Below, piece after piece: positions 1-64,000 of a DNA stretch of 64,000 bases (positions are counted from its first letter, which is position 1; the number at the start of each line of letters is the position of its first letter). The stretch is from NCBI RefSeq assembly GCF_001665685.1, contig NZ_LZTB01000010.1, positions 62,001 through 126,000 of the forward strand, in the 5' to 3' direction. This stretch comes from Mycobacterium sp. 852013-50091_SCH5140682 (GTDB lineage: Bacteria; Actinomycetota; Actinomycetes; Mycobacteriales; Mycobacteriaceae). The translations under genes and the position numbers were made by a program. The notes beneath the pieces are model-generated. The model was not told the origin of the DNA and ran no database searches. It saw nothing but the letters and a program-made list of their open reading frames with translations.

Positions 1-1
1 G

Positions 2-346
2 CATGAGCAAAGTGGACCCCAGGCGTTCGTCGGCGCGATCCGAGCCACTGAGCCGTTCGCCATCAGTCAGCCAAGCCCTGGATGCGACCGTGTCTCGTAC
101 AAGGCTGATCGAGAGCAGGGCACGATCGAGACGGTTGCAGCTCCCGTCATTGACGGCGTTACTACTCGGGCATACAAGATTCAATCCGACGGCGAGTTGG
201 GCAGCGGGGTTCGCTACTATTACGCCGCGATTCTCAGCGATCGCATATTCATCGATATTCGTGGTGTACTCGAACCGAGTTCGCAAACAGAGCAGGCATT
301 TTCGGATCTACTAGGCCGAGCGGTTGCCGCAGTACGGGGCGCGTGA
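2..346 (+). CDS. C-terminal part of an uncharacterised protein (5' end outside window)
   Basis: An open frame enters from the left edge and runs 114 codons to TGA at 344-346. I do not recognise the family. The visible part has a soluble, mixed alpha/beta look: RVSYKADREQGTIETVAAP, then YKIQSDGELGSGVRYYYAA, then a strand-like RIFIDIRGVLEP and a final helix ending AVAAVRGA. Such domains are common in mycobacterial exported or lipoprotein-type proteins, but no signal sequence lies inside the window. Base composition is lower in GC than the rest of the window, as in the neighbouring effector tail. Its stop overlaps a GTG at 343 (GTGA), suggesting coupling to the tiny ORF that follows. A different + frame (3-314) is also open, but its product is Ser/Arg-rich and shadow-like. 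Confidence 0.6.
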   Translation, partial: HEQSGPQAFVGAIRATEPFAISQPSPGCDRVSYKADREQGTIETVAAPVIDGVTTRAYKIQSDGELGSGVRYYYAAILSDRIFIDIRGVLEPSSQTEQAFSDLLGRAVAAVRGA

Positions 347-450
347 AACGCTCGGTTGCCCTCCTGGCTATACCGATTCTCGCGGCGAAGGCCGCTGAAT
401 GTTCTGCGAGTCCGGATCAGCTCATCCTCCGGTCCCTCGTGGACTACTGA
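343..450 (+). CDS. Small ORF coupled to the preceding gene; possible lipoprotein remnant
   Basis: A 35-codon ORF starts with GTG overlapping the upstream stop by 4 nt (GTGA). The peptide begins MKRSVALLAIPILAAKAAEC, which looks like a signal peptide (KR, hydrophobic core, Cys at residue 20). The residue before Cys is Glu, however, which is not a normal lipobox, and only 15 residues follow. It overlaps the 3' end of the convergent EspA-like gene by 29 nt. It may be a truncated lipoprotein gene or chance; only the start-stop overlap and the signal-like N terminus support it. Confidence 0.25.
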   Translation: MKRSVALLAIPILAAKAAECSASPDQLILRSLVDY

Positions 451-1432
451 TCCCTGGTTGAGGCCATATCGTCGGTGGGCCTGGAACCCATACTCCGCTG
501 CCTGTGCCCAGTTCTACATATCCTTGAGGGACGAGAGTTCCACTGCCCGGTGTGACGCGAATTATTTTACCGAGATCCAGCGGCACGAAGGGCTCTTTTG
601 GCGTGTGATTAGGATCGTTCGGATCTGGGATCCATACGCCAGGTACTAGTTGCCCTGGTCCGTATGGGCGATTGGGGCGACTAATGCTGTCATCGATAAT
701 AAGATCACTTACGTTGACTGGGCGCTTAGGTGGGTGCGGTATCGTTCTCGGATCGCTCGGATTGGGTACCCACACGCCCGAGTTGGGTACCAATTCCATG
801 TAGTTGGGCGGGATTATGTCACCGTCAATGGGTCTTCTGATGTCGTCTTGGTCAAGAGGAAAAGACTTGGGCAACTGCGGCGTCAACTTCGGACCCATGA
901 AGTTCGACATCTCTTTGGCGTCGGGCGCCTTCTTCTTGTCGTCCCCGCCGATTTCGTCGTATTCCTTGCCGATGCCGCGGACGCGTTCACCGATCGCGCT
1001 CATCTCGCTGTTGGACTGCTGGATGATGTCGCTGATCTGGCTCAGGCCCTTGCTGGCGATGGCGAGTTTGACGTATTCGCCGGACTTGTCGTTGGGGGCG
1101 GATGCTGCGGCGGTGGTGACCCAGTCGCGGACCTGATCGAGGTTCTGCCGCCCGGCAGTGACGACTGCTGCGGATCGGTCGACCTCGGCGGCCATCCGCT
1201 GGTCGAGGTCGGCGAGCTTGCCGTAGACGGCCGCGTGCTTCTCGTTTTTGGCGGTGTAGGCGTCGGCGGCCGATCCCTGCCAGCGGGAATCGGGGGTCGC
1301 TGCCTGGACGGCCGACTGCATGTCACGCAGTTGGGAGCTGCGGTCGAACTCTGCGCCGGTTTGCGGTGCGCCGGATCCGAAGGTGTTGCGGGCCTGATCC
1401 CAGGTCGAGTAGAAGGCGTCGAGCGCGCTCAT
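422..1432 (-). CDS. EspA/EspE-family type VII secretion effector with proline-rich C-terminal repeats
   Basis: 336 residues. Residues 1-160 match the EspA/EspE N-terminal domain as I know it: MSALDAFYSTW start, WQG turn at 51-53, then helix YGKLADLD (70-77), giving the WxG and YxxxD/E signals typical of ESX substrates. The family is secreted by ESX systems as helical-hairpin proteins. Residues 165-190 form a charged linker (DDKKKAPDAKE). The tail holds three copies of a GVW(V/I)P motif at residues 219, 265 and 313, spaced 46-48 residues, in Pro-rich sequence. The tail DNA is lower in GC than the N-terminal part. A TAGACT box (1439-1444, minus strand) six bases before the ATG suggests a leaderless transcript. 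Which ESX system exports it cannot be read from the window. Confidence 0.85.
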   Translation of the reverse strand: MSALDAFYSTWDQARNTFGSGAPQTGAEFDRSSQLRDMQSAVQAATPDSRWQGSAADAYTAKNEKHAAVYGKLADLDQRMAAEVDRSAAVVTAGRQNLDQVRDWVTTAAASAPNDKSGEYVKLAIASKGLSQISDIIQQSNSEMSAIGERVRGIGKEYDEIGGDDKKKAPDAKEMSNFMGPKLTPQLPKSFPLDQDDIRRPIDGDIIPPNYMELVPNSGVWVPNPSDPRTIPHPPKRPVNVSDLIIDDSISRPNRPYGPGQLVPGVWIPDPNDPNHTPKEPFVPLDLGKIIRVTPGSGTLVPQGYVELGTGSGVWVPGPPTIWPQPGISSPRGTGG

Positions 1433-1436
1433 CCCA

Positions 1437-2051
1437 TCAGTCTAAGGGCGATGCAGCGGGCGCAATGACAGCAGATCCGACCCATCGTCGCAGGTAGGCG
1501 CGTAGCGCCTCGCCGGTGCGGGGCGGACGTCCGGGGTCGATGACGAACGACTGGATGATCCGCAGCAGGTGCTCGGCAAGCTCGTCGAGGTCGTCGTCGG
1601 TGAACCCCAGGTTCGCCCAGTCGACGTCGAACCGGCGCAGGACGGCCCGGGCAAAATCGACCGCCACATCCGAGGTCACCGACTCGGTGTGGGCGTCGGC
1701 GCGCCCGGGAGCGATCAGCAGACCGATGTGCTTGTCCTTGGGCAGCCACTCCAGCGCGGTGGCGATCGCCTCGGTGACAGCCTCCACGGGATCGGTGATG
1801 CCCTGCAGGTGCGCGGCCAGCCGGTCGAGGAAATCGCTGGCCGCATGCACCGCGGCGGCCACCAACAGGGCGTCGGTGCTGGGGAAGTACCGGTACACGG
1901 TCTGGCGGGTGACGCCGAGGGTGCGGGCGACGTCGGCGATCGAGAAGTCGGCGCCGCGCTCGTCGATCGCCTTGCTGGCGGCGGTCAGAATGCGCGCGAC
2001 GGCCTCGTCGTCGGTGGCGGGCGCTGAGCCGGCCCAGCCGTGGGTACGCAC
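1437..2051 (-). CDS. TetR-family transcriptional regulator
   Basis: 204 residues from GTG at 2051. The N-terminal helix-turn-helix is clear (residues about 37-58): SIADVARTLGVTRQTVYRYF. The C-terminal half is a helical ligand-binding domain. The frame is open further upstream, into the P450 gene, but GTG 2051 lies just after the P450 stop (2069-2071), so I chose it. The gene follows the P450 on the same strand 17 nt downstream, so it is probably co-transcribed and may regulate that P450; in M. tuberculosis a TetR gene (Rv0767c) likewise neighbours cyp123. The ligand is unknown. Confidence 0.85.
   Translation of the reverse strand: MRTHGWAGSAPATDDEAVARILTAASKAIDERGADFSIADVARTLGVTRQTVYRYFPSTDALLVAAAVHAASDFLDRLAAHLQGITDPVEAVTEAIATALEWLPKDKHIGLLIAPGRADAHTESVTSDVAVDFARAVLRRFDVDWANLGFTDDDLDELAEHLLRIIQSFVIDPGRPPRTGEALRAYLRRWVGSAVIAPAASPLD
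1439..1444 (-). promoter_or_regulatory. -10 box (TAGACT) of the EspA-like gene
   Basis: On the minus strand TAGACT is followed by GATGGG and then ATG (1432). This TANNNT-N6-ATG spacing is the mycobacterial leaderless arrangement. The box overlaps the stop codon of the upstream tetR gene (1437-1439). Confidence 0.5.
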
Positions 2052-2068
2052 CCGGGAATTGTAGCCAG

Positions 2069-3319
2069 CTACCGGTAGGCGACCTGCAGATCCTTGACGC
2101 CGTTGATCCATCCCGACCGAAGCCGTTGCGGTTCAGCACGTTTGGAGATGTCGGGAATCTGGTTGGCAATCTCGTTGAAGATCAGCTTGATCTCCATGCG
2201 GGCCAGGTTGGCGCCGATGCAATAGTGCGCACCGTTGCCGCCGAACCCGAGGTGCGGATTGGGATCGCGCAGGATGTCGAATGTGAACGGATTCTCGAAC
2301 ACGTCTTCGTCGTAGTTGGCGGAGCTGTAGAAGAGTCCGACGCGTTGGCCGGCGCGCACTGTGACACCGCCGATTTCGGTGTCGACCAGGGCGGTGCGCT
2401 GGAAGCAGTGCACGGGGGTGGCCCAACGGACGATCTCGTCGACGGCGGTGGCGGGGCGCTCGCGCTTGAAAAGCTCCCACTGGTCGGGGTTTTCGAAGAA
2501 CGCGTTCATGCCGTGCGTCATGGCGTTGCGGGTGGTCTCGTTGCCGGCCACTGCAAGCAGGATGACGAAGAACGCGAACTCGACGTCGCTGATGGACTCG
2601 CCGCCTCCATCGCTGAGGTCGGCCTGCACGAGCTTGGTGACGATGTCATCGGCCGGGCACTGACGACGCTGCTCGGCCATGTTGTACGCGTAGCCCATCA
2701 GCTCGGCGTTGGCCATCGTCGGATCGCTGTCGAAGTCGGGGTCGTCGGTGTTCATGATCGCGTTGGTCCAGTGGAACAACTTCTCCCGGTCGGCTTCCGG
2801 CACGCCGATCAGGTCGGCGATGGCCTGTAGCGGCAGGCTCATCGCGATGTCGTCGACGAAATTGCCGCTGACCTTCTCGGCGGCCGCGGCGACGATGTCG
2901 CGCGCGGCGACGGCGAGCTTCTCCTCCAGCGTGGCCACGGCCCGCGGAGTGAAGAGACGCGACACGATCTTGCGCAGCCGGGTGTGCTCGGGTGCATCGT
3001 GATTGATCAGCAGGGCTTTGGTCAGGTCCAACTGCTCACTGGTGACGCCCTCGGGCAGTCGCATCACCGCACCCTTGGCGTTGGTGGACCACACGTCCCC
3101 GCCGTTGCGGGAGATGGTCTTGATGTCCTCGTGCCGGCTGACCACCCAGTAGCCGCCGTCGTTGAAGATCGATTCGCCCTGCTCGTTCCACCACACCGGG
3201 GCGGTCTTGCGCAGCTGGGCGAACTCGGCGACGGGGATGCCGTGGAGCAGCACCTCGGGGTCGGTGAAGTCGTATCCCTGCCCGAACGGACAGGCGCTCA
3301 GTGTCGTCAAACCGACCAT
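2069..3319 (-). CDS. Cytochrome P450, CYP125-like
   Basis: 416 residues with the full P450 signature: I-helix AGNETT at 258-263, K-helix E295xxR298, and heme loop FGGNGAHYCIG at 359-369 with Cys367 as axial ligand. Stretches such as APxHTRLRKIVSR.FTPRAV and ETTRN..T.GM.AF..PDQWEL closely resemble CYP125, the family that oxidises the terminal (C26/C27) carbon of the cholesterol side chain. The substrate here is inferred only; CYP142 and CYP124 relatives are possible. The ATG at 3317-3319 faces purD across about 90 bp. The gene is followed by a TetR gene. No redox partner is adjacent. Confidence 0.85.
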   Translation of the reverse strand: MVGLTTLSACPFGQGYDFTDPEVLLHGIPVAEFAQLRKTAPVWWNEQGESIFNDGGYWVVSRHEDIKTISRNGGDVWSTNAKGAVMRLPEGVTSEQLDLTKALLINHDAPEHTRLRKIVSRLFTPRAVATLEEKLAVAARDIVAAAAEKVSGNFVDDIAMSLPLQAIADLIGVPEADREKLFHWTNAIMNTDDPDFDSDPTMANAELMGYAYNMAEQRRQCPADDIVTKLVQADLSDGGGESISDVEFAFFVILLAVAGNETTRNAMTHGMNAFFENPDQWELFKRERPATAVDEIVRWATPVHCFQRTALVDTEIGGVTVRAGQRVGLFYSSANYDEDVFENPFTFDILRDPNPHLGFGGNGAHYCIGANLARMEIKLIFNEIANQIPDISKRAEPQRLRSGWINGVKDLQVAYR

Positions 3320-3411
3320 CTCCTCATGTGACGTCGAACACTTTCTCGGGTTTGACCATACACCTCGGTGTCAACTGTATGCCCTAAGGCGTGCCGCTAC
3401 GCTTTACCTCC
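3320..3411. promoter_or_regulatory. Divergent promoter region, P450 / purD
   Basis: The plus strand has TACGCT at 3398-3403, eight bases before the purD GTG, a leaderless arrangement. The region also has TTGAC (3352-3356) facing GTCAA (3370-3374) around ACACC-TC-GGTGT (3360-3371), inverted repeats that could be an operator for the TetR encoded beside the P450. Their centres do not coincide exactly, so the operator call is weak. Confidence 0.4.
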
Positions 3412-4680
3412 GTGCGCGTCCTCGTGATCGGATCCGGTGCCCGTGAACACGCTCTGCTCCTGGCGCTGCGCCGGGACCCAGAGGTCGAAGAGCTGGCAAT
3501 CGCCCCCGGCAATGCGGGAACGGCGATCATCGCCGACCAGTACGACGTCGACGTCACCTCCGGCGAAGCGGTCGTCAAACTTGCCCAGCGGCTCGAATCC
3601 GACCTCGTGGTGATCGGCCCCGAGGTGCCGCTGGTGCTCGGTGTCGGCGACGCCGTGCGCGCGGCAGGCATCGCCTGCTTCGGCCCGACGAAGGACGCCG
3701 CCCGCATCGAAGGCTCCAAGGCGTTCGCCAAGGACGTCATGACCAAGGCCGGAGTTCGCACCGCGAGCAGTGAAATCGTCGACAACCCCGGCCACCTCGA
3801 CGCGGCGCTGGACCGGTTCGGCCCGCCGGCAGGGCAGGCCGCGTGGGTGGTCAAGGACGACGGCCTGGCCGCGGGCAAGGGTGTTGTGGTTACCACCGAC
3901 CGCGACACCGCGCGGGCGCACGCGGCCAGCCTGCTCGACTCCGGCCACCCGGTGCTGCTGGAGTCGTTCCTCGACGGTCCCGAGGTCTCGCTGTTCTGTG
4001 TGGTCGACGGGGAGACGGTGGTCCCGCTGCTGCCGGCGCAGGATTTCAAGCGCGTCGGCGACGGTGACTCGGGACCCAACACCGGTGGCATGGGCGCCTA
4101 CTCACCGCTGCCGTGGCTGCACGAGGCCGTGACCACACAGATCGTCGACGAGATCGTCAAACCCGTTGCCGCCGAACTGGTTGCGCGGGGCAGTTCGTTC
4201 TCGGGCCTGCTCTATGCGGGGCTGGCCATCACGTCGAACGGGCCCGCGGTGGTCGAATTCAACTGCCGCTTCGGCGATCCCGAGACGCAGGCGGTGCTGG
4301 CGTTGCTGGAGTCACCGCTGGGGCAGCTGTTGCGTGCGGCGGCAACCGGGCAACTGGCGTCGTTCGGTGAGCTGCAGTGGCAGGACGGTTATGCCGTCAG
4401 CGTGGTGGTGGCCGCCGAGAACTACCCGGGCCGGCCTCGGCTGGGTGACGTGATTGCCGGATCGGAAGCCGACGGCGTGCTGCACGCCGGTACTGCTCGT
4501 CGCGACGACGGTGCCGTCGTCTCGTCTGGCGGCCGGGTGCTGTCGGTGGTGGGCACCGGCCCTGACCTCTCGGCCGCCCGCGATGCCGCGTACTCGTTGG
4601 TCAAGTCAATCAAGTTGCCGGGCAGCCACTTCCGCACCGACATCGCATTGGCTGCGGCTGAGGGACGCATCAGCCTGTAG
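3412..4680 (+). CDS. purD: Phosphoribosylamine-glycine ligase (GARS)
   Basis: 422 residues, the same length as the M. tuberculosis enzyme as I recall it. It catalyses ATP-dependent joining of phosphoribosylamine and glycine, the second step of de novo purine synthesis. The N terminus [14 protein letters not shown] is the family hallmark; the ATP-grasp domain shows [11 protein letters not shown], then DGPEVSLFC, then [12 protein letters not shown] near residue 221, and [11 protein letters not shown] as metal-binding signature. The GTG at 3412 is chosen because it gives this N terminus and has a TACGCT box just upstream; an earlier in-frame GTG at 3391 would add seven residues. The gene ends convergently with an esterase across a strong hairpin. 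Confidence 0.97.
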
Positions 4681-4689
4681 GGCTCGCCT

Positions 4690-4760
4690 TTCCGGCGCGA
4701 GCAGGCAGTGCGGTACGCGAAACGCGGCGTGTCGCGTACCGCCGCGTCTGCTCGCCGGAA
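4690..4760. terminator. Bidirectional terminator between purD and esterase
   Basis: Nested inverted repeats fill the gap. The inner stem is GCGGTACGCGA (4710-4720) with TCGCGTACCGC (4732-4742), 11 bp perfect. The outer arms are TTCCGG and CGAGCAG (4690-4704) with CTGCTCG and CCGGAA (4748-4760). A tandem repeat TCGCCGGAAAA follows twice. There is no U-tract, as is usual in mycobacteria. Confidence 0.7.
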
Positions 4761-4791
4761 AAGGGTGTCGCCGGAAAAAGGTGACGCCGGA

Positions 4792-5625
4792 TCAGGCGAC
4801 GAGCAGCGGAGCCATCCAGGAGATCTCGGCGGGCAGCTGCTGACTCCAGAATCCGGAGTCGTGGCCGCCGGGGGAGAAGCCGCCGGCCGGATGGTTGGGC
4901 AGCTGCGCGATGAACTGCTGAGTGGCCGAATAGAACGGATCGCTGTTGCCGCAATCGATCCGGATCGGGATCGATCCCAGCGCGGGCAGTCCCCACACCG
5001 TGTTGGCGGCATAGTCGTCGGCGCCGTCGAAGGCGCCCGGCGCGGTCGCCCCTGACGACGTCCACAGCGCCGGGCTCACCGCGCAGATCGCCGCGGTGCG
5101 CGCAGGCCCCAGTCGTGCACCGAGCAGCAGAGCGCCGTACCCGCCCATCGACCAGCCCAGGAAGCCCACTCGCGAGGTGTCCAGACCCTGGTCGCCGAGC
5201 ATCGGGATCAGCTCGTTGAGCACCATTGCGCCCGAATCCTCACCGGATGCGCGCTTGTGCCAGTAGCCGCCTCCGCCGTCGACGGCGACCACCGCGAACG
5301 GCGGCAGGCCGGCCGCAACCGCTTGTGCCAGACCGTTTTCCACGCCGCCTGCCATCACCTCGGCAGCGTCGGAACCCTTGCCGTGCAGGGCGATGACGGG
5401 GCGTAGCTTCCCGGTCTGGCCGGGCGGGCGGGCGATGGCCCAATTGGTGTCGACGCCGCCGCGGGCTGCGGACGTGAACGATCCGCTGACGTAGGTCGGC
5501 GCAGCGGCGGGCGGGCTGGCCAGCGCGGGAGCGGACCCCAGGGCTGCCCCCAGCGTGTAGGCACCGGCCGCACCGGCACCGAGGCGCAGCAGGGCGCGAC
5601 GGTTCAAGTCAGGCATGGCGGCCAT
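4792..5625 (-). CDS. Tat-exported alpha/beta-hydrolase esterase (Rv0774c-like)
   Basis: 277 residues. The N terminus has a twin-arginine signal (LNRRALLRL, Arg9-Arg10), a hydrophobic stretch and an ALA-S cleavage site near residue 36, so it is predicted to act outside the membrane. The hydrolase core shows GWSMG with Ser159, an Asp in DCGNSDPFY, and His in GGHDSGFW near the C terminus, a complete triad. The fold resembles the esterase D / mycolyltransferase group; M. tuberculosis Rv0774c at the same place is described as an esterase. Two starts are possible (ATG 5625 or ATG 5616); both keep the Tat signal. It is transcribed divergently from a TetR gene, its likely regulator. Confidence 0.85.
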   Translation of the reverse strand: MAAMPDLNRRALLRLGAGAAGAYTLGAALGSAPALASPPAAAPTYVSGSFTSAARGGVDTNWAIARPPGQTGKLRPVIALHGKGSDAAEVMAGGVENGLAQAVAAGLPPFAVVAVDGGGGYWHKRASGEDSGAMVLNELIPMLGDQGLDTSRVGFLGWSMGGYGALLLGARLGPARTAAICAVSPALWTSSGATAPGAFDGADDYAANTVWGLPALGSIPIRIDCGNSDPFYSATQQFIAQLPNHPAGGFSPGGHDSGFWSQQLPAEISWMAPLLVA

Positions 5626-5740
5626 CTTGCCATCGTGCCGCCGCCACCCACCAATGGCTCCGTCGTCCGAATAAACCTGAGTAAAGACTGATGATTGGCC
5701 GAAAGCCCTATGGCAGGTGGGCTCGACTGGCAGCATGCTA

Positions 5741-6364
5741 ATGGTGACAGCAGCAGTCACTCCGAAGGGGGAGCGTCGGCGGTACGCCCTCGTAAGGGCG
5801 GCCGCTGACCTGTTGTGTGAGGGCGGATTCGATGCCGTCCGTCACCGTGCCGTGGCCCGCCGTGCCGGCTTGCCGCTGGCGTCGACCACCTACTATTTCT
5901 CCTCGCTCGACGATCTGATCGCCAAGGCCGTGGAGGACATCGGAATCCGCGAAGCCGAGCAGTTGAAGGCCGGAGTGGCCGCGTTGAGCCGTCGCCGTCG
6001 CGGCGCAGAATCGACGGCCGACGTGCTGGTCGACCTCCTGGTCGGGGACTCTCCGGAAACCCGGGTCACCGAGCAGCTGATCTCCCGCTACGAGCGCTAC
6101 ATCGCGTGCGCGCGCCAGCCCGGACTGCGCGACATCCAGCGCCGAATCCGCCAACAACGCACCGACGCGGTGGTCGAAGCGGTCGAGCGGTCCGGCCGAG
6201 CGGTGCGTTCCGAATTGCTCACCGCGCTGGTGTGCGCGGTGGACGGTGCGGTGGTCGCGTCGCTCATGGACGAGGGCGACGGTCCCCGCGCCAGCGCCCG
6301 CGCGACGCTCATCGATGTGATCGATGTGCTCGCCCCGGTCGACGAGCGGCCCGTGCACATCTAA
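5741..6364 (+). CDS. TetR-family regulator (Rv0775-like)
   Basis: 207 residues from ATG 5741 (ATG 5735 is equally possible). The HTH lies at about residues 33-53: VRHRAVARRAGLPLASTTYYF, followed by the SLDDLIAKAVE helix. The conserved PKGERRRYALV lead-in fits the short start. It faces the exported esterase gene across about 115 bp and probably controls itself and the esterase. Its stop (TAA 6362-6364) overlaps the stop of relZ on the other strand (TAG on CTA 6361-6363), so the two genes share three base pairs. Confidence 0.8.
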   Translation: MVTAAVTPKGERRRYALVRAAADLLCEGGFDAVRHRAVARRAGLPLASTTYYFSSLDDLIAKAVEDIGIREAEQLKAGVAALSRRRRGAESTADVLVDLLVGDSPETRVTEQLISRYERYIACARQPGLRDIQRRIRQQRTDAVVEAVERSGRAVRSELLTALVCAVDGAVVASLMDEGDGPRASARATLIDVIDVLAPVDERPVHI

Positions 6365-8088
6365 GAATTGTCGCGCAGTTTCTCAATCCTGTTCTGCAAC
6401 AACTCCGTTCGGTGCGCATTGCCCTCCAGGCCGATATAGCGCTCGCCGTACACCGCGAGCAGGACGTCGTCCAGGCGGCGCACCGCTCCCGGCGGGAACC
6501 GGTATCCCATAGCGTTGTTCACCTTGTCGGCGTCGACCGAGTCGAGCAGCCCGCTCAGCGCGTCCAGCGACGTGATCCCGAGTTCCAATAACAGCCCCGA
6601 GATCCAGCTGTAGTGATCGGTGCGCGACCACCCCGCATCGGGGTAACGGTTGCCCAGATACGTCGCCAGCACGGCCGTGGCGATCCGCGAATCGGTAGAC
6701 CAATCGGAATCCTCGTCGGTGACCGTCGTGCGCAGCCGCTGACGGATCGCGGTGAACTCCCGGTCGGCCAGCTCGAGCAGTCCCGCCGCCAGAGTGAAGC
6801 GGCGGTCCAGATCGGCGCCGTGCTCGGCGGGAATGGAACCCTTGTAGCGGATGTCGTGCTCGAATTCCGCCCATGCGTGCTGCAGCACCGTGCGCACCTG
6901 GATCGAGGCAGGCTGCGTCTCGCCCTCGACGCCGACCAGCAGGTGCCGGCTGGCATAACCCCAGCGACCTTTGCGCGCGGTCTGCAGGCCGATGTCCTGG
7001 TCGTCCAAAAGCCGCATCTCCGTGGCCAGCAGATGGGCCACCGTGTCGACGTCCTCGCGAAGGTAAGTGATGACCCGCAGCCCGACTTGATCGGTGATCT
7101 CCACCAGCGGGTCGGTGTAGAGCCGACGCCCGTCGACGGTCCGGTCGACCTTGGCGGCGAAGGACTCGACGCTCTTGGTCCGTGCCGTGATGCTGAGGTA
7201 GTTGATGCCGGCGTCGTCGAGCAGGTCGGTCACCAGTCGCAGGTAGTGCTCCGTGGCGGTGACCAGAGCGGGACGCCGTCGCCGGTACTCGGCCACCGCG
7301 TTCTGCGCGGTCAGCACGGCCGGGGGTGCCGGCTCGTTCGTGGGTTCTTTTCGGGGGCGGGGGAGCCTGTCGGCGGGTAGTGACGGGGTGACGATGTAAC
7401 CGGAGGCGACGTCACCGTAGATGGTCACGTCTTCCGGCCGGTGGTACCAGTACAACCCGATGTAGGCACAGATCAGGGCGTCGACGGGGTCTTCGTCACG
7501 GTCCAGCTGGCCGGGGCGCGTCGCGGCTTCGACCCGCTTGCGCAACTCGACCCAGCTGACGCTGCGGTTTGCCCGCAGCCGCGGTGTCGCCTTGTCGAGC
7601 TCTTCGACATGGGTCATCAACTTGAGCAGCTCGCGTTGGCGATCCTCGAACGAGCCCCGCTTGTACTTCAGCGTCTTGTCGAGGCCGAACAGCACGACCG
7701 CGGCGGGGTGCGGGTAGACCTCGATCGCCCGTCGATGGGACGACGAGGCGGGGTCTATGTCCAGGTCGAGGGCGGAAGCGATGCGCGCGGCGCGCGGATG
7801 CTTGAACTCGGGCCGCTCGGTGAACGCGGGGCGCGCACCGGCGTCGAACCGCTGGAAGTCCCGGTTGAGCTCCCGTTCGCACGGTCGGTAGCCTTCGGCG
7901 TTCTTGACGATGAGCGGTGCGTCGATGGCGACCAGGCAGTCGTCCTTGACGTACGGCTTGATGGTTGCTGCGATGCTGTCGTCGTCCTGTGCCACGCCGA
8001 CGTGAAGCACACGCCCGTCCGCGTCGATCGCCGCGACACCGGTCTGATTCTTCTCGCCCCAGGCGAGGTCGAGCCCGACGAAGTGCAT
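6361..8088 (-). CDS. relZ: RelZ: DUF429/RNase HII-like domain fused to RelA/SpoT (p)ppGpp synthetase
   Basis: 575 residues in two modules. Residues 1-230 are a DUF429 domain with an RNase-H-like acidic set: D7 in FVGLDLAW, D56 in AIDAPL, E123 in AIEVYPH, D203 in DPVDALICAY. A Pro-rich linker (about 236-258) follows. Residues 265-420 are a RelA/SpoT nucleotidyltransferase: TARTKSVESF (301-310), ITDQVGLRVIT (331-341), and QVRTVLQHAWAEFEHDIRYK (397-416). No HD hydrolase, TGS or ACT domain is present, so it is a small alarmone synthetase type. In M. smegmatis the homologous fusion (MS_RHII-RSD, RelZ) has been reported to have RNase HII and (p)ppGpp synthetase activity. It lies beside purB, linking alarmone and purine metabolism by position. 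Confidence 0.9.
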   Translation of the reverse strand: MHFVGLDLAWGEKNQTGVAAIDADGRVLHVGVAQDDDSIAATIKPYVKDDCLVAIDAPLIVKNAEGYRPCERELNRDFQRFDAGARPAFTERPEFKHPRAARIASALDLDIDPASSSHRRAIEVYPHPAAVVLFGLDKTLKYKRGSFEDRQRELLKLMTHVEELDKATPRLRANRSVSWVELRKRVEAATRPGQLDRDEDPVDALICAYIGLYWYHRPEDVTIYGDVASGYIVTPSLPADRLPRPRKEPTNEPAPPAVLTAQNAVAEYRRRRPALVTATEHYLRLVTDLLDDAGINYLSITARTKSVESFAAKVDRTVDGRRLYTDPLVEITDQVGLRVITYLREDVDTVAHLLATEMRLLDDQDIGLQTARKGRWGYASRHLLVGVEGETQPASIQVRTVLQHAWAEFEHDIRYKGSIPAEHGADLDRRFTLAAGLLELADREFTAIRQRLRTTVTDEDSDWSTDSRIATAVLATYLGNRYPDAGWSRTDHYSWISGLLLELGITSLDALSGLLDSVDADKVNNAMGYRFPPGAVRRLDDVLLAVYGERYIGLEGNAHRTELLQNRIEKLRDNS

Positions 8089-8124
8089 CCGTCCACTGTC
8101 TCATTGGTGTGCCCGGCTGGCCCG

Positions 8125-8130
8125 TAAGCT
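8125..8130 (+). promoter_or_regulatory. -10 box (TAAGCT) of purB
   Basis: TAAGCT is followed by GTGTGTTC and the purB GTG at 8139. The eight-base spacing fits a leaderless transcript. The box lies between the divergent relZ and purB starts. Confidence 0.5.
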
Positions 8131-8138
8131 GTGTGTTC

Positions 8139-9557
8139 GTGACGATTCCGAATGTTCTGGCCAACCGCTACGCCAGCGAGGAGATGGTCGCGATCTGGTC
8201 GCCAGAGGCCAAGATCGTCGCGGAGCGCCGGCTGTGGCTGGCTGTGCTGCGTGCCCAGGCCGAGCTGGGCGTCGGCGTGCCCGACGGCGTGATCGACGAC
8301 TACGAACGCGTCCTGGACAACGTCGACCTGGCTTCCATCGCCGCGCGCGAACGCGTGACCCGCCACGATGTGAAGGCCCGCATCGAAGAGTTCAACGCCC
8401 TCGCCGGCCACGAGCACGTGCACAAGGGCATGACGAGCCGCGACCTCACCGAGAACGTCGAGCAGCTGCAGATCCGCAGCTCCCTGGAACTGGTGTTCGC
8501 CCACGGGGTCGCGGTGGTGGCCCGGTTGGCCGAGCGTGCCGTGGTGTACCGCGACCTGGTGATGGCCGGGCGCAGTCACAACGTCGCCGCGCAGGCAACC
8601 ACGCTGGGCAAGCGGTTCGCCTCGGCGGCCGAGGAAAGCTTGGTGGCCCTGCAACGTGTCCGTGAGCTGATCGACCGGTACCCGCTGCGGGGCATCAAGG
8701 GGCCGATGGGCACCGCGCAGGACATGCTCGACCTGTTCGACGGCGACACCGGCAAGCTGGCCGAGCTGGAGCGCCGGGTTGCCGAATTCCTGCGATTCAC
8801 CGATGTTTTCACCAGTGTCGGGCAGGTGTATCCGCGGTCGCTGGATCACGATGTGGTGTCTGCGCTGGTTCAGCTGGGCGCGGGGCCGTCGTCGATGGCG
8901 CACACCATCCGGCTGATGGCCGGGCACGAACTGGTGACCGAGGGCTTCGCGCCGGGGCAGGTCGGATCGTCGGCCATGCCGCACAAGATGAACACCCGTT
9001 CCTGCGAGCGGGTCAACGGCCTGCAGGTGGTGCTGCGTGGTTACGCGTCGATGGCGGCGGAACTGGCCGGAGCGCAATGGAACGAGGGCGACGTGTTCTG
9101 TTCGGTGGTGCGCCGGGTCGCGCTGCCCGACGCGTTCTTCGCCATCGACGGGCAGACCGAGACCTTCTTGACGGTGCTCGACGAATTCGGCGCGTACCCC
9201 GCGGTGATCCAGCGCGAACTGGACCGCTACCTGCCGTTCCTGGCCACCACCCGCATCCTGATCGCCGCGGTGCGCGCCGGAGTCGGCCGCGAAGCCGCCC
9301 ACGAGGTGATCAAGGAACACGCGGTCGCGGTGGCGCTCGCCATGCGCGAGCAGGGCAAGGAACCAGACCTGCTGGACAGGTTGGCCGCCGACCCGCGACT
9401 GCCCCTGGACCGGGTCGCTCTCGAGACGGCCCTGGCCGACCGCCAGGCGTTCACCGGAGCCGCGGGTGCGCAGGTCGACGGAGTTGTCGCGGCCGTCGAC
9501 GAACTGGTCAGCCGTTACCCTGAGGCAGCCAAGTACACCTCGGGTGCCATCTTGTGA
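8139..9557 (+). CDS. purB: Adenylosuccinate lyase
   Basis: 472 residues, equal to the M. tuberculosis protein as recalled. It cleaves SAICAR to AICAR and adenylosuccinate to AMP in purine synthesis. The fumarase/lyase superfamily signature [10 protein letters not shown] is present near residue 276, and the N terminus [18 protein letters not shown] is typical. GTG 8139 was chosen for this N terminus and the upstream TAAGCT; the frame is open to 7965 but that part is antisense to relZ and Arg-rich. The stop overlaps the start of cyp126 by 4 nt (GTGA at 9554), so the two are translationally coupled. Confidence 0.97.
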
Positions 9558-10774
9558 CATTGGCAGATCTGACCGATCTGGACAATTTCGCGCATGGGTT
9601 TCCCAATGAGCTGTTCGCCGAGCACCGGCGGGTGGCGTCGGTGTACTGGCACCCGCCGACGGAACACACGCCCGACGGCGAGGGGTTCTGGTCTGTGGCT
9701 ACCCACGCTGAAACCCTTGCGGTGCTGCGGGATCCGTCGACGTTCTCGTCGGTGACCGGGGGTTCGCGGCCGTTCGGCGGAACCCTGCTGCAGGATCTGT
9801 CCATCGCGGGGCAGGTGCTGAACATGATGGACGACCCACGGCACTCCGAGATCCGCAGGCTGGTCAGCTCGGGGCTGACTCCCAGGATGATCCGGCGCGT
9901 CGAGGAAGATCTGCGGGCGCGGGCGCGCAGGCTGCTGGATGCCGTCTCGATGGGTGAAGGATTCGACTTCCTGGTCGACGTGGCCGCGGAACTGCCCATG
10001 CAGATGATCTGCATCTTGCTGGGAGTTCCTGAGTCTGAACGGCATTGGCTCTTCGAAGCCATCGAGCCGCAGTTCGACTTCGGCTCGGCCCGCACCGCGT
10101 CGGTGGGGCAATTGTCGGCCGAGGAAGCCGGCACCCGGATGTTCACCTATGGGCAGGAACTCATCGCCGCCAAGCGGGCACACCCCACCGATGACATGCT
10201 GTCGTTGGTGGCCAACGCGTTTCGCGACGATGAAGCCGCGGCACTGTCCGACATGGAGCTGTACCTGTTCTTTAGCCTGCTGTTCAGTGCGGGTGCAGAG
10301 ACCACGCGCAATGCGGTCGCGGGCGGCCTGTTGGCGCTGATCGAGCATCCCGATCAACTGCAGTTGTTGCGTTCAGATCCGGCGCTGTTGCCGACCGCGA
10401 TCGAAGAGATGGTGCGCTGGACTTCGCCGTCACCCTCGAAGCGTCGTACGGCGACCCGTTCGGTGACCCTGGGCGGCTGCGATATCGAGGCCGGGCAGAA
10501 GGTCCAGGTGTGGGAAGGTTCGGCCAACCGCGACGAATTGGTGTTCGCCGACGCGGACGTTTTCGACGTCACGCGTAAACCCAATCCGCACTTGGGTTTC
10601 GGGTACGGCGTGCACTACTGCCTCGGCGCCAATCTGGCCCGGTTGGAACTTCGCGTGCTGTTCGAGGAGCTGCTCGAGCGGTTCTCGTCGGCCCGACTGG
10701 TTCAGCCGGTCGAATGGACCCGCAGCAACCGGCACACCGGCATCCGGCATTTGGTGGTGGAGCTCGCGGCGTGA
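9554..10774 (+). CDS. cyp126: Cytochrome P450 CYP126
   Basis: 406 residues, collinear with M. tuberculosis CYP126 from memory ([47 protein letters not shown]). P450 features: AGAETT near residue 245, EEMVRW in the K-helix, heme loop [10 protein letters not shown] near 348-358. The natural substrate of CYP126 is not established. It is the second gene of a purB-cyp126-TDT operon with 4-nt overlaps at both ends (GTGA at 9554 and at 10771), so its expression should follow adenylosuccinate lyase. Confidence 0.93.
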
Positions 10775-11685
10775 AACCTGAGATGTTCGCGATAGTCATG
10801 GCGACCGGCATCGTGTCGATCTCCGCCGCGGACCACGGTTTCGGCGTCATCAGCGTTCTCTTGGCGGCGCTGGCTGCCGTCGCACTGCCGGTATTGATGT
10901 ATCTGGCTGCCGCGCGATGGCGGACGTTCGATCTACGCGACATCGACACGGTGGTCGGGCTTTTCACGTATGTAGCGGCCTGTGCGGTGCTGGCCTCGCG
11001 ATTCGCCGAGTACCCGGTCGCAGTGTGGGGCCTCGGAGCGATGGGCCTTGCGGGCTGGTTATCCCTCGTTCCGATGCTGCTGAAGAGAATGTGGCGACTG
11101 GGCCCGACAGGGCTGCGCGACCGGGCGCATGGCACTTGGGAACTCGCCAGCGTCGCGACGTCCGGACTGGCCATCGTGTTCGTGGCCGAGGGAATCATGT
11201 TCTGGGCATTGATCTTCTGGGTCTGTGCGCTGGTGGCCTACGGCGTGATGACGCTGCTCATCGCGTGGCGGGCGTTGGGGCAACCGGAAGCTCGGCGCAA
11301 CGTGCCACCCGATCACTGGATCCTGATGGGCGGTCTCGCGATCGCCACGTTGGCCGGCGAGCACATCCACGCCGCACTGCATCCGGGCCCGCTCGCCGCT
11401 ACCGTGCGGATCGTCACCATCGCGACCCTCGCGGTCGCGACGGTGCAGATCGTGCCCCTGGCCGTCACCAGCTGGCGGCAGATGCTCGACTGGCCCGCAG
11501 TGTTCCCCCTCGGCATGTACTCGGCGGCCACCTTTGCCATGACGCTCGAAACCGGTTGGCAGCCACTGTCCGTCGTCTCGCTGGTGTTCTTCTGGATTGC
11601 GCTCGCGGCGTGGCTTGCCGTCGCGGTCATCGTGACCCGTCGGCTCATTCGCCTAACCTCGGAGCATGGACTCAGGCCAGAATGA
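10771..11685 (+). CDS. TDT-family (TehA/SLAC1-type) membrane transporter
   Basis: 304 residues, almost wholly hydrophobic with about ten membrane segments. The opening [17 protein letters not shown] is the first-helix signature of the tellurite-resistance/dicarboxylate transporter (TDT) family. Members include TehA, Mae1 and plant SLAC1, which pass anions or dicarboxylates; the substrate here is unknown. GTG 10771 overlaps the cyp126 stop by 4 nt, which fixes the start. The gene end overlaps the next + strand gene by 20 nt. M. tuberculosis does not, as I recall, have this gene beside cyp126. Confidence 0.8.
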
Positions 11686-12247
11686 CCACCTCCGCGTCTC
11701 CGACGCCGAGCGGGCCAAGGTAGGCCAACTGCTGGAGCGCGCGGTCAGCGAAGGAATGCTCACGCTCGACGAATTCACCGAGCGCTACGACGCCGCACTG
11801 GCCGCACGCACCCGCGGCGAACTGCGGGTCGTGCTCGCCGACCTGCCGATGACGGGCACGGCCGCACCACGCCCGGCACCCGAAGTGTTGCGGGGCCGCA
11901 TGGCGTCGATCGTGCGGCGCGGGCAATGGACGGTGGCCCCGGTTCTGCAACTCAACACCCGGATGTGCAGCACCACGCTCGACTTCACCTCGGCCGTGTT
12001 GCCCGGGCCCGTCGTGGAGGTCCTCATCGACGACTACTGCAGTTCGACTGAGCTCATCGTCCCGGCCACCGCGACCGCCGACCTCAACGGCGTCGACGCC
12101 GTCGCGGGTAGTGCGACGGTCAAGGTGCGGACCAGCCCGCCGTCACAGCAGCTGCATCTCGTTGTCCGCGGCCGCGTCCGGATGGGCGCGGTCACGGTGC
12201 GCCACCCGTTCGGAAGCTGGCTGCGACGGCTGCACGGGACTCGATAG
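11666..12247 (+). CDS. DUF1707 (SHOCT-like) domain protein
   Basis: 193 residues. The first 55 residues are a DUF1707 domain: LRVSDAERAKVGQLLERAV..G.LTLDEFTERYDAAL.ART..EL..VLADLP. The rest is a beta-rich region (residues 70-185) without membrane segments, resembling the cell-wall-active-antibiotics-response type tail often joined to DUF1707. Function unknown. A TAACCT box at 11654-11659 lies six bases before ATG 11666, so it can be transcribed as a leaderless mRNA from within the end of the transporter gene. Its 3' end overlaps the convergent DUF559 gene by 56 nt. Confidence 0.75.
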   Translation: MDSGQNDHLRVSDAERAKVGQLLERAVSEGMLTLDEFTERYDAALAARTRGELRVVLADLPMTGTAAPRPAPEVLRGRMASIVRRGQWTVAPVLQLNTRMCSTTLDFTSAVLPGPVVEVLIDDYCSSTELIVPATATADLNGVDAVAGSATVKVRTSPPSQQLHLVVRGRVRMGAVTVRHPFGSWLRRLHGTR

Positions 12248-13091
12248 CGAAGCGGATCTCGGCGAGCACCCGTTGCGGGTACTCGGTGAGATCAAGCCAG
12301 GTGAAGCGCAGCACCTGCCAGCCCATCAACGCAATCTCGTTCTGCTTGACGCGGTCCTTCTGAAAGTCGTCCTGGTCGTGGTGAAAGGCCCAGCCGTCGG
12401 TTTCGATCGCGATCTTGTGCCGCGGAAACGCGACATCGACCACGTAGCGCCCGAGACGGTAGTTGGCTTTCCATCCGTCGATCCGGGCGTCCTTGAGCAA
12501 TTTGACCAGCAACCGCTCCGCAGCGGACCGGGCTCCGTCGGCCGCGGCCTGCAGCAGTATGCGGGCGGCGGGCGAGCCATGTCTTCCTTTGTTGCGGAGG
12601 TGTACCCGCCACAGGTCCTTGAGTTCGACATGGCGCTGCAAGGCAGAATCCATCAGCTTGGCGCCACCGCCTCGCCTGGCCGCGGCTTCGACAACGGTCA
12701 GCGGCAGCGACGTCACGCGCAGACCGTGGCGCTCGACGATGTCGGTGGGCCAGAGGTCGCGGCGGCGCATGCGAATACCCTGCCTACGAGGGTGATGGCT
12801 GTCCCTGGGGACGGTCACCTCGACGTCTTCCGGCGGGTATTTTGTGACGCCATGCCACCACGCCGCGGCTAGCCCGCTTGCCGTCGCGTCGGGACCAAGG
12901 GCCCACACCGCTGCGCGCACCCGCGCGGCATCCGTGAACTGGCGATCGTCGACGAAATAGACGCCCGGGAAGCAACGCAGCCACCGCCCGGAGCGGACTC
13001 TGCGGTTCACCGCGTCTTGACTCAGGCCAGCCTGCTTGGCCTGGGACAGGGTGATCACGCCGTCGTGATCCCGCAGAAAGTCGTCAAGCAC
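12192..13091 (-). CDS. AbiEi-like winged-helix plus DUF559 (endonuclease-fold) protein
   Basis: 299 residues. Residues 1-55 look like the AbiEi antitoxin-type N-terminal domain (GVITLSQAKQAGLSQDAVNRRVRSGRW, FPGVY). Residues 185-280 are DUF559, a Vsr/PD-(D/E)xK-like fold: E192, VVDVAFP with D219, AIETDG with E230, then NEIALMGWQVLRFTW. Such proteins are multicopy in mycobacteria; no activity is established to my knowledge. No AbiEii-type toxin gene is adjacent, so it does not look like a classical toxin-antitoxin pair. The tail overlaps the end of the DUF1707 gene on the other strand. Confidence 0.75.
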   Translation of the reverse strand: MLDDFLRDHDGVITLSQAKQAGLSQDAVNRRVRSGRWLRCFPGVYFVDDRQFTDAARVRAAVWALGPDATASGLAAAWWHGVTKYPPEDVEVTVPRDSHHPRRQGIRMRRRDLWPTDIVERHGLRVTSLPLTVVEAAARRGGGAKLMDSALQRHVELKDLWRVHLRNKGRHGSPAARILLQAAADGARSAAERLLVKLLKDARIDGWKANYRLGRYVVDVAFPRHKIAIETDGWAFHHDQDDFQKDRVKQNEIALMGWQVLRFTWLDLTEYPQRVLAEIRFAIESRAAVAASFRTGGAP

Positions 13092-13136
13092 ATCCGATTG
13101 GACGGGGTATGGCTGTCAACCGGTTCCCACCCCAGT

Positions 13137-13185
13137 GATTTGTGTGCATTTACCGGCGGTGGGCGCCGCCAAACGCACACAAATC
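13137..13185. terminator. Long palindrome downstream of the membrane protein gene
   Basis: GATTTGTGTGC (13137-13147) pairs perfectly with GCACACAAATC (13175-13185); an inner GGCGG/CCGCC stem continues it. It sits eight bases past the stop of the minus-strand membrane gene and upstream of the DUF559 gene, so it fits a terminator. A related TGTGTGCG/CGCGCACA palindrome occurs at 45537-45593. Confidence 0.65.
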
Positions 13186-13192
13186 CCTCGAA

Positions 13193-13816
13193 TCAGTCGA
13201 GGCGGCGCAGTCGCATGCCCGCTGAGCGCAGTTCGAGCGCGGCCAGGCCTCGGATGGCGCGTGGTTCCTCGCGGCGCCAGGCACCTACGGGGTCGTCGGA
13301 CACCGCGGTGAGCTTGGCCAGCGGCCGGTTGGCCAGGGCGCGAAGCGCCAGCAGTTGCTCGCCCGCGGCCGTCGAGGCCAGCGTGATGGCAGTCCACTTG
13401 CGCCGGAAGAACCGCACGCGCAGGTACAGCCATGGCATCGCGACGAACAGGATGGGCGCGGCGGCGACGGCCAGCGCCAACACCCAGGCCAGCCAGCTGG
13501 CCGTGGAGTCGAGGCTGCTGCCTGCTCCGGCGATGTCCAGCGCCGCCTCGCTGGCAGCTCGCAGCGGCTTGCTCAGGGTGTCGCCGACCAGCGGTATGTG
13601 GTGGGCGCTGTCACCGGCTGAGTCCAGATTGTCGGCCACGCCGTTGGCGCCGTCATGCACCTGGCGGCCCACCGTCGCGATGGTGGCGATGGCCGAATGC
13701 ACGGCCATACCGACCAGCACCCACACCGTTATCCACGCCAGGACCGCGACGTCGCTGAACAGTTGCGCCAGCAATCGGCCGGGTCGGTGGGCGTACGGCA
13801 GGTACCGCGATCTCAT
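13193..13816 (-). CDS. Conserved membrane protein (Rv0779c-like)
   Basis: 207 residues from ATG 13816. Two strong membrane segments are visible: about residues 18-45 (LFSDVAVLAWITVWVLVGM) and about 112-135 (WLAWVLALAVAAAPILFVAM). Between them is an extracytoplasmic-type amphipathic loop with repeated GVADNLDSAGD/SLDSTAS segments, and a basic C-terminal tail follows. The longer open frame upstream is antisense to purC and was not used. It is divergent from purC with 30 bp between starts, as Rv0779c is from purC in M. tuberculosis. Function unknown. Confidence 0.8.
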   Translation of the reverse strand: MRSRYLPYAHRPGRLLAQLFSDVAVLAWITVWVLVGMAVHSAIATIATVGRQVHDGANGVADNLDSAGDSAHHIPLVGDTLSKPLRAASEAALDIAGAGSSLDSTASWLAWVLALAVAAAPILFVAMPWLYLRVRFFRRKWTAITLASTAAGEQLLALRALANRPLAKLTAVSDDPVGAWRREEPRAIRGLAALELRSAGMRLRRLD

Positions 13817-13834
13817 GGCATCGATCCCAACACA

Positions 13835-13840
13835 TAGGCT
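13835..13840 (+). promoter_or_regulatory. -10 box (TAGGCT) of purC
   Basis: TAGGCT, then GACCGG, then ATG 13847: six-base spacing of a leaderless start, in the 30-bp gap between divergent genes. Confidence 0.5.
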
Positions 13841-13846
13841 GACCGG

Positions 13847-14734
13847 ATGCGTCCCGCTCTGTCCGAGTACCAGCACCTGGCCAGCGGCAAGGTCCGCGAG
13901 CTGTACCGCGTCGATGACAACCACCTGCTGTTCGTGGCGTCCGACCGGATATCGGCCTACGACCACATCCTCGACTCGCAGATCCCCGACAAAGGCCGGA
14001 TCCTCACGGCGATGAGCGTGTTCTTCTTCGACCACGTCGAGGCGCCCAACCATCTCGCCGGGCCACCGGACGATCCCCGCATCCCCGAGGAGGTGCTGGG
14101 CCGCGCACTTGTGGTGCGTCAGCTCAAGATGCTGCCGGTCGAGTGCGTGGCGCGCGGCTACCTGACCGGATCGGGCCTGATCGACTATCAGAAGACCGGC
14201 TCGGTGTGCGGTATCCCGCTGCCGCCCGGGCTCGGGGAGGCCAGCAAGTTCGACGAGCCGTTGTTCACCCCGGCCACCAAGGCCGAATTGGGCGAGCACG
14301 ACGAGAACATCTCCTTCGCCCAGGTGATCGATCTGGTGGGGCCGGTGCTGGCCAATCAGCTGAAGGCGCGCACATTGCAGACCTACCTGCAGGGCGCCGA
14401 CCACGCGCTCACTCAGGGCATCATCATCGCGGACACGAAGTTCGAATTCGGTGTCGACGAGAACGGCGACGTGGTGCTCGCAGACGAGGTCTTCACCCCG
14501 GACTCGTCGCGGTACTGGCGGGCGGATTCCTACCAGCAGGGTGTGGTGCAGGACAGCTTCGACAAACAATTCGTGCGCAACTGGCTGACCGGGCCGGAGT
14601 CGGGCTGGGACCGCCACGGCGACGCGCCGCCACCACCGCTGCCCGATGAGATCGTGGCGGCGACAAGAGAGCGCTACATCGAGGCGTACGAACGGATTTC
14701 GGGGCTGCGCTTCGCCGATTGGATCGGCGCATGA
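13847..14734 (+). CDS. purC: SAICAR synthetase
   Basis: 295 residues, near the family length in mycobacteria. It ligates aspartate to CAIR using ATP, a mid-pathway purine step. Signature segments are visible: GKVRELY near the start, [22 protein letters not shown], then IADTKFEFG and [17 protein letters not shown] 13847 follows a TAGGCT box. The stop overlaps the ptrB start by 4 nt (ATGA at 14731), so purC and ptrB are coupled. Confidence 0.97.
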
Positions 14735-16920
14735 GCCAGCCCGTGACTCCGCCGATCGCCAAGCGAGGCAACCACCGTCGCGAGCACCACGGCGACGTGT
14801 TCATCGACCCGTATGAGTGGCTGCGCGACAAGAACGATCCCGAGGTGATCGCCCATCTCGAAGCCGAGAACGCGTTCACCACGCATGCCACGGAGTATCT
14901 GGAGCCCTTGCGGCAGAAGATCTTCGACGAGATCAAGGCTCGCACCAAGGAGACCGACCTTTCGGTCCCCACCCGCCGGGACAACTGGTGGTACTACGCC
15001 CGCTCCTTCGAGGGCAAGCAGTACGGCGTGCATTGCCGCTGCCCGGTCACGGACCCCGACGACTGGACCCCGCCCGAGTTCGACGAGCACACCGATGTTC
15101 CGGGTGAGCAGGTGCTGCTCGACGAGAACGTCGAAGCCGACGGCCACGACTACTTCGCGCTCGGTGCGGCCTCGGTCAGCCTGGACGGCAACGTGTTGGC
15201 GTATTCGGTCGACGTCAAGGGCGACGAGCGCTACACCCTGCGATTCCGGGACCTACGCACCGGCCAGGAGTACGACGACACGATCGTCGGCATCGGTTCC
15301 GGCGCAACCTGGGCAGCCGACAGCCGGACGATCTACTACACCACCGTCGACGACGCCTGGCGGCCGGACACGGTGTGGCGGCACCGCCTCGCTGCGGGCC
15401 TGCCTGCCGAGAAGGTGTATCACGAACCCGACGAACGGTTCTGGGTCGGCGTCGGACGCAGCCGCAGCAACAAGTACCTGTTCATCGCGGCGGGCAGTGC
15501 GGTCACCACGGAGGTCCGCTATGCCGATGCCAACGATCCGGAAGCCCAGTTCATCCCGGTCTGGGAGCGGCGGGATCTGGTCGAGTACTCCGTCGAGCAT
15601 GCCGTCATCGGCGGTGAGGACCGCTTCCTCATCCTGCACAACGACGGCGCCGAGAACTTCACGCTCGTCGACGCACCGGTCAACGACCCCAATGCTTTTC
15701 ATCCGCTGATCGCTCACCGGGCCGATGTGCGTCTCGACGCGGTCGACGCCTTCGACGGTTTTCTGGTGATCAGTTACCGCAGTGAGGCGTTGCCGAAGAT
15801 TCAGCTGTGGCCCGTGAACGCCAACGGCGGGTACGGCACACCCGAGGAACTGACCTTCGACTCCGAGCTGACCGCTGCGGGCCTGGCCGGCAACCCCAAC
15901 TGGTCTGCGCCGAAACTGCGAATCGCCGCAACCTCGTTCGTCACGCCGGCCCGGGTGTATGACCTGGATCTCGCCCGACCCGATGGTGCTCCTCACGTGC
16001 GCGCTGGCCATCGGACACTGCTACGCGAACAGCCGGTGCTGGGCGGCTATCGACCGGAAGACTATGTGGAGCGCCGGGATTGGGCGACGGCCCCCGACGG
16101 CGCGCGGGTGCCGATCTCGATCATCCACCGGGCCGGCCTGCAATTCCCTGCTCCCACCCTGCTGTACGGCTACGGGGCCTATGAGTCGTGCGAGGATCCC
16201 CGGTTTTCGATCGCCCGGCTGTCGCTGCTGGACCGCGGCATGGTGTTCGCAATCGCCCACGTACGCGGCGGCGGTGAGCTCGGCAGGCCGTGGTACGAGC
16301 ACGGCAAGCTGCTGGAGAAGATGAACACCTTCACCGACTTCATCGCGGTGGCAAGGCATCTCATCGATATCGACCTGACGCGGCCGCAGAACCTGGTCGC
16401 CCTAGGGGGTAGCGCCGGTGGTCTGCTGATGGGCGCGATCGCCAACATGGCGCCGGAGCTGTTCGCAGGCATCCTGGCCCAGGTGCCGTTCGTCGACGCA
16501 CTGACCACGATTCTCGATCCATCGCTGCCGTTGACCGTCACCGAATGGGACGAGTGGGGAAATCCGTTGGAGGACCCCGAGGTTTACGCCTACATGAAGT
16601 CCTACACGCCGTACGAGAATGTCGCGGCCCGGGACTACCCGCCGATCCTGGCGATGACCTCACTCAACGACACCCGGGTGTATTACGTCGAACCCGCGAA
16701 ATGGGTTGCGGCGCTACGGCATGTCCAGTCAGATCCGGTGAACGAGGCCGACAAGGTGCTGTTGAAGACCGAGATGGTGGCGGGTCACGGCGGAATCAGC
16801 GGGCGCTACGAACGCTGGAAAGAGGCGGCCTTCCAGTACGCGTGGCTACTGGCCGCCGCCGATCGCGACAACTATGGCAGCGGCCAGGTAGACAGCCTCT
16901 TCGCCGGTCCGAAGACCTAG
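14731..16920 (+). CDS. ptrB: Oligopeptidase B (S9A serine peptidase), intact
   Basis: 729 residues: an N-terminal seven-bladed propeller (about 70-430) and a C-terminal alpha/beta-hydrolase domain. Catalytic Ser is in GGSAGG near residue 561; Asp lies in SLNDTRVYY and His in [10 protein letters not shown] near the end. It cleaves short peptides after basic residues, usually in the cytoplasm; no signal peptide is seen. ATG 14731 overlaps the purC stop. In M. tuberculosis this gene is split into ptrBa and ptrBb; here one frame is uninterrupted. Its last 75 nt overlap the convergent DoxX gene. Confidence 0.93.
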
Positions 16921-17295
16921 ACGGGTAGTCATCGACTTCGGCGGGTTCGGCATCCGGGCGGCGTAGACGTTGGCCGGGAACATGGCGAGCATCAGCAGGA
17001 AGAGGCATACCGCCGCGGCCACCCGCGTCGGCGGGTAGAGCAGGCCCAGCGCGCCGGCCAGCTCGAGCGCACCGGTGACGGTCACCAGCAGTGCCGGCGC
17101 GGGAAGCCGCGGCGGCACGATCGCGATCATGTCTGCGCGCAACGGGTTGACGAAGTGTGCGACGCCCGTCATCACGAACATCGCCGCGAGGCCGACGGCC
17201 ACGGCGCGAGGCCAGCTGTCGACGTAGTCGACCCCTGCCCAACCGACGACGCGAGCCGCCACGCTGCCCAGAACCAACGTCAGGAACACGGCCAT
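16846..17295 (-). CDS. DoxX-family membrane protein
   Basis: 149 residues with four predicted membrane helices and the DoxX pattern (FVMTGVAHFVNP, then PAPALLVTVTGALELAGALGLL, then FLLMLAMFPANVYA). The family is linked to redox or quinone-associated membrane complexes, but the role is not defined here. ATG 17295 is preceded by GAGGTG at suitable spacing; ATG 17316 is an alternative. The last 75 nt overlap the end of ptrB on the opposite strand. It is divergent from a TetR gene, which probably represses it. Confidence 0.75.
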   Translation of the reverse strand: MAVFLTLVLGSVAARVVGWAGVDYVDSWPRAVAVGLAAMFVMTGVAHFVNPLRADMIAIVPPRLPAPALLVTVTGALELAGALGLLYPPTRVAAAVCLFLLMLAMFPANVYAARMPNPPKSMTTRLGLRTGEEAVYLAAAIVVAIGGGQ

Positions 17296-17325
17296 CGCAC
17301 ACCTCAATCTTGTCATTGTCTAGTT

Positions 17326-17336
17326 GGTACCGTACC
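17326..17336. promoter_or_regulatory. Candidate TetR operator (GGTACCGTACC)
   Basis: An 11-bp palindrome GGTAC-C-GTACC lies in the 83-bp gap between the divergent doxX-like and tetR genes. The adjoining sequence is AT-richer than its surroundings, as expected of overlapping promoters. Inferred from position and symmetry only. Confidence 0.45.
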
Positions 17337-17378
17337 GCTAATCTAGTCGCTGTCAAGATCGCGGGCTAGGATGACCGC

Positions 17379-17924
17379 ATGAGCTACCACCACGGTGATC
17401 TGAAGGCCGTGATCCTTGCCCAGGCCGCCACCCTGGTGGCGCAGCGCGGGGCCGACGGTGTCTCGCTGCGCGAGCTGGCCCGTGCAGCCGGCGTTTCGCA
17501 CGCCGCACCGGCGCATCACTTCACCGATCGGCGCGGACTGTTCACCGCGCTGGCCACGGAAGGCTTCCAGTTGCTGGCCGCTGCGCTGACTGACGCCCGT
17601 CCCCAGTTCATCGACGCCGCCAAGGCTTATGTCCGGTTCGCGCTGGACCATCCAGGCCACTACGCGGTGATGTTCGACAAGTCGCTCTATGACGAGAGCA
17701 ACCCCGAACTCGTCGTGGCCGCCGCGGCCGCGCGGGCCGAGCTCGACAGCGGAGTCGGCACTCTCGTCGACCCCAGAGCCCACGCCGACCCCGAAGCGGC
17801 CGCGCTGGCCGCATGGTCACTGGTACACGGCTTTTCGTTGCTCTGGCTCAACGATGCCGTCGACACAGGAGCCGACCCGCTCGGTGTCGTCGAGCGATTG
17901 GGCCTGATCCTGTTCGACGCATAG
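17379..17924 (+). CDS. TetR-family regulator (TetR_C_13/WHG type)
   Basis: 181 residues. HTH at about residues 28-50: SLRELARAAGVSHAAPAHHF, followed by DRRGLFTALATEGF. The C-terminal domain contains AYVRFALDHPGHYAVMFD, typical of the WHG subfamily. ATG 17379 follows TAGGAT (17367-17372) by six bases, suggesting a leaderless mRNA. It is divergent from the DoxX gene with a palindrome between them, and lies 18 nt upstream of the peroxidase gene, which has its own TAGCGT box. Confidence 0.85.
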   Translation: MSYHHGDLKAVILAQAATLVAQRGADGVSLRELARAAGVSHAAPAHHFTDRRGLFTALATEGFQLLAAALTDARPQFIDAAKAYVRFALDHPGHYAVMFDKSLYDESNPELVVAAAAARAELDSGVGTLVDPRAHADPEAAALAAWSLVHGFSLLWLNDAVDTGADPLGVVERLGLILFDA

Positions 17925-17942
17925 GTGCGGTAGCGTCGACGT

Positions 17943-18431
17943 GTGAGCATCGACCAAATTCCGCTGACCACCCTCGACGGCACCCCGACCACGTTGAGCG
18001 CGTTGGCAACTGGCGCGGCGCTGGTGGTCAACGTGGCATCGAAATGCGGTCTCACCCCGCAGTACGCGGCGCTGGAGAAGCTCGCGCAAGACTACGGTGA
18101 CCGCGGGCTCACCGTCATCGGAGTGCCCTGCAACCAGTTCATGGGGCAGGAACCCGGCACGCCCGAGGAGATCCAGACGTTCTGCTCGACCACCTACGGC
18201 GTCACCTTCCCGCTGCTGGCCAAGACCGACGTCAACGGACCCGACCGGCACCCGCTGTACGCCGCCCTGACCACGGCCGCCGACGCCGACGGTGCGGCCG
18301 GCGACATCCAGTGGAATTTCGAGAAGTTCCTGCTGGCGCCCGGTGGCGTGGTGGTCAACCGGTTCCGGCCGCGTACCGCGCCCGATGCGCCCGAAGTGGT
18401 GGCGGCCATCGAAGCGGTCGTGCCGCGATAG
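17943..18431 (+). CDS. Cys-type glutathione peroxidase family protein
   Basis: 162 residues. The family motifs are all present: NVASKCGLTPQY with peroxidatic Cys near residue 37, PCNQF with the Gln, and WNFEKFL with the Trp. Mycobacteria lack glutathione, so such enzymes most likely use thioredoxin as reductant (family knowledge). A second Cys in EIQTFCSTTYG may be resolving. GTG 17943 follows TAGCGT (17931-17936) by six bases. It is monocistronic or follows the TetR gene closely. Confidence 0.9.
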   Translation: MSIDQIPLTTLDGTPTTLSALATGAALVVNVASKCGLTPQYAALEKLAQDYGDRGLTVIGVPCNQFMGQEPGTPEEIQTFCSTTYGVTFPLLAKTDVNGPDRHPLYAALTTAADADGAAGDIQWNFEKFLLAPGGVVVNRFRPRTAPDAPEVVAAIEAVVPR

Positions 18432-18500
18432 CCCCCAATCGACATTTGGCGGCAGAGTGTTGGAAACCGTTGCGTCATGTGACGTTGTCACACTGATGGG

Positions 18501-19205
18501 GTGGCCGGACAACTCTTCGTCTCGATCTCACAGATCAGTGACCGCACGCTGGGCGACGTCGAATCATTCTGCGCCGAACTCGACAGCCGGGGCGTGCCGG
18601 CCTCGCTTCTGGTCGCACCACGACTCAAAGGCGGATACCGCTTGGACCGCGACGCCGCGACGGTGGAATGGCTGACCGCCCGCCGCGCCGCCGGTGACGC
18701 AGTGGTCCTGCACGGGTACGACGAGGCCGCCACCAAGAAGCGTCGCGGCGAGTTCGCGAGCCTGCCCGCGCACGAGGCCAACCTGCGGATCATGGGCGCC
18801 GACCGGGTGCTCGAGCACCTCGGCCTACGCACCAGGCTCTTCGCCGCCCCGGGCTGGACGGTGTCGCAAGGCACTGTGACCGCTTTACCGCGCAACGGCT
18901 TTCGGTTGCTGGCCGGGCTCAGCGGGGTTACCGACCTGGTCCGTCAGACCACGCTGAGGGCGCGCGTGCTCGGTATCGGTGAGGGCTTTCTCACCGAACC
19001 GTGGTGGTGCCGGACCCTGGTTCTGGCTGCTGAGCGCACTGCCCGGCGCGACGGCGTGGTCCGCGTCGCCGTCGCCGCGCGGCATCTCCACCGGCCCGGT
19101 CCGCGACAGGCCATGCTCGACGCCATCGACCTGGCTTTGCTGCACAGCAGCGCGCCCGCCGTCTACCACTGGAACGTCGATTCGGTACTGACCGACGCCG
19201 CCTGA
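18501..19205 (+). CDS. DUF2334 polysaccharide-deacetylase-like protein (Rv0784-like)
   Basis: 234 residues. It shows the DUF2334 layout of NodB-like deacetylases: SISQISDRTLGDVESFC near the N terminus, VVLHGYDE (a metal-site type HG motif) near residue 74, and FAAPGWTVS around 116. No signal peptide is visible, so the substrate would be cytoplasmic or a lipid-linked sugar; unknown. GTG 18501 is preceded by CACACT six bases upstream, a possible weak -10. The same gene order, followed by an FAD enzyme, is found in M. tuberculosis (Rv0784-Rv0785). Confidence 0.7.
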   Translation: MAGQLFVSISQISDRTLGDVESFCAELDSRGVPASLLVAPRLKGGYRLDRDAATVEWLTARRAAGDAVVLHGYDEAATKKRRGEFASLPAHEANLRIMGADRVLEHLGLRTRLFAAPGWTVSQGTVTALPRNGFRLLAGLSGVTDLVRQTTLRARVLGIGEGFLTEPWWCRTLVLAAERTARRDGVVRVAVAARHLHRPGPRQAMLDAIDLALLHSSAPAVYHWNVDSVLTDAA

Positions 19206-19226
19206 CTCGCGCTAGTCTTGCCTCTC

Positions 19227-20870
19227 ATGGCAGACGCCGATGTCATCGTCGTGGGAGCGGGTCTGGCTGGACTGGTGGCCGCCTGCGAACTCGTCGAGCG
19301 TGGACACCGCGTGCTCATCGTGGACCAGGAGAACGCGGCCAACGTCGGGGGCCAGGCGTTCTGGTCGTTCGGCGGGCTGTTCTTCGTCGACAGCCCCGAA
19401 CAACGCAGGCTCGGCATCCGCGACAGCGAGGCGCTCGCACTGCAGGACTGGTTGGGCACCGCGGGATTCGACAGGCCCGAAGACCACTGGCCGCGCGAAT
19501 GGGCGCATGCCTACGTGGATTTCGCGGCGGGGGAGAAGCGCAGCTGGTTGCGGGCCCGCGGGTTGCAGACCTTCCCTTTGGTCGGCTGGGCCGAGCGTGG
19601 GGGTTACGACGCGCTCGGGCACGGCAATTCGGTACCGCGGTTCCACATCACCTGGGGCACCGGCCCTGCGCTCGTCGAGATGTTTGCCCGCCGCGTGCGC
19701 AACAACACGCGCGTCCGATTCGCCCACCGGCACCGCGTCGACGAGCTGATCGTGTCCGACGGTCTGGTGGCCGGGGTGCGAGGCTCGGTGCTGGAGCCGT
19801 CATCGGCGGCCCGCGGTGTGGCGTCATCGCGAAACATAGTGGGCAGCTTCGAGTTCCACGCGTCAGCTGTGATCGTGGCCAGCGGGGGCATCGGCGGCAA
19901 CCACGACCTGGTCCGCAAGAATTGGCCTGCCCGCATGGGCCGGGTGCCCGAACAGCTGCTCAGCGGTGTGCCCGCCCACGTCGACGGACGCATGATCGGG
20001 ATCTCCGAGGCTGCGGGCGCGCGCGTCATCAACAGCGACCGGATGTGGCACTACACCGAGGGAATCACCAACTACGATCCCGTCTGGCCCGCACACGGTA
20101 TCCGCATCCTGCCCGGGCCCTCGTCATTGTGGTTGGACGCCAACGGAAGACGGCTGCCGGTGCCGCTCTATCCCGGCTTCGACACCCTCGGCACCCTGGA
20201 ACACATCTGCCGAACCGGGCAGGACTACACGTGGTTCATCCTCAACGCCCGGATCATCGCCAAGGAATTCGCGCTCTCGGGCCAGGAACAGAACCCCGAT
20301 CTGACCGACCGCAGCGTGCGCGACGTGCTGGCGCGGGTCAGGCGGGGCGCGCCCGCTCCGATCCAGGCGTTCGTGGACCGCGGTGTCGACTTCGTCAGCG
20401 CACCGACCTTGCGCGAGTTGGTATCTGCGATGAACACGGTCCCCGATGTGGTCGAACTCGACTATGCGACGGTGGCCGCCGAAGTCACCGCGCGCGACAG
20501 GGAAGTGGCCAACCGCTACACCAAGGACGGACAGATCACCGCGATCCGCGCAGCACGTGGCTACCTCGGCGACCGGTTGGGACGCGTCGTCGCACCGCAT
20601 CGGCTCACCGATCCGGAAGCCGGTCCCCTGATCGCCGTCAAACTACACATCCTCACCCGAAAGTCGTTGGGTGGCTTGGAAACCGACTTGGACTCCCGGG
20701 TGCTGCGCGAGGACGGCACGGCGCTGCCCGGGCTGTACGCCGCCGGCGAGGCAGCCGGGTTTGGCGGCGGGGGTGTGCACGGCTACCGGTCGCTGGAGGG
20801 AACCTTCCTGGGCGGCTGCATCTTCTCCGGCCGCGCCGCCGGTCGGGGCGCGGCAGCCGACATCGCCTAG
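19227..20870 (+). CDS. FAD-binding dehydrogenase (Rv0785-like, ketosteroid dehydrogenase/fumarate reductase fold)
   Basis: 547 residues. The N terminus VIVVGAGLAGLVAACEL (residues 6-22) is an FAD dinucleotide-binding motif with the following E/D (VDQENAANVGGQAFW). The C terminus GLYAAGEAAGFGGGGVHGYR ending LGGCIFSGRAAG is the matching FAD-closing segment of the fumarate reductase/3-ketosteroid-dehydrogenase family. The substrate is unknown; steroid relation is only by fold. ATG 19227 follows TAGTCT (19213-19218). The stop TAG (20868-20870) overlaps the TAG of the convergent metallo-beta-lactamase-fold gene on CTAG. Confidence 0.85.
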   Translation: MADADVIVVGAGLAGLVAACELVERGHRVLIVDQENAANVGGQAFWSFGGLFFVDSPEQRRLGIRDSEALALQDWLGTAGFDRPEDHWPREWAHAYVDFAAGEKRSWLRARGLQTFPLVGWAERGGYDALGHGNSVPRFHITWGTGPALVEMFARRVRNNTRVRFAHRHRVDELIVSDGLVAGVRGSVLEPSSAARGVASSRNIVGSFEFHASAVIVASGGIGGNHDLVRKNWPARMGRVPEQLLSGVPAHVDGRMIGISEAAGARVINSDRMWHYTEGITNYDPVWPAHGIRILPGPSSLWLDANGRRLPVPLYPGFDTLGTLEHICRTGQDYTWFILNARIIAKEFALSGQEQNPDLTDRSVRDVLARVRRGAPAPIQAFVDRGVDFVSAPTLRELVSAMNTVPDVVELDYATVAAEVTARDREVANRYTKDGQITAIRAARGYLGDRLGRVVAPHRLTDPEAGPLIAVKLHILTRKSLGGLETDLDSRVLREDGTALPGLYAAGEAAGFGGGGVHGYRSLEGTFLGGCIFSGRAAGRGAAADIA

Positions 20871-21505
20871 AACTCGGTGCCGTTTTCCTCCTCGAGGACC
20901 TGGAAATCGGTGGTGGTCATCTCGCTGAGCCGCCCGTAGTAGATACCCCGCGCGTTGCGTTCGATGATGCCCTGGTGGATCGGCACCGCCCGGGCCGGCG
21001 CCACGGCGCGCAGGTATTCGACAGCCTCGGAGATCTTCATCCACGGCGCGGCCGCCGGGGTGGCCAGCACGTCGACCGGCTCGCCGGGCTCGAACAGCGC
21101 GTCGCCCGGGTGCATCAGCCGCGCCGGATGTTCAGCGTCGCCCAGCAGATACGAGATGTTGTCGATCACCGGGATTTCGGGGTGGATCACCGCGTGCCTG
21201 CCGCCGACCCCGCGCACGGTGATGTTGCCGACCTGGAACTGGTCACCCACCTGCACGGCCTGCCACTCTCCGCCCAGTTGGGCCGCGGTCTGGGGGTCGG
21301 CATACAGGGCCGCTTGCGGGTTGGCGTCGACCAGCGCGGGCAGACGGGCCGGGTCGGCGTGGTCAGGGTGCTGATGGGTGATCAGGATCGCCGACAGGCC
21401 GGTGATGCCCTCGAATCCGTGCGAGAAATTGCCGGGGTCGAACAACACCGTGGTGCCCGACATGCTGGCCAGAAGGCATGAATGTCCGAAATGCGTCAAT
21501 TGCAT
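20867..21505 (-). CDS. Metallo-beta-lactamase-fold hydrolase (Rv0786c-like)
   Basis: 212 residues. Metal ligands are seen in HFGHSC (His5, His8 region), THQHPDHAD (His44, His46, Asp48, His49), GGRHAVIHPEIP and MHPGDALF. This is the UlaG/L-ascorbate-6-phosphate lactonase-like branch often annotated as MBL-fold hydrolase; substrate unknown. ATG 21505 was chosen because it begins the family's MQLTHFGHSC; the longer frame upstream lies over the divergent gene. It shares the CTAG stop with the flavoprotein gene. Confidence 0.8.
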   Translation of the reverse strand: MQLTHFGHSCLLASMSGTTVLFDPGNFSHGFEGITGLSAILITHQHPDHADPARLPALVDANPQAALYADPQTAAQLGGEWQAVQVGDQFQVGNITVRGVGGRHAVIHPEIPVIDNISYLLGDAEHPARLMHPGDALFEPGEPVDVLATPAAAPWMKISEAVEYLRAVAPARAVPIHQGIIERNARGIYYGRLSEMTTTDFQVLEEENGTEF

Positions 21506-21508
21506 GCC

Positions 21509-21514
21509 TATATT
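21509..21514 (+). promoter_or_regulatory. -10 box (TATATT) of the secreted protein gene
   Basis: TATATT lies 22 bases before ATG 21537, between the divergent MBL and secreted-protein genes. It leaves a short untranslated leader, which supports ATG 21537 over earlier in-frame starts. Confidence 0.4.
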
Positions 21515-21536
21515 GTTGCCCTCAGTGGCTGCAATC

Positions 21537-22199
21537 ATGCGGATGATGTGGGCGATGTTGCTCGCGGTCTTCGGGCTGGCGGCCACGCCTGGGGCGGCCT
21601 CGTCGCAGCCCTCGACCTGTCCGCCGATGTGCGATCAGATCCCCGCTTCGGCATGGATCGCCGCGTCGGACATCCCCCTGTACCGCACCTACCACTGGGG
21701 CGAGCCGGCCGGACTGGCCGTGGCGACCGCGGGCCCGCGGTTCCGGTTCGAGGACGACTGCGCGACGCCGCCGCTGCCGGGTGACGCGCGCGGCTACGCG
21801 GTGAGCGCCCGGGCCCTCATCCCTGAACCGGCCGGCCAGTGGCAGGTGCAAGCACAGGTGGTGCACTGGCGGGGCGAGACCTGGCGCGGCGCCGACATCG
21901 CGCTCGGCGTCATCCGAGTGGCGGCCGGCGCGCTGCGGGCCTGCCAGCTGACCGCGCCGCAGAGCTCTCCGTCGATCACCACCGATGTGCCCGGCCAGCT
22001 GGCGGCGGTGCTCAGCATCGACGGCAACCGGGTGCTGCACCAGTATTTGCTGGCCGACACCCGCAACAGCACCGTGGTGGAGCTCGCGATGTGGTCAACG
22101 ACCCCGCCGCAGGTTCCGTGGCCGACGATTCCCGATAGCCAGGTGTTCGACGCGATGACCAGGCCACTGTGCGACGCCTACCTGGGGTCGTGCCGGTAG
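21537..22199 (+). CDS. Secreted protein of unknown function (Rv0787-like)
   Basis: 220 residues. The N terminus MRMMWAMLLAVFGLAATPGA is a signal peptide, with probable cleavage near AAS-S. The mature part has Cys residues in STCPPMCDQIP, EDDCATPP, ALRACQL and LCDAYLGSC, likely disulfide-bonded outside the cell. I do not recognise a domain. The gene ends on TAG 22197-22199, which is also the start of the TAGAGT box of purS, so purS transcription starts at the very end of this gene. Confidence 0.7.
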   Translation: MRMMWAMLLAVFGLAATPGAASSQPSTCPPMCDQIPASAWIAASDIPLYRTYHWGEPAGLAVATAGPRFRFEDDCATPPLPGDARGYAVSARALIPEPAGQWQVQAQVVHWRGETWRGADIALGVIRVAAGALRACQLTAPQSSPSITTDVPGQLAAVLSIDGNRVLHQYLLADTRNSTVVELAMWSTTPPQVPWPTIPDSQVFDAMTRPLCDAYLGSCR

Positions 22200-22202
22200 A
22201 GT
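22197..22202 (+). promoter_or_regulatory. -10 box (TAGAGT) of purS-purQ
   Basis: TAGAGT followed by GTGCGCC and GTG 22210. The box includes the stop codon of the preceding gene. Confidence 0.5.
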
Positions 22203-22209
22203 GTGCGCC

Positions 22210-22449
22210 GTGGCAAAGGTAGTTGTGCATGTGATGCCCAAGGCCGAGATCCTGGACCCCCAGGGGCAGGCCATTGTCGGGGCGCTCGGCCGTCTCGGGC
22301 ATGCGGGTATCTCAGATGTTCGACAGGGCAAGCGTTTTGAGCTTGAAGTCGACGATTCCGTGGCCGACGAGACGCTGGCCGAGATCGCCGAGTCTCTGTT
22401 GGCCAACACCGTGATCGAAGACTTCGCGGTGAGCCGGGAGGATTCGTGA
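22210..22449 (+). CDS. purS: FGAM synthase subunit PurS
   Basis: 79 residues, the usual size. PurS holds PurQ and PurL together in the Gram-positive type FGAM synthase and helps ammonia transfer. [20 protein letters not shown] and the following [10 protein letters not shown] are diagnostic. GTG 22210 was chosen over GTG 22201 because it matches the family N terminus and the TAGAGT spacing. It overlaps purQ by 4 nt (GTGA at 22446). Confidence 0.95.
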
Positions 22450-23120
22450 CCGCCCGAATCGGCGTCATCACCTTCCCCGGCACCCTCGACGACGTCGACG
22501 CCGCGCGTGCGGTGCGACTGGCCGGGGGTGAAGCGGTCAACCTTTGGCACGCCGACGCGGATCTGCACGGCGTGGACGCCGTTGTGGTACCCGGCGGCTT
22601 CTCCTACGGCGACTACTTGCGCTGCGGCGCCATCGCCAAGTTCGCCCCCGTGATGGCGTCCGTCGTCTCCGCAGCTGAAAAGGGAATGCCGGTCCTGGGC
22701 ATCTGCAACGGTTTTCAGGTGCTGTGCGAAGCGGGCTTGCTGCCGGGCGCCTTGACCCGTAATGCCGGACTGCACTTCATCTGCCGCGACGTGTGGCTGG
22801 AAGTGGCGTCCTCCTCGACGGCGTGGACGACCCGCTACGAGCAGGGCGCTGATCTGCTGATCCCGCTCAAGTCAGGCGAAGGCCGCTATGTGGCGTCCGA
22901 GGCGGTGCTCGACGAGCTCGAAGCCGAGGATCGCGTGGTCTTCCGTTACCGCGAGAACCTCAACGGCTCGATGCGCAACATCGCAGGCGTCTGCTCGGCC
23001 AACCGCCGCATCGTCGGTCTCATGCCGCACCCTGAACACGCGACGGAGGCCTTGACCGGTCCGTCCGACGACGGCCTCGGCCTCTTCTACTCTGCGTTGG
23101 ACGCCGTCCTCACAGCCTGA
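22446..23120 (+). CDS. purQ: FGAM synthase glutaminase subunit PurQ
   Basis: 224 residues, class I glutamine amidotransferase. The nucleophile is Cys87 in [10 protein letters not shown]; the His-Glu pair is in LMPHPEHA near the C terminus. It supplies ammonia to PurL, whose gene is 6 kb further on. The GTG start overlaps the purS stop. The gene ends in a hairpin-rich gap facing the encapsulin gene. Confidence 0.96.
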
Positions 23121-23330
23121 CCGTTGTTGCGGACGCGTTGAGTCTGCACTGAGGGCGTTCGCTTCTCGATGTTTTGCGCCTTCACCGCAGACTCGATGTG
23201 GTGCTAGTCGACTGCTCAGCGTCGCGACCGAAGTAGGCACCACCCTCGGCCGACCGCAACCGTGCGCAAAATGCCGACCGCGAGCGGCGTGTCGCCGAAG
23301 CAGACACGCACGCTCGCGGTGCAAGGTGCG
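23121..23330. terminator. Convergent gap with two hairpins (purQ / encapsulin)
   Basis: The 210-bp gap has no convincing gene. GAGTCTGC (23140-23147) pairs with GCAGACTC (23187-23194), on the purQ side. A stronger hairpin is CCGCGAGCG plus GCGTGTC (23278-23293) with GACACGC-A-CGCTCGCGG (23303-23319), 16 bp with one bulge, on the encapsulin side. Each fits the terminator of the gene running into it. Confidence 0.6.
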
Positions 23331-24128
23331 TCAGGCGGTGAGCGCGACCGATGCCTCGGCGGTGTAGCAGAGGAACGTCAGGGTCTCCTGCATGTACAGC
23401 TTGACGCTGTCGGCGTCGTGCGACAGATAGCCGATGGACACATCGGTGCCGAGGTGCAGATCGAAATCGCCACCGCGGGTGGACAACACGAACGCACCGT
23501 CGATGGCGGGGGCCCAGATGATGTCCCCGTCGACCAGCCGGCTCAGGTGATCGCGGATCGGATAGCCGTGTGCGGTGGTCTCACTGACCTTCGTGTAGGT
23601 CGCCGCCGACAGCAGCACCGAGTACGGGCCGTCGACACCGGCCAGGCGGAGCTCCGAAAGTGCCTGGGCGATCACGTCGGGAATCTCGCGGGCGTCGTCG
23701 GGAAGGGCCAGTGCGGGATTGGAGCTGGCGCTGCGGATGCCTTGGATGGATGCCGCGCCGTAGCCCTCGAAGATCGCCCGGTCTTCCACGAACGCCAGCT
23801 TTTTGGCGGCGTCCTTGACCGGATCCCAGTCCGAATCCTGCGCGCCCCGCTCGACATCGTCAATTGCGGTGCGCGACACCGTGAACGGCACGCGCAACCG
23901 CACCAGTGGCTGGCTCGCTCGCAGATTGGCCTGCACTCCGTCGGCGGGCGCTTCCACGTCGAGCAGATGACCGGTGCTCACCGCCGCCTCGACCGGACTG
24001 CCAGACCCCGTCACATCGACGACGCGCCGCCCGGCGATGTGGCGCTTGAACGTCCGAGTTGCCTCGGTTTCGATCTCGCCCCAGGCGGACTCGGTGATCG
24101 GAGCTAGTTCGCGGTAGAGATTGTTCAT
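23331..24128 (-). CDS. Encapsulin shell protein (Cfp29 family)
   Basis: 265 residues, the length of the M. tuberculosis culture filtrate protein Cfp29 (Rv0798c). The HK97-fold family 1 encapsulin signature is visible: MNNLYRELAPIT..AW.EIE.EA at the N terminus (cargo-binding helix), then VDVTGP/SGSPVEAAVSTG, FEGYGAASI.GI, and the C-terminal YLSHDADSVKLYMQETLTFLCY. It self-assembles into a nanocompartment. The ATG overlaps the DyP peroxidase stop by 4 nt, so shell and cargo are made together from one operon. Confidence 0.96.
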   Translation of the reverse strand: MNNLYRELAPITESAWGEIETEATRTFKRHIAGRRVVDVTGSGSPVEAAVSTGHLLDVEAPADGVQANLRASQPLVRLRVPFTVSRTAIDDVERGAQDSDWDPVKDAAKKLAFVEDRAIFEGYGAASIQGIRSASSNPALALPDDAREIPDVIAQALSELRLAGVDGPYSVLLSAATYTKVSETTAHGYPIRDHLSRLVDGDIIWAPAIDGAFVLSTRGGDFDLHLGTDVSIGYLSHDADSVKLYMQETLTFLCYTAEASVALTA

Positions 24129-25162
24129 TGCGGTGTTCCTTTCAGGCTGCCGATCGCAAGTGAGGTGTCATTGCTGCTCGCCGCCGGCTCGTCGACCGAA
24201 ACCGGTTGCGGTTCTTCTGCCCGGTCCGCCGGAAGAGGCGGTGGATCGTCCAGGAAGTCGATGGTGGGACTGAAGAACAAGCCGCCTGTGACGGCTGTGG
24301 AGAAGTCGAGGATGCGGTCGGTGTTGCCCGGGGGATCACCGATGAACATGTTGCGCAGCATCCGCTCGGTCACGTTCGGTGTGCGGGAATATCCGATGTA
24401 GTACGTACCGAATTCGCCCTTGCCGATCTCGCCGAACGGCATGTTGTGGCGGATGATCTTCAGCTCATTGCCTTCGGCGTCTTCGATGACGTTGAGGGCG
24501 ACATGCGAATTGGGTGGCTTGACCGCATCGGGCATCTCGATGTCGTCGAGTTTCGTGCGGCCGATCACCCGCTCCTGTTCCTCGACGGACAACGAGTTCC
24601 ACGACGTCATGTCGTGCAGGTATTTCTGTACGTGCACGTAGCAGCCGCCCGCGAAAGCGGGGTCCTCGTCGCCGATTTGGCTGGCGTTGCTGGCCACCGG
24701 CCCGTTCGGGTTCTCGGTGCCGTCGACGAATCCGAGCAGATCCCGGTTGTCGAAGAACTTGAAGCCGTGCACCTCGTCGACGATGGTGATGGCCCCCGCC
24801 ATCGCATCGACGAGTTTGGTTGCGAGTTCGAAACATACGTCCATGGACTCGGCCCGCAGGTGGAACAGCAGGTCTCCGGGAGTCGCCGGGGCGTGGTGGC
24901 GCGGACCGTCGAGGGGGACAAAGGGATGTAGTTCGACAGGGCGTGGGCCGGAGAACAGTCGGTCCCAGGCCTCGGACCCGATCGACACGATCGCCGACAA
25001 ATGTTTGGCGGGATCGCGGAATCCGATTGCGCGGACCAGGCCTGAGATGTCGGCAAGAGCGTCGTGGACTACCGCTTCTTGACCTTCGTCGATCGTCGAG
25101 ACCATGAACACGGCAGCCGGTGTCAGCGGGGCCAGAACCGGCTGGGGTTGTGGTGCGGGCAC
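24125..25162 (-). CDS. DyP-type heme peroxidase, encapsulin cargo
   Basis: 345 residues. Residues that I can align with DyPB by spacing: Asp147 in GFVDG, proximal His220 in SHVALNVI, distal Arg238 and Asn240 in IIRHNMPFG. The C terminus after a low-complexity linker (from about residue 305) carries SLAIGSLKG (334-342), the encapsulin-targeting peptide type. It oxidises substrates with hydrogen peroxide inside the compartment. GTG 25162 follows TAGGGT by six bases on the minus strand, a leaderless operon start. An ATG two bases off frame was rejected. Confidence 0.95.
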   Translation of the reverse strand: MPAPQPQPVLAPLTPAAVFMVSTIDEGQEAVVHDALADISGLVRAIGFRDPAKHLSAIVSIGSEAWDRLFSGPRPVELHPFVPLDGPRHHAPATPGDLLFHLRAESMDVCFELATKLVDAMAGAITIVDEVHGFKFFDNRDLLGFVDGTENPNGPVASNASQIGDEDPAFAGGCYVHVQKYLHDMTSWNSLSVEEQERVIGRTKLDDIEMPDAVKPPNSHVALNVIEDAEGNELKIIRHNMPFGEIGKGEFGTYYIGYSRTPNVTERMLRNMFIGDPPGNTDRILDFSTAVTGGLFFSPTIDFLDDPPPLPADRAEEPQPVSVDEPAASSNDTSLAIGSLKGTPQ

Positions 25163-25168
25163 ATCAGG

Positions 25169-25174
25169 ACCCTA
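25169..25174 (-). promoter_or_regulatory. -10 box (TAGGGT) of the DyP-encapsulin operon
   Basis: Minus strand: TAGGGT, CCTGAT, GTG 25162. It lies in the 49-bp gap shared with the divergent pepC gene. Confidence 0.5.
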
Positions 25175-25211
25175 GCGTGGACCGCCGCGAAATCCAGGCC
25201 AAGATAGAGAT

Positions 25212-26471
25212 ATGGCAGCTAGCCCCCATGGTCTGTGTGAGTTCATCGATGCCTCGCCGTCTCCGTTTCATGTGTGCGCTCACGCCGCACAACGGCTGAC
25301 CGCAGCAGGTTTCACAGAGCTGGCCGAAACCGACGCGTGGCCCGCCGGCGGGCGCTACTTCACGGTGCGGGCCGGTTCGCTGGTGGCGTGGCGGGCCGAC
25401 GGGCCCGGCGCGGTGAGGCCGTTTCGCATCGTCGGCGGGCATACCGACAGCCCGAATCTGCGGGTCAAGCAATATCCCGACCGCGTGGTGGCCGGCTGGC
25501 AGGTGGTGGCGCTGCAGCCCTACGGCGGTGCCTGGCTGAACTCCTGGCTGGACCGTGACCTCGGCATCAGCGGCCGGCTGGCGGTCCGCGTCGGGAACCG
25601 CGTCGAACACCGCCTGGTCTGCGTCGACGACCCCATCCTGCGGGTGCCGCAGCTGGCGATCCACCTGTCCGACGACCGCAAAGGCGTCAGCCCCGACCCG
25701 CAGCGACACGTGAACGCGGTGTGGGGGTTGGGGGAGCGGCCGGGGTCGTTTCTCGGCTTCGTGGCCGAGCGAGCCGGTGTCGCCGAGGCTGATGTGCTGG
25801 GGTTCGACCTGATGACGCACGACACGAACCCGTCGGCCGTCACCGGCGTCGACGACGAGTTCGTCAGTGCGCCACGGCTGGACAACCAGGTGACGTGCTA
25901 CGCCGGGTTGGAGGCCTTCCTCGCCGCGGCCGACTCCGATCACGTCCCGGTGTTGGCGCTGTTCGATCACGAGGAGGTGGGCTCCACCTCCGACCACGGC
26001 GCCCAGTCCGAGTTGTTGCCCACCGTGCTGGAACGCATCACCCTGGCCGCAGGGGGCAGCCGGGAGGACTATCTACGCCGGGTGGCCGGATCGATGGTGG
26101 CGTCGGGCGACATGGCGCACGCGACCCACCCGAACTATCCCGAGCGTCACGAGCCGTCCCACCAGATCGCGGTCAACGCCGGGCCGGTGCTCAAAGTGCA
26201 ACCGAATCTGCGCTACGCCACTGACGGCCGCACCGCGGCAGCCTTCGCGCTCGCGTGCGAGCAGGCAGGCGTGCCGCTGCAACGGTATGAGCACCGGGCC
26301 GATCTGCCCTGTGGATCGACGATCGGACCGATGACTTCGGCCCGCACAGGTATCCCCACCGTCGACGTCGGTGCGGCGCAGCTGGCGATGCATTCCGCGC
26401 GGGAGTTCATGGGCGCCCACGACGTCGCGGCCTACTCGGCGGCGCTGCAGGCGTTTTTGTCACCGGCCTGA
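25212..26471 (+). CDS. pepC: M18-family aminopeptidase
   Basis: 419 residues. Zinc-site segments of the M18 family are visible: [12 protein letters not shown] near residue 77, then [21 protein letters not shown] near 253, and [13 protein letters not shown], with the C-terminal [14 protein letters not shown]. It removes N-terminal acidic or neutral residues from peptides in the cytoplasm. ATG 25212 is the first start after the divergent DyP gene; M. tuberculosis pepC (Rv0800) is slightly longer. Confidence 0.92.
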
Positions 26472-26486
26472 TCTATCGTCGGCCGC

Positions 26487-26834
26487 ATGACGCTGCATGT
26501 GGAGATGGTCACCGTCGACTGTGCCGAACCCGAGTCGCTGGCCCAGTGGTGGGCACAGGCCCTCGGCGGCACGGTAAACGCCGCGATGCCAGGCGAATTC
26601 ATCATTGTCGAGTCGCCAGACGGCCCCAAGCTGGGATTCCAGCACGTCGAGGATCCGACGCCGGGCAAGAACCGGGTCCACCTCGACTTCCATGCCGCCG
26701 ACATGGAAGCCGAGGTGGCGCGGCTTGTCGGGCTGGGTGCCAGCGAAACCGGGCGGCACAGTTTCGGCGACGCGTTCTCCTGGGTGGTGCTCGCCGACCC
26801 GGCGGGCAACGCGTTCTGCATCGCCGGTCAGTAG
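26487..26834 (+). CDS. VOC-family (glyoxalase-like) protein (Rv0801-like)
   Basis: 115 residues, one VOC repeat pair: MVTVDCAEPESLAQWWAQAL, LGFQHV, NRVHLDFHAADMEAEVARL, and WVVLADPAGNAFCI. It resembles the small glyoxalase/bleomycin-resistance-like proteins; substrate unknown. ATG 26487 follows TATCGT (26474-26479) by seven bases. It directly follows pepC with a 15-nt gap. Confidence 0.85.
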   Translation: MTLHVEMVTVDCAEPESLAQWWAQALGGTVNAAMPGEFIIVESPDGPKLGFQHVEDPTPGKNRVHLDFHAADMEAEVARLVGLGASETGRHSFGDAFSWVVLADPAGNAFCIAGQ

Positions 26835-26861
26835 CAGCCGTCAGCTGGCAGGATTCCGGCC

Positions 26862-28070
26862 ATGCTGTTGTCGCTCGTCTCGGTCTCGGTGGTGCTGGCC
26901 TGCTGGTCGCTCTTCTCGCGTGGCTTCGAGCGACTGCGGCTCACGTCACCCATGGTGCTTGTGCTGGCCGGGATCGCGACCGGTTTCACCACCAAGGATG
27001 CGCTGGCGTCGACGCTGAATGCCGTAGCCGCCCAGCACGTGGTCGAAATCATCCTTGCCGTACTGCTTTTCGTCGATGCCACCGATGTGCGCGGCGGGTA
27101 TCTCGGTGCTGACCCGCGTTCGGCACTGCGGTTGCTGTTCATCGCGATGCCCCTCGGCATGGCCGCGTCGGTGCTACTGGGCCTGTGGTTATTGCCGGGC
27201 CTGCCGTGGGCCGTGCTGCTGGTCATCGCCTGCGTGGTGGTGCCGACCGACTTCGCGCCGGCATCCTCGCTGCTGCGGGATGACCGGATTCCCGAACGGG
27301 TCCGTGGCCTGCTCAACGTCGAGGCAGGCTACAACGACGGCATCGTCTCGCCGGTCTTCATCTTCGCCGTCGTATTGGCCTCCGACCGGACCCACGCCGA
27401 GACTCCGCTGGACGCCCTGGGCCGGGCCATCCCCGAGGCAGGCAAAGCGCTGCTGATCGGCGCTGTCGTCGGCGCCGTCTTGGCGGTGGCGACCAACGCG
27501 GCCGAACGCCGTGGTCTGATGACCGGCCAGGCCAAACGCGTGATCCTGGTGACCGCGCCCCTGTTGTCGTTCGGCGCCAGCCTCGGCATCGGCGGCAACG
27601 GCTTCGTCTCGGCCTTCGTCTGCGGCATGGCATTCAACTACTTCCGGAACTCGCCGACGTTCACCACCGAACTGGAGCTCGTCGACGATGTCGGGTTCCT
27701 GCTGGCTTCCGGCATGTGGTTCGTCTTCGGCCTCACCGCAGTGCTGGCGCTCGGCTTCGGCGTGCCGTGGGGGATGGTTGTGTTCTGCCTGCTGGTGCTC
27801 ACGGTGGTGCGCGTCGTCACGGTGCTGCTGGCAATGCTCGGCTCATCGGTCGGGTGGCCGGAACGGTTGCTGCTCGGCTGGTTGGGACCGCGCGGCACCA
27901 GCTCGATCGTGTTCGGGCTGCTGGCGTTCAATGCCCTCGAGGGCGTGGCCGAGGACACCGTCGTACAGGTGCTGGTGATCGCGGTGCTGGGCAGCGTCAT
28001 CGTGCACGGGGCGAGCGCACCGGCGGCCGCTCGCGCCTATCAGCGCTCACAAACGAAGGTGGTCACATGA
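26862..28070 (+). CDS. Cation/proton antiporter (CPA family)
   Basis: 402 residues with about 11-12 membrane helices. Family motifs: VVPTDFAPASSLL (the Pro-Thr-Asp of the ion site) near residue 127 and LNVEAGYNDGIVSP near 148, the equivalent of the usual NDG signature of NhaP-type exchangers; later LGWLGPRGTSSIVFGLL near 343, the typical GPRG motif. It exchanges Na+ or K+ for H+ at the plasma membrane. No cytoplasmic regulatory domain follows. Confidence 0.88.
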   Translation: MLLSLVSVSVVLACWSLFSRGFERLRLTSPMVLVLAGIATGFTTKDALASTLNAVAAQHVVEIILAVLLFVDATDVRGGYLGADPRSALRLLFIAMPLGMAASVLLGLWLLPGLPWAVLLVIACVVVPTDFAPASSLLRDDRIPERVRGLLNVEAGYNDGIVSPVFIFAVVLASDRTHAETPLDALGRAIPEAGKALLIGAVVGAVLAVATNAAERRGLMTGQAKRVILVTAPLLSFGASLGIGGNGFVSAFVCGMAFNYFRNSPTFTTELELVDDVGFLLASGMWFVFGLTAVLALGFGVPWGMVVFCLLVLTVVRVVTVLLAMLGSSVGWPERLLLGWLGPRGTSSIVFGLLAFNALEGVAEDTVVQVLVIAVLGSVIVHGASAPAAARAYQRSQTKVVT

Positions 28071-28079
28071 CGGCCGGGC

Positions 28080-29057
28080 TCAGCCACGGCACTGCTCGAA
28101 CTGCGCGCGCAGCCTGGCTTGCAGTTCCAAATCCGCCGGTGTCCGTGGCTGAGGTTCTCGGACGTCCTTCGAACAACCCCCGGGCCGCACCGTGATCTGT
28201 GCGTCCTCGACGTCGTACGCCGCGGGCAGCCCCGAGTCCTTGATGAGCTGAAGTTGAGCAACGACAACGCGATCCACGTCTGACGCTGGACCCGGGGGCA
28301 GGGCATCCAGAGTGAAGGCGTTCTGGTCGTCCTGGTCGAGATTGAACGCGCCGTCGATCGGCGCAATCTGATCGAGTGCCTCCCACAGAGCCAGTTGAGC
28401 CCGGTTGGGCAGGCCGTGGTTGGACCGGATGCGCGGTGCCTTGTTGGTGTCGGCGTCGAAGACGGTCCAGGCGACGGTCGAATCGGGGAAGTCCGTGGCG
28501 AGCCGCCGGACCGACGTCGCGAACTCCGAAGCACTAAGAGGGTCTTGCCAATGTTCGATGCTGCGCAGTCCGACGTCGAGGCTGGTGCTGTCGGGTGAGG
28601 CCGACCCGGTGATGTCGTAGGCATAGTCGCCCTTGGACAGGGTGAGCCAGTCCGCCCACGGCGCTTCCGGGGTGGAACGCGACGGTTCGAAGCGGACATA
28701 CATCGTCGAACCTGACTGGGCGGGGTAGGACTGCGCGCTGCGCATGACAACGAAGCTGGCTCCCAGCCCGCCGTACACCCAGGAATCGTGGATCTGCGTG
28801 GCGAGGGTGTGGCCCAACGCTGACAACTGGTCGGCGGTCGCATCGGGGCTGACGTGCACGTTGAAGCTGGCGGTGCGGACCCCGAATCCGTCGTTGCTCG
28901 AGACGGTGTGAGTCACGAACGTCACACCCGGTTGCCGTCGCAACACGGTGTCGATCAGGCCAGCCGACCACGACCCCCTGAACTGGTAACAGGTGGCGAC
29001 GAGCACCAACACCACGACGACAACGACGAGCCGCCCCCTGGACCCGAGCTTGCGCAT
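28080..29057 (-). CDS. Membrane-anchored extracytoplasmic protein of unknown function
   Basis: 325 residues. A single N-terminal anchor ([18 protein letters not shown], residues 8-25) is followed by a soluble domain. Its first half has [27 protein letters not shown] and later segments have alternating strands and helices; no known motif was found. A Cys pair (GGCSKDV and EQCRG) lies near the C terminus. It is divergent from purL. The gene ends 9 nt from the antiporter stop, convergently. Function not inferred. Confidence 0.7.
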
Positions 29058-29111
29058 CCGCCGAGTATGCCGCTGACCTGCTCGGGGTCAGAGCCGCAGG
29101 GCCGGCAACGA

Positions 29112-29117
29112 TACACT
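29112..29117 (+). promoter_or_regulatory. -10 box (TACACT) of purL
   Basis: TACACT, CTGAGC, then GTG 29124, a leaderless arrangement. Confidence 0.5.
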
Positions 29118-29123
29118 CTGAGC

Positions 29124-31421
29124 GTGACGTCTGAGCTCACCCACGACATCGACTCGGTGGAGCGGGCAGCCGCCACCCCCGATCACCCCCAGCCCTACCG
29201 CGAACTCGGCCTCAAGGACGACGAGTACCAGCGGATCCGGGAAATCCTCGGCAGGCGTCCCACCGACGCTGAACTGGCCATGTATTCGGTGATGTGGAGT
29301 GAGCACTGCTCCTACAAGTCCTCCAAGGTGCACCTGCGCTATTTCGGTGAGACCACCACCGACGAGATGCGCGCAGGCATGTTGGCCGGTATCGGCGAGA
29401 ACGCCGGCGTCGTCGACATCGGCGACGGCTGGGCCGTCACCTTCAAGGTCGAGTCCCACAACCACCCGTCCTACGTCGAGCCCTACCAGGGCGCGGCCAC
29501 CGGTGTCGGCGGCATCGTCCGCGACATCATGGCCATGGGTGCCCGCCCGGTCGCGGTGATGGACCAGCTCCGCTTCGGTGCGGCCGACGCCCCCGACACC
29601 CGCCGGGTGCTCGACGGCGTGGTGCGCGGTGTGGGCGGCTATGGCAACTCGCTGGGCCTGCCCAACATCGGCGGCGAGACCGTCTTCGACGCGTCCTACG
29701 CGGGCAACCCTCTGGTGAACGCGCTGTGTGTCGGCGTACTGCGCAAAGAAGACCTGCACCTGGCCTTCGCGTCCGGCACGGGCAACAAGATCATCCTGTT
29801 CGGTGCTCGCACCGGCCTCGACGGCATCGGCGGTGTGTCGGTGCTCGCGTCGGAGACCTTCGGCGGCGACGAAGGGTCCGGACCCGGCCGCAAGAAGCTG
29901 CCCGCGGTACAGGTCGGTGACCCGTTCACCGAGAAGGTGCTCATCGAGTGCTGTCTTGAGCTTTACGCCGCAGGCCTCGTGGTCGGTATCCAGGATCTCG
30001 GCGGCGCCGGATTGTCCTGCGCCACATCCGAACTGGCCTCCGCAGGCGACGGCGGCATGCGGGTGGAGCTGGAGCGGGTACCGCAGCGCGCGGCCAACAT
30101 GACGCCTGCCGAGATCCTGTCGAGCGAGTCGCAGGAGCGCATGTGCGCCGTCGTGGCGCCGGAGAACGTCGACGCGTTCATGGCCGTCTGCCGCAAGTGG
30201 GACGTGCTGGCCACCGTCATCGGTGAGGTCACCGACGGCGATCGGCTGCAGATCACCTGGAACGGCGAGACCGTCGTCGACGTGCCGCCTCGCACGGTCG
30301 CCCACGAGGGCCCGGTCTACCAGCGTCCGGTGGCGCGCCCCGACAGCCAGGACGCGCTGATCGCCGACACCTCGGCCAAGCTGCCGCGACCCACGACCGG
30401 CGACGAGCTGCGCGAGACCCTGCTGACGATGGTCGGGAGCCCGCACCTGTGCAGCCGGGCGTTCATCACCGAGCAGTACGACCGGTACGTGCGGGGTAAC
30501 ACCGTGCTCGCCGAGCATGCCGACGGCGGCGTGCTGCGCATCGACGAGTCCACCGGCCGCGGCATCGCGTTGTCCACCGACGCCTCCGGGCGCTACACCC
30601 AGCTGGATCCCTACACCGGCGCGCAGCTTGCGCTCGCCGAGGCTTACCGCAACGTCGCTGTCACCGGTGCCACACCGGTCGCGGTGACCAACTGCCTCAA
30701 CTTCGGGTCCCCCGAGGACCCCGGCGTCATGTGGCAGTTCAGCCAGGCTGTCCGCGGCCTCGCCGATGGCTGTGCGACCCTTGGCATTCCGGTGACCGGC
30801 GGTAACGTCAGCTTCTACAACCAGACCGGGACCACCGCGATCCTGCCGACCCCCGTGGTCGGTGTGCTCGGCGTGATCGACGACGTCAAGCGCCGCATCC
30901 CCACCGGCCTGGGCACCGAGCCCGGCGAGACCCTGATGCTGCTCGGTGATACCCGCGACGAGTTCGACGGGTCGATCTGGGCACAGGTCACCGGCGACCA
31001 CCTGGGTGGGGTGCCGCCGAAGGTCGACCTCGACCGCGAGAAGCTGCTGGCCGAGGTGCTGGTGGCGGCGTCGCGCGACGGGCTGATCTCCGCCGCCCAC
31101 GACCTGTCCGAGGGTGGCCTGATCCAAGCCGTCGTCGAATCGGCGCTCGCGGGCGAAACCGGTTGCCGGGTAATCCTTCCCGAAGGAGACGATCCCTTCG
31201 TGACGTTGTTCTCCGAGTCGGCGGGCCGCGTCCTGGTGGCCGTGCCGCGCACCGAGGAGAGCCGGTTCCGGTCGATGTGCGAGGCACGCGGCCTGCCGGT
31301 AACCCGCATCGGCGTGGTCGACCAGGGGAGTGATTCGGTCGAAGTGCAGGGCCAGTTCAGCGTCACCTTGTCCGAGCTGCGGAGCACGTCGGAGGGCGTG
31401 CTACCCGGGTTGTTCGGGTGA
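29124..31421 (+). CDS. purL: FGAM synthase large subunit PurL
   Basis: 765 residues, the small (Gram-positive) PurL type that works with PurS and PurQ. AIR-synthase-fold features: [12 protein letters not shown] near residue 60, [33 protein letters not shown], and in the second half [13 protein letters not shown] and [11 protein letters not shown]. It converts FGAR to FGAM with ATP and ammonia. GTG 29124 was chosen from the TACACT box and the family N terminus; the frame upstream is antisense to the membrane protein gene. Its stop overlaps the next start (GTGA at 31418). Confidence 0.97.
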
Positions 31422-33142
31422 TTGAACAGACCACAAACCGACATCCGTTACTGGTCTGGGCCTGGAATCTGGTCCGGCTCGATTTCGCAGGCATCGCCGT
31501 CGGCGCCCTGTTTTTCTGTCTGTCGCTGACCCCGTCGCTGCTGCCCAGGGATTGGTTGTTCGCCGGGCTGATCGGCGGGATCAACGCCGCGATCGGCTAC
31601 GGCATCGGCGTCGTACTGGGAAAAGTGCTGTACCGCTTGCTTTTGCGACGCAGAACGTGGTGGCCCCCGGGCAAGCGGGTGCTCTACGGCCTCAAGGTCG
31701 TCGTCGTCGCCGGCGCGATCACGGCATGCATTCTGATGCTGATCCCGGCTGCCGCCTGGCAACGGCAGGTGTCGGCGGTGATGGGCATGGAAGGGCCGGG
31801 TACTGCAGGCTATCTGCGCACGTTGATCATCGCCGTCGCCGTCGGGACGGCGTTGATCTCCACTGCACGGGTTCTGCGCGACGCCGTGCGCCTGCTGGCC
31901 CGGCTGTTCATCCGCCGTTGGCATCTGCACCGTGAGGTCGCCCAGTTCATCGGGACCGCGATCGTGGTGGTGCTGGTGATCACGCTGGTCAACGGTGTGC
32001 TCTACCGCGGGTTCCTGGCCGGGGCCAGCCAGGTGTTCCAGCCGCAGAACACCACCACCCGCGAAGGCGTCAGTCAGCCCGATGAACCTGAAAGGTCGGG
32101 AAGCCCAAGCTCTTTCGCGCAATGGAACACACTTGGCTTCCAGGGGCGCAACTTCGTCGCCACCGGACCGCACGCCGACGAGCTCACCAAGCTCAACGGA
32201 AGGCCTGCCAAGGAGCCCATCCGCGTCTACGCCGGATTGCAGACCGGCGACAGCGATGAGGAGCGGATTTCGGTGGTGCTCAGCGAACTTGAGCGCACCC
32301 ACGCGTTCGACCGCAAGCTGCTGGTGATCGTCCCGACCACGGGCACCGGCTGGGTCAACCCGGTCGCCGCGCGGGCGCTGGAGATGATGTACAACGGCGA
32401 CACCGCGATGGTCGGTATGCAGTATTCCTATCTGCCGAGCTGGATTTCGTTCATGGCGGACCGGGAGAAATCGGTGGATTCCGGGCGGACCATGATCGAT
32501 GCCATCCAGGAGCGCTGGGCCCAACTGCCCGCGGACCACCGGCCCGAACTGGTGCTCTACGGCGAGAGCTTGGGTTCGCTGGCGGGGCAGGGAGCATTCA
32601 GCTGGCTGCCCGACATCGCGAGAATGGGTTTCTCCGCGGTGTTGTGGGTGGGCCCACCGAACGCCAGCACGCTGTGGCACGGCCTGTTGGTGCGACGCGA
32701 TCCGGGAAGCCCGGCGGTCAGACCGCGCTACGACAACGGTCGCACGGTCCGGTTCTCCGAGGCTGTCGATCCCGGCGAGATCGCCGCCGACACGGCAGGA
32801 CCCTGGGAGGGGACGCGGGTGCTGTTCCTGCAGCATCCATCGGACCCCATCGTCTGGTGGTCGACGGATCTGCTGTTCTCCCGGCCGGATTGGCTCGTCG
32901 AGCCACCGGGCCGGGACCGCACGGCATCGATGCGCTGGTATCCGATCATCACGTTCTGGCAGGTCGCAGCGGACATCACCAACGCCTCCGGGGTGCCGGC
33001 CGGGCACGGGCACAACTACGGCGAATCGGTATTGGACGGCTGGGCGGCGGTCGCGCCGCCCGCCGGCTGGACACCGCATGACACCGAGCGGATCCGGATC
33101 GCGCTGCAGAAGACGATGGCCGAGGACGGCCCCGAAAACTGA
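31418..33142 (+). CDS. DUF2319-type membrane alpha/beta-hydrolase
   Basis: 574 residues. The N-terminal 200 residues hold about four membrane segments ([21 protein letters not shown] and others); the rest is a hydrolase-like domain with [11 protein letters not shown], placing the nucleophile Ser near residue 384, and a His in GHGHNYGES. It resembles M. tuberculosis Rv1069c as I recall it. GTG 31418 overlaps the purL stop by 4 nt, and the stop overlaps the next ATG by one base (TGATG), so purL, this gene and the protease gene form one coupled unit. Substrate unknown. Confidence 0.8.
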
Positions 33143-33759
33143 TGCCCGCGAACAAGTTACGGGCACTGCTGCTGGCCGGTGGGCTGGTGGCCTGGAGCAC
33201 CCTGGTCGATCCCCGGCTGCCGGCGCGCTGGCAGCCCGTGCTGCGGGCGGCTTTGGGGACCGGCCTGGTCGCGCTCACTCGCGCCCCGACCGGCCTACAG
33301 CCCGCCCGGGCCCGGCCCGGCCTGCGCTGGGGCGGGGCCGCCGCCGTCGCGGTCACCGCCGGGACTGCGGCGACGACGGCGGTGCCCGCGGTCCGCGCCG
33401 CGATGCGTCGGCGGGAACTTCCCTCCGATCCGGTCGGATGGCTGGCGCTGCGGATTCCGATCGGCACGGTGTGGGCGGAGGAGACGACCTACCGCGCGGC
33501 GCTCGCGAACCTGGGTTCCGGTGCATTCGGTCCGCGTGGCGGGCGGCTGCTGCAGGCGGTGGCATTCGGCTTGTCGCACATCGCCGATGCCCGGGCGACA
33601 GGGGCACCGGTCATCGGCACCGTGCTGGTGACCGGCGGCGCGGGCTGGGTGTTCGGATGGCTCGCCGACCGCTCCGGTGGTCTGGCCGCGTCGATGTTGA
33701 CGCATCTGGCACTCAACGAGGCTGGGGCGCTGGCCGTCCTGTTCGTCCGACGCCGCTGA
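33142..33759 (+). CDS. CPBP-family intramembrane metalloprotease (Rv0804-like)
   Basis: 205 residues with several membrane helices. All three CPBP motifs are present: EETTYR (Glu113-Glu114), FGLSH (His146) and HLALN (His188, Asn192). The family includes the Rce1 CAAX protease and bacteriocin-immunity-like proteins. ATG 33142 shares one base with the preceding stop. The last 47 nt overlap the end of the convergent permease gene. Confidence 0.85.
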   Translation: MPANKLRALLLAGGLVAWSTLVDPRLPARWQPVLRAALGTGLVALTRAPTGLQPARARPGLRWGGAAAVAVTAGTAATTAVPAVRAAMRRRELPSDPVGWLALRIPIGTVWAEETTYRAALANLGSGAFGPRGGRLLQAVAFGLSHIADARATGAPVIGTVLVTGGAGWVFGWLADRSGGLAASMLTHLALNEAGALAVLFVRRR

Positions 33760-34978
33760 GCAGCGCTGCAACACCGACGATCAGGACCGTGACGCCCAGC
33801 GGCCACCATGCCGCAATCGTGAAGTCCCTGGCCCGCAGCGGGATGAACACCACCGCAGCTGCCGTCGCCAACATCACGACCCGCGGCCCCTGCATCGCGG
33901 CGGGTGTCCCCGATACGCGCGAGTTTGCTTCGGCGACAAGGACGTACACCGCGAGCAGCAGCAGTGCCGCCACGATGGACAGCAGGCCGCCGATATCGCG
34001 CTGATAGCGGCAGAGCGCCACGGCAACGACGGCGGTGCCCGCCGCTACCAGGCAGGAGGTCGCGACCCCGCCGCCGAACAGCCGGCCGGCGACCCGCGTC
34101 GCTGCCCACAGCAGCGCAAGGACGGCCGCACATGACAGCGGTACCGGACCCGCGAGCAGCCAGAGACGACTTGGCTCACCGAAGATTTCGATCGCGATCG
34201 ACGAGAACGAACTGGCCTGGTACTGGAAACCGCTTGCCGTAGCGAGGTTCACCGCCACCAGCAGCGTGACCGTGCAGACGGCGACGGCGGCCAACACCAC
34301 GCCGAGGGGCCGGCCCACCGAGCGCAGCCTGCCGTTGGCGGCGCTGGCCACTTCAAACCCGGCCAGTCCCAGACCAAGTGGAATCACGGTGGCCAACGTG
34401 ACCAGCGCTGACGGAAAGCGTTGCGGGCCGATGTCGAGCGGCGCGGTGCCGCTGAGCATCTTGGCGATGATGGCCAGGCCGACGTAGAAGTACACCAACA
34501 GACCCACAGCCGCGAGCGCCGCGGCAGCCGCGCCGATGGTCCGGGTCGGCAGCACGGCAACCAGGGTTGCGGCCAGGCCGACGAAGGCCAGTGACAACGT
34601 CGGCCACCACCAGCTGGCCATCGCTGACGCCGGGTCCGCCGAGTGATAGAACGACAGGCCGCCCAGCGACACCGCGACGCCTGCGGCCATGACGGCGTAG
34701 GCCGCCAGTTGGATCATGCCGGTGAATCGCGCGGCCGACGGACCGAGCGTGGATCCGACCAGATCGCCGGTCGAGGGCGCTTGCGGTGCCTGACGATGCA
34801 ACCGCTCGAGCGCGTAGACCACCACCGCGGCGATCAGTACGGCACCGAGAGCGCCGATTCCGTTGAACACAGCGCTTCCGGCTACTGCGAGCGACAGGCC
34901 GGCCGCTCGCCACATCGGCAAAACCCCGGGCACGAAGTAGCCGATATCGTCGGTCTCGGACACCGTCCGCTTCGGCAT
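33713..34978 (-). CDS. APC-type amino acid permease-like membrane protein
   Basis: 421 residues, about 12 hydrophobic segments. The layout resembles APC-superfamily permeases with an early helix (PMWRAAGLSLAVAGSAVFNGIG) and a long loop LVGSTLGPSAARFTGMIQLAAY, followed by GLGLAGFEVASAANGRLRSVGRPLG, similar to the helix 6 glycine region. It is divergent from typical amino acid permeases and its substrate is unknown. ATG 34978. The end overlaps the CPBP gene by 47 nt. Confidence 0.65.
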   Translation of the reverse strand: MPKRTVSETDDIGYFVPGVLPMWRAAGLSLAVAGSAVFNGIGALGAVLIAAVVVYALERLHRQAPQAPSTGDLVGSTLGPSAARFTGMIQLAAYAVMAAGVAVSLGGLSFYHSADPASAMASWWWPTLSLAFVGLAATLVAVLPTRTIGAAAAALAAVGLLVYFYVGLAIIAKMLSGTAPLDIGPQRFPSALVTLATVIPLGLGLAGFEVASAANGRLRSVGRPLGVVLAAVAVCTVTLLVAVNLATASGFQYQASSFSSIAIEIFGEPSRLWLLAGPVPLSCAAVLALLWAATRVAGRLFGGGVATSCLVAAGTAVVAVALCRYQRDIGGLLSIVAALLLLAVYVLVAEANSRVSGTPAAMQGPRVVMLATAAAVVFIPLRARDFTIAAWWPLGVTVLIVGVAALLSGVGRTGRPAPQPR

Positions 34979-34997
34979 CGTTCGATGGTAAGGCCGC

Positions 34998-35420
34998 CTA
35001 CATCGTCCTGACGTCAGGAATCAGTTGGTGCGGTTCGGTTTCCTGATCGTCGATGCCGAAGCTGATGATCTTGCGCGGCGTCACCCGGATTATGGCGGTG
35101 TCCAACTCATCGCCCGCGGCCCCGCGGGCGGCAGGCACCTGGGCCTGCTCGGCGGTGCCGCGGATCTCCAGGCAGCGAACGCGCCACGGGTTGCGGGAGG
35201 CGATGTCGTCGACCACGAATGCGACTTTCTGATTGCCGGCGATGTTGCGGAATTTCTGGCTGTGCGACATGCGGTAACCGGCGATGTCGATCGTGCCGAG
35301 CTGCTCGTTGTACGTGAAGCCCACCGGGCTGTTCTGCGGCGTGCCGTCGGGTTGGATGGTGGCCAACCTACCCAGGTCGGCATCGCGCAGAAATGCGATC
35401 TCGTGCGGTTTGAACAACAT
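34998..35420 (-). CDS. PPOX-class split-barrel oxidoreductase (F420/FMN type)
   Basis: 140 residues. The pyridoxamine-oxidase-like split barrel is clear: LATIQPDGTPQNSPVGFTY, then IDIAGYRM..SQKFRNIAGNQKVAFVVDD and RCLEIRGTAE. Such mycobacterial proteins bind F420 or FMN (family knowledge). ATG 35420 follows TACCGT by six bases on the minus strand; a TTG at 35441 would add seven residues. It lies 19 nt downstream of the permease start, so is read before nothing else on that strand except possibly with it. Confidence 0.8.
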   Translation of the reverse strand: MLFKPHEIAFLRDADLGRLATIQPDGTPQNSPVGFTYNEQLGTIDIAGYRMSHSQKFRNIAGNQKVAFVVDDIASRNPWRVRCLEIRGTAEQAQVPAARGAAGDELDTAIIRVTPRKIISFGIDDQETEPHQLIPDVRTM

Positions 35421-35465
35421 GTCGTCACGGTAGAACCTCAACGAAAGTTGATGTCAACGCCTGCG

Positions 35466-36674
35466 TCACGGGTTGATGGTCGGTTCCCCGATCTGACGGC
35501 CCCATACGTAGTCGGTGAACATCGGTGAGCCGAGCTCGAGGTGGTTGTACGGCGCGATCGACAGCCCGGTGTCCATCACGAGATACGGAGCGGGCCACAG
35601 GTCGCGCGTGATCTTCTGCCAGCAGCCCGGCTTGCCCTCGGGACCGCCGTGGGCGTTCACGCGCGGCAGGTTGTCCGGATAGACGAAGGCATTGGCCGAA
35701 CCGATGCTGTACAGCGTGCCGGAGGACGCCAGCGAATAGCCGTTGTCTCCGCCGAGCGCCAGGTTCAGCTCCGGCGCGACGTCGTGATAGTTGCGGATCA
35801 TGCACAGGATTTCGCCTTGATACTCGTCGAGCAGCTTCGACGTCGGAATCAGGTCCTGCGCGCCGCGCTGCAGGTACGGTCCGCCGCGTTCCAGGATGTC
35901 GGCCCCGGTCCCGGCGAACCCGATCGCCGCCATCAGTGCCGAATCGATGTTCTCGCGCTCGGCATTGAACGTGGCTGCGGTGCGGGTCGCGCTGGTCAAC
36001 CCGTCGAACAGGTCCGGCGCCGCATCGGTGTACACATCGCCGAGATCGGCCAACGCGCTGATGTCGTGGCGCAACTGCGGCATCCGCGGGTTCAGGTCGT
36101 CGAGGATGGCGTTCCCGTCGACCAGCGAACGGCCGAACTTGTCGCCGAGACCGGACAGCGCCTGCGCGGTGGCTGACAGGGTCTGGTTGAGCTTGATCGG
36201 GTCGGCCTGCTCGGAGATGGCCGTGATGGTTTCGAAGAGCGTGTTGAACTCGGTGGTCACCGCGGACACTTCGACCGGCGTGGTGGTGGAAACCCGCTCT
36301 GCACTTGGCTTTTGCGGCGAGCGGAAGGCGACGTACTTGTTGCCGAACACGGTGGTGGCCTGGATCGAGGTTTCCACGTTGGCAGGTAACAGGTTCAGAT
36401 AACGCGGGTCGATGTCGAGCATGACCCGCGCTTTGAGGTCATCGCCGTTGACTGTGCTGACACCCGCGACCCGGCCGATCGGGACACCGTTGTAGGTGAC
36501 CTTGGATCCCGGGTCCAGCACCAGGCCGGCGCGTGAGGACAACAGGGTCAGCTGGGCTTTCGGCTGGAAAGCCCCGCGGAACTGCAGCGCGATCAGCATC
36601 AGCAGAAGCGCCACGACCGCAAGGAGAGCGGCTCCGGCCGTCTTGTACGGCGGATTGTGGCGATCGGCAAACAC
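35466..36674 (-). CDS. Solitary Mce-family (MlaD domain) lipid-transfer protein
   Basis: 402 residues. One membrane anchor (residues 13-31) is followed by an MlaD/Mce domain (about 36-115: AQLTLLSSRAGLVLDPGSKV, GVPIGRVAGV) and an alpha-helical Mce tail region (NPRMPQLRHDISALADLGDVYTDAAPDL). The C terminus has LWPAPYLVMDTG. Mce proteins form tunnels for lipids and normally occur as six genes after two yrbE permease genes. No yrbE or other mce gene is near, so this is an orphan. GTG 36674 follows TAGTGT by six bases on the minus strand. Confidence 0.88.
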   Translation of the reverse strand: MFADRHNPPYKTAGAALLAVVALLLMLIALQFRGAFQPKAQLTLLSSRAGLVLDPGSKVTYNGVPIGRVAGVSTVNGDDLKARVMLDIDPRYLNLLPANVETSIQATTVFGNKYVAFRSPQKPSAERVSTTTPVEVSAVTTEFNTLFETITAISEQADPIKLNQTLSATAQALSGLGDKFGRSLVDGNAILDDLNPRMPQLRHDISALADLGDVYTDAAPDLFDGLTSATRTAATFNAERENIDSALMAAIGFAGTGADILERGGPYLQRGAQDLIPTSKLLDEYQGEILCMIRNYHDVAPELNLALGGDNGYSLASSGTLYSIGSANAFVYPDNLPRVNAHGGPEGKPGCWQKITRDLWPAPYLVMDTGLSIAPYNHLELGSPMFTDYVWGRQIGEPTINP

Positions 36675-36680
36675 TTTGAG

Positions 36681-36686
36681 ACACTA
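36681..36686 (-). promoter_or_regulatory. -10 box (TAGTGT) of the solitary mce gene
   Basis: Minus strand TAGTGT, CTCAAA, GTG 36674. The gap to the divergent Rv0807-like gene is only 16 bp, so both promoters must overlap. Confidence 0.45.
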
Positions 36687-36690
36687 AGGT

Positions 36691-37071
36691 ATGGCAGCGC
36701 GCGGTAGTGCAGATCCGGTGAAGACCCGGGTCGCCGTGTCGGCGGTAGCCGACTGGTTGCGCGACGCAGGCGCCCCAGAGCCAAGTCGGGCCGAGCTTGC
36801 CGACGCGGTACGGCTCACGGCGCGCACGCTGGCCGCGGTTGCACCAGGCGCGAGCGTCGAGGTGCGGGTACCCCCGTTCGTGGCGGTGCAGTGCATCCAG
36901 GGGCCGCGCCACACCCGCGGCACGCCGCCGAACGTCGTCGAAACCGACGCCCGCACCTGGCTGCTGCTTGCCACGGGGCTGTTGTCGCTCGACGACGCCA
37001 CGGGCGTCGTGCAGCTGTCGGGTTCGCGCGCCACCGAGGTCGCGCGGTGGCTACCACTGGTCGCGCTATAG
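36691..37071 (+). CDS. Sterol-carrier-like family protein (Rv0807-like)
   Basis: 126 residues. It corresponds to the small 'sterol carrier family' protein encoded next to purF in mycobacteria. The visible core is RVAVSAVADWLRDAGAPEPSR, ASVEVRVPPFVAVQCIQGPRHTRGTPPNVVETDARTW (read in parts) and VVQLSGSRATEVARWLPLV, like the bacterial SCP-like domain found in actinobacterial MDMPI relatives. No signal peptide. Role unknown. Confidence 0.75.
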   Translation: MAARGSADPVKTRVAVSAVADWLRDAGAPEPSRAELADAVRLTARTLAAVAPGASVEVRVPPFVAVQCIQGPRHTRGTPPNVVETDARTWLLLATGLLSLDDATGVVQLSGSRATEVARWLPLVAL

Positions 37072-37074
37072 CGT

Positions 37075-38427
37075 TCAGCGGAAGAACGGATAGTCCTGAA
37101 CCCAGTGAAAACCTCTGTTGCGCAGGGTGAATCCGGTCAGGTCGACCTGGTTGAGCGTCATCGCAACGGGACGGCCCTGCACGGTGCCTACCAGGTGCAG
37201 CTGCTGCGCAGTCGGGCGTGACACGGTCAGTTCGGCCAGCACGTGGCCGCCCGGTTCCGAGGCCCGGATGGTGTCCGCACTGATCTCAGCGGTCGCGTCC
37301 ACCAGGTCGCCGTTCATCCGCTGGTAGGTCATCGCGCCGGGCTTGTCGAAAACCACACGTTGCCAACGGGTCTGGTCGGTGGTCAGTGGCGGCAGCGGCG
37401 TGCCGTCGACGCTGAACTCGCCGACCGACCAGATGCCGTACAGCTCGGGTTTGGCGCTACCGCCACCGTATTGGTGCCAGGCCTGCCAACCGGTCCAGAC
37501 GCAGCCGATCGCCACCCAGACGCCGAGCACTGCTTGAGCCGTGCCGATTCTCCGATTGGCGCGCTCGGTGCCGAACAGCTCGGGCTGGCTGACCGGCTCC
37601 GACGGGCGTTGCAGCACAAACAGGTTCGTCAACCGGCGCAGCTGCGGGGCGAGCACGACCAGGCTCATCAGCAGGAGGTGGCCGGACAGGATCTTGACCG
37701 GCACGTCGAACGTCATGTTCAACAGGAACACCTGCGCCATGCTCACCAGGCCGACCAACGCGCCCAGCGTCGCGGTGCGCGGCAGGAACAGCAGCACCCC
37801 GGCCAGCACCTCCGCGGCGCCCAACGCCATCTCGTAGGGCTGCGACGTGCCCACCTGCAGCCACAGCACCGACGCGGGGCTGAAGTTGCCGTAGGGCTGC
37901 AGCAACGCGGTCAACGGCGGGCTCGGCATCTGTGTCGGGATGAGTTTGGCGAACCCGTAGAACAGCATCTGGCCCGCGACGCACAACCGCACGAACGTCA
38001 GAAACCACGCCCACAGTCGCGAGTAGTCGCGGCGGTCCCGGTCGACCAGCGACCACACCGCGGTGCCGACGACGGCGATGACCAGCAGGCAGAACACCAT
38101 TACCCAAATGGCGGCCTGATCGCCGCTGCCCGAATCCCGATGCAACACCGCCTCGACACCGAAGACATTCCTGCCGACCCAGCTCAACACCGGGCCGAGC
38201 ACCGTCATCTGCCACATCACGGCCGATTCCGGCAACCACCGGCCGACGATGCCGAGGAAGGCGAACGTGATCTGCGCGAACAGCAGACAGAACAGGCCGA
38301 AGTAGATGAAGCAGAATCGAAATGAGGTCTTCGTCACGTTGGACCACGGGTGCCGTTGAGCTTCGCCGACGGAATCGGCAGGACCGGTATCTGGCTTCTC
38401 CGAGAGTTGACTGGTCACGAAAGTCAT
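37075..38427 (-). CDS. Large DoxX-like membrane protein
   Basis: 450 residues with about seven or eight membrane segments between residues 35 and 300, including GQMLFYGFAKLIPTQMPSPPL and ALGAAEVLAGVLLFLPRTATLGALVG, which look like a DoxX module. The C-terminal 110 residues form a soluble beta-rich tail (YGIWSVGEFSVDGTPLPPLTTD). ATG 38427 gives a plausible polar N-terminal tail before the first helix; GTG 38418 is an alternative. It ends 3 nt from the convergent Rv0807-like stop. Function unknown. Confidence 0.7.
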   Translation of the reverse strand: MTFVTSQLSEKPDTGPADSVGEAQRHPWSNVTKTSFRFCFIYFGLFCLLFAQITFAFLGIVGRWLPESAVMWQMTVLGPVLSWVGRNVFGVEAVLHRDSGSGDQAAIWVMVFCLLVIAVVGTAVWSLVDRDRRDYSRLWAWFLTFVRLCVAGQMLFYGFAKLIPTQMPSPPLTALLQPYGNFSPASVLWLQVGTSQPYEMALGAAEVLAGVLLFLPRTATLGALVGLVSMAQVFLLNMTFDVPVKILSGHLLLMSLVVLAPQLRRLTNLFVLQRPSEPVSQPELFGTERANRRIGTAQAVLGVWVAIGCVWTGWQAWHQYGGGSAKPELYGIWSVGEFSVDGTPLPPLTTDQTRWQRVVFDKPGAMTYQRMNGDLVDATAEISADTIRASEPGGHVLAELTVSRPTAQQLHLVGTVQGRPVAMTLNQVDLTGFTLRNRGFHWVQDYPFFR

Positions 38428-38591
38428 CCTTGCCGTTGGCCAGTGGCGAATCGATGGGGTTATCCCGACGGATCGGGGTGGGGTTGTCCACACCACCGGA
38501 GTGGGCCGGAAATGCGGCCGCGGCGTCCGTTGTTGAACGTTCCCGATACCAGAAGCGGCCATTCGATTCTTTTTCAGGCCCATCTGGACCG

Positions 38592-38597
38592 TAGACT
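38592..38597 (+). promoter_or_regulatory. -10 box (TAGACT) upstream of purF
   Basis: TAGACT lies two bases before an in-frame GTG-ATG pair (38600, 38603) that opens a short leader ORF, not directly before purF. A GGGAG sequence (38623-38627) precedes the purF GTG by about 10 bases. Confidence 0.45.
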
Positions 38598-38599
38598 CT

Positions 38600-38641
38600 G
38601 TGATGTCTCCAACCGCCGCCCCGGGAGCAGCCCTATCGTGA
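38600..38641 (+). CDS. Leader mini-ORF coupled to purF
   Basis: GTG ATG TCT CCA and on to TGA at 38639-38641 encodes (M)MSPTAAPGAALS. The TGA overlaps the purF GTG (38638) as GTGA. With TAGACT immediately upstream, a transcript would begin at or near this ORF, so it could be read by leaderless initiation and feed ribosomes into purF. No run of a single codon is seen, so amino-acid sensing is not evident. It may be the reason the purF start has only a modest ribosome-binding site. Confidence 0.35.
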   Translation: MMSPTAAPGAALS

Positions 38642-40170
38642 CTGGTCAGGAACTCGACGACAACGAACCGCGCGAAGAGTGTGGTGTATTCGGGGTCTGG
38701 GCCCCGGGAGAAGACGTCGCGAAGCTCACCTACTACGGCTTGTACGCGCTGCAGCACCGTGGTCAGGAAGCCGCGGGTATCGCGGTCACCGACGGTTCAC
38801 AGATCCTTGTGTTCAAGGATCTGGGCCTGGTCAGCCAGGTGTTCGATGAGCAGACCCTGGCCGCCATGCCGGGCCACGTCGCCGTCGGCCACTGCCGCTA
38901 CTCGACCACCGGCTCCACCACGTGGGAGAACGCCCAACCCGTCTTCCGCAACACCGCCGCAGGCACGGGCGTGGCGCTCGGGCACAACGGCAACCTGGTG
39001 AACACCGCCGAACTCGCCCGCCGGGCGCGCGAAGCGGGCCTCATCGACATGAAGGGTGCCCCGGCGGCCACGACGGACTCCGACATCCTGGGCGCACTGC
39101 TGGCCCACGGCGCCGCTGACGCCACGCTGGAGCAGGCCGCCCTCGACCTGCTGCCGACCGTGCGCGGCGCGTTCTGCCTGACCTTCATGGACGAGACGAC
39201 CCTCTACGCCGCCCGCGACCCGCACGGGGTGCGGCCGCTGTCGCTGGGCCGGCTGGACCGCGGCTGGGTGGTCGCCTCCGAGACCGCGGCCCTCGACATC
39301 GTGGGCGCCTCGTTCGTCCGTGACATCGAGCCAGGAGAACTGCTGGCCATCGACGCCGACGGGGTGCGCTCCACCCGCTTCGCCAACCCGGAACCCAAGG
39401 GCTGCGTCTTCGAATACGTCTACCTGGCCCGCCCCGACAGCACGCTTGTCGGCCGTTCGGTGCACGCCACGCGCGTCGACATCGGCCGGCGGTTGGCCCG
39501 CGAGCACCCCATCGACGCCGACCTGGTGATCGGTGTGCCCGAATCGGGCACCCCGGCGGCGGTCGGGTACGCGCAGGAATCGGGCATCCCGTATGGGCAG
39601 GGCCTGATGAAGAACGCCTACGTGGGCCGCACGTTCATCCAGCCGTCGCAGACCATCCGCCAGCTGGGCATCCGGCTCAAGCTCAACCCGCTCAAAGAGG
39701 TGATCCGGGGCAAGCGGCTGATCGTCGTCGACGATTCGATCGTCCGCGGCAACACCCAGCGCGCCCTGGTCCGCATGCTGCGGGAAGCCGGCGCCGTCGA
39801 GGTGCACGTCCGGATCGCGTCCCCGCCGGTCAAATGGCCCTGCTTCTATGGCATCGACTTCGCCACCCCGGCGGAACTGATCGCCAACGCCGCGCCCAAG
39901 GAACACGAGGGTGAGATGCTGGAGGCCGTGCGCCACGCCATCGGCGCCGACACCTTGGGCTACATCTCCCAGCAGGGGATGATCGCGGCCACCGAGCAGC
40001 CCGCCACCCGGTTGTGCTCGGCCTGCTTCGACGGCAACTACCCGATCGAACTGCCTGGTGAGGCCGCGCTCGGCAAGAACGTCGTCGAGCACATGCTGGC
40101 CACCGCGGCGCGTAGCGGCATCCCGGTGAGCGCCGAGAACGACAACGTCTCGGCGCTGCGCAGGCCCTGA
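38638..40170 (+). CDS. purF: Amidophosphoribosyltransferase (first committed purine step)
   Basis: 510 residues. The N-terminal glutaminase begins after a short propeptide: EECGVFGVW with nucleophile Cys15 exposed after cleavage, as in PurF of Gram-positives. Later LQHRGQEAAGI, GHCRYSTTGS, and the PRPP-binding VVDDSIVRGNT of the phosphoribosyltransferase domain are seen. Cys residues for a 4Fe-4S cluster are compatible (PKGCVFEY, PVKWPCFYG, LCSACFDG). GTG 38638 is the only start near the family N terminus. Independent purM promoter follows. Confidence 0.97.
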   Translation: MTGQELDDNEPREECGVFGVWAPGEDVAKLTYYGLYALQHRGQEAAGIAVTDGSQILVFKDLGLVSQVFDEQTLAAMPGHVAVGHCRYSTTGSTTWENAQPVFRNTAAGTGVALGHNGNLVNTAELARRAREAGLIDMKGAPAATTDSDILGALLAHGAADATLEQAALDLLPTVRGAFCLTFMDETTLYAARDPHGVRPLSLGRLDRGWVVASETAALDIVGASFVRDIEPGELLAIDADGVRSTRFANPEPKGCVFEYVYLARPDSTLVGRSVHATRVDIGRRLAREHPIDADLVIGVPESGTPAAVGYAQESGIPYGQGLMKNAYVGRTFIQPSQTIRQLGIRLKLNPLKEVIRGKRLIVVDDSIVRGNTQRALVRMLREAGAVEVHVRIASPPVKWPCFYGIDFATPAELIANAAPKEHEGEMLEAVRHAIGADTLGYISQQGMIAATEQPATRLCSACFDGNYPIELPGEAALGKNVVEHMLATAARSGIPVSAENDNVSALRRP

Positions 40171-40218
40171 GGAGACCGTCAGCGCGCTGGCGCTGTATCG
40201 CGCCGATCTCCGGGGCGG

Positions 40219-40224
40219 TAGCCT
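40219..40224 (+). promoter_or_regulatory. -10 box (TAGCCT) of purM
   Basis: TAGCCT, TATTTGCG, then ATG 40233. It gives purM its own start although purF ends only 62 bp upstream. Confidence 0.5.
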
Positions 40225-40232
40225 TATTTGCG

Positions 40233-41324
40233 ATGACTAAAGGCGCCGCACAGCACGGCATCGCCGATCAGCAGGGCATTTCCTACGCATCGGCCGGGGT
40301 GGACATCGAAGCCGGTGACCGCGCTGTAGAACTCTTCAAACCGCTCGCTGCCAAAGCAACCCGTCCCGAGGTCCGGGGTGGTCTGGGTGGCTTCGCCGGA
40401 CTGTTCGCACTGCGCGGCGGTTACCGCGAGCCGGTCCTGGCCTCGTCGACCGACGGAGTGGGCACCAAACTGGCGGTGGCCCAAGCCATGGACAAGCACG
40501 ACACCGTCGGACTGGACCTGGTCGCGATGGTCGTCGACGATCTCGTCGTGTGCGGGGCCGAGCCACTGTTCCTGCAGGACTACATCGCCGTCGGGCGCAC
40601 CGTCCCGGAACGCGTCAGCGCCATCGTGTCCGGCATCGCCGACGGGTGTGTGCTGGCCGGCTGCGCGCTGCTCGGCGGCGAGACGGCCGAGCACCCGGGC
40701 CTGATGGAGCCCGACCACTACGACATCTCCGCGACGGGCGTCGGCATCGTCGAGGCAGACGATGTGCTGGGGCCTGATCGGGTCAAGCCTGGCGACGTGA
40801 TCATCGCCATGGCGGCCAGTGGCCTGCACTCCAACGGCTACTCACTGGCCCGCAAGGTGCTGCTGGAGATCGACCGCATGAACCTGGCCGGCCACGTCGA
40901 GGAGTTCGGCAGAACCCTCGGTGAAGAGCTGCTGGAGCCGACGCGCATCTACGCCAAGGACTGCCTGGCACTGGCGGCCGAAACACAGGTCCGCACGTTC
41001 TGCCACGTCACCGGCGGCGGCCTGGCCGGCAACCTGGAACGGGTCATCCCACACGGCCTGACCGCGACACTGGATCGCGGCACGTGGACGCCCGCTCCGG
41101 TGTTCCAGATGATCGCCCAGCGTGGCCGCATCGAACGCGTCGAGATGGAGAAGACGTTCAACATGGGCGTCGGCATGGTCGCCGTCGTCGCGCCGGAGGA
41201 CACCGACCGTGCGCTGGCGATCCTGACTGCGCGGCACCTGAACTGCTGGACGCTGGGAACCGTCGAGAAGGGCGGGAAGGACAGTTTGCGCGCCCAACTC
41301 GTCGGTCAGCACCCGCGCTTCTAA
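40233..41324 (+). CDS. purM: AIR synthetase
   Basis: 363 residues. It closes the imidazole ring (FGAM to AIR). Signature segments: SYASAGVDIEAGD, VLASSTDGVGTK, GLDLVAMVVDDLVVCGAEPLF, LLGGETAEHPG, and FCHVTGGGLAGNL. ATG 40233 follows TAGCCT. The stop faces DUF3073 convergently with a hairpin between. Confidence 0.97.
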   Translation: MTKGAAQHGIADQQGISYASAGVDIEAGDRAVELFKPLAAKATRPEVRGGLGGFAGLFALRGGYREPVLASSTDGVGTKLAVAQAMDKHDTVGLDLVAMVVDDLVVCGAEPLFLQDYIAVGRTVPERVSAIVSGIADGCVLAGCALLGGETAEHPGLMEPDHYDISATGVGIVEADDVLGPDRVKPGDVIIAMAASGLHSNGYSLARKVLLEIDRMNLAGHVEEFGRTLGEELLEPTRIYAKDCLALAAETQVRTFCHVTGGGLAGNLERVIPHGLTATLDRGTWTPAPVFQMIAQRGRIERVEMEKTFNMGVGMVAVVAPEDTDRALAILTARHLNCWTLGTVEKGGKDSLRAQLVGQHPRF

Positions 41325-41354
41325 CCCGGAAAGGGTTCTTCTCGCGGATAGAGG

Positions 41355-41392
41355 AATCCGGCCCTGCGGACAAGGTGCCGTGGGGCCGGAAT
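41355..41392. terminator. Terminator between purM and the DUF3073 gene
   Basis: AATCCGGCCC (41355-41364) pairs with GGGCCGGAAT (41383-41392) with one mismatch. It fills the 78-bp convergent gap. Confidence 0.5.
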
Positions 41393-41402
41393 GCCGGTCA
41401 GC

Positions 41403-41576
41403 TCAGCGCCGCCAGTCGTCCTCGTTAGCCCACTCGTCGGCGTCGTCGTTTGCATCCTCGGAATCGGGAGCACCCGACAGCTCACGTTGGAGCTGGGAGA
41501 AATCGGTCTGCGGTGAGCTGTACTTGAGCTCACGTGCAACCTTGGTCTGCTTTGCCTTAGCCCGGCCGCGGCCCAT
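41403..41576 (-). CDS. DUF3073 small protein (Rv0810c-like)
   Basis: 57 residues: MGRGRAKAKQTKVARELKYSS, then PQTDFSQLQRELSG and an acidic tail DANDDADEWANEDDW. The basic head and acidic tail are characteristic of the actinobacterial DUF3073 family, function unknown. ATG 41576 is preceded by a G-rich AGGGGG; the longer frame upstream is not family-like. It is strongly conserved next to purM in mycobacteria. Confidence 0.85.
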   Translation of the reverse strand: MGRGRAKAKQTKVARELKYSSPQTDFSQLQRELSGAPDSEDANDDADEWANEDDWRR

Positions 41577-41648
41577 GGGGGGACCCCCTCGCGCAATAAC
41601 GGAGCGGCCCATTTGCTAGGCGGCTCCGATCTGTGTGTCTTTATTGTC

Positions 41649-41689
41649 CTGCCAACACTTTACCGTGCCCGGCGGCGAAGTGCTGGCAG
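41649..41689. terminator. Hairpin downstream of ygfZ
   Basis: CTGCCAACACTT (41649-41660) and AAGTGCTGGCAG (41678-41689) pair over 12 positions with one mismatch. It lies 30 bp after the minus-strand ygfZ stop. The rest of 41577-41718 shows no gene. Confidence 0.5.
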
Positions 41690-41718
41690 GCCCTGCCTCC
41701 GAGGGGGCGTGAGTGCCG

Positions 41719-42804
41719 TCATGTCCCGCTGCGCAGCCGATCCACCGCAGCTCGTCCGGCGCCCGCGCTGGTGTCCGCGGCAGGCATCGAGTCCGGGTCG
41801 ATGACGGCCGCCACGGCTACCTCGCCGCCGGTGAGCAGCTCGGTCTCGACCGGAATTCCGCGTTTGAGCAGCGCGAGCGCGATCGGGCCTTCGTCGACGT
41901 GATCGACAACGGTGCCCAGCCGGCCGACTGTGCGGCCGCCCGCGGTCACCGGGTCACCGGGCGACGGGCGTTCGGAGGATCCGTCGAGCTGCAGCAGAAC
42001 CAGGATGCGCGGTGGTTTGCCCAGGTTGTGTACGCGCGCGACGGTCTCCTGGCCCCGGTAGCAGCCCTTGTCCAGATGGACCGCGGACCCGATCCAGCCA
42101 ACCTCATGCGGGATGGTGCGTTCGTCGGTGTCGACCCCCAGACGCGGCCGACGTGCCGCGACCCGGTGTGCTTCGTAGGCCCAGACCCCGGCGGGCTGCA
42201 CCCCGGCCGCCGCCAGCCGCTGCTTCCACGCGTCGACCTGATCGCGGGGCACCACGAGATCGAGTTCGAGCGTGTCGGCAGGCATGCGGCGGACGAATCC
42301 GCCGTCTGCCAGCGGGACCGCCGACAGCTCGGCGGGCAGGACATCGAGGCCCAGCGCGGTCAGCACCGCCGAGTCGGCAAGCGCCGGGCCCAGTAGCGAG
42401 AGCACCGCGAGCTCGGCCGGCTCGATCTGGACGTCGGCCCAGAACACCATCTTGCGCAGATAGCTGAGCAGCGGTTCGGCCCGCCACGACTCGGTGTCGA
42501 GATAGGTGGTGCCGCCGAGTTCGGTCTGAATCCAGTGATCCTCGACCCGGCCCTGCAGATCCAAGCTGAGGTTCTCCGTCACGGCGCCGTCGGGCAGCGC
42601 GCTCACATGCTGCGTCGAGATGCTGTGCAGCCAGCTCTGGCGGTCTTTCCCGGTGAGGGTGAGCGCTGCGCGGTGGGAGCGGTCGACCACGACGGCACCC
42701 CGGGCCGCGGCCCGCTGTTCACCGAGGGGATCGCCGTAATGCCACACGGCACCGGCATCAGGGCTGCTGTCGGGTGCGGGAACCGCAGTCGGTACTTCTG
42801 ACAT
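41719..42804 (-). CDS. ygfZ: Folate-binding YgfZ-type protein (Rv0811c-like)
   Basis: 361 residues of the GcvT/YgfZ family. The diagnostic motif KGCYRGQE is present (near residue 245), with VGWIGSAVHLDKGCY before it. YgfZ uses tetrahydrofolate to support iron-sulfur cluster assembly or repair. ATG 42804 follows TAGAGT (42811-42816, minus strand) by six bases, leaderless. It is divergent from pabC with only 32 bp between starts; both are folate-linked. Confidence 0.9.
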   Translation of the reverse strand: MSEVPTAVPAPDSSPDAGAVWHYGDPLGEQRAAARGAVVVDRSHRAALTLTGKDRQSWLHSISTQHVSALPDGAVTENLSLDLQGRVEDHWIQTELGGTTYLDTESWRAEPLLSYLRKMVFWADVQIEPAELAVLSLLGPALADSAVLTALGLDVLPAELSAVPLADGGFVRRMPADTLELDLVVPRDQVDAWKQRLAAAGVQPAGVWAYEAHRVAARRPRLGVDTDERTIPHEVGWIGSAVHLDKGCYRGQETVARVHNLGKPPRILVLLQLDGSSERPSPGDPVTAGGRTVGRLGTVVDHVDEGPIALALLKRGIPVETELLTGGEVAVAAVIDPDSMPAADTSAGAGRAAVDRLRSGT

Positions 42805-42810
42805 GGTCCA

Positions 42811-42828
42811 ACTCTACGGCGCTAGGGT
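42811..42828. promoter_or_regulatory. Back-to-back -10 boxes of ygfZ and pabC
   Basis: Minus-strand TAGAGT (42811-42816) serves ygfZ; plus-strand TAGGGT (42823-42828) serves pabC, eight bases before ATG 42837. The two divergent boxes are six bases apart. Confidence 0.5.
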
Positions 42829-42836
42829 GAGGCCCC

Positions 42837-43727
42837 ATGGCGAGTCAACCAGCCGTGGTGGTCACCCTGGACGGGCAACTCCACGATCCGACGGCACCTC
42901 TACTGCACGCTGACGACCTGGCTGCGGTGCGCGGCGACGGGGTCTTCGAGACGCTGCTGATCCGCGACGGCAGACCGTGCCTGCTGGAGTCGCATCTGAT
43001 GCGGCTGAGCCAGTCCGCCCGGATGCTCGACCTGCCCGAGCCCGATCTGCCGGCCTGGCGCAACGCGGTGGGCATCGGTGCGCAGCGCTGGGTGGCCGAA
43101 CACTCGTCCGATCAGGCCGGCGACGGGGTGTTGCGCCTGGTGTACAGCCGGGGCCGCGAAAGCGGCGGGCCGCCGACGGCGTTCGCGACCATCGGCGCGC
43201 TGGCCGACCGGGTAGCCGGTGCCCGGCGGGACGGGGTCGCGGCGATAACGCTGGATCGGGGACTGCCACTCGGCGCCGCCGACATGCCGTGGTTGGTCGC
43301 AGGCGCCAAGACGCTGTCCTACGCGGTCAACATGGCCGCGCTACGCCACGCCGCGCGCCATGGCGCCGGTGACGTGATCTTCGTCAGCTCCGACGGGTAT
43401 CTGCTGGAGGGGCCGCGGTCCACGGTGGTCATCGCGACCCCGGACGAATCCGGGGCGCCGCTGCTGCTCACGCCGCCGCCGTGGTACCCGATCCTGCGCG
43501 GAACGACGCAGCAGGCGCTCTTCGAGGTCGCCCGCAACAAGGGCTACGACTGCGATTACCGCCAACTCACACCAGCAGATCTCATTGCTGCACAAGGGGT
43601 TTGGCTGGTATCGAGCATCACGCTCGCCGCGCGCGTGCACACCCTGGACGGACACCGCCTGCCCGACGCCCCGCTGCACGACGAACTGGCAGGTTTGGTG
43701 GACGCGGCCATCGTCAGCGATCGCTGA
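42837..43727 (+). CDS. pabC: Aminodeoxychorismate lyase (PLP, fold type IV)
   Basis: 296 residues. It splits aminodeoxychorismate to p-aminobenzoate and pyruvate for folate synthesis. The PLP lysine is Lys158 in VAGAKTLSYAVN; other features are HADDLAAVRGDGVFETLLIRDG in the N-terminal part (read as HADD and GDGVFET) and EGPRSTVVI near 190. Branched-chain or D-amino acid aminotransferase functions share the fold, but its place beside ygfZ and the match to Rv0812 favour PabC. Confidence 0.88.
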   Translation: MASQPAVVVTLDGQLHDPTAPLLHADDLAAVRGDGVFETLLIRDGRPCLLESHLMRLSQSARMLDLPEPDLPAWRNAVGIGAQRWVAEHSSDQAGDGVLRLVYSRGRESGGPPTAFATIGALADRVAGARRDGVAAITLDRGLPLGAADMPWLVAGAKTLSYAVNMAALRHAARHGAGDVIFVSSDGYLLEGPRSTVVIATPDESGAPLLLTPPPWYPILRGTTQQALFEVARNKGYDCDYRQLTPADLIAAQGVWLVSSITLAARVHTLDGHRLPDAPLHDELAGLVDAAIVSDR

Positions 43728-43968
43728 GATTAAATCGCTTGTCGCGGTGCAGATACGGGGGTACGGTCGCTCGTACACAGGGAAGGAGGTGGTCCGAAAA
43801 ATTGATTGATTTATGGACATGTGAGGTGGCTGCCCGCTAGCAGCGCGGGGTGAATTGCCTGCGCGCGCTGGCGAATTCCCCGCAGCCACCCGGCCCCCGA
43901 GCCCCTCGGTCAGTCCAACCCAGGAACCAAGGCTCGGGGGCCGCTCCATATCCAGCGCGGAATTCTCG
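43728..43968 (+). other. Highly structured intergenic region with strong Shine-Dalgarno and tiny ORFs
   Basis: Between convergent pabC and a lipoprotein gene. GGAAGGAGGTGG (43781-43792) is an almost perfect ribosome-binding sequence. It lies inside a 20-codon GTG ORF (43747-43809, product VQIRGYGRSYTGKEVVRKID). A second reading, TTG 43802 to TAG 43838-43840, gives MIDLWTCEVAAR. Then come two large stems: GGTGGCTGC/GCAGCCACC (43825-43833 with 43882-43890), enclosing GAATT/AATTC pairs, and a perfect 13-bp CGGCCCCCGAGCC/GGCTCGGGGGCCG (43891-43903 with 43931-43943). It could be a structured RNA, a small coding gene, or terminators for both neighbours. Confidence 0.45.
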
Positions 43969-44379
43969 TTACCGGACAGGCGGTGTGGGCGCCAACGAGG
44001 CGCACGCCTGCAACGCGTTGTCCCAGGCGTCTTGGTCTACTCCCGGCGGAGGTGGCGGTGTCGCACCGGCACCGTGGTGCCCCGGTGGCGGCCCGGCAGG
44101 AGGCGCTCCCTCGGGAGGTGTTGCACCGTCGGGCGGCGGGCCGTCAGGATGCCCCGGCGGCCGCTGACCGAACCCTCCGGGAGGGGCGGGCATACCGTGA
44201 TCTTGCATGCACTGGCCGTAGGCGTCGGGTGCCGCCGATTCCGGTGCCGCTGACGCAGCAGCGGACGCCGAGTTGGTTTGCCCGGTCTGCGGTTGGTTCG
44301 ACGAGCAGGCGGCAACACCACCGATGAGCGCGGCGGCCGCCACCCCGGTCAAAACCGTTTTCAAGATCGTCCGTCTCAT
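43969..44379 (-). CDS. Pro-rich lipoprotein, paralogue of the neighbour
   Basis: 136 residues. Signal peptide MRRTILKTVLTGVAAAALIG leads to a lipobox GVAAC with Cys25. The mature part has Ala/Ser-rich sequence, then GQCMQDHGMPAPPGG, a Pro/Gly-rich stretch, and DQDAWDNALQACASLAP. The paired-Cys pattern matches the adjacent lipoprotein gene. ATG 44379 follows TAGCGT (44387-44392, minus strand) by seven bases. Function unknown. Confidence 0.75.
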   Translation of the reverse strand: MRRTILKTVLTGVAAAALIGGVAACSSNQPQTGQTNSASAAASAAPESAAPDAYGQCMQDHGMPAPPGGFGQRPPGHPDGPPPDGATPPEGAPPAGPPPGHHGAGATPPPPPGVDQDAWDNALQACASLAPTPPVR

Positions 44380-44447
44380 GGCGGTGACGCTATGCGGGCG
44401 TGCTGGGCGCGGGTTATCGGAAAGCTATGTGCCCGCTGTGTGAGCGG

Positions 44448-44699
44448 TTAGCGCGGCCCGGGAGCCAGGTCCGAGCACGCTGTCATGGCCTTCTGCCAGG
44501 TACCCGGGTCGACCCCTTGAGGCGGTCCCGCGACGGGGCCTGGTGCTGCGGGCACACCATGCTCGGTGAGGCAGTGCGCGAACGAGCCGTGTTCGGGGGG
44601 CGTCGATGTCGGTGCCGGTTGCGGAGCACTGTCGGTCGAGCAGGACGCCAGGGTTGCCGCGGCGGCCAGCGCGGCCACCGCATATCCGAGGCGGCGCAC
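44448..44699 (-). CDS. Small lipoprotein downstream of nitrobindin
   Basis: 83 residues from GTG 44699, which shares one base with the preceding stop (TAGTG). Lipobox TLASC puts the lipidated Cys at residue 20. The mature part reads FAHCLTEHGVPAAPGP and GVDPGTWQKAMTACSDLAP, the same C..HG.P.PPG..GVD...W..A..AC..LAP frame as the lipoprotein at 43969-44379, so the two are tandem paralogues. The longer open frame upstream is antisense-like and was not used. Confidence 0.7.
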   Translation of the reverse strand: MRRLGYAVAALAAAATLASCSTDSAPQPAPTSTPPEHGSFAHCLTEHGVPAAPGPVAGPPQGVDPGTWQKAMTACSDLAPGPR

Positions 44700-45376
44700 T
44701 AGCCGACGAACCTGCTCAGCCGGGCCGACAGATGCGGAACGAGTCCGCCGTCGGCGTCGACGCGTTCCTCCACATACGCCAGGTCGCCGCCCTCGATGAT
44801 GCCGTAGAGCCGCTTGGCACCGCCCACCAGCACACCGGAGCGGCTGCGGGCCAACGCATCGGTGGCCAGCTCCCACGACGACTGATTGAGCGGCTGGCCG
44901 TAGAACAACTCGACGTAGCCTGCGGAGTGCGCGAGAAGCAATTCGATGGCCTGGGCCTCGGACGGATCCGACGGATCGTCGACGAAGCGCCAGTAGCCGG
45001 TTTCCCGCAGGGCGGGGGAGTCGTAGTCCCCGGCCGCGTTGAGCCGCCAAGACCGGGATTCCCAGTTCAGGTAGTCAGAGCCGTCGTGGGATACCACGAT
45101 CTGTTGGCCGAACCGGTAGTCGCCGTCCGCGTCGCGGCCTTCGCCCTCGCCGCGCCAGACGCCCACCAGCGGCAGCAGCGCCAGCAGAGCGTCGTTGAGG
45201 CCCACGCCGTCGCGCAGATTCGCGGTATCGGCGGGAAGCGGTAGGTCCTGGAAGGCCGGGATGTTGCGCGCTGCCGTGGCCTTGGCCCGTTCGGCAGCCG
45301 CGGCGACCGCCCGGTCACCGGAGCCCGGTACGACCAGCTCAGGACCGTCGGCTGGAACGTCCTGCTCGGACGTCAC
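44699..45376 (-). CDS. Nitrobindin-like heme/FABP-fold protein (Rv0813c-like)
   Basis: 225 residues. The beta-barrel signature [11 protein letters not shown] (residues 70-80, GxWxGxG) and C-terminal [11 protein letters not shown] with a His near residue 215 fit nitrobindin, a ferric-heme protein that reacts with nitric oxide or peroxynitrite. The first 45 residues are a variable Ala-rich extension. GTG 45376 overlaps the stop of a tiny membrane ORF by 4 nt (GTGA), and its own stop touches the lipoprotein start, so three genes are coupled. Confidence 0.85.
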
Positions 45377-45471
45377 GACTCGTCAGTGACGAGCCGGTAA
45401 AGGGTGTACAGCGCAAACCACGTGATGACCACGACAGCCGCGACAAGCATGATCTCGAAGAAGAGCACCAC
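45373..45471 (-). CDS. 32-residue single-span membrane peptide
   Basis: GTG 45471 to TGA 45373-45375 encodes [20 protein letters not shown] plus [12 protein letters not shown]: one membrane helix with a short charged tail. TAGACT (45479-45484, minus strand) lies seven bases before the GTG, so it is the first, leaderless gene of the unit. Its stop overlaps the nitrobindin GTG by 4 nt. The combination of promoter spacing, hydrophobic span and coupling makes it likely real. A second GTG directly follows the first. Confidence 0.65.
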
Positions 45472-45478
45472 GCCGATG

Positions 45479-45484
45479 AGTCTA
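45479..45484 (-). promoter_or_regulatory. -10 box (TAGACT) of the small peptide-nitrobindin-lipoprotein unit
   Basis: Minus strand TAGACT, then seven bases, then GTG 45471. Confidence 0.5.
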
Positions 45485-45536
45485 GTTCCTCGGCAGACGT
45501 CTCGTGGCCCCGGGTGGTGTGCCGGCGGTCACTCGC

Positions 45537-45593
45537 CGAACGTGAGCTTGTGTGCGAAATACGGGCGAATCCTCGCGCACAAGCTCACGTTCG
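45537..45593. terminator. 20-bp palindrome downstream of sseC2
   Basis: CGAACGTGAGCTTGTGTGCG (45537-45556) pairs with 45574-45593 over 20 positions with one mismatch; the loop is 17 nt. It lies 12 bp after the sseC2 stop and separates that operon from the nitrobindin promoter. Confidence 0.75.
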
Positions 45594-45604
45594 AGCGAAG
45601 AGCA

Positions 45605-45907
45605 CTAAGCGACCTTGACGTCGACCTCGTGGATCCCGGCACCGGTCGGGGCGACGCTGGCGTCACCGTTGCCGGCGGGCGACAGCGCGCGCAGGGTCCA
45701 GGTGCCCGGCGCCGCGAAGAAGCGGAAGTCGCCGGTCGCCGACGCCACCACCTCAGCGGTGAACTCGTCGGAGGAGTCGAGCAGGCGTACGAACGCCCCG
45801 CCGACTGCCTGGCCGGAGCCGTCGACCACGCGTCCCGTGATCACGGTTTCCTTCTCCAGGTCGACGCCGGCCGGCAACGTCTGTCCTTGCTTGGGTGCAG
45901 AGCACAT
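45605..45907 (-). CDS. sseC2: SseC-type DUF1416 protein
   Basis: 100 residues: MCSAPKQGQTLPAGVDLEKE, then VITGRVVDGSGQAVGGAFVRLLD and a beta-sandwich tail ending HEVDVKVA. It matches the small SseC protein encoded after thiosulfate sulfurtransferase genes in mycobacteria; role in sulfur metabolism is inferred from this linkage. ATG 45907 begins one base after the cysA2 stop, so it is co-translated. Confidence 0.9.
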   Translation of the reverse strand: MCSAPKQGQTLPAGVDLEKETVITGRVVDGSGQAVGGAFVRLLDSSDEFTAEVVASATGDFRFFAAPGTWTLRALSPAGNGDASVAPTGAGIHEVDVKVA

Positions 45908-45908
45908 A

Positions 45909-46745
45909 TCAACTTCCCAACTCGATCGGGGCGCCCACCAGGGAGCCGTATTCCGTCCAACTGCCGTCGTAGTTCTTCACGTTCTGGTGTCCCAGCAGTT
46001 CCTGCAGCACGAACCAGGTGTGCGACGAGCGCTCACCGATCCGGCAGTAGGCGATGGTTTCCTTCTCGCCGTCCAGGCCTGCCGCGGCGTACAGCGCAGC
46101 GAGTTCCTCGTCGGACTTGAAGGTGCCGTCCTCGTTGGCGGCCTTGCTCCACGGAACGTTGATGGCTCCGGGGATGTGTCCGGGCCGCTGGCTCTGCTCC
46201 TGCGGGAGGTGTGCGGGGGCCAGGATCTTGCCGGAGAATTCGTCGGGCGAACGCACGTCGACCAGGTTCTTGACGTTGATCGCGGCGATCACGTCGTCGC
46301 GGAAGGCGCGGATGCTGTGGTCCTGCGGCTTGGCCGAGTACGACGTCTCCGGGCGGCTGACCGCGTCCTTGACCAGCGGGCGGCCGTCGAGCTGCCAGCG
46401 CTTGCGGCCGCCGTCGAGCAGCTTGACGTCGGCGTGGCCGTACAGCTTGAAGTACCAGTAGGCGTAGGCCGCGAACCAGTTGTTGTTGCCGCCGTACAGA
46501 ACTACGGTGTCGTCATTGCTGATGCCCTTGTCGCTCAACAGCTTCGAGAACTGCTGCTGGTCGACGAAGTCACGCTTGACGGCGTCCTGCAGGTCGTCTT
46601 TCCAGTCCAGCTTGACGGCGCCGGGGATGTGGCCCTCGTCGTCATAAGCGCTGGTGTTCTCGTCGACCTCGACGAATACCACGCCAGGAGTTTCGAGATT
46701 GTTCCCGGCCCATTCGGTGGAGACCAGGACGTCGGAGCGTGCCAT
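45909..46745 (-). CDS. cysA2: Thiosulfate sulfurtransferase (tandem rhodanese)
   Basis: 278 residues, two rhodanese domains. The active C-terminal domain has Cys234 in AYCRIGERSS; the N-terminal domain is inactive, with Gly-Asn in VLYGGNNNW at the matching place. It transfers sulfane sulfur from thiosulfate. ATG 46745 has AGGAT upstream; the longer frame overlaps the DUF4395 gene and was not used. It is the second gene of the leader-controlled sulfur operon. Confidence 0.93.
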   Translation of the reverse strand: MARSDVLVSTEWAGNNLETPGVVFVEVDENTSAYDDEGHIPGAVKLDWKDDLQDAVKRDFVDQQQFSKLLSDKGISNDDTVVLYGGNNNWFAAYAYWYFKLYGHADVKLLDGGRKRWQLDGRPLVKDAVSRPETSYSAKPQDHSIRAFRDDVIAAINVKNLVDVRSPDEFSGKILAPAHLPQEQSQRPGHIPGAINVPWSKAANEDGTFKSDEELAALYAAAGLDGEKETIAYCRIGERSSHTWFVLQELLGHQNVKNYDGSWTEYGSLVGAPIELGS

Positions 46746-46782
46746 AGACGAGATCCTTTCGGTTGCTTGGTTTTTGGCGGTG

Positions 46783-47250
46783 TTAGGCGGGGCTTGGCGT
46801 GCGACGGAAACGGGCCACCAGCGGATAGATCTGGCAGCCGAGGCAGATGCCGAACGCGGCATTGAGGAACGCTGCCACCAAGGCCAGCGCGGTGGCGGCC
46901 AAGCCGAGCGCGGGGACGCCGAGCGCGAAGCCGACGGTACCGACGACGGCGAACACAAAGCCGACCAGTTGAGCGAATTTCAGCGGAGCAACCGGTTCAC
47001 GTTCGGTGACGGGGCCAAGGCGTGGCGCCACGAGCGTGGCGAACACCCGGCCGTACGGATGCCTGCGGGGACCGCCGACGGCACCGATGGCGAACACCAC
47101 CGCCTGCAGGCCGAGCAGTATGGCCGCCGCGACGCTGCTGACCCCGGAGATCAGCAGGGTGAGGATCAGCGCACCGGTGGTGACCCAGGCGGCGAATCGG
47201 GGGCCGCGTACGTCGACCTGACCGGTGGTCTCGAGGTGAGGACCTGACAT
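46783..47250 (-). CDS. DUF4395 membrane protein, first gene of the sulfur operon
   Basis: 155 residues, four hydrophobic segments. The DUF4395 hallmark NAAFGICLGCQIYPLVARF (residues about 128-146) with a CxxC pair is present near the C terminus. Association with cysA2/sseC suggests a role in handling sulfane sulfur at the membrane, an inference. ATG 47250 is preceded by AGGAG (47260-47264, minus strand), and bases overlapping this site are complementary to the polycysteine codons of the leader ORF. Confidence 0.85.
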   Translation of the reverse strand: MSGPHLETTGQVDVRGPRFAAWVTTGALILTLLISGVSSVAAAILLGLQAVVFAIGAVGGPRRHPYGRVFATLVAPRLGPVTEREPVAPLKFAQLVGFVFAVVGTVGFALGVPALGLAATALALVAAFLNAAFGICLGCQIYPLVARFRRTPSPA

Positions 47251-47341
47251 GTGAACAAGCTCCTGTTGTTGTTGGAAGGCTGGAGGTGAGCAGGCCGGAG
47301 GGCAAGACTCCGAGCGGGCACGTCAAGACGCGCGGAAGCGC
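47251..47341 (-). promoter_or_regulatory. Attenuator-like leader between polycysteine uORF and DUF4395
   Basis: In the transcript, CAACAACAACAG next to the ribosome-binding site (47263-47274) is an exact 12-base complement of CUGUUGUUGUUG in the Cys-codon run (within 47349-47363). Pairing would hide AGGAG (47260-47264). A ribosome paused on the Cys codons would prevent it. This supports cysteine-responsive translational control. Confidence 0.65.
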
Positions 47342-47434
47342 TCAGCAGCAACAACAACAACAGCAGCAGCCCGCGACGCGGCACAGATCGACTGCGCGGC
47401 GCTTGGTGAGCACAAGCTCAATGCGGGCGGACAC
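47342..47434 (-). CDS. Polycysteine leader peptide (cysteine attenuator)
   Basis: 30 codons from GTG 47434: MSARIELVLTKRRAVDLCRV then AG and eight consecutive Cys codons, then TGA. TAAGCT (47442-47447, minus strand) lies seven bases upstream, so translation is leaderless. A shorter start at GTG 47413 is in frame. Polycysteine leaders before sulfur genes have been described in M. smegmatis as sensors of cysteine supply. The run of Cys codons also reads as poly-Leu in another frame, which I regard as a shadow. Confidence 0.9.
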   Translation of the reverse strand: MSARIELVLTKRRAVDLCRVAGCCCCCCCC

Positions 47435-47441
47435 GAGCGAC

Positions 47442-47447
47442 AGCTTA
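47442..47447 (-). promoter_or_regulatory. -10 box (TAAGCT) of the sulfur operon leader
   Basis: Minus strand TAAGCT seven bases before GTG 47434, located just after the thiX stop (47464). Confidence 0.5.
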
Positions 47448-47463
47448 CCCAATAACCGCCGAC

Positions 47464-47889
47464 TCAGGCCAACAGCGGTTCGAGCGCTGTGCGCAGGTCA
47501 GCAGCCTTGGGTACCCCGCTGGTGCGGTACCGCTGATGCCCTTCGGCGTCGAAGATGAACGTCGTCGGCAGGGACAAAACCGAAAGACGCCGCGCCGCCG
47601 CCGGATTCGCGTCCATGTCGATCTCCACGTGCGCCACCGCGGGCAGCTCGGCGCACACCTGGTCGACCACGCGGCGCACCCCGGCGCACGGTCCGCACCA
47701 CTCCGCGCTGAAATGCAGGATGGTCGGCCCGGTGGTGGACAGCCCGAGGTCTGAGGTGTCCAGCTGCGCGGCGGCCTCGTCGGCGGCCCGCAGCATTCCG
47801 GCGCGCAGCGTCACCAGCCTGCCGATCACGTACGCCACGCCCAGCGCGGCGATCAGTACCGCGACCACGGTGATCATGGAAGCGCTCAT
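47464..47889 (-). CDS. thiX: Membrane-anchored thioredoxin-like protein ThiX
   Basis: 141 residues. An N-terminal helix (ITVVAVLIAALGVAYVIG, residues 6-23) anchors a thioredoxin domain with SAEWCGPC (Cys65, Cys68) and the cis-Pro loop SLPTTFIF. The orientation of the domain relative to the membrane is not certain. ATG 47889 overlaps the lmeA stop by 4 nt. It corresponds to Rv0816c. Confidence 0.9.
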   Translation of the reverse strand: MSASMITVVAVLIAALGVAYVIGRLVTLRAGMLRAADEAAAQLDTSDLGLSTTGPTILHFSAEWCGPCAGVRRVVDQVCAELPAVAHVEIDMDANPAAARRLSVLSLPTTFIFDAEGHQRYRTSGVPKAADLRTALEPLLA

Positions 47890-48689
47890 GTCTGTCTGAA
47901 CTCGCTCAGCTCGACGGTTACTCCCTCGGCGATGCCCTCGATGATGATGTCCGATCCTCGGGCACCCTCACTGGTCGGCGTAATGCCGAAGGGCAGCTTC
48001 TGCCCGGTGATGGTGCTGCTGAACTCAGCGAGCACCGCGGCGGTCTTGTCCTCGGGAACGGGCTGGTCGGCGGTGCCTGCACCGGTGAGTACCCCGGTAG
48101 CGGTCATCACCAGCGTGCTGTGGTCCTCGCCGGCGATGGACAGATCCACGGTGACGCTGACGCGCTTGTCGATGCCCGCGGCCCGTGGGGTGCCGGTGAA
48201 GACCAGGCCCTGGTTGCTCGATATGCCCGATTCGGTGGTGCCGCCGGTGGGGTCGTTGGTCTCCCGGGACGGGGCCTCCACCAGCAGGTCGTCGATCCCC
48301 ATGAACCGTCCGACATGGGTGGAATCGATGATGATGCGGCTCTCCAGCTTGCCGATGTGCATGGGCGCGTTCGGCCGGATGAGCCACGAAGCCTCGGTCA
48401 GGTTGATGTGGTGCATCGTGGCTTCCAGCGACGCCTTGCCGACCACGGGGTGGTCCACACCGATCGCCCGCAGTTCCACCTCGTTGTACTGGTGCCTACG
48501 GGCCTGGGTGATGAACGGGAATCCGAGGATCGCTGCGGTGGGGTCCCAGTTCAGGGCGGCGACCGTGCGCAGCGTGCGAGCCAGCCGGTATTCGGCGTAG
48601 ATGGCGGCGCCGAAGTCGACGCCGACGGCCGCCACGACGAGTGCGAGCACGGTCGCGACGAAGCCGATCACCAGTTTCCGCACCGGCAT
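47886..48689 (-). CDS. lmeA: LmeA: DUF2993 lipomannan-elongation factor
   Basis: 267 residues. Signal/anchor [20 protein letters not shown] is followed by a DUF2993 domain ([33 protein letters not shown]), the lipid-binding tubular fold. In M. smegmatis LmeA (MSMEG_5785, Rv0817c homologue) is a periplasmic factor needed for lipomannan mannan-chain elongation. ATG 48689 or GTG 48701 are both possible starts. It is divergent from glnR and coupled to thiX. Confidence 0.88.
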
Positions 48690-48867
48690 ATTGTTGCCCA
48701 CGTCCGGGCGGACGTTTCTCGCGGCGCGGCCGATCCGCAGGCAAGGCGTTATCGTTAGTAGACAAATGGCCGGTAACGGCCACGTGTCAGCCATGAATCC
48801 GGGTAACCACCTCCGACATCGGCGTCCGGGCGGTTCCAAAGTGATTCCCGGTGCGCCGGAGGACCTG
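48690..48867. promoter_or_regulatory. Divergent lmeA / glnR promoter region
   Basis: Contains an AT-rich patch (GTTATCGTTAGTAGAC, around 48748-48763) and a small hairpin TGGCC-GGTAAC-GGCCA just after it. GGAGGA (48858-48863) precedes the glnR TTG by four bases. No clear GlnR box was identified by eye. Confidence 0.35.
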
Positions 48868-49644
48868 TTGGATCTGCTGCTACTCACCCTCGACCCGCAT
48901 CCGGAGTCTGTCCTGCCCTCCCTGTCGCTGCTGGCACACAGCGTGCGGACAGCGCCGACCGAGGTGTCGTCCCTGTTGGAGGCGGGCAACGCCGACGTGG
49001 CGATCGTCGATGCGCGGGTGGATCTGGCCGCCGCCCGTGGTCTGTGTCGACTGCTGGGCACGACCGGGACATCGGTTCCGGTGGTCGCCGTGCTCAACGA
49101 AGGCGGACTCGTCGCCGTGACCCACGAATGGGGCCTGGACGAGATTCTGTTGCCGGGCACCGGCCCCGCCGAGATCGACGCGAGGCTGCGGCTGCTGGTG
49201 GGGCGCCGCGGCGGCGCGGCCAGCCAGGAGAACGCCGGCAAGATCTCGCTAGGCGAGCTGGTCATCGACGAGGGCACGTACACCGCGCGGCTGCGCGGCC
49301 GTCCGCTCGACCTCACGTACAAGGAATTCGAGCTGCTGAAGTACCTCGCACAGCACGCGGGCCGGGTGTTCACCCGTGCCCAGTTGCTGCAGGAGGTGTG
49401 GGGCTACGACTTCTTCGGCGGCACCCGCACGGTCGACGTGCACGTGCGTCGCCTGCGCGCCAAGCTGGGGCCCGAGTACGAGTCGCTGATCGGCACCGTG
49501 CGCAACGTCGGCTACAAGGCGGTCCGCCCGTCCCGCGGACGCGCGCCGGCCGTGGGACAGACAGCCGACGACAGTGACGATGACGACGACTACTCGCCGC
49601 CGGTCGCCAACGGCCCGCTGGCCGATCGGCTGCCCAGCCAGTGA
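48868..49644 (+). CDS. glnR: GlnR-type nitrogen response regulator
   Basis: 258 residues from TTG 48868 (GTG 48841 is in frame but lacks a ribosome site; GGAGGA precedes the TTG). The N-terminal receiver-like domain is atypical, as in GlnR, which works without a classical kinase. The C-terminal OmpR-type winged helix is textbook: [58 protein letters not shown]. GlnR controls ammonium and nitrate assimilation genes in mycobacteria. The stop overlaps the mshD start (GTGA). Confidence 0.93.
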
Positions 49645-50585
49645 CCGAGATCAACTGGCGCACGTCGTTGTCCGGCGCCGATCAACAGCAGATCCGTGCG
49701 CTGATCACAGCGGCGACGGAGCACGACGGGATCGCGCCGGTCGGTGATCAGGTTCTGCGCGAGCTCAGCCGTGACCGCACCCGTCACCTGGTCGCTACCG
49801 ACAGCGACGAGGTGATCGGCTACCTCAACCTGGCCCCGGCCGACGGAGACGATCCGGCCATGGCCGAGCTGGTGGTGCACCCACATGCCAGAAGGCACGG
49901 GACCGGGTCGGAGCTGGCTCGCGCGGGGCTCTCGGAGGGCGGGCCCGGCGCCAGGATCTGGGCGCACGGCAACCTCGAGCCCGCCCGGGCGCTCGCGTCG
50001 AAGCTGGGGCTCGTCATCGTCCGGGAGCTGCTGCAGATGCGTCGTCCGCTGGCCGATCTGCCTCCCCAGCGGGACGCCGCCGGCGTGACGATCAAGACGT
50101 ATGCGGGGCCGCAGGACGACGCCGAATTGCTCCGGGTCAACAACGCGGCCTTTTCTTGGCACCCCGAGCAGGGTGGCTGGACCGAGCGGGAGATCGCCGA
50201 ACGTCGCGACGAACCGTGGTTCGACCCGAAGGGCCTGTTCCTGGCGTTCGACGACGGGACCGGCTCGCAAGGGGAACCACAAACATCCGGACGGCTGGTG
50301 GGCTTCCACTGGACGAAGGTCCACGCCGATGGCCTGCCGGACGGCTCCGGTCTCGGTGAGGTGTACGTGGTGGGCGTCGATCCGTCCGCGCAGGGCCGCG
50401 GACTCGGGTCGGTGTTGACCTTGGCCGGGCTGCACCACCTCGCAGCGGCGCTGTCAGGGACTTCACAGCCTGTGGTCATGCTTTACGCCGAGGCAAATAA
50501 CTCGGCGGCGGTGAACACTTACCGAAAACTCGGTTTCGAGGTGGCTGTTGTCGATGCGGCCTATGGGGCCTCGCAACGCGACTAG
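49641..50585 (+). CDS. mshD: Mycothiol synthase
   Basis: 314 residues with two GNAT domains. The C-terminal, active one has [20 protein letters not shown] (acetyl-CoA loop RGLG) and [20 protein letters not shown]; the N-terminal one has [14 protein letters not shown]. It acetylates Cys-GlcN-Ins, the last step of mycothiol synthesis. The GTG overlaps the glnR stop. It ends just before the phosphate-control region. Confidence 0.95.
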
Positions 50586-50604
50586 CAGTGAACACGCTGA
50601 ACCT

Positions 50605-50622
50605 GTTCACCGTCCGTTCATA
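50605..50622 (+). promoter_or_regulatory. Candidate PHO box (RegX3 site) upstream of pstS
   Basis: GTTCACC (50605-50611) and GTTCATA (50616-50622) form a direct repeat with an 11-bp period, the pattern of actinobacterial PHO boxes bound by PhoP/RegX3-type regulators. An inverted GTGAAC (50588-50593) precedes it. TACGTT (50654-50659) downstream is a possible -10 for pstS. Confidence 0.6.
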
Positions 50623-50697
50623 TTCCATCACCACACCGTCCACTGCGGCCGCATACGTTGCCGGGGAGTCTGACGCCGTCAAACGAAAGTGGGATAA

Positions 50698-51837
50698 GTG
50701 AAGCTCAACAGCATTGGTAAGAGGGTCGGCACTCCGCTCGGAGTGTTCTTGTCTGCGACGGCCGTCGCCGCGCTGACGCTGACCGCCTGCGGTAGCGACA
50801 ACAACGCCGGCACCAAGACGACCTCCGCCGCATCGGGCACCGCTGCGGCGTCCGCAGAGTGCGGTGGCAAGAATGCGCTGACCGCGGAAGGCTCGACGGC
50901 CCAGCAGAACGCCATCGCGCTGTTCAACCAGGCGTGGGGCCAGGCCTGCCCGGGCAAGAACCTGTCGTACAACCCGACCGGATCGGGCGCGGGTCGCACG
51001 CAGTTCATCGCCAAGCAGGTTGACTTCGCAGGCTCCGACTCGGCGCTGAGCGGCGATCAGGTCAAGGCCGCCGCGGACCGCTGCGGCGGCAATCCGGCGT
51101 GGAACCTGCCGCTGGTGTTCGGTCCCGTCGCGCTGGCCTACAACCTCGAGGGCGTCGACAAGCTCGTCGTCAACGGTGACGTGCTGGCCAAGATCTTCCA
51201 GGGCCAGATCAAGAAGTGGAACGACCCGGCCATCGCTGCGCTGAACGCCGGCGCCAACCTGCCGGACGTCGACATCAAGCCGGTCTACCGCTCGGACTCC
51301 TCGGGCACCACCGACAACTTCCAGAAGTACCTGGCTGCCGCCGCGCCGCAGGCGTGGACCAAGGGCGCGGGCAGCGAGTTCCAGGGCGGCGCCGGTGAGG
51401 GTGCGCAGAAGTCCTCGGGCGTGGTGCAGGCCGTGCAGAGCACCCCGGGAGCGATCGGCTACGTGGAGAAGGGCTTCGCCGACCAGGCCAAGCTGTCGGC
51501 CGCGCAGATCGACAGCGGTGCGGGCCCGGTCGCGTTGAGCAACGAGTCGGCGGCCAAGGCGATCGACGCCGCCAAGTTCGCCGCCGAGGGCAACGACCTC
51601 AAGCTCGACCTGAACTCGCTGTACGGCTCGAAGGAAGCCGGCGTGTACCCGCTGGTGCTGGCGACCTACAACATCGTCTGCTCCAAGGGCTATGACGCCG
51701 ACACCTCCGCAGCTGTCAAGTCGTTCCTGACGGTGGCTGCCAACCAGGGCCAGTCGGGCCTGGGCGACGCCGGTTACGTTCCGCTTCCGGACGCCTTCAA
51801 GCAGCGCCTGTTGACTTCGGTCAACGCGATCGCCTAG
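50698..51837 (+). CDS. pstS: Phosphate-binding lipoprotein PstS
   Basis: 379 residues. Signal VFLSATAVAALTLTACGSD gives a lipobox with Cys near residue 31. Phosphate-site segments are seen: AEGSTAQQNAI, NPTGSGAGRTQF, DFAGSDSALSGDQ and YRSDSSGTTDNFQKYL. It captures phosphate for PstCAB outside the membrane. GTG 50698 follows the PHO box region. Confidence 0.96.
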   Translation: MKLNSIGKRVGTPLGVFLSATAVAALTLTACGSDNNAGTKTTSAASGTAAASAECGGKNALTAEGSTAQQNAIALFNQAWGQACPGKNLSYNPTGSGAGRTQFIAKQVDFAGSDSALSGDQVKAAADRCGGNPAWNLPLVFGPVALAYNLEGVDKLVVNGDVLAKIFQGQIKKWNDPAIAALNAGANLPDVDIKPVYRSDSSGTTDNFQKYLAAAAPQAWTKGAGSEFQGGAGEGAQKSSGVVQAVQSTPGAIGYVEKGFADQAKLSAAQIDSGAGPVALSNESAAKAIDAAKFAAEGNDLKLDLNSLYGSKEAGVYPLVLATYNIVCSKGYDADTSAAVKSFLTVAANQGQSGLGDAGYVPLPDAFKQRLLTSVNAIA

Positions 51838-51880
51838 TTCAGCGGCGCAATTATTCTGGTGAGGATGGATTTTCGATCAC

Positions 51881-52939
51881 ATGACCGACAGGAACCCGGA
51901 CGGGACAACTGTGACAACACCTGATCCTGCCAAGGCGGGGTCGGGCGAGTCGCTGGCCGCGCCCCACCCCGCGCCGGAACCCATCTCCACCGATCCGTCG
52001 CGTGGGGCGGCGAAAGTACGGCTGGGCGACCGCATTTTCCACGGTCTGGCCGAAGGCTCGGGCATCCTGATCGTCGCGCTCATCGCGGCGATCGGGGTGT
52101 TCCTGCTCTGGCGGGCCATCCCGGCGTTGGCCCGCAACCAAGAGAACTTCTTCCTCTACGGCGGGACCTGGATCACCACCGACACCTCGGCGATGCATTT
52201 CGGCATCCTCGACTTGATCCAGGTGACCGTGTTCGTGTCAATGTTCTCGCTGATCCTGGCGATGCCCGTCGCACTGGGCATCGCAGTCTTCCTGACTCAG
52301 TACGCGCCGAGGCGCTTGTCCAGCCCGCTGGCGTACATGGTTGATCTGCTGGCCGCGGTGCCGTCGATCGTCTACGGCGTGTGGGGCCTGTACGTCCTGG
52401 CGCCCGTGCTGCGGCCCGTGGCGGTATGGCTCAACCACAACCTGGGCTGGCTGTTCCTGTTCAAGACAGGCAACGTGTCGCTGGCCGGCGGCGGCACCAT
52501 TTTCACTGCGGGCATCGTCCTGGCCGTGATGATCCTGCCGATCATCACCGCGGTGACGCGGGAAGTGTTCGTCCAAACTCCGCGTGGGCAGATCGAGGCC
52601 GCATTGGCCCTCGGCGCCACCCGCTGGGAGGTTGTCCGCACGACGGTGCTGCCATTCGGGTTGTCGGGCTACATCAGCGGCGCGATGCTCGGCCTCGGGC
52701 GCGCGCTCGGTGAGACCATCGCCCTCCTGATCATCCTGCGTGGCACCCAGACTGCGTTCGGCTGGTCGCTGTTCGACGGTGGTTACACCTTCGCCAGCAA
52801 GATCGCTGCCACGGCAAGCGAATTCAACGATCAGTACAAGGCGGGCGCCTACATTGCTGCCGGTCTGGTGCTGTTCATCCTGACGTTCGTGGTGAACTCG
52901 CTGGCGCGCGCTGTCGTTGCCGGAAAGGGTGCCCGATGA
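51881..52939 (+). CDS. pstC: Phosphate ABC transporter permease PstC
   Basis: 352 residues; an N-terminal hydrophilic tail of about 45 residues, then six membrane segments. The permease EAA-type loop is [24 protein letters not shown] with [17 protein letters not shown] 51881 lies 43 nt after pstS. Its stop overlaps a mini-ORF start (ATGA at 52936) that leads to pstA. Confidence 0.94.
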
Positions 52940-52971
52940 GCGCTTGCGCGAAGAGGAGAATGCTGCGATGA
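52936..52971 (+). CDS. Mini-ORF bridging pstC and pstA
   Basis: ATG 52936 overlaps the pstC TGA (52937-52939), and its own TGA (52969-52971) overlaps the pstA ATG (52968). It encodes [18 protein letters not shown] lies inside it, 10 bases before pstA. The double 4-nt overlap could keep ribosomes moving between the two permease genes; it could also be chance. Confidence 0.35.
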
Positions 52972-53882
52972 CCGCCACATTGGACCAGCCGGTCAAGTCG
53001 CCGACCTTCCAGGGCGTCAGCCTTCGTCGCAAGCTGACCAATCACCTTGCCACCGTGCTTGTTTCGGCGTCCATGCTGATCGCACTCGTACCACTGCTGT
53101 GGGTGCTGTGGTCGGCGGTCGCCAAGGGATTCAAAGCGATTACCTCCCCGGTATGGTTCACCAACTCCCAGGCGGGGATGACCGCGTTCGCCCCCGGCGG
53201 CGGGGTGTATCACGCGTTGATCGGTACGTTGCTGCAAGGCCTCGTGTGCTCGATCATCTCCATTCCGATCGGCGTCATGGTCGCGGTGTATCTCGTCGAG
53301 TACGGCGGTGGCACCCGGCTGGGCCGGGTCACCACCTTCATGGTCGACATCCTCACCGGCGTGCCCTCGATCGTGGCGGCACTGTTCATCTATGCACTCT
53401 GGGTGGCCACCCTGGGCTTCGGCCGGTCCGGCTTCGCGGTGTCACTGTCCTTGGTGCTGTTGATGATTCCGGTGATCGTGCGAGCGACGGAGGAGATGCT
53501 GCGGATCGTTCCGATGGACCTGCGGGAGGCCAGCTACGCGCTCGGCGTGCCGAAGTGGAAGACCATCGTGCGCATCGTGATCCCGACAGCGCTGTCGGGC
53601 ATCGTCACCGGCGTCATGCTGGCTCTGGCCCGTGTCATGGGGGAGACGGCACCGCTGCTGATCCTGGTCGGCTACGCCCAGGCCATCAACTTCGACATGT
53701 TCAGCGGGTTTATGGGCTCGCTGCCGGGCATGATGTACGACCAGATCTCGGCAGGTGCGGGTGCCAACCCGGTGCCGACCGACCGGCTGTGGGGCGCGGC
53801 GCTGACGCTGATCCTGCTGGTCGCGGTGCTCAACATTGCGGCCCGGTTGGTCGCCAAACTCTTTGCCCCCAAGAAGTTCTAG
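52968..53882 (+). CDS. pstA: Phosphate ABC transporter permease PstA
   Basis: 304 residues, six membrane segments. The EAA loop region is LREASYALGVPKWKTIVRIVI (quoted only to IV here: LREASYALGVPKWKTIV) with LALARVMGETAPLL. ATG 52968 has GAGGAG at a 10-nt distance and matches the family N terminus (SLRRKLTNHLATVLV). The longer frame to 52917 overlaps pstC. Confidence 0.94.
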   Translation: MTATLDQPVKSPTFQGVSLRRKLTNHLATVLVSASMLIALVPLLWVLWSAVAKGFKAITSPVWFTNSQAGMTAFAPGGGVYHALIGTLLQGLVCSIISIPIGVMVAVYLVEYGGGTRLGRVTTFMVDILTGVPSIVAALFIYALWVATLGFGRSGFAVSLSLVLLMIPVIVRATEEMLRIVPMDLREASYALGVPKWKTIVRIVIPTALSGIVTGVMLALARVMGETAPLLILVGYAQAINFDMFSGFMGSLPGMMYDQISAGAGANPVPTDRLWGAALTLILLVAVLNIAARLVAKLFAPKKF

Positions 53883-53891
53883 GAGCACACC

Positions 53892-54668
53892 ATGGCCAAA
53901 CGGCTTGATCTCAAAGACGTCAACATCTATTACGGCGCATTCCACGCTGTCGCCGATGTCGCGCTGTCGGTGCAGCCACGCAGCGTTACCGCGTTCATCG
54001 GCCCGTCCGGCTGCGGCAAGTCGACCGTGCTGCGCACGCTCAACCGCATGCACGAGGTCATCCCGGGCGCCCGCGTCGAGGGCTCGGTGTTGCTCGACGG
54101 CGAGGACATCTACGGTGCCGGTGTCGACCCGGTCGGCGTGCGCAAGACCATCGGCATGGTGTTCCAGCGGCCGAATCCGTTCCCCACCATGTCGATTCGT
54201 GACAACGTGGTCGCTGGCCTGAAGCTCCAGGGCGTGCGCAACAAGAAGACCCTGGACGAGGTCGCCGAGCGCTCGCTCAAGGGTGCGAACCTGTGGAACG
54301 AGGTCAAGGACCGGCTCGACAAGCCCGGCGGTGGCCTGTCCGGCGGCCAGCAGCAGCGGTTGTGCATCGCGAGAGCCATTGCGGTGCAACCCGATGTGTT
54401 GTTGATGGACGAGCCGTGCTCGGCTCTCGATCCCATCTCCACGCTGGCCATCGAAGACCTGATCTCGACGCTGAAGCTGGACTACACGATCGTCATCGTC
54501 ACGCACAACATGCAGCAGGCCGCCCGAGTGAGCGATCAGACGGCGTTCTTCAATCTCGAGGCCACCGGCAAACCCGGCAGGCTCATCGAGATCGACGACA
54601 CCGAGAAGATCTTCTCTAATCCGAACAAGAAGGCCACCGAGGATTACATCTCGGGCCGGTTCGGCTGA
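53892..54668 (+). CDS. pstB: Phosphate ABC transporter ATPase PstB
   Basis: 258 residues. Walker [11 protein letters not shown]-loop [15 protein letters not shown], signature LSGGQQQR, Walker [14 protein letters not shown] and switch His in VTHNM are all present. AGGAG precedes ATG 53892. It powers PstCA phosphate uptake. A short hairpin follows the stop. Confidence 0.97.
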
Positions 54669-54675
54669 CGGTTCG

Positions 54676-54690
54676 CCCGCTCGGCGGGCT
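54676..54690. terminator. Hairpin after pstB
   Basis: GCCCGC-TCG-GCGGGC followed by TTAGGG, directly after the pstB stop and at the end of the convergent oxidoreductase gene. Confidence 0.5.
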
Positions 54691-55664
54691 TAGGGCGTCA
54701 ACACCACCCGGGTTCCCGACCGTTCGCGGGCGGCCCACACCTGCTCGACGTCGGCCAGCGGCCGGGCCTCGGTGTGCAACTGCAATTCGCCTGCGGCGAC
54801 CATGGCGAACATCTGGGTCAGCCCTTCGGTGCGGGCCCGCAGAAGCGCCTCGGGCGATATGCTGCCGATGCCCACGCCGCACAGGGTGATGCCGTTGCCG
54901 CGCAGCACCCCGGCATCGAGTTCGAGCGTGGGGCCCGCCATCGAGCCGATCTGCACGAATCGCGTGGCGTGGTAGTGCGCCGAGGGATGGCTCGCGGCCA
55001 ACGCCCGTAGCGCCTGTGCCGCCGGATCGCCCCAGAGATAGTCGAGCACCGCGTCGAACGGTTGCTCGGCGTGCAGGGTCTCGATGCGCGCGGCGAGATC
55101 CTCTGTGCCGAGGGCGATCACGTCGTCGGCACCGACCGAACGCAGCCACTGCAGCCGGTCGGCGTCGCGGCCGGCGACCACCACCCGGCCCGCACCGAAC
55201 ACAGACTTCGCGAGTTGCACGGCCGTGGCGCCGGTGACCCCGGTGGCGCCGAGCACCAGCACGTGGTCACCGGTGCTGACTGCGCCTGCGTCGGCCAGCG
55301 CGGTCCACGCGGAGATGCCCGGGTTGGGGAGGGCGGCGGCAGTCACGGAATCCAATGCCTCGGGGATCTCGATGCCGCTGTGCGGGTCGATCAGGGTGCG
55401 TTCGGCCATCATGCCGTAGGGCGCGAGCGCGCCGGTGTAGACGCGACGCCCGTCCTCCAGTCGCGCCACACCATCCACGCCAGGGATGGCGGGAAGCTGT
55501 ATTTCCTTGCTGGCGTAGTGCTTTCCCGATACCAGGGCACGGGTGAGGTTGGTAAGAGCTGAGGCCTCGACGGTGACGACCTCGGCAGCCTCGCGGGGCT
55601 GCGGTTCGGGCACGTCGGTGTAGGTGGGCACCTGGCCCCATTGGTTGACGACGGCGGCTTTCAT
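54690..55664 (-). CDS. Zinc-independent quinone-oxidoreductase-like MDR enzyme
   Basis: 324 residues of the medium-chain reductase superfamily: GroES-like N terminus (MKAAVVNQWGQVPTYTDVPE), then NPGISAWTALAD and the NAD(P) motif VLVLGATGVTGATAVQLAK near residue 138. The structural and catalytic zinc Cys residues of alcohol dehydrogenases are missing, pointing to the quinone reductase branch. ATG 55664 has AAGGAG at good spacing. It is divergent from a MarR gene with two matching operators between them. Confidence 0.85.
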   Translation of the reverse strand: MKAAVVNQWGQVPTYTDVPEPQPREAAEVVTVEASALTNLTRALVSGKHYASKEIQLPAIPGVDGVARLEDGRRVYTGALAPYGMMAERTLIDPHSGIEIPEALDSVTAAALPNPGISAWTALADAGAVSTGDHVLVLGATGVTGATAVQLAKSVFGAGRVVVAGRDADRLQWLRSVGADDVIALGTEDLAARIETLHAEQPFDAVLDYLWGDPAAQALRALAASHPSAHYHATRFVQIGSMAGPTLELDAGVLRGNGITLCGVGIGSISPEALLRARTEGLTQMFAMVAAGELQLHTEARPLADVEQVWAARERSGTRVVLTP

Positions 55665-55692
55665 GCCTGCTCCTTTGGTTTCTCTGGATATC

Positions 55693-55711
55693 GTTTCTAT
55701 GGAAACCATAT
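55693..55711 (+). promoter_or_regulatory. MarR operator 1
   Basis: GTTTCTATGGAAACCATAT, containing the palindromes GTTTC-TATG-GAAAC and ATGG-AAA-CCAT. It lies upstream of the oxidoreductase start. Confidence 0.7.
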
Positions 55712-55733
55712 ACGGCGTCAGGTCGGGATGGCA

Positions 55734-55752
55734 ATATGGTTTCCATGAAAAC
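55734..55752 (-). promoter_or_regulatory. MarR operator 2
   Basis: On the minus strand GTTTTCATGGAAACCATAT, identical to operator 1 at 17 of 19 positions but inverted; 22 bp separate the two. It overlaps the marR start codon (55745), fitting autorepression. Confidence 0.7.
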
Positions 55753-56251
55753 CAAGCTCGCGCTGGTTGATGACATCACCACGCTGATCGCCGTGGTCGG
55801 CGACAGGTTCGACGATGGCGACGACGGCGACGCCGAACGGGATTTCATGGTCGGCCGGTGCCCCGCCCGGTTGGAGCGGGCGCTGCGCGATCTGCCCACA
55901 CTGAGCCTGCACCTGCTGGCCGACATCGCCGACGGTCCGGTCAGCGTGGTCGGGTTGGCCGCGCGGTCGGGCAGGCTCAAAGGCACGGTGTCCAAACACG
56001 TTCAGCGCCTGGTGGCCGCGGGATTGGTGACGCGGGAGTCAATTCCCGGCAACCGCAAGGAGATCGAACTCAGCCTCACCGCCGACGGGGAGCTTGTCGT
56101 CGGCGTGCACCGTCAGATGCACGCCGAGATGGATTCCGGCTGGCGCGATTTCCTGCTGCGCTACAGCAGCGCAGAACTGCAGGTGATCACCAAGGTGCTC
56201 GGCGACCTGGCGGCCGCCCGTAAGGTCGGCGTGCGGCTGGTGCCGGACTAG
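55745..56251 (+). CDS. MarR-family regulator
   Basis: 168 residues from ATG 55745 (ATG 55736 is in frame but lies inside the operator). The winged helix is visible: LSLHLLADIADGPVSVVGLA, RSGRLKGTVSKHVQRLVAAG, LVTRESIPGNRKEIELSLT. It is divergent from the oxidoreductase and probably represses both, with an unknown inducer. It ends 6 nt from the convergent phoU gene. Confidence 0.88.
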   Translation: MKTKLALVDDITTLIAVVGDRFDDGDDGDAERDFMVGRCPARLERALRDLPTLSLHLLADIADGPVSVVGLAARSGRLKGTVSKHVQRLVAAGLVTRESIPGNRKEIELSLTADGELVVGVHRQMHAEMDSGWRDFLLRYSSAELQVITKVLGDLAAARKVGVRLVPD

Positions 56252-56257
56252 ATCCGG

Positions 56258-56926
56258 TTACTGCTGCTGCGGAATGGTCTCGCCGTCCGGGTAGACACCG
56301 GTGACCTGGAAGATCACCCGGCGGGCCACCTCGACGGCGTGGTCGGCGAAGCGCTCGTAGAACCGGCTCAGCAACGTAACGTCGACCGCGGCGGTCACGC
56401 CGTATTTCCAGTCCCGGTCCATCAGCACGGTGAACAGATGACGATGCAGGTCGTCCATCGCATCGTCTTCCTCCTGGATTCTGGCGGCCTTCTCGGGATC
56501 GCGCGTGATCAGCACCTCACGCGCGGCGTGGCCCAGTTCGACTGCCACGCGGCCCATTTCGGCGAAGTAGCCGTTGACCTCCTCGGGCAGGGCGTGCTGC
56601 GGGTGGCGACGGCGGGCGATCTTGGCGACGTGCAGCGCCAGCGCGCCCATCCGGTCGACGTCGGCCACGATCTGGATCGAGCCGACCACCGAACGCAGAT
56701 CGCCTGCGACCGGGGCCTGCAGGGCCAGCAACACGAATGCGGATTCCTCGGCCCGGGTGCTCAGCGCGCTTATCTGGTCGTGGTCGGTGATGACCTGCTC
56801 GGCCAGCACCAGATCGGCCTGCAACAAAGCCTGGGTGGCGCGTTCCATCGCGGTACCCGCCAGCTCGCACATCGTGCCGAGCTGGTCTGTGAGGGAATCC
56901 AATTGTTCGTGGTACTGGGTACGCAT
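56258..56926 (-). CDS. phoU: PhoU-family phosphate regulator (PhoY2-like)
   Basis: 222 residues, two three-helix PhoU repeats with the metal-binding ExxxD patterns ([19 protein letters not shown] and [18 protein letters not shown]). It restrains the SenX3-RegX3 response through the Pst transporter and affects persistence in mycobacteria (family knowledge). ATG 56926 follows TAATGT (56933-56938, minus strand) by six bases, leaderless. It is not in the pst operon but 1.6 kb away on the other strand. Confidence 0.94.
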
Positions 56927-56998
56927 GCGACAACATTAGGCCGTCGGTCGCCAGGTAGTCACGACGCTACCGGTGAACGGAGGGTGAATGCCCCCCGA

Positions 56999-59227
56999 TT
57001 ATTCGCAAGTGGTGTCTGCGGCGTTGGTGACTGTCAGGTCCTGGGGCAGCTCGGTGTGTGCGGTGCTGGTGCCGTGCACCACGTTGACCTGCACCTCCGA
57101 ACCGCTCGGGGTGGGCGCATTCACGTTGTGGAAATCAGCGCCCAGCACCACCCGCACCACGCTGCCCATGCCGCTCACGCGCTCGATCGTGGGGTTGGCG
57201 AACGACGATGCGACCGTGGCCGCCGCCTGCTCGTTCCCGGGGGAGAAGAACACCGTGGTGGACGGTAGTGCCTCCGGATAGTCATCCGGGCTGGACACGT
57301 TGAAGCCGTGTTGCTGCAGTTCCTGGGCCGCCGTGGCAGCCAGCCCGTCGGCGCCGGTCGAGTTCGACACCCGGACGGTGACGTCTTGCGGGTCGGTGGT
57401 GACGGCGTTGACCATTTCGGCGGGCGCCGGGTCGGCCGGGGCGGGGGTCGGGGTCGCCGTCTGGGGTGCTTCCGACCGCGCGGCCGAGGTGCTCGACGGG
57501 GTGCTGCCCGGCACCGGAGTGTTGTCGGGATTCTTCTCGCCCGGCAGCGGATCGTCGTTGATGATCGCGTCGAACAGGGCGCGCATGTCGTCGGTCCGCG
57601 GCGTCTCGTTGCCGCTTTCGTCGGCGTATCCGACGGTGGGCACGGTGACGAAGCTGATGCGGCCTGCGTTGACGCCCTGCACTGACTGCCCCAGGTCGAC
57701 GAGGTCCTTGGTCTTGATGTTGTCGACGTAGCTGTCGTTGATGAACATGTTGACGACGTTGTTGAGCTTGCTCAGCGAGAAGAACGTGTTCTGGGAGATC
57801 AGCGACCGCAGCAGCGAGGACAGGAACAGCTGTTGGCGTTTGATGCGGCCGTAATCGCCGTTGAACTCGGTGGTGACCTGGCGGGCCCGCACGTAGTTGA
57901 GCGCGGTGTGGCCGTCGACGATCTGGCGTCCGGCGTTGGGCAGCACCGTGCCCAGTTCGTAGTCCTCCAGCGGGGTGGTGCTGCACACCTCCACGCCACC
58001 GAGGGCGTCGACCATCTTGGAGAAACCGGCGAAGTCGACGGCCATGAAGCGGTTGATAGAGAGGCCGGACAGCTTCTGGATCACCTTCACCAGGCACTTC
58101 GGCCCGCCGAATGCGAAGGCCGAGTTCAGCTTGGTCTCGGTGTAGACCTCGTCTGGGCCGTAGGTTCCGGTGTCCTTGTCATACAGCGGGCCGTACGTCG
58201 AGGTTTCGGGGTTCCAGGGCTCGCACTGGGTCGGCGTGATGGCGAGGTCCCGGGGGAACGACACGGCCACCACACGCTTGCGGCTGGCCGGGATGTTCAC
58301 CAGCATGATCGTGTCCGACCGGGCACCGCCGGCATCCTGCGTGTCGCCTGCGCCCATCTGGGCGTTGTCGCCGAACCGGCTGTCGATGCCGACGATGAGG
58401 AAGTTCTCGTCGCCGAACTGAGCATTGGGGTCGAGGATGTCGCGCGAATTCGGGTCGAGTGCCGACACCTTGTTGAGCATGTTGTTCTTCGAGGACTGCC
58501 ACTGCCACGCACCGCCGGTCAGCACCAGCGCGAGTACGGCCAACAGCGCCGCGACGGCGCGGCCGGCGAGCTTCACCCCGTGGTGGCGCCCCGGTACGGG
58601 CTCGATGATCTCGGTCAATGGGTCGGAATCGAGAGGCCGACCGACTGCGCGGGCGGGCAACATGCGCGATGGCCGCCAAGAACGATGGCCGGACTCGGGC
58701 GATTCCGGATCGTCGTGCGGTTCCTCGTCGGTCACCACGGGGATGACCGTGGTCTCCGTCATGTCCTCGTGGTCCGCAGGCTCTTCGACGTAGCCGGACT
58801 CCTCGGCATATCCCGAGCCGTCGACATATCCCAGATCGCCGGCGTACACCGGGTCCTCCGGGACGTCGCGGACGGCCTCGATCACCTCGGTGGGGTCGGG
58901 CCGCTCAGGCTCGGCCTCGGGCTCGGGAAGAGGTTCGTACTCGGGTTCGGCCTCGGGCTCGGGGTCCGGCTCGGCGCGGTGGCGCGAGCGGCGCGGGACG
59001 GGGGCGTCGCCCGTGCGGGTCATCCGTGCGATGAGGTCAGCCACGGTGACGCCGTCGGCGTGACTGCCGGTCGGCTCGTCGGGAGCCGGATCAGTGCCGG
59101 TCAGATGATCTGCGCGTTCCCACGGCGCGGCGCCTGGCAATGGTTGCGGAGATCGGGTAAGCCATTGGTTGTCGGCGTCTTCTGCACGTCGCCGACGGCC
59201 GGGAGTGGCGTTGTCACCGTCACTCAT
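56999..59227 (-). CDS. LytR-CpsA-Psr (LCP) cell-wall ligase with LytR_C domain (Rv0822c-like)
   Basis: 742 residues. A cytoplasmic tail of about 215 residues rich in Glu/Pro (86-110) and GY repeats (133-147) precedes one membrane helix (218-243). The LCP domain follows: VGIDSRFG (279-286), RSDTIMLVNI (303-312), SFPRDLAI (323-330) and later LNYVRARQ. After a Pro/Thr linker comes a LytR_C domain (DVTVRVSNSTGADGLA). LCP enzymes attach arabinogalactan to peptidoglycan in mycobacteria. Its paralogues include Lcp1/CpsA; which substrate this one uses is unknown. Confidence 0.9.
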   Translation of the reverse strand: MSDGDNATPGRRRRAEDADNQWLTRSPQPLPGAAPWERADHLTGTDPAPDEPTGSHADGVTVADLIARMTRTGDAPVPRRSRHRAEPDPEPEAEPEYEPLPEPEAEPERPDPTEVIEAVRDVPEDPVYAGDLGYVDGSGYAEESGYVEEPADHEDMTETTVIPVVTDEEPHDDPESPESGHRSWRPSRMLPARAVGRPLDSDPLTEIIEPVPGRHHGVKLAGRAVAALLAVLALVLTGGAWQWQSSKNNMLNKVSALDPNSRDILDPNAQFGDENFLIVGIDSRFGDNAQMGAGDTQDAGGARSDTIMLVNIPASRKRVVAVSFPRDLAITPTQCEPWNPETSTYGPLYDKDTGTYGPDEVYTETKLNSAFAFGGPKCLVKVIQKLSGLSINRFMAVDFAGFSKMVDALGGVEVCSTTPLEDYELGTVLPNAGRQIVDGHTALNYVRARQVTTEFNGDYGRIKRQQLFLSSLLRSLISQNTFFSLSKLNNVVNMFINDSYVDNIKTKDLVDLGQSVQGVNAGRISFVTVPTVGYADESGNETPRTDDMRALFDAIINDDPLPGEKNPDNTPVPGSTPSSTSAARSEAPQTATPTPAPADPAPAEMVNAVTTDPQDVTVRVSNSTGADGLAATAAQELQQHGFNVSSPDDYPEALPSTTVFFSPGNEQAAATVASSFANPTIERVSGMGSVVRVVLGADFHNVNAPTPSGSEVQVNVVHGTSTAHTELPQDLTVTNAADTTCE

Positions 59228-59436
59228 GTCCCTACCGGCCTCCGACTCTGTGGGCTTGCGCGTCGGTGCGCATCAAACGTTTCGCGACGCGATAAGCGTC
59301 TCTAGCTGCAGTAAGTGTGGTTCCGGGCCCCGGCACCGGCCACGACCGAGCCCCCATCGTAACGAGAAGGCCGGGGTGTGGGCCAGCCAGAGCAGATGAC
59401 GGAGTCATCTCGAAACCGGGTCGGAACGGCCACCGA
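59228..59436. other. Gap between LCP and dus genes
   Basis: About 210 bp. AGATGAC-GGA-GTCATCT (59394-59410) is a hairpin 27 bp beyond the dus stop, a probable terminator of desA1-dus. GACGC-TTATC-GCGTC lies near 59291-59305 in the presumed LCP promoter region. No gene seen. Confidence 0.4.
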
Positions 59437-60612
59437 TCAGCCCCCCGAGTGCATCACGTCCGCGCCGAACGGCACCGCACAGTCGTCGGGATCGTCCAGC
59501 CAGCCTTCCGGCAGCGAGACCGACGCCGCTGAGCCCTGACGGCCCCGCGGGCCGGTCGCGGCCTCCGGGAACGCCGTTTCACCATCCAGTTCGCGGAGCA
59601 GTTCGTCGAGTTCGGCGCGGGTCTTGACCAGCGCCAGGCCGCGGCGCAACTCGGCGCCGGCCGGGAAGCCGTGCAGATACCACGCCACGTGTTTGCGGAT
59701 GTCCCGCATGCCCTTGTCCTCGCCGAAGTGGGCGCTGAGCAACTCGCCGTGGCGGCGGACGATGTCCGCGACCTCGCCGAGCGTCGGGGGGGTGGGGGCG
59801 GGACGTCCGGTGAACGCGGCCGACAGCTCCGCGAACAGCCAGGGCCGGCCCAGGCATCCGCGGCCGATGACGACGCCGTCGCAGCCGGTGGCCGCCATCA
59901 TGGCCAGCGCGTCGTCGGCCTCGAAGATGTCTCCGTTGCCGAGCACCGGAACGCTGGTGACGTGCGCCTTGAGGGCGGCGATCTGCTCCCAGTCGGCGGT
60001 GCCGGAGTAGCGCTGCGCCGCGGTACGGGCGTGCAGTGCGACGGCGGCTGCGCCCTCCTCGGCGGCGATGCGGCCGGCGTCGAGGTGGGTGTGGTGGGCG
60101 TCGTCGATGCCGATGCGGAACTTGACCGTGACCGGTATATCGGTGCCCGCGACACCGCGCACCGCGGCCGCCACGATCTGGCCGAACAGCCGCCGCTTGT
60201 ACGGCAACGCGGAGCCGCCACCACGCTTGGTGACCTTGGGCACCGGGCAGCCGAAGTTCATGTCGATGTGGTCGGCCATGCCCTCGTCGGCGATCATCTT
60301 GGCCGCCCGGTAGGTGGTCTCCGGATCAACCGTGTAGAGCTGCAGCGACCGGGGTGATTCGTCAGGAGCGAACGTGGTCATGTGCATGGTGACGGGATGG
60401 CGCTCGACAAGCGCGCGCGCCGTGACCATCTCGCACACGTACAGGCCGCTGACCGTGCCGGCGCGGGCGACTTCCAGTTCGCGGCACAGCGTGCGGAACG
60501 CGACATTGGTCACACCGGCCATGGGAGCCAGCACGACCGGGCTGCGCAATGCGATCGACCCGATCTGCAGTGCAGACCGGGTCGACGTCGCAGTCGTGGG
60601 TGGCGATGTCAT
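59437..60612 (-). CDS. dusB: tRNA-dihydrouridine synthase (DusB family)
   Basis: 391 residues. FMN TIM-barrel features: PVVLAPMAGVTNVAFR, then DMNFGCPVPKVTKRGGGSAL with catalytic Cys near residue 122, VTVKFRIGIDD and NGDIF...GVVIGRGCLGRPW. It reduces uridines in tRNA. Its ATG overlaps the desA1 stop by 4 nt, so it is expressed with the desaturase, as in M. tuberculosis (Rv0824c-Rv0823c). Confidence 0.92.
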   Translation of the reverse strand: MTSPPTTATSTRSALQIGSIALRSPVVLAPMAGVTNVAFRTLCRELEVARAGTVSGLYVCEMVTARALVERHPVTMHMTTFAPDESPRSLQLYTVDPETTYRAAKMIADEGMADHIDMNFGCPVPKVTKRGGGSALPYKRRLFGQIVAAAVRGVAGTDIPVTVKFRIGIDDAHHTHLDAGRIAAEEGAAAVALHARTAAQRYSGTADWEQIAALKAHVTSVPVLGNGDIFEADDALAMMAATGCDGVVIGRGCLGRPWLFAELSAAFTGRPAPTPPTLGEVADIVRRHGELLSAHFGEDKGMRDIRKHVAWYLHGFPAGAELRRGLALVKTRAELDELLRELDGETAFPEAATGPRGRQGSAASVSLPEGWLDDPDDCAVPFGADVMHSGG

Positions 60613-61610
60613 GAAGACGAAGACGACACCAACAGGTTCTTCATGGCCTTCTTCTCGGCCATCTTGCGCTCACGCTCCAGGCGACGCTCCTTGGCGACCT
60701 CGAACTTCTCGCAGGCGTCTTCCAGCTCCTTGACCAGGCGGCCGAGGTCGTCACGCAGGCGCGCGCCCTCACCGGTGAAGTCCTCACGCTCGAAGATCCG
60801 CCACTTCTTGAGCACCGGCATCACCACGTCGTCGAGGTGGATCCGCGGGTCGTAGACGCCGCCGACGGCGATGACCACGGCCTTGCGGCGGAAGTCCGGC
60901 ACGGTGTAGCCCGGCATCTTGAAGTTGTCGAGCACCCGGTGCAGCGAGGCCATCGCCTGGTTGGGGGCGATGTCCAGGCCGGCGGCGCTGACGTCGCGGT
61001 AGAAGATCATGTGCAGGTTCTCGTCGCCCGAGATGCGCTGCAGCAGCTGGTCGGCGATCGGCTCGTCGCAGGCCTTGCCGGTGTTGCGGTGCGACACGCG
61101 GGTGGCGAGCTCCTGGAACGTCACGTAGATGACCGAGTCGAACAGGCTCTCGGCGAACAGGTCGCCCTGCTGGTTCTGGCCCGGGGAGAAGCCGCGCGTG
61201 ACCTGCTCGACCCGCAGTTCTTCGAGCTCCACGGGATCGATGGCGCGGGTGACGACGAGGTAGTCGCGCAGGGCGATACCGTGCCGGTTCTCCTCGGCGG
61301 TCCAGCGGTTGACCCACTGGCCCCAGGCGCCGTCCATGCCCATGTTCATCGCGATCTCGCGGTGATAGGACGGGAGGTTGTCCTCGGTCAGCAGGTTCTG
61401 CACCATCGCGGTCTGGGCGACCTCGGAAAGCTTGGATTGACCGGGCTCCCAGTCCTGTCCGCCGAGCGCGTAGTAGTTCTTGCCGTCAGACCAGGGGATG
61501 AAGTCGTGCGGATTCCAGTCCTTCCGCATCTGCATGTGCCGGTTCATGCTCTTCTCGACGACAGGCTCGAGTTCCTGCAGCAGCTGCAGGTCGGTCATTT
61601 CCTTCGACAT
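60609..61610 (-). CDS. desA1: Acyl-[ACP] desaturase DesA1
   Basis: 333 residues. Di-iron ligands are in two ExxH helices: TAEENRHGIA (near residue 107) and SGDENLHMIFY (near 193), plus the conserved NMGMDGAWGQWVNRW. The soluble enzyme desaturates acyl-ACP, in mycobacteria probably meromycolate precursors, and is essential in M. smegmatis as reported. ATG 61610 gives MSKEMTDLQLLQELEPVVEK, the family start; eight more residues are possible upstream. Confidence 0.94.
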   Translation of the reverse strand: MSKEMTDLQLLQELEPVVEKSMNRHMQMRKDWNPHDFIPWSDGKNYYALGGQDWEPGQSKLSEVAQTAMVQNLLTEDNLPSYHREIAMNMGMDGAWGQWVNRWTAEENRHGIALRDYLVVTRAIDPVELEELRVEQVTRGFSPGQNQQGDLFAESLFDSVIYVTFQELATRVSHRNTGKACDEPIADQLLQRISGDENLHMIFYRDVSAAGLDIAPNQAMASLHRVLDNFKMPGYTVPDFRRKAVVIAVGGVYDPRIHLDDVVMPVLKKWRIFEREDFTGEGARLRDDLGRLVKELEDACEKFEVAKERRLERERKMAEKKAMKNLLVSSSSS

Positions 61611-61668
61611 GGGTGCTCGCTTTCTCGTAACCATGTGTCCGAGTTATCTGTACCCGTTGGTTGCACTC

Positions 61669-61698
61669 AATATATCTGTGTATCCCGGTGACATTCAA
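61669..61698 (-). promoter_or_regulatory. desA1 promoter
   Basis: Minus strand TTGAAT (61693-61698), 18 bases, TATATT (61669-61674). It leaves a leader of about 50 nt before ATG 61610, unlike the leaderless genes around it. Confidence 0.5.
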
Positions 61699-61792
61699 GT
61701 TACCCCTCCTTCCGCGCGAGTGGCCTGCGCCACGCCCGGGATGGCGGTAGCATCCGTCAATACTTCACAGCGGACTCGGAGGTACGGCACAG

Positions 61793-62257
61793 GTGAAGAA
61801 GCTTTTCGTCGTCGGGGCAGGCTCGGCCATCGCGGTAACGGCGGCAATGACAACTGTCCTGTTCGGGGCCGGTGTCGCCGCCGCTGACAGCTACGCCGGG
61901 CAGACCTATGCCGACGCGTCGTCGGCGGCCGGGGATGCCGGACAGACGGTCAAGATCGCGGCGCGGGTGGGTGACACATTGCCGGACGACGAATGCATCG
62001 TGACGCGCTCACAGACCTCGCCTTTCACCAGCGCCAACGACGGCGCGCACCGCAGCGATGAGGTGCAGTTCTATCTGAACTGCGCCGGTGCGTACGCGTC
62101 GGCCACCAAGCCCGGAGCCTCGGTGGCCAGCCCCGAAGGTCGGCAGGCCAAATCCGCCGCCGACGCCGAGGCGGCGAAGGCCGAGGCCGAAGCGCAGGCT
62201 GCCGCGGATACGTCCGAGGAGCAGGCGATCATCGACACCAGCACGCCCAACCGGTAA
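61793..62257 (+). CDS. Secreted protein with Ala-rich tail
   Basis: 154 residues. Signal peptide KKLFVVGAGSAIAVTAAMTT continues to GVAAADS, likely cleaved after AAA. The mature part has SYAGQTYADASSAAGDAGQT, two Cys (DDECIVT and LNCAGAY) that could pair, and a 35-residue Ala/Glu-rich helical tail. GGAGG lies about 10 bases before GTG 61793. It ends 5 nt from the convergent TetR gene. Function unknown; similar small exported proteins are common in mycobacteria. Confidence 0.75.
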   Translation: MKKLFVVGAGSAIAVTAAMTTVLFGAGVAAADSYAGQTYADASSAAGDAGQTVKIAARVGDTLPDDECIVTRSQTSPFTSANDGAHRSDEVQFYLNCAGAYASATKPGASVASPEGRQAKSAADAEAAKAEAEAQAAADTSEEQAIIDTSTPNR

Positions 62258-62262
62258 CTCGG

Positions 62263-62847
62263 TCAGAAACTGACTACGCGTCCGACCAGCATGTCGACGC
62301 AGTAGTCGATGAACTGATCGCGCGTCACCGGCAGCCTGTCATTGAGATAGGCGGTGAACAGCGCGGTCAGGGCGCCGATCAGGCTGGTCGCCATCATGGC
62401 CTGCCGAACGGGATCGGCGACCCGGGTGAGTTTCTGCTGCAGCAGATCGATGAAGCTCGGCATCCACTCGGCCCCGGAGCGCGTCAGGACGGGCTCCGAT
62501 TCCGGTGCCAGCAGCAGTACGCGGCCGCGGGTGGGGTCGTCGACCATCAGGGCGACGAACCGCTCCACCGCCTCGCGCGGGGTGGTGGCACTGGTCAGGG
62601 CTGTCATCGCGCCAGCACAGACGTCGTCGTAGACCGCGCGCACGAACTCGTCGCGGTCGTTGAAGCTCTCGTAGAAGTAGCGTTCGGTGAGCTCGGCCTC
62701 CCGGCATACGGCCCGTACGGTCAGGGCGGGTCCTTTGGCGCCGCCCAGCAACTTCACCCCGGCGGCGATCAGTTCGTCGCGCCGCAATTCGGCGCGCTCC
62801 CGCAACGGGACACCCGCCCATCGGCGCGAGCGTTGACCGGACGGCAC
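62263..62847 (-). CDS. TetR-family regulator (Rv0825c-like)
   Basis: 194 residues from GTG 62847, which has AGGAG six bases upstream. HTH at about residues 45-66: LTVRAVCREAELTERYFYESF. The C-terminal domain has VERFVALMVDDPTRGRVLLL. The longer open frame overlaps the divergent gene and is rejected. A perfect 16-bp palindrome lies between it and the MpaB-like gene. Confidence 0.85.
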   Translation of the reverse strand: MPSGQRSRRWAGVPLRERAELRRDELIAAGVKLLGGAKGPALTVRAVCREAELTERYFYESFNDRDEFVRAVYDDVCAGAMTALTSATTPREAVERFVALMVDDPTRGRVLLLAPESEPVLTRSGAEWMPSFIDLLQQKLTRVADPVRQAMMATSLIGALTALFTAYLNDRLPVTRDQFIDYCVDMLVGRVVSF

Positions 62848-62904
62848 ATATGCTCCTAAACTCTGGCTGACAACATGCGTAGTCAAAATCGTGTGAGACG
62901 ACCG

Positions 62905-62920
62905 TTTCTGCTGGCAGAAA
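62905..62920. promoter_or_regulatory. Operator palindrome TTTCTGCTGGCAGAAA
   Basis: TTTCTGC-TG-GCAGAAA is a perfect inverted repeat in the gap between the divergent tetR and MpaB-like genes, nine bases before GTG 62929. It supports TetR control of the pair and the later start of the MpaB-like gene. Confidence 0.65.
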
Positions 62921-62928
62921 GTGCACTT

Positions 62929-63939
62929 GTGACTCAAGATACGTCTGAGACATGCCCGGTGACCAGCGCCCCGCCCGCCGTGGCGACGGGGTGCCCGATG
63001 GCCCCGGGAGGGTACGACGCGCCGCCCGTGCCGCTCGGTCCCGATTCGCTGACGTGGAAGTACTTCGGCGACTGGCGCGGCATGCTGCAAGGCCCGTGGG
63101 CCGGCTCGATGCAGAACATGCATCCGCAGCTGGGCGCGGCTGTCGGGGAGCACTCGATCTTCTTCCAGGAGCGGTGGCCGCGGCTGCTGCGCTCGCTGTA
63201 CCCGATCGGCGGGGTCGTGTTCGACGGCGACCGCGCGCCGCTCACCGGCGCCGAGGTGCGCGACTATCACGTCAACATCAAGGGGGTCGACGCGCAAGGC
63301 CGCCGCTACCACGCGCTGAACCCCGAGGTCTTCTACTGGGCGCATGCGACGTTCTTCGTCGGCACCATCATCGTGGCCGACCGGCTGGCCGGCGGTATCT
63401 CGGAGGCCGACAAGCGGCAGTTGTTCGATGAGCACAAGCAGTGGTACTCGATGTACGGCATGAGCATGCGGCCTGTCCCGGAAACCTGGGAGGATTTCCA
63501 GGCCTACTGGGATCACATGTGCCGCAACGTGTTGGAGAACAACAAGGCCGCCCGTGACGTACTGGACCTCTCCGAGCTACCCAAGCCGCCGTTCGCGGCG
63601 AAGATGCCCGACTGGCTGTGGGCGCTGCAGCGGCGCTACATCGTGCACCCGCTGTTCGTCTGGTTCACCGTCGGCCTGTACGACCCTGCCGTGCGGGATC
63701 TGATGGGCTACACCTGGACCGACCGCGACGAGCGTCGACACCGCTTGCTGGGCAAGGTGATCGGCCACGTGTTCAAGTTGGTGCCCAAGCGCTATCACCA
63801 TCATCCGCGGGCCCGCGCCGGTTGGGACCGCGCCGCAGGCCGGATCCCGGCCGACGCGCCGCTGGTGCACACCCCGGCCCGGAACCTGCCGCCGGTCGGC
63901 CACCGCGACAACGGGATGCATTACAGCCCGGCCGTGTGA
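62929..63939 (+). CDS. DUF2236 / MpaB-like oxygenase-fold protein (Rv0826-like)
   Basis: 336 residues from GTG 62929 (ATG 62875 is open but would place the operator inside the gene). The DUF2236 domain, shared with the heme-containing latex-clearing protein Lcp and the fungal MpaB, is recognised from DYHVNIKGVDAQGRRYHALNPE (in parts), FYWAHATFFVGTI and RNVLENNKAARD. His in WAHATF is a candidate heme ligand. No signal peptide. Substrate unknown. Confidence 0.8.
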   Translation: MTQDTSETCPVTSAPPAVATGCPMAPGGYDAPPVPLGPDSLTWKYFGDWRGMLQGPWAGSMQNMHPQLGAAVGEHSIFFQERWPRLLRSLYPIGGVVFDGDRAPLTGAEVRDYHVNIKGVDAQGRRYHALNPEVFYWAHATFFVGTIIVADRLAGGISEADKRQLFDEHKQWYSMYGMSMRPVPETWEDFQAYWDHMCRNVLENNKAARDVLDLSELPKPPFAAKMPDWLWALQRRYIVHPLFVWFTVGLYDPAVRDLMGYTWTDRDERRHRLLGKVIGHVFKLVPKRYHHHPRARAGWDRAAGRIPADAPLVHTPARNLPPVGHRDNGMHYSPAV

Positions 63940-63954
63940 CGGCTCCCGGCTGCG

Positions 63955-64000
63955 TCAGCGGCCGACGAGGGAGCGGTACTGCGGGCAGTAGACGTCGACC
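63955..64000 (-). CDS. C terminus of a DUF732-like secreted protein (cut by window)
   Basis: The minus frame reads VDVYCPQYRSLVGR then TGA (63955-63957). The YCPQY pattern near the C terminus is typical of mycobacterial DUF732 exported proteins. Only 14 codons are visible, so the call rests on this motif and reading into the window edge. Confidence 0.4.
   Translation of the reverse strand, partial: VDVYCPQYRSLVGR

Follow-up and report, generated by a model that had tools for sequence, protein, structure and literature searches.

Cysteine codons of an Ms5788A-family leader are predicted to pair with the Shine-Dalgarno sequence of the DUF4395-cysA2-sseC2 operon in a Mycobacterium species

The stretch of Mycobacterium DNA analyzed here (64,000 nucleotides, hereafter the window) carries on its minus strand a cysteine leader of the Ms5788A family at the head of a DUF4395-cysA2-sseC2 operon. 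This leader probably controls translation by attenuation, with its own Cys codons covering the Shine-Dalgarno sequence of the DUF4395 gene. When cysteine is plentiful, ribosomes would clear the leader quickly, allowing GCUGCUGUUGUUGUUG (47367-47352) to pair with CAACAACAACAGGAGC (47274-47259), and the clamp so formed is predicted to hide four of the five bases of the AGGAG. In a shortage of Cys-tRNA, a ribosome paused on these codons would sit over the 5' arm and, as modelled, free the start region. We infer that the operon responds to cysteine, and that control is exerted at translation and not at transcription. The element and its general mechanism are already known: it belongs to an attenuator family that has been named and studied, and it stands where members of that family usually do. 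What is added here is a longer helix, its modelled opening, the uneven spread of the Shine-Dalgarno-adjacent complement among relatives, and a comparison with leaders from other genera.

The leader starts with GTG at 47434 and runs along the minus strand for 30 sense codons to a TGA at 47344-47342 (VSARIELVLTKRRAVDLCRVAGCCCCCCCC, 47342-47434), encoding VSARIELVLTKRRAVDLCRVAG followed by eight Cys (TGC TGC TGT TGT TGT TGT TGC TGC, 47345-47368), base for base as an earlier sequence-only reading of this DNA had described it. In profile HMM comparisons, the peptide scored 50.5 bits against the NCBIfam model NF042933 ('Ms5788A family Cys-rich leader peptide', cut-off 45) and 38.5 bits against NF042934 ('putative leader peptide', cut-off 27); it is thus a member of NF042933 by the curated cut-off, and it also has the matching placement at the head of a DUF4395/cysA2 operon. 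A search against Rfam returned no family at its gathering score, the best match being mir-1307 at 47677-47758 (23.4 bits against a gathering score of 69). A -10-like box, TAAGCT (47442-47447, minus strand), lies 7 nt 5' of the GTG, where a leaderless start would have it, and transcription of the leader is, judging from the position of this box, probably leaderless.

Behind the leader, on the same strand, lie the AGGAG Shine-Dalgarno sequence of the DUF4395 gene (47260-47264), the DUF4395 gene itself as the first gene of the operon (46783-47250, with its ATG at 47250; PF14340, E 3.8e-43), a gene for a cysA2-like sulfurtransferase (45909-46745; Rhodanese PF00581, E 1.6e-35), and a DUF1416 gene (45605-45907; PF07210, E 1.3e-43), sseC2-like after the name that the sequence-only reading gave it. 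These three matches bear out the operon that had been proposed from the sequence. The nearest named relative found for the DUF4395 protein is that of M. brisbanense (97% identity). A gene for a protein of the thioredoxin fold (47464-47889) precedes the leader. Directly behind the DUF1416 gene we noticed by eye an inverted repeat with 16-base arms (CGAACGTGAGCTTGTG, window 45537-45593), which is possibly the end of the operon.

In the trp, his and leu leaders of enterobacteria, regulatory codons lie within the leader and the position of the ribosome decides between RNA folds. The present element shares both features with them; unlike these attenuators, it has no hairpin with a U run, and its regulatory codons are themselves the predicted anti-Shine-Dalgarno strand. 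Leaders of the present kind were reportedly tested in M. smegmatis by Canestrari et al. 2020, whose reported conclusion is that ribosomes stalled in the Cys tract prevent the folding that would mask the ribosome site downstream. That work is cited for attenuation-type regulation in three later papers (PMC9031893, PMC9094748, PMC13236596). The sequence-only reading had stated that cysteine attenuators are known in M. smegmatis, which is correct, and the known locus is this very one (NF042933; PMC4633059): Shell et al. 2015 (PMC4633059) describe this leader upstream of cysA2 in both M. tuberculosis and M. smegmatis, propose attenuation, and report ribosome occupancy of the leader in the second species. 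Both the M. smegmatis leader (Ms5788A) and the corresponding one of M. tuberculosis agree with ours in HMM family, in position at the start of the DUF4395/cysA2 operon, in the leaderless-type start and in having the Cys codons at the C-terminal end; the species is the only difference noted. A literature search, with subscription papers mostly outside its coverage, yielded no paper that we recognized as naming the base pairs described below.

The Cys codons contain CTGTTGTTGTTG (47363-47352), an exact 12-base complement of CAACAACAACAG (47274-47263), and the latter overlaps the AGGAG (47264-47260) by an A and a G; both the exactness of the match and the overlap had been stated from the sequence and proved correct. 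When the region from stop to start was dinucleotide-shuffled with the Cys run held fixed, an exact complement of 12 bases was reached in 3 of 20,000 shuffles. Folding of the RNA from 47434 to 47230 gave -87.6 kcal/mol, shuffles averaging -70.15 (z -4.23, with none of 200 as good), and the MFE structure from this in silico folding, which had been proposed as a check, holds the named helix.

The predicted clamp is longer than the sequence-only reading had it. Its arms (47352-47367 and 47259-47274, minus strand, the second overlapping the Shine-Dalgarno sequence) form 15 pairs around a single G.G mismatch (47364/47262), all 15 with pair probabilities of at least 0.97, and beyond the mismatch lie GCU:AGC pairs joining 47367-47365 with 47259-47261. 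Because the helix continues past the mismatch, four AGGAG bases and not two would be paired. The regulatory Cys codons overlap the strand that can pair with the Shine-Dalgarno sequence in the predicted helix, as an attenuator of this type calls for. In the window, an alternative register one codon along pairs equally well (15 of 15 positions in both registers), since both arms are repeats. The MFE fold further contains a predicted inner helix on the minus strand between the last Cys codons with the stop (GCUG-C-UGAGCG, 47339-47349) and UGCUCA-CCUC-CAGC (47279-47292).

The effect of a stalled ribosome was modelled by forbidding pairing within a 31-nt footprint and computing the cost of opening the start region. 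This cost was 14.1 kcal/mol for the free RNA; it was 12.2, 12.2 and 14.3 kcal/mol with the A site on codons 5, 10 and 18, and 5.5, 5.5, 7.2 and 5.5 kcal/mol with the A site on Cys codons 23, 25, 27 and 30. In the model, then, the position of the ribosome on the Cys run matters for the opening of the start region. With the ribosome at the stop codon the cost was 5.4 kcal/mol, and since a terminating ribosome opens the site equally in the model, only dwell time could discriminate. As for the earlier claim that a stalled ribosome would free the site, the modelled start region does become cheaper to open (14.1 to 5.5-7.2 kcal/mol), its wider extent going from 0.37 to 0.65-0.68 unpaired under stall, but the AGGAG itself mostly re-pairs locally (0.20 unpaired in the free RNA against 0.24-0.29 when stalled).

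We then have the question of how widely the complement is found, for which we assembled 191 sequences comprising the window, 80 named loci (the best 80 of 218 confirmed), 30 loci from further genomes and 80 further stretches. The latter two sets came from a genome survey with a DUF4395 match in 281 of 297 genomes, of whose places only part was sampled. There is some redundancy among the 191 sequences, and the window's own locus is represented in them twice (its second copy is L088); removing redundancy left 158 unique regions, and clustering gave 73 clusters below 0.90 similarity. A leader is present in 188 of the 191 sequences, and 187 of these 188 have a TANNNT -10-like box 5-9 nt ahead of the leader start. 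No leader was found upstream of DUF4395 in two sequences (L047 and L084), and a third (L086), which begins at a contig end, is uninformative. In both L047 and L084, an AGGAG was seen closely behind the apparent end of the upstream thioredoxin-like gene.

The motif CA[AG]CAG stands directly at the GGAG in 132 of the 188 leaders (a partly redundant count), in 111 of the 158 unique regions and in 53 of the 73 cluster representatives; the Shine-Dalgarno assignment of one sequence (L054) may be wrong. A complement of at least 7 nt occurs in 102 of the 158 unique sequences, lying 7-9 nt upstream of the GGAG in 22 of those 102, and the spacer from the leader stop to the GGAG measures 54-97 nt across the sample. 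With a ribosome modelled as stalled on the Cys codons, the median drop in opening cost was 2.6 kcal/mol among the 53 adjacent representatives (at least 2 in 35 of 53, with no gain in some and a lowest value of -2.1), against a median of -0.5 kcal/mol in the 20 non-adjacent ones (a drop of at least 2 in 2 of 20). By a stricter measure, a mean gain in unpaired Shine-Dalgarno bases of at least 0.3, 4 of the 53 adjacent and 1 of the 20 non-adjacent representatives respond. Pairing is, as far as these predictions go, a good account for the window species and many relatives, and it is not supported as a general rule: the sequence-only reading had named species with the leader ORF and no conserved complement next to the ribosome site as evidence that would count against it, and such cases do occur in part, as 20 of 73 representatives retain the leader with the adjacent complement displaced or missing, and leaders from other genera, described next, have short complements at most. 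The mechanism it put forward is likely for the window species; it is neither general among mycobacteria nor proven by covariation.

The leader is found well outside the genus. Of 397 genomes sampled from the order (own genus included), 363 have a match to NF042933 at E <= 0.001, with 113 over the cut-off; none of 14 control genomes has one. We examined 20 leaders from other genera, hand-picked for spread. The neighboring ORF, its translation judged by eye, is DUF4395-like in 9 of the 20 and cysA2-like in 10, and for one leader (L251) the downstream ORF or start chosen looks wrong. In these 20 leaders the longest Cys run is at most 3, and when the last codons were compared with the 45 nt in front of the chosen start, with G.U pairs excluded, the longest exact complement in each leader measured 4-6 nt. 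The RRAVDLCR core is conserved in mycobacterial and other-genus leaders alike, and a hairpin is possible in both, at a mean of -11.9 kcal/mol (the 27-nt RRAVDLC piece in 83 unique mycobacterial 45-mers) and -11.8 kcal/mol, respectively. As core peptide and hairpin are both conserved, selection on the peptide and selection on the RNA are indistinguishable here. We offer tentatively, at somewhat below even chances, a history in which the leader is older than the clamp: an order-wide RRAVDLCR leader before DUF4395/cysA2 would have had few Cys and no complement to the Shine-Dalgarno sequence; a trinucleotide Cys run would then have grown in mycobacteria and become the anti-Shine-Dalgarno strand, so that a single slippery repeat is both sensor and lock; and one mycobacterial group would later have shifted the complement off the Shine-Dalgarno sequence and now read the stall by another route.

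A different reading, which we regard as unlikely, keeps the Cys run as the sensor and takes the adjacent complement to be incidental or secondary, the read-out being another structure in the spacer; UGU would slow decoding when Cys-tRNA is short, and CAA repeats would keep the ribosome site A-rich and open. Codon usage fits this reading, as the TGT share of Cys codons is 67% in adjacent and 63% in non-adjacent representatives, against 20% (27/132) in the 36 long ORFs of the window, and two leaders (L267 and L270) have TGT runs without a complement. We accordingly rejected TGT enrichment as proof of pairing, it being nearly as common without an adjacent complement, and a TGT share of 63% even there means that the preference needs another cause too, perhaps slower decoding. 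Set against synonymous recodings, the native Cys codons lie at a median percentile of 0.43 in the 158 unique sequences, 0.39 in the 53 adjacent and 0.48 in the 20 non-adjacent representatives, and at 0.06 in the window; the choice of Cys codons does not appear clearly tuned to pairing, and any effect seems weak overall. Nor does covariation point to the pairing. In the consensus register, none of the 13 pair columns rose above shuffles on the 53 representatives, 9 of the 13 varying too little to inform; on the representatives, when three registers with 15 pairs each were tried, every pair was equalled by at least 174 of 2000 shuffles and no register showed covariation; and the lengths of the TGT and CAA runs are uncorrelated (Spearman -0.05). 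With the 111 unique sequences one of the 13 columns did exceed shuffles (matched in 3 of 2000; Fisher p 0.002), but the same column has p 0.18 on representatives. The covariation between Cys codons and ribosome site that the sequence-only reading had proposed to look for does not, then, reach significance when near-duplicates are left out. A leader binds its own site better than a swapped one, the mean advantage being 0.7 kcal/mol (0 of 5000 permutations), in a comparison that ignores relatedness. What speaks for the clamp and against an incidental complement is the low free energy of a fold that contains the helix, the rarity of a 12-base match among shuffles, and the CA[AG]CAG at the Shine-Dalgarno sequence in most representatives, the modelled opening responding there and hardly elsewhere.

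Control at transcription is less probable again. Here, fast translation would expose the C-rich spacer to Rho, the transcript would end before DUF4395, and slow translation would alter the outcome. Rho was suggested for mycobacterial cys operons with Cys leaders by Seliverstov et al. 2005 (PMC1262725), who call the suggestion weak; the leaders described there resemble ours in being short ORFs with Cys runs near the stop and no terminator, and differ in belonging to a cys operon that may not be this one, in the appeal to Rho, and in having no conserved hairpin reported. The 66 nt behind our leader stop consist of 29 C, 17 G, 16 T and 4 A, and a terminator scan found no intrinsic terminator in 47200-47500, which is compatible with Rho and unlike a classical transcription attenuator. 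A ribosome stalled upstream would, however, leave the spacer naked and so help Rho, unless DUF4395 were then translated, and work in M. smegmatis reportedly concluded that control lies at the ribosome site. We consider it very improbable that the RRAVDLCR core is a nascent-peptide arrest signal to which the Cys run merely adds. The core is retained in other-genus leaders with few Cys and its V codon varies freely (GTC, GTT, GTA, GTG), as such a signal would allow; but the core itself includes a Cys codon and its bases form a conserved hairpin (GCGCAG/CUGUGC, 47381-47397 of the minus strand in the MFE fold), and with several codons nearly fixed as well (CTG in 82/83, TGC in 82/83 and Ala as GCA in 68/83 of the unique mycobacterial 45-mers), selection at the RNA level explains the core equally well.

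The same genome contains other Cys runs. Among seven matches to the run, four are the window leader, and the remaining three (L005, L006 and L007) look by eye like chance runs and were set aside. A search allowing at most one mismatch gave 59 places, 29 of which had no locus, and 23 new loci (L118-L140) were examined; of these, the window leader (L118) and L119 alone had a -10-like box placed 5-9 nt ahead of a start, with L127 and L140 unoriented. L119 (C11:100541-100555), MAHDGSMRSGMARAFVVQCCCC, is a further candidate for a leaderless Cys leader; its -10-like box is at 6 nt, and CAACAA was not found ahead of its next likely start. Another leader-like ORF, also rich in Cys at its end, lies at L272 1473-1573 (C11:84599-84655), before what appears by eye to be nirA (sulfite reductase), and scores 20.7 bits against NF042934, below the cut-off of 27. 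The AGGAG at this locus was seen by eye to lie inside a local perfect GGCTCC/GGAGCC hairpin, so the Shine-Dalgarno sequence may be hidden there without Cys codons.

For the window species, a known cysteine attenuator is pinned to 15 predicted base pairs, each of which can be broken and restored. The picture drawn from this species need not fit every mycobacterium, as about a quarter of the representatives (20/73) keep the leader and lack the complement beside the Shine-Dalgarno sequence. With the leader kept across the order and the surroundings of the ribosome site differing, these loci form a natural set for studying how attenuators change their read-out.
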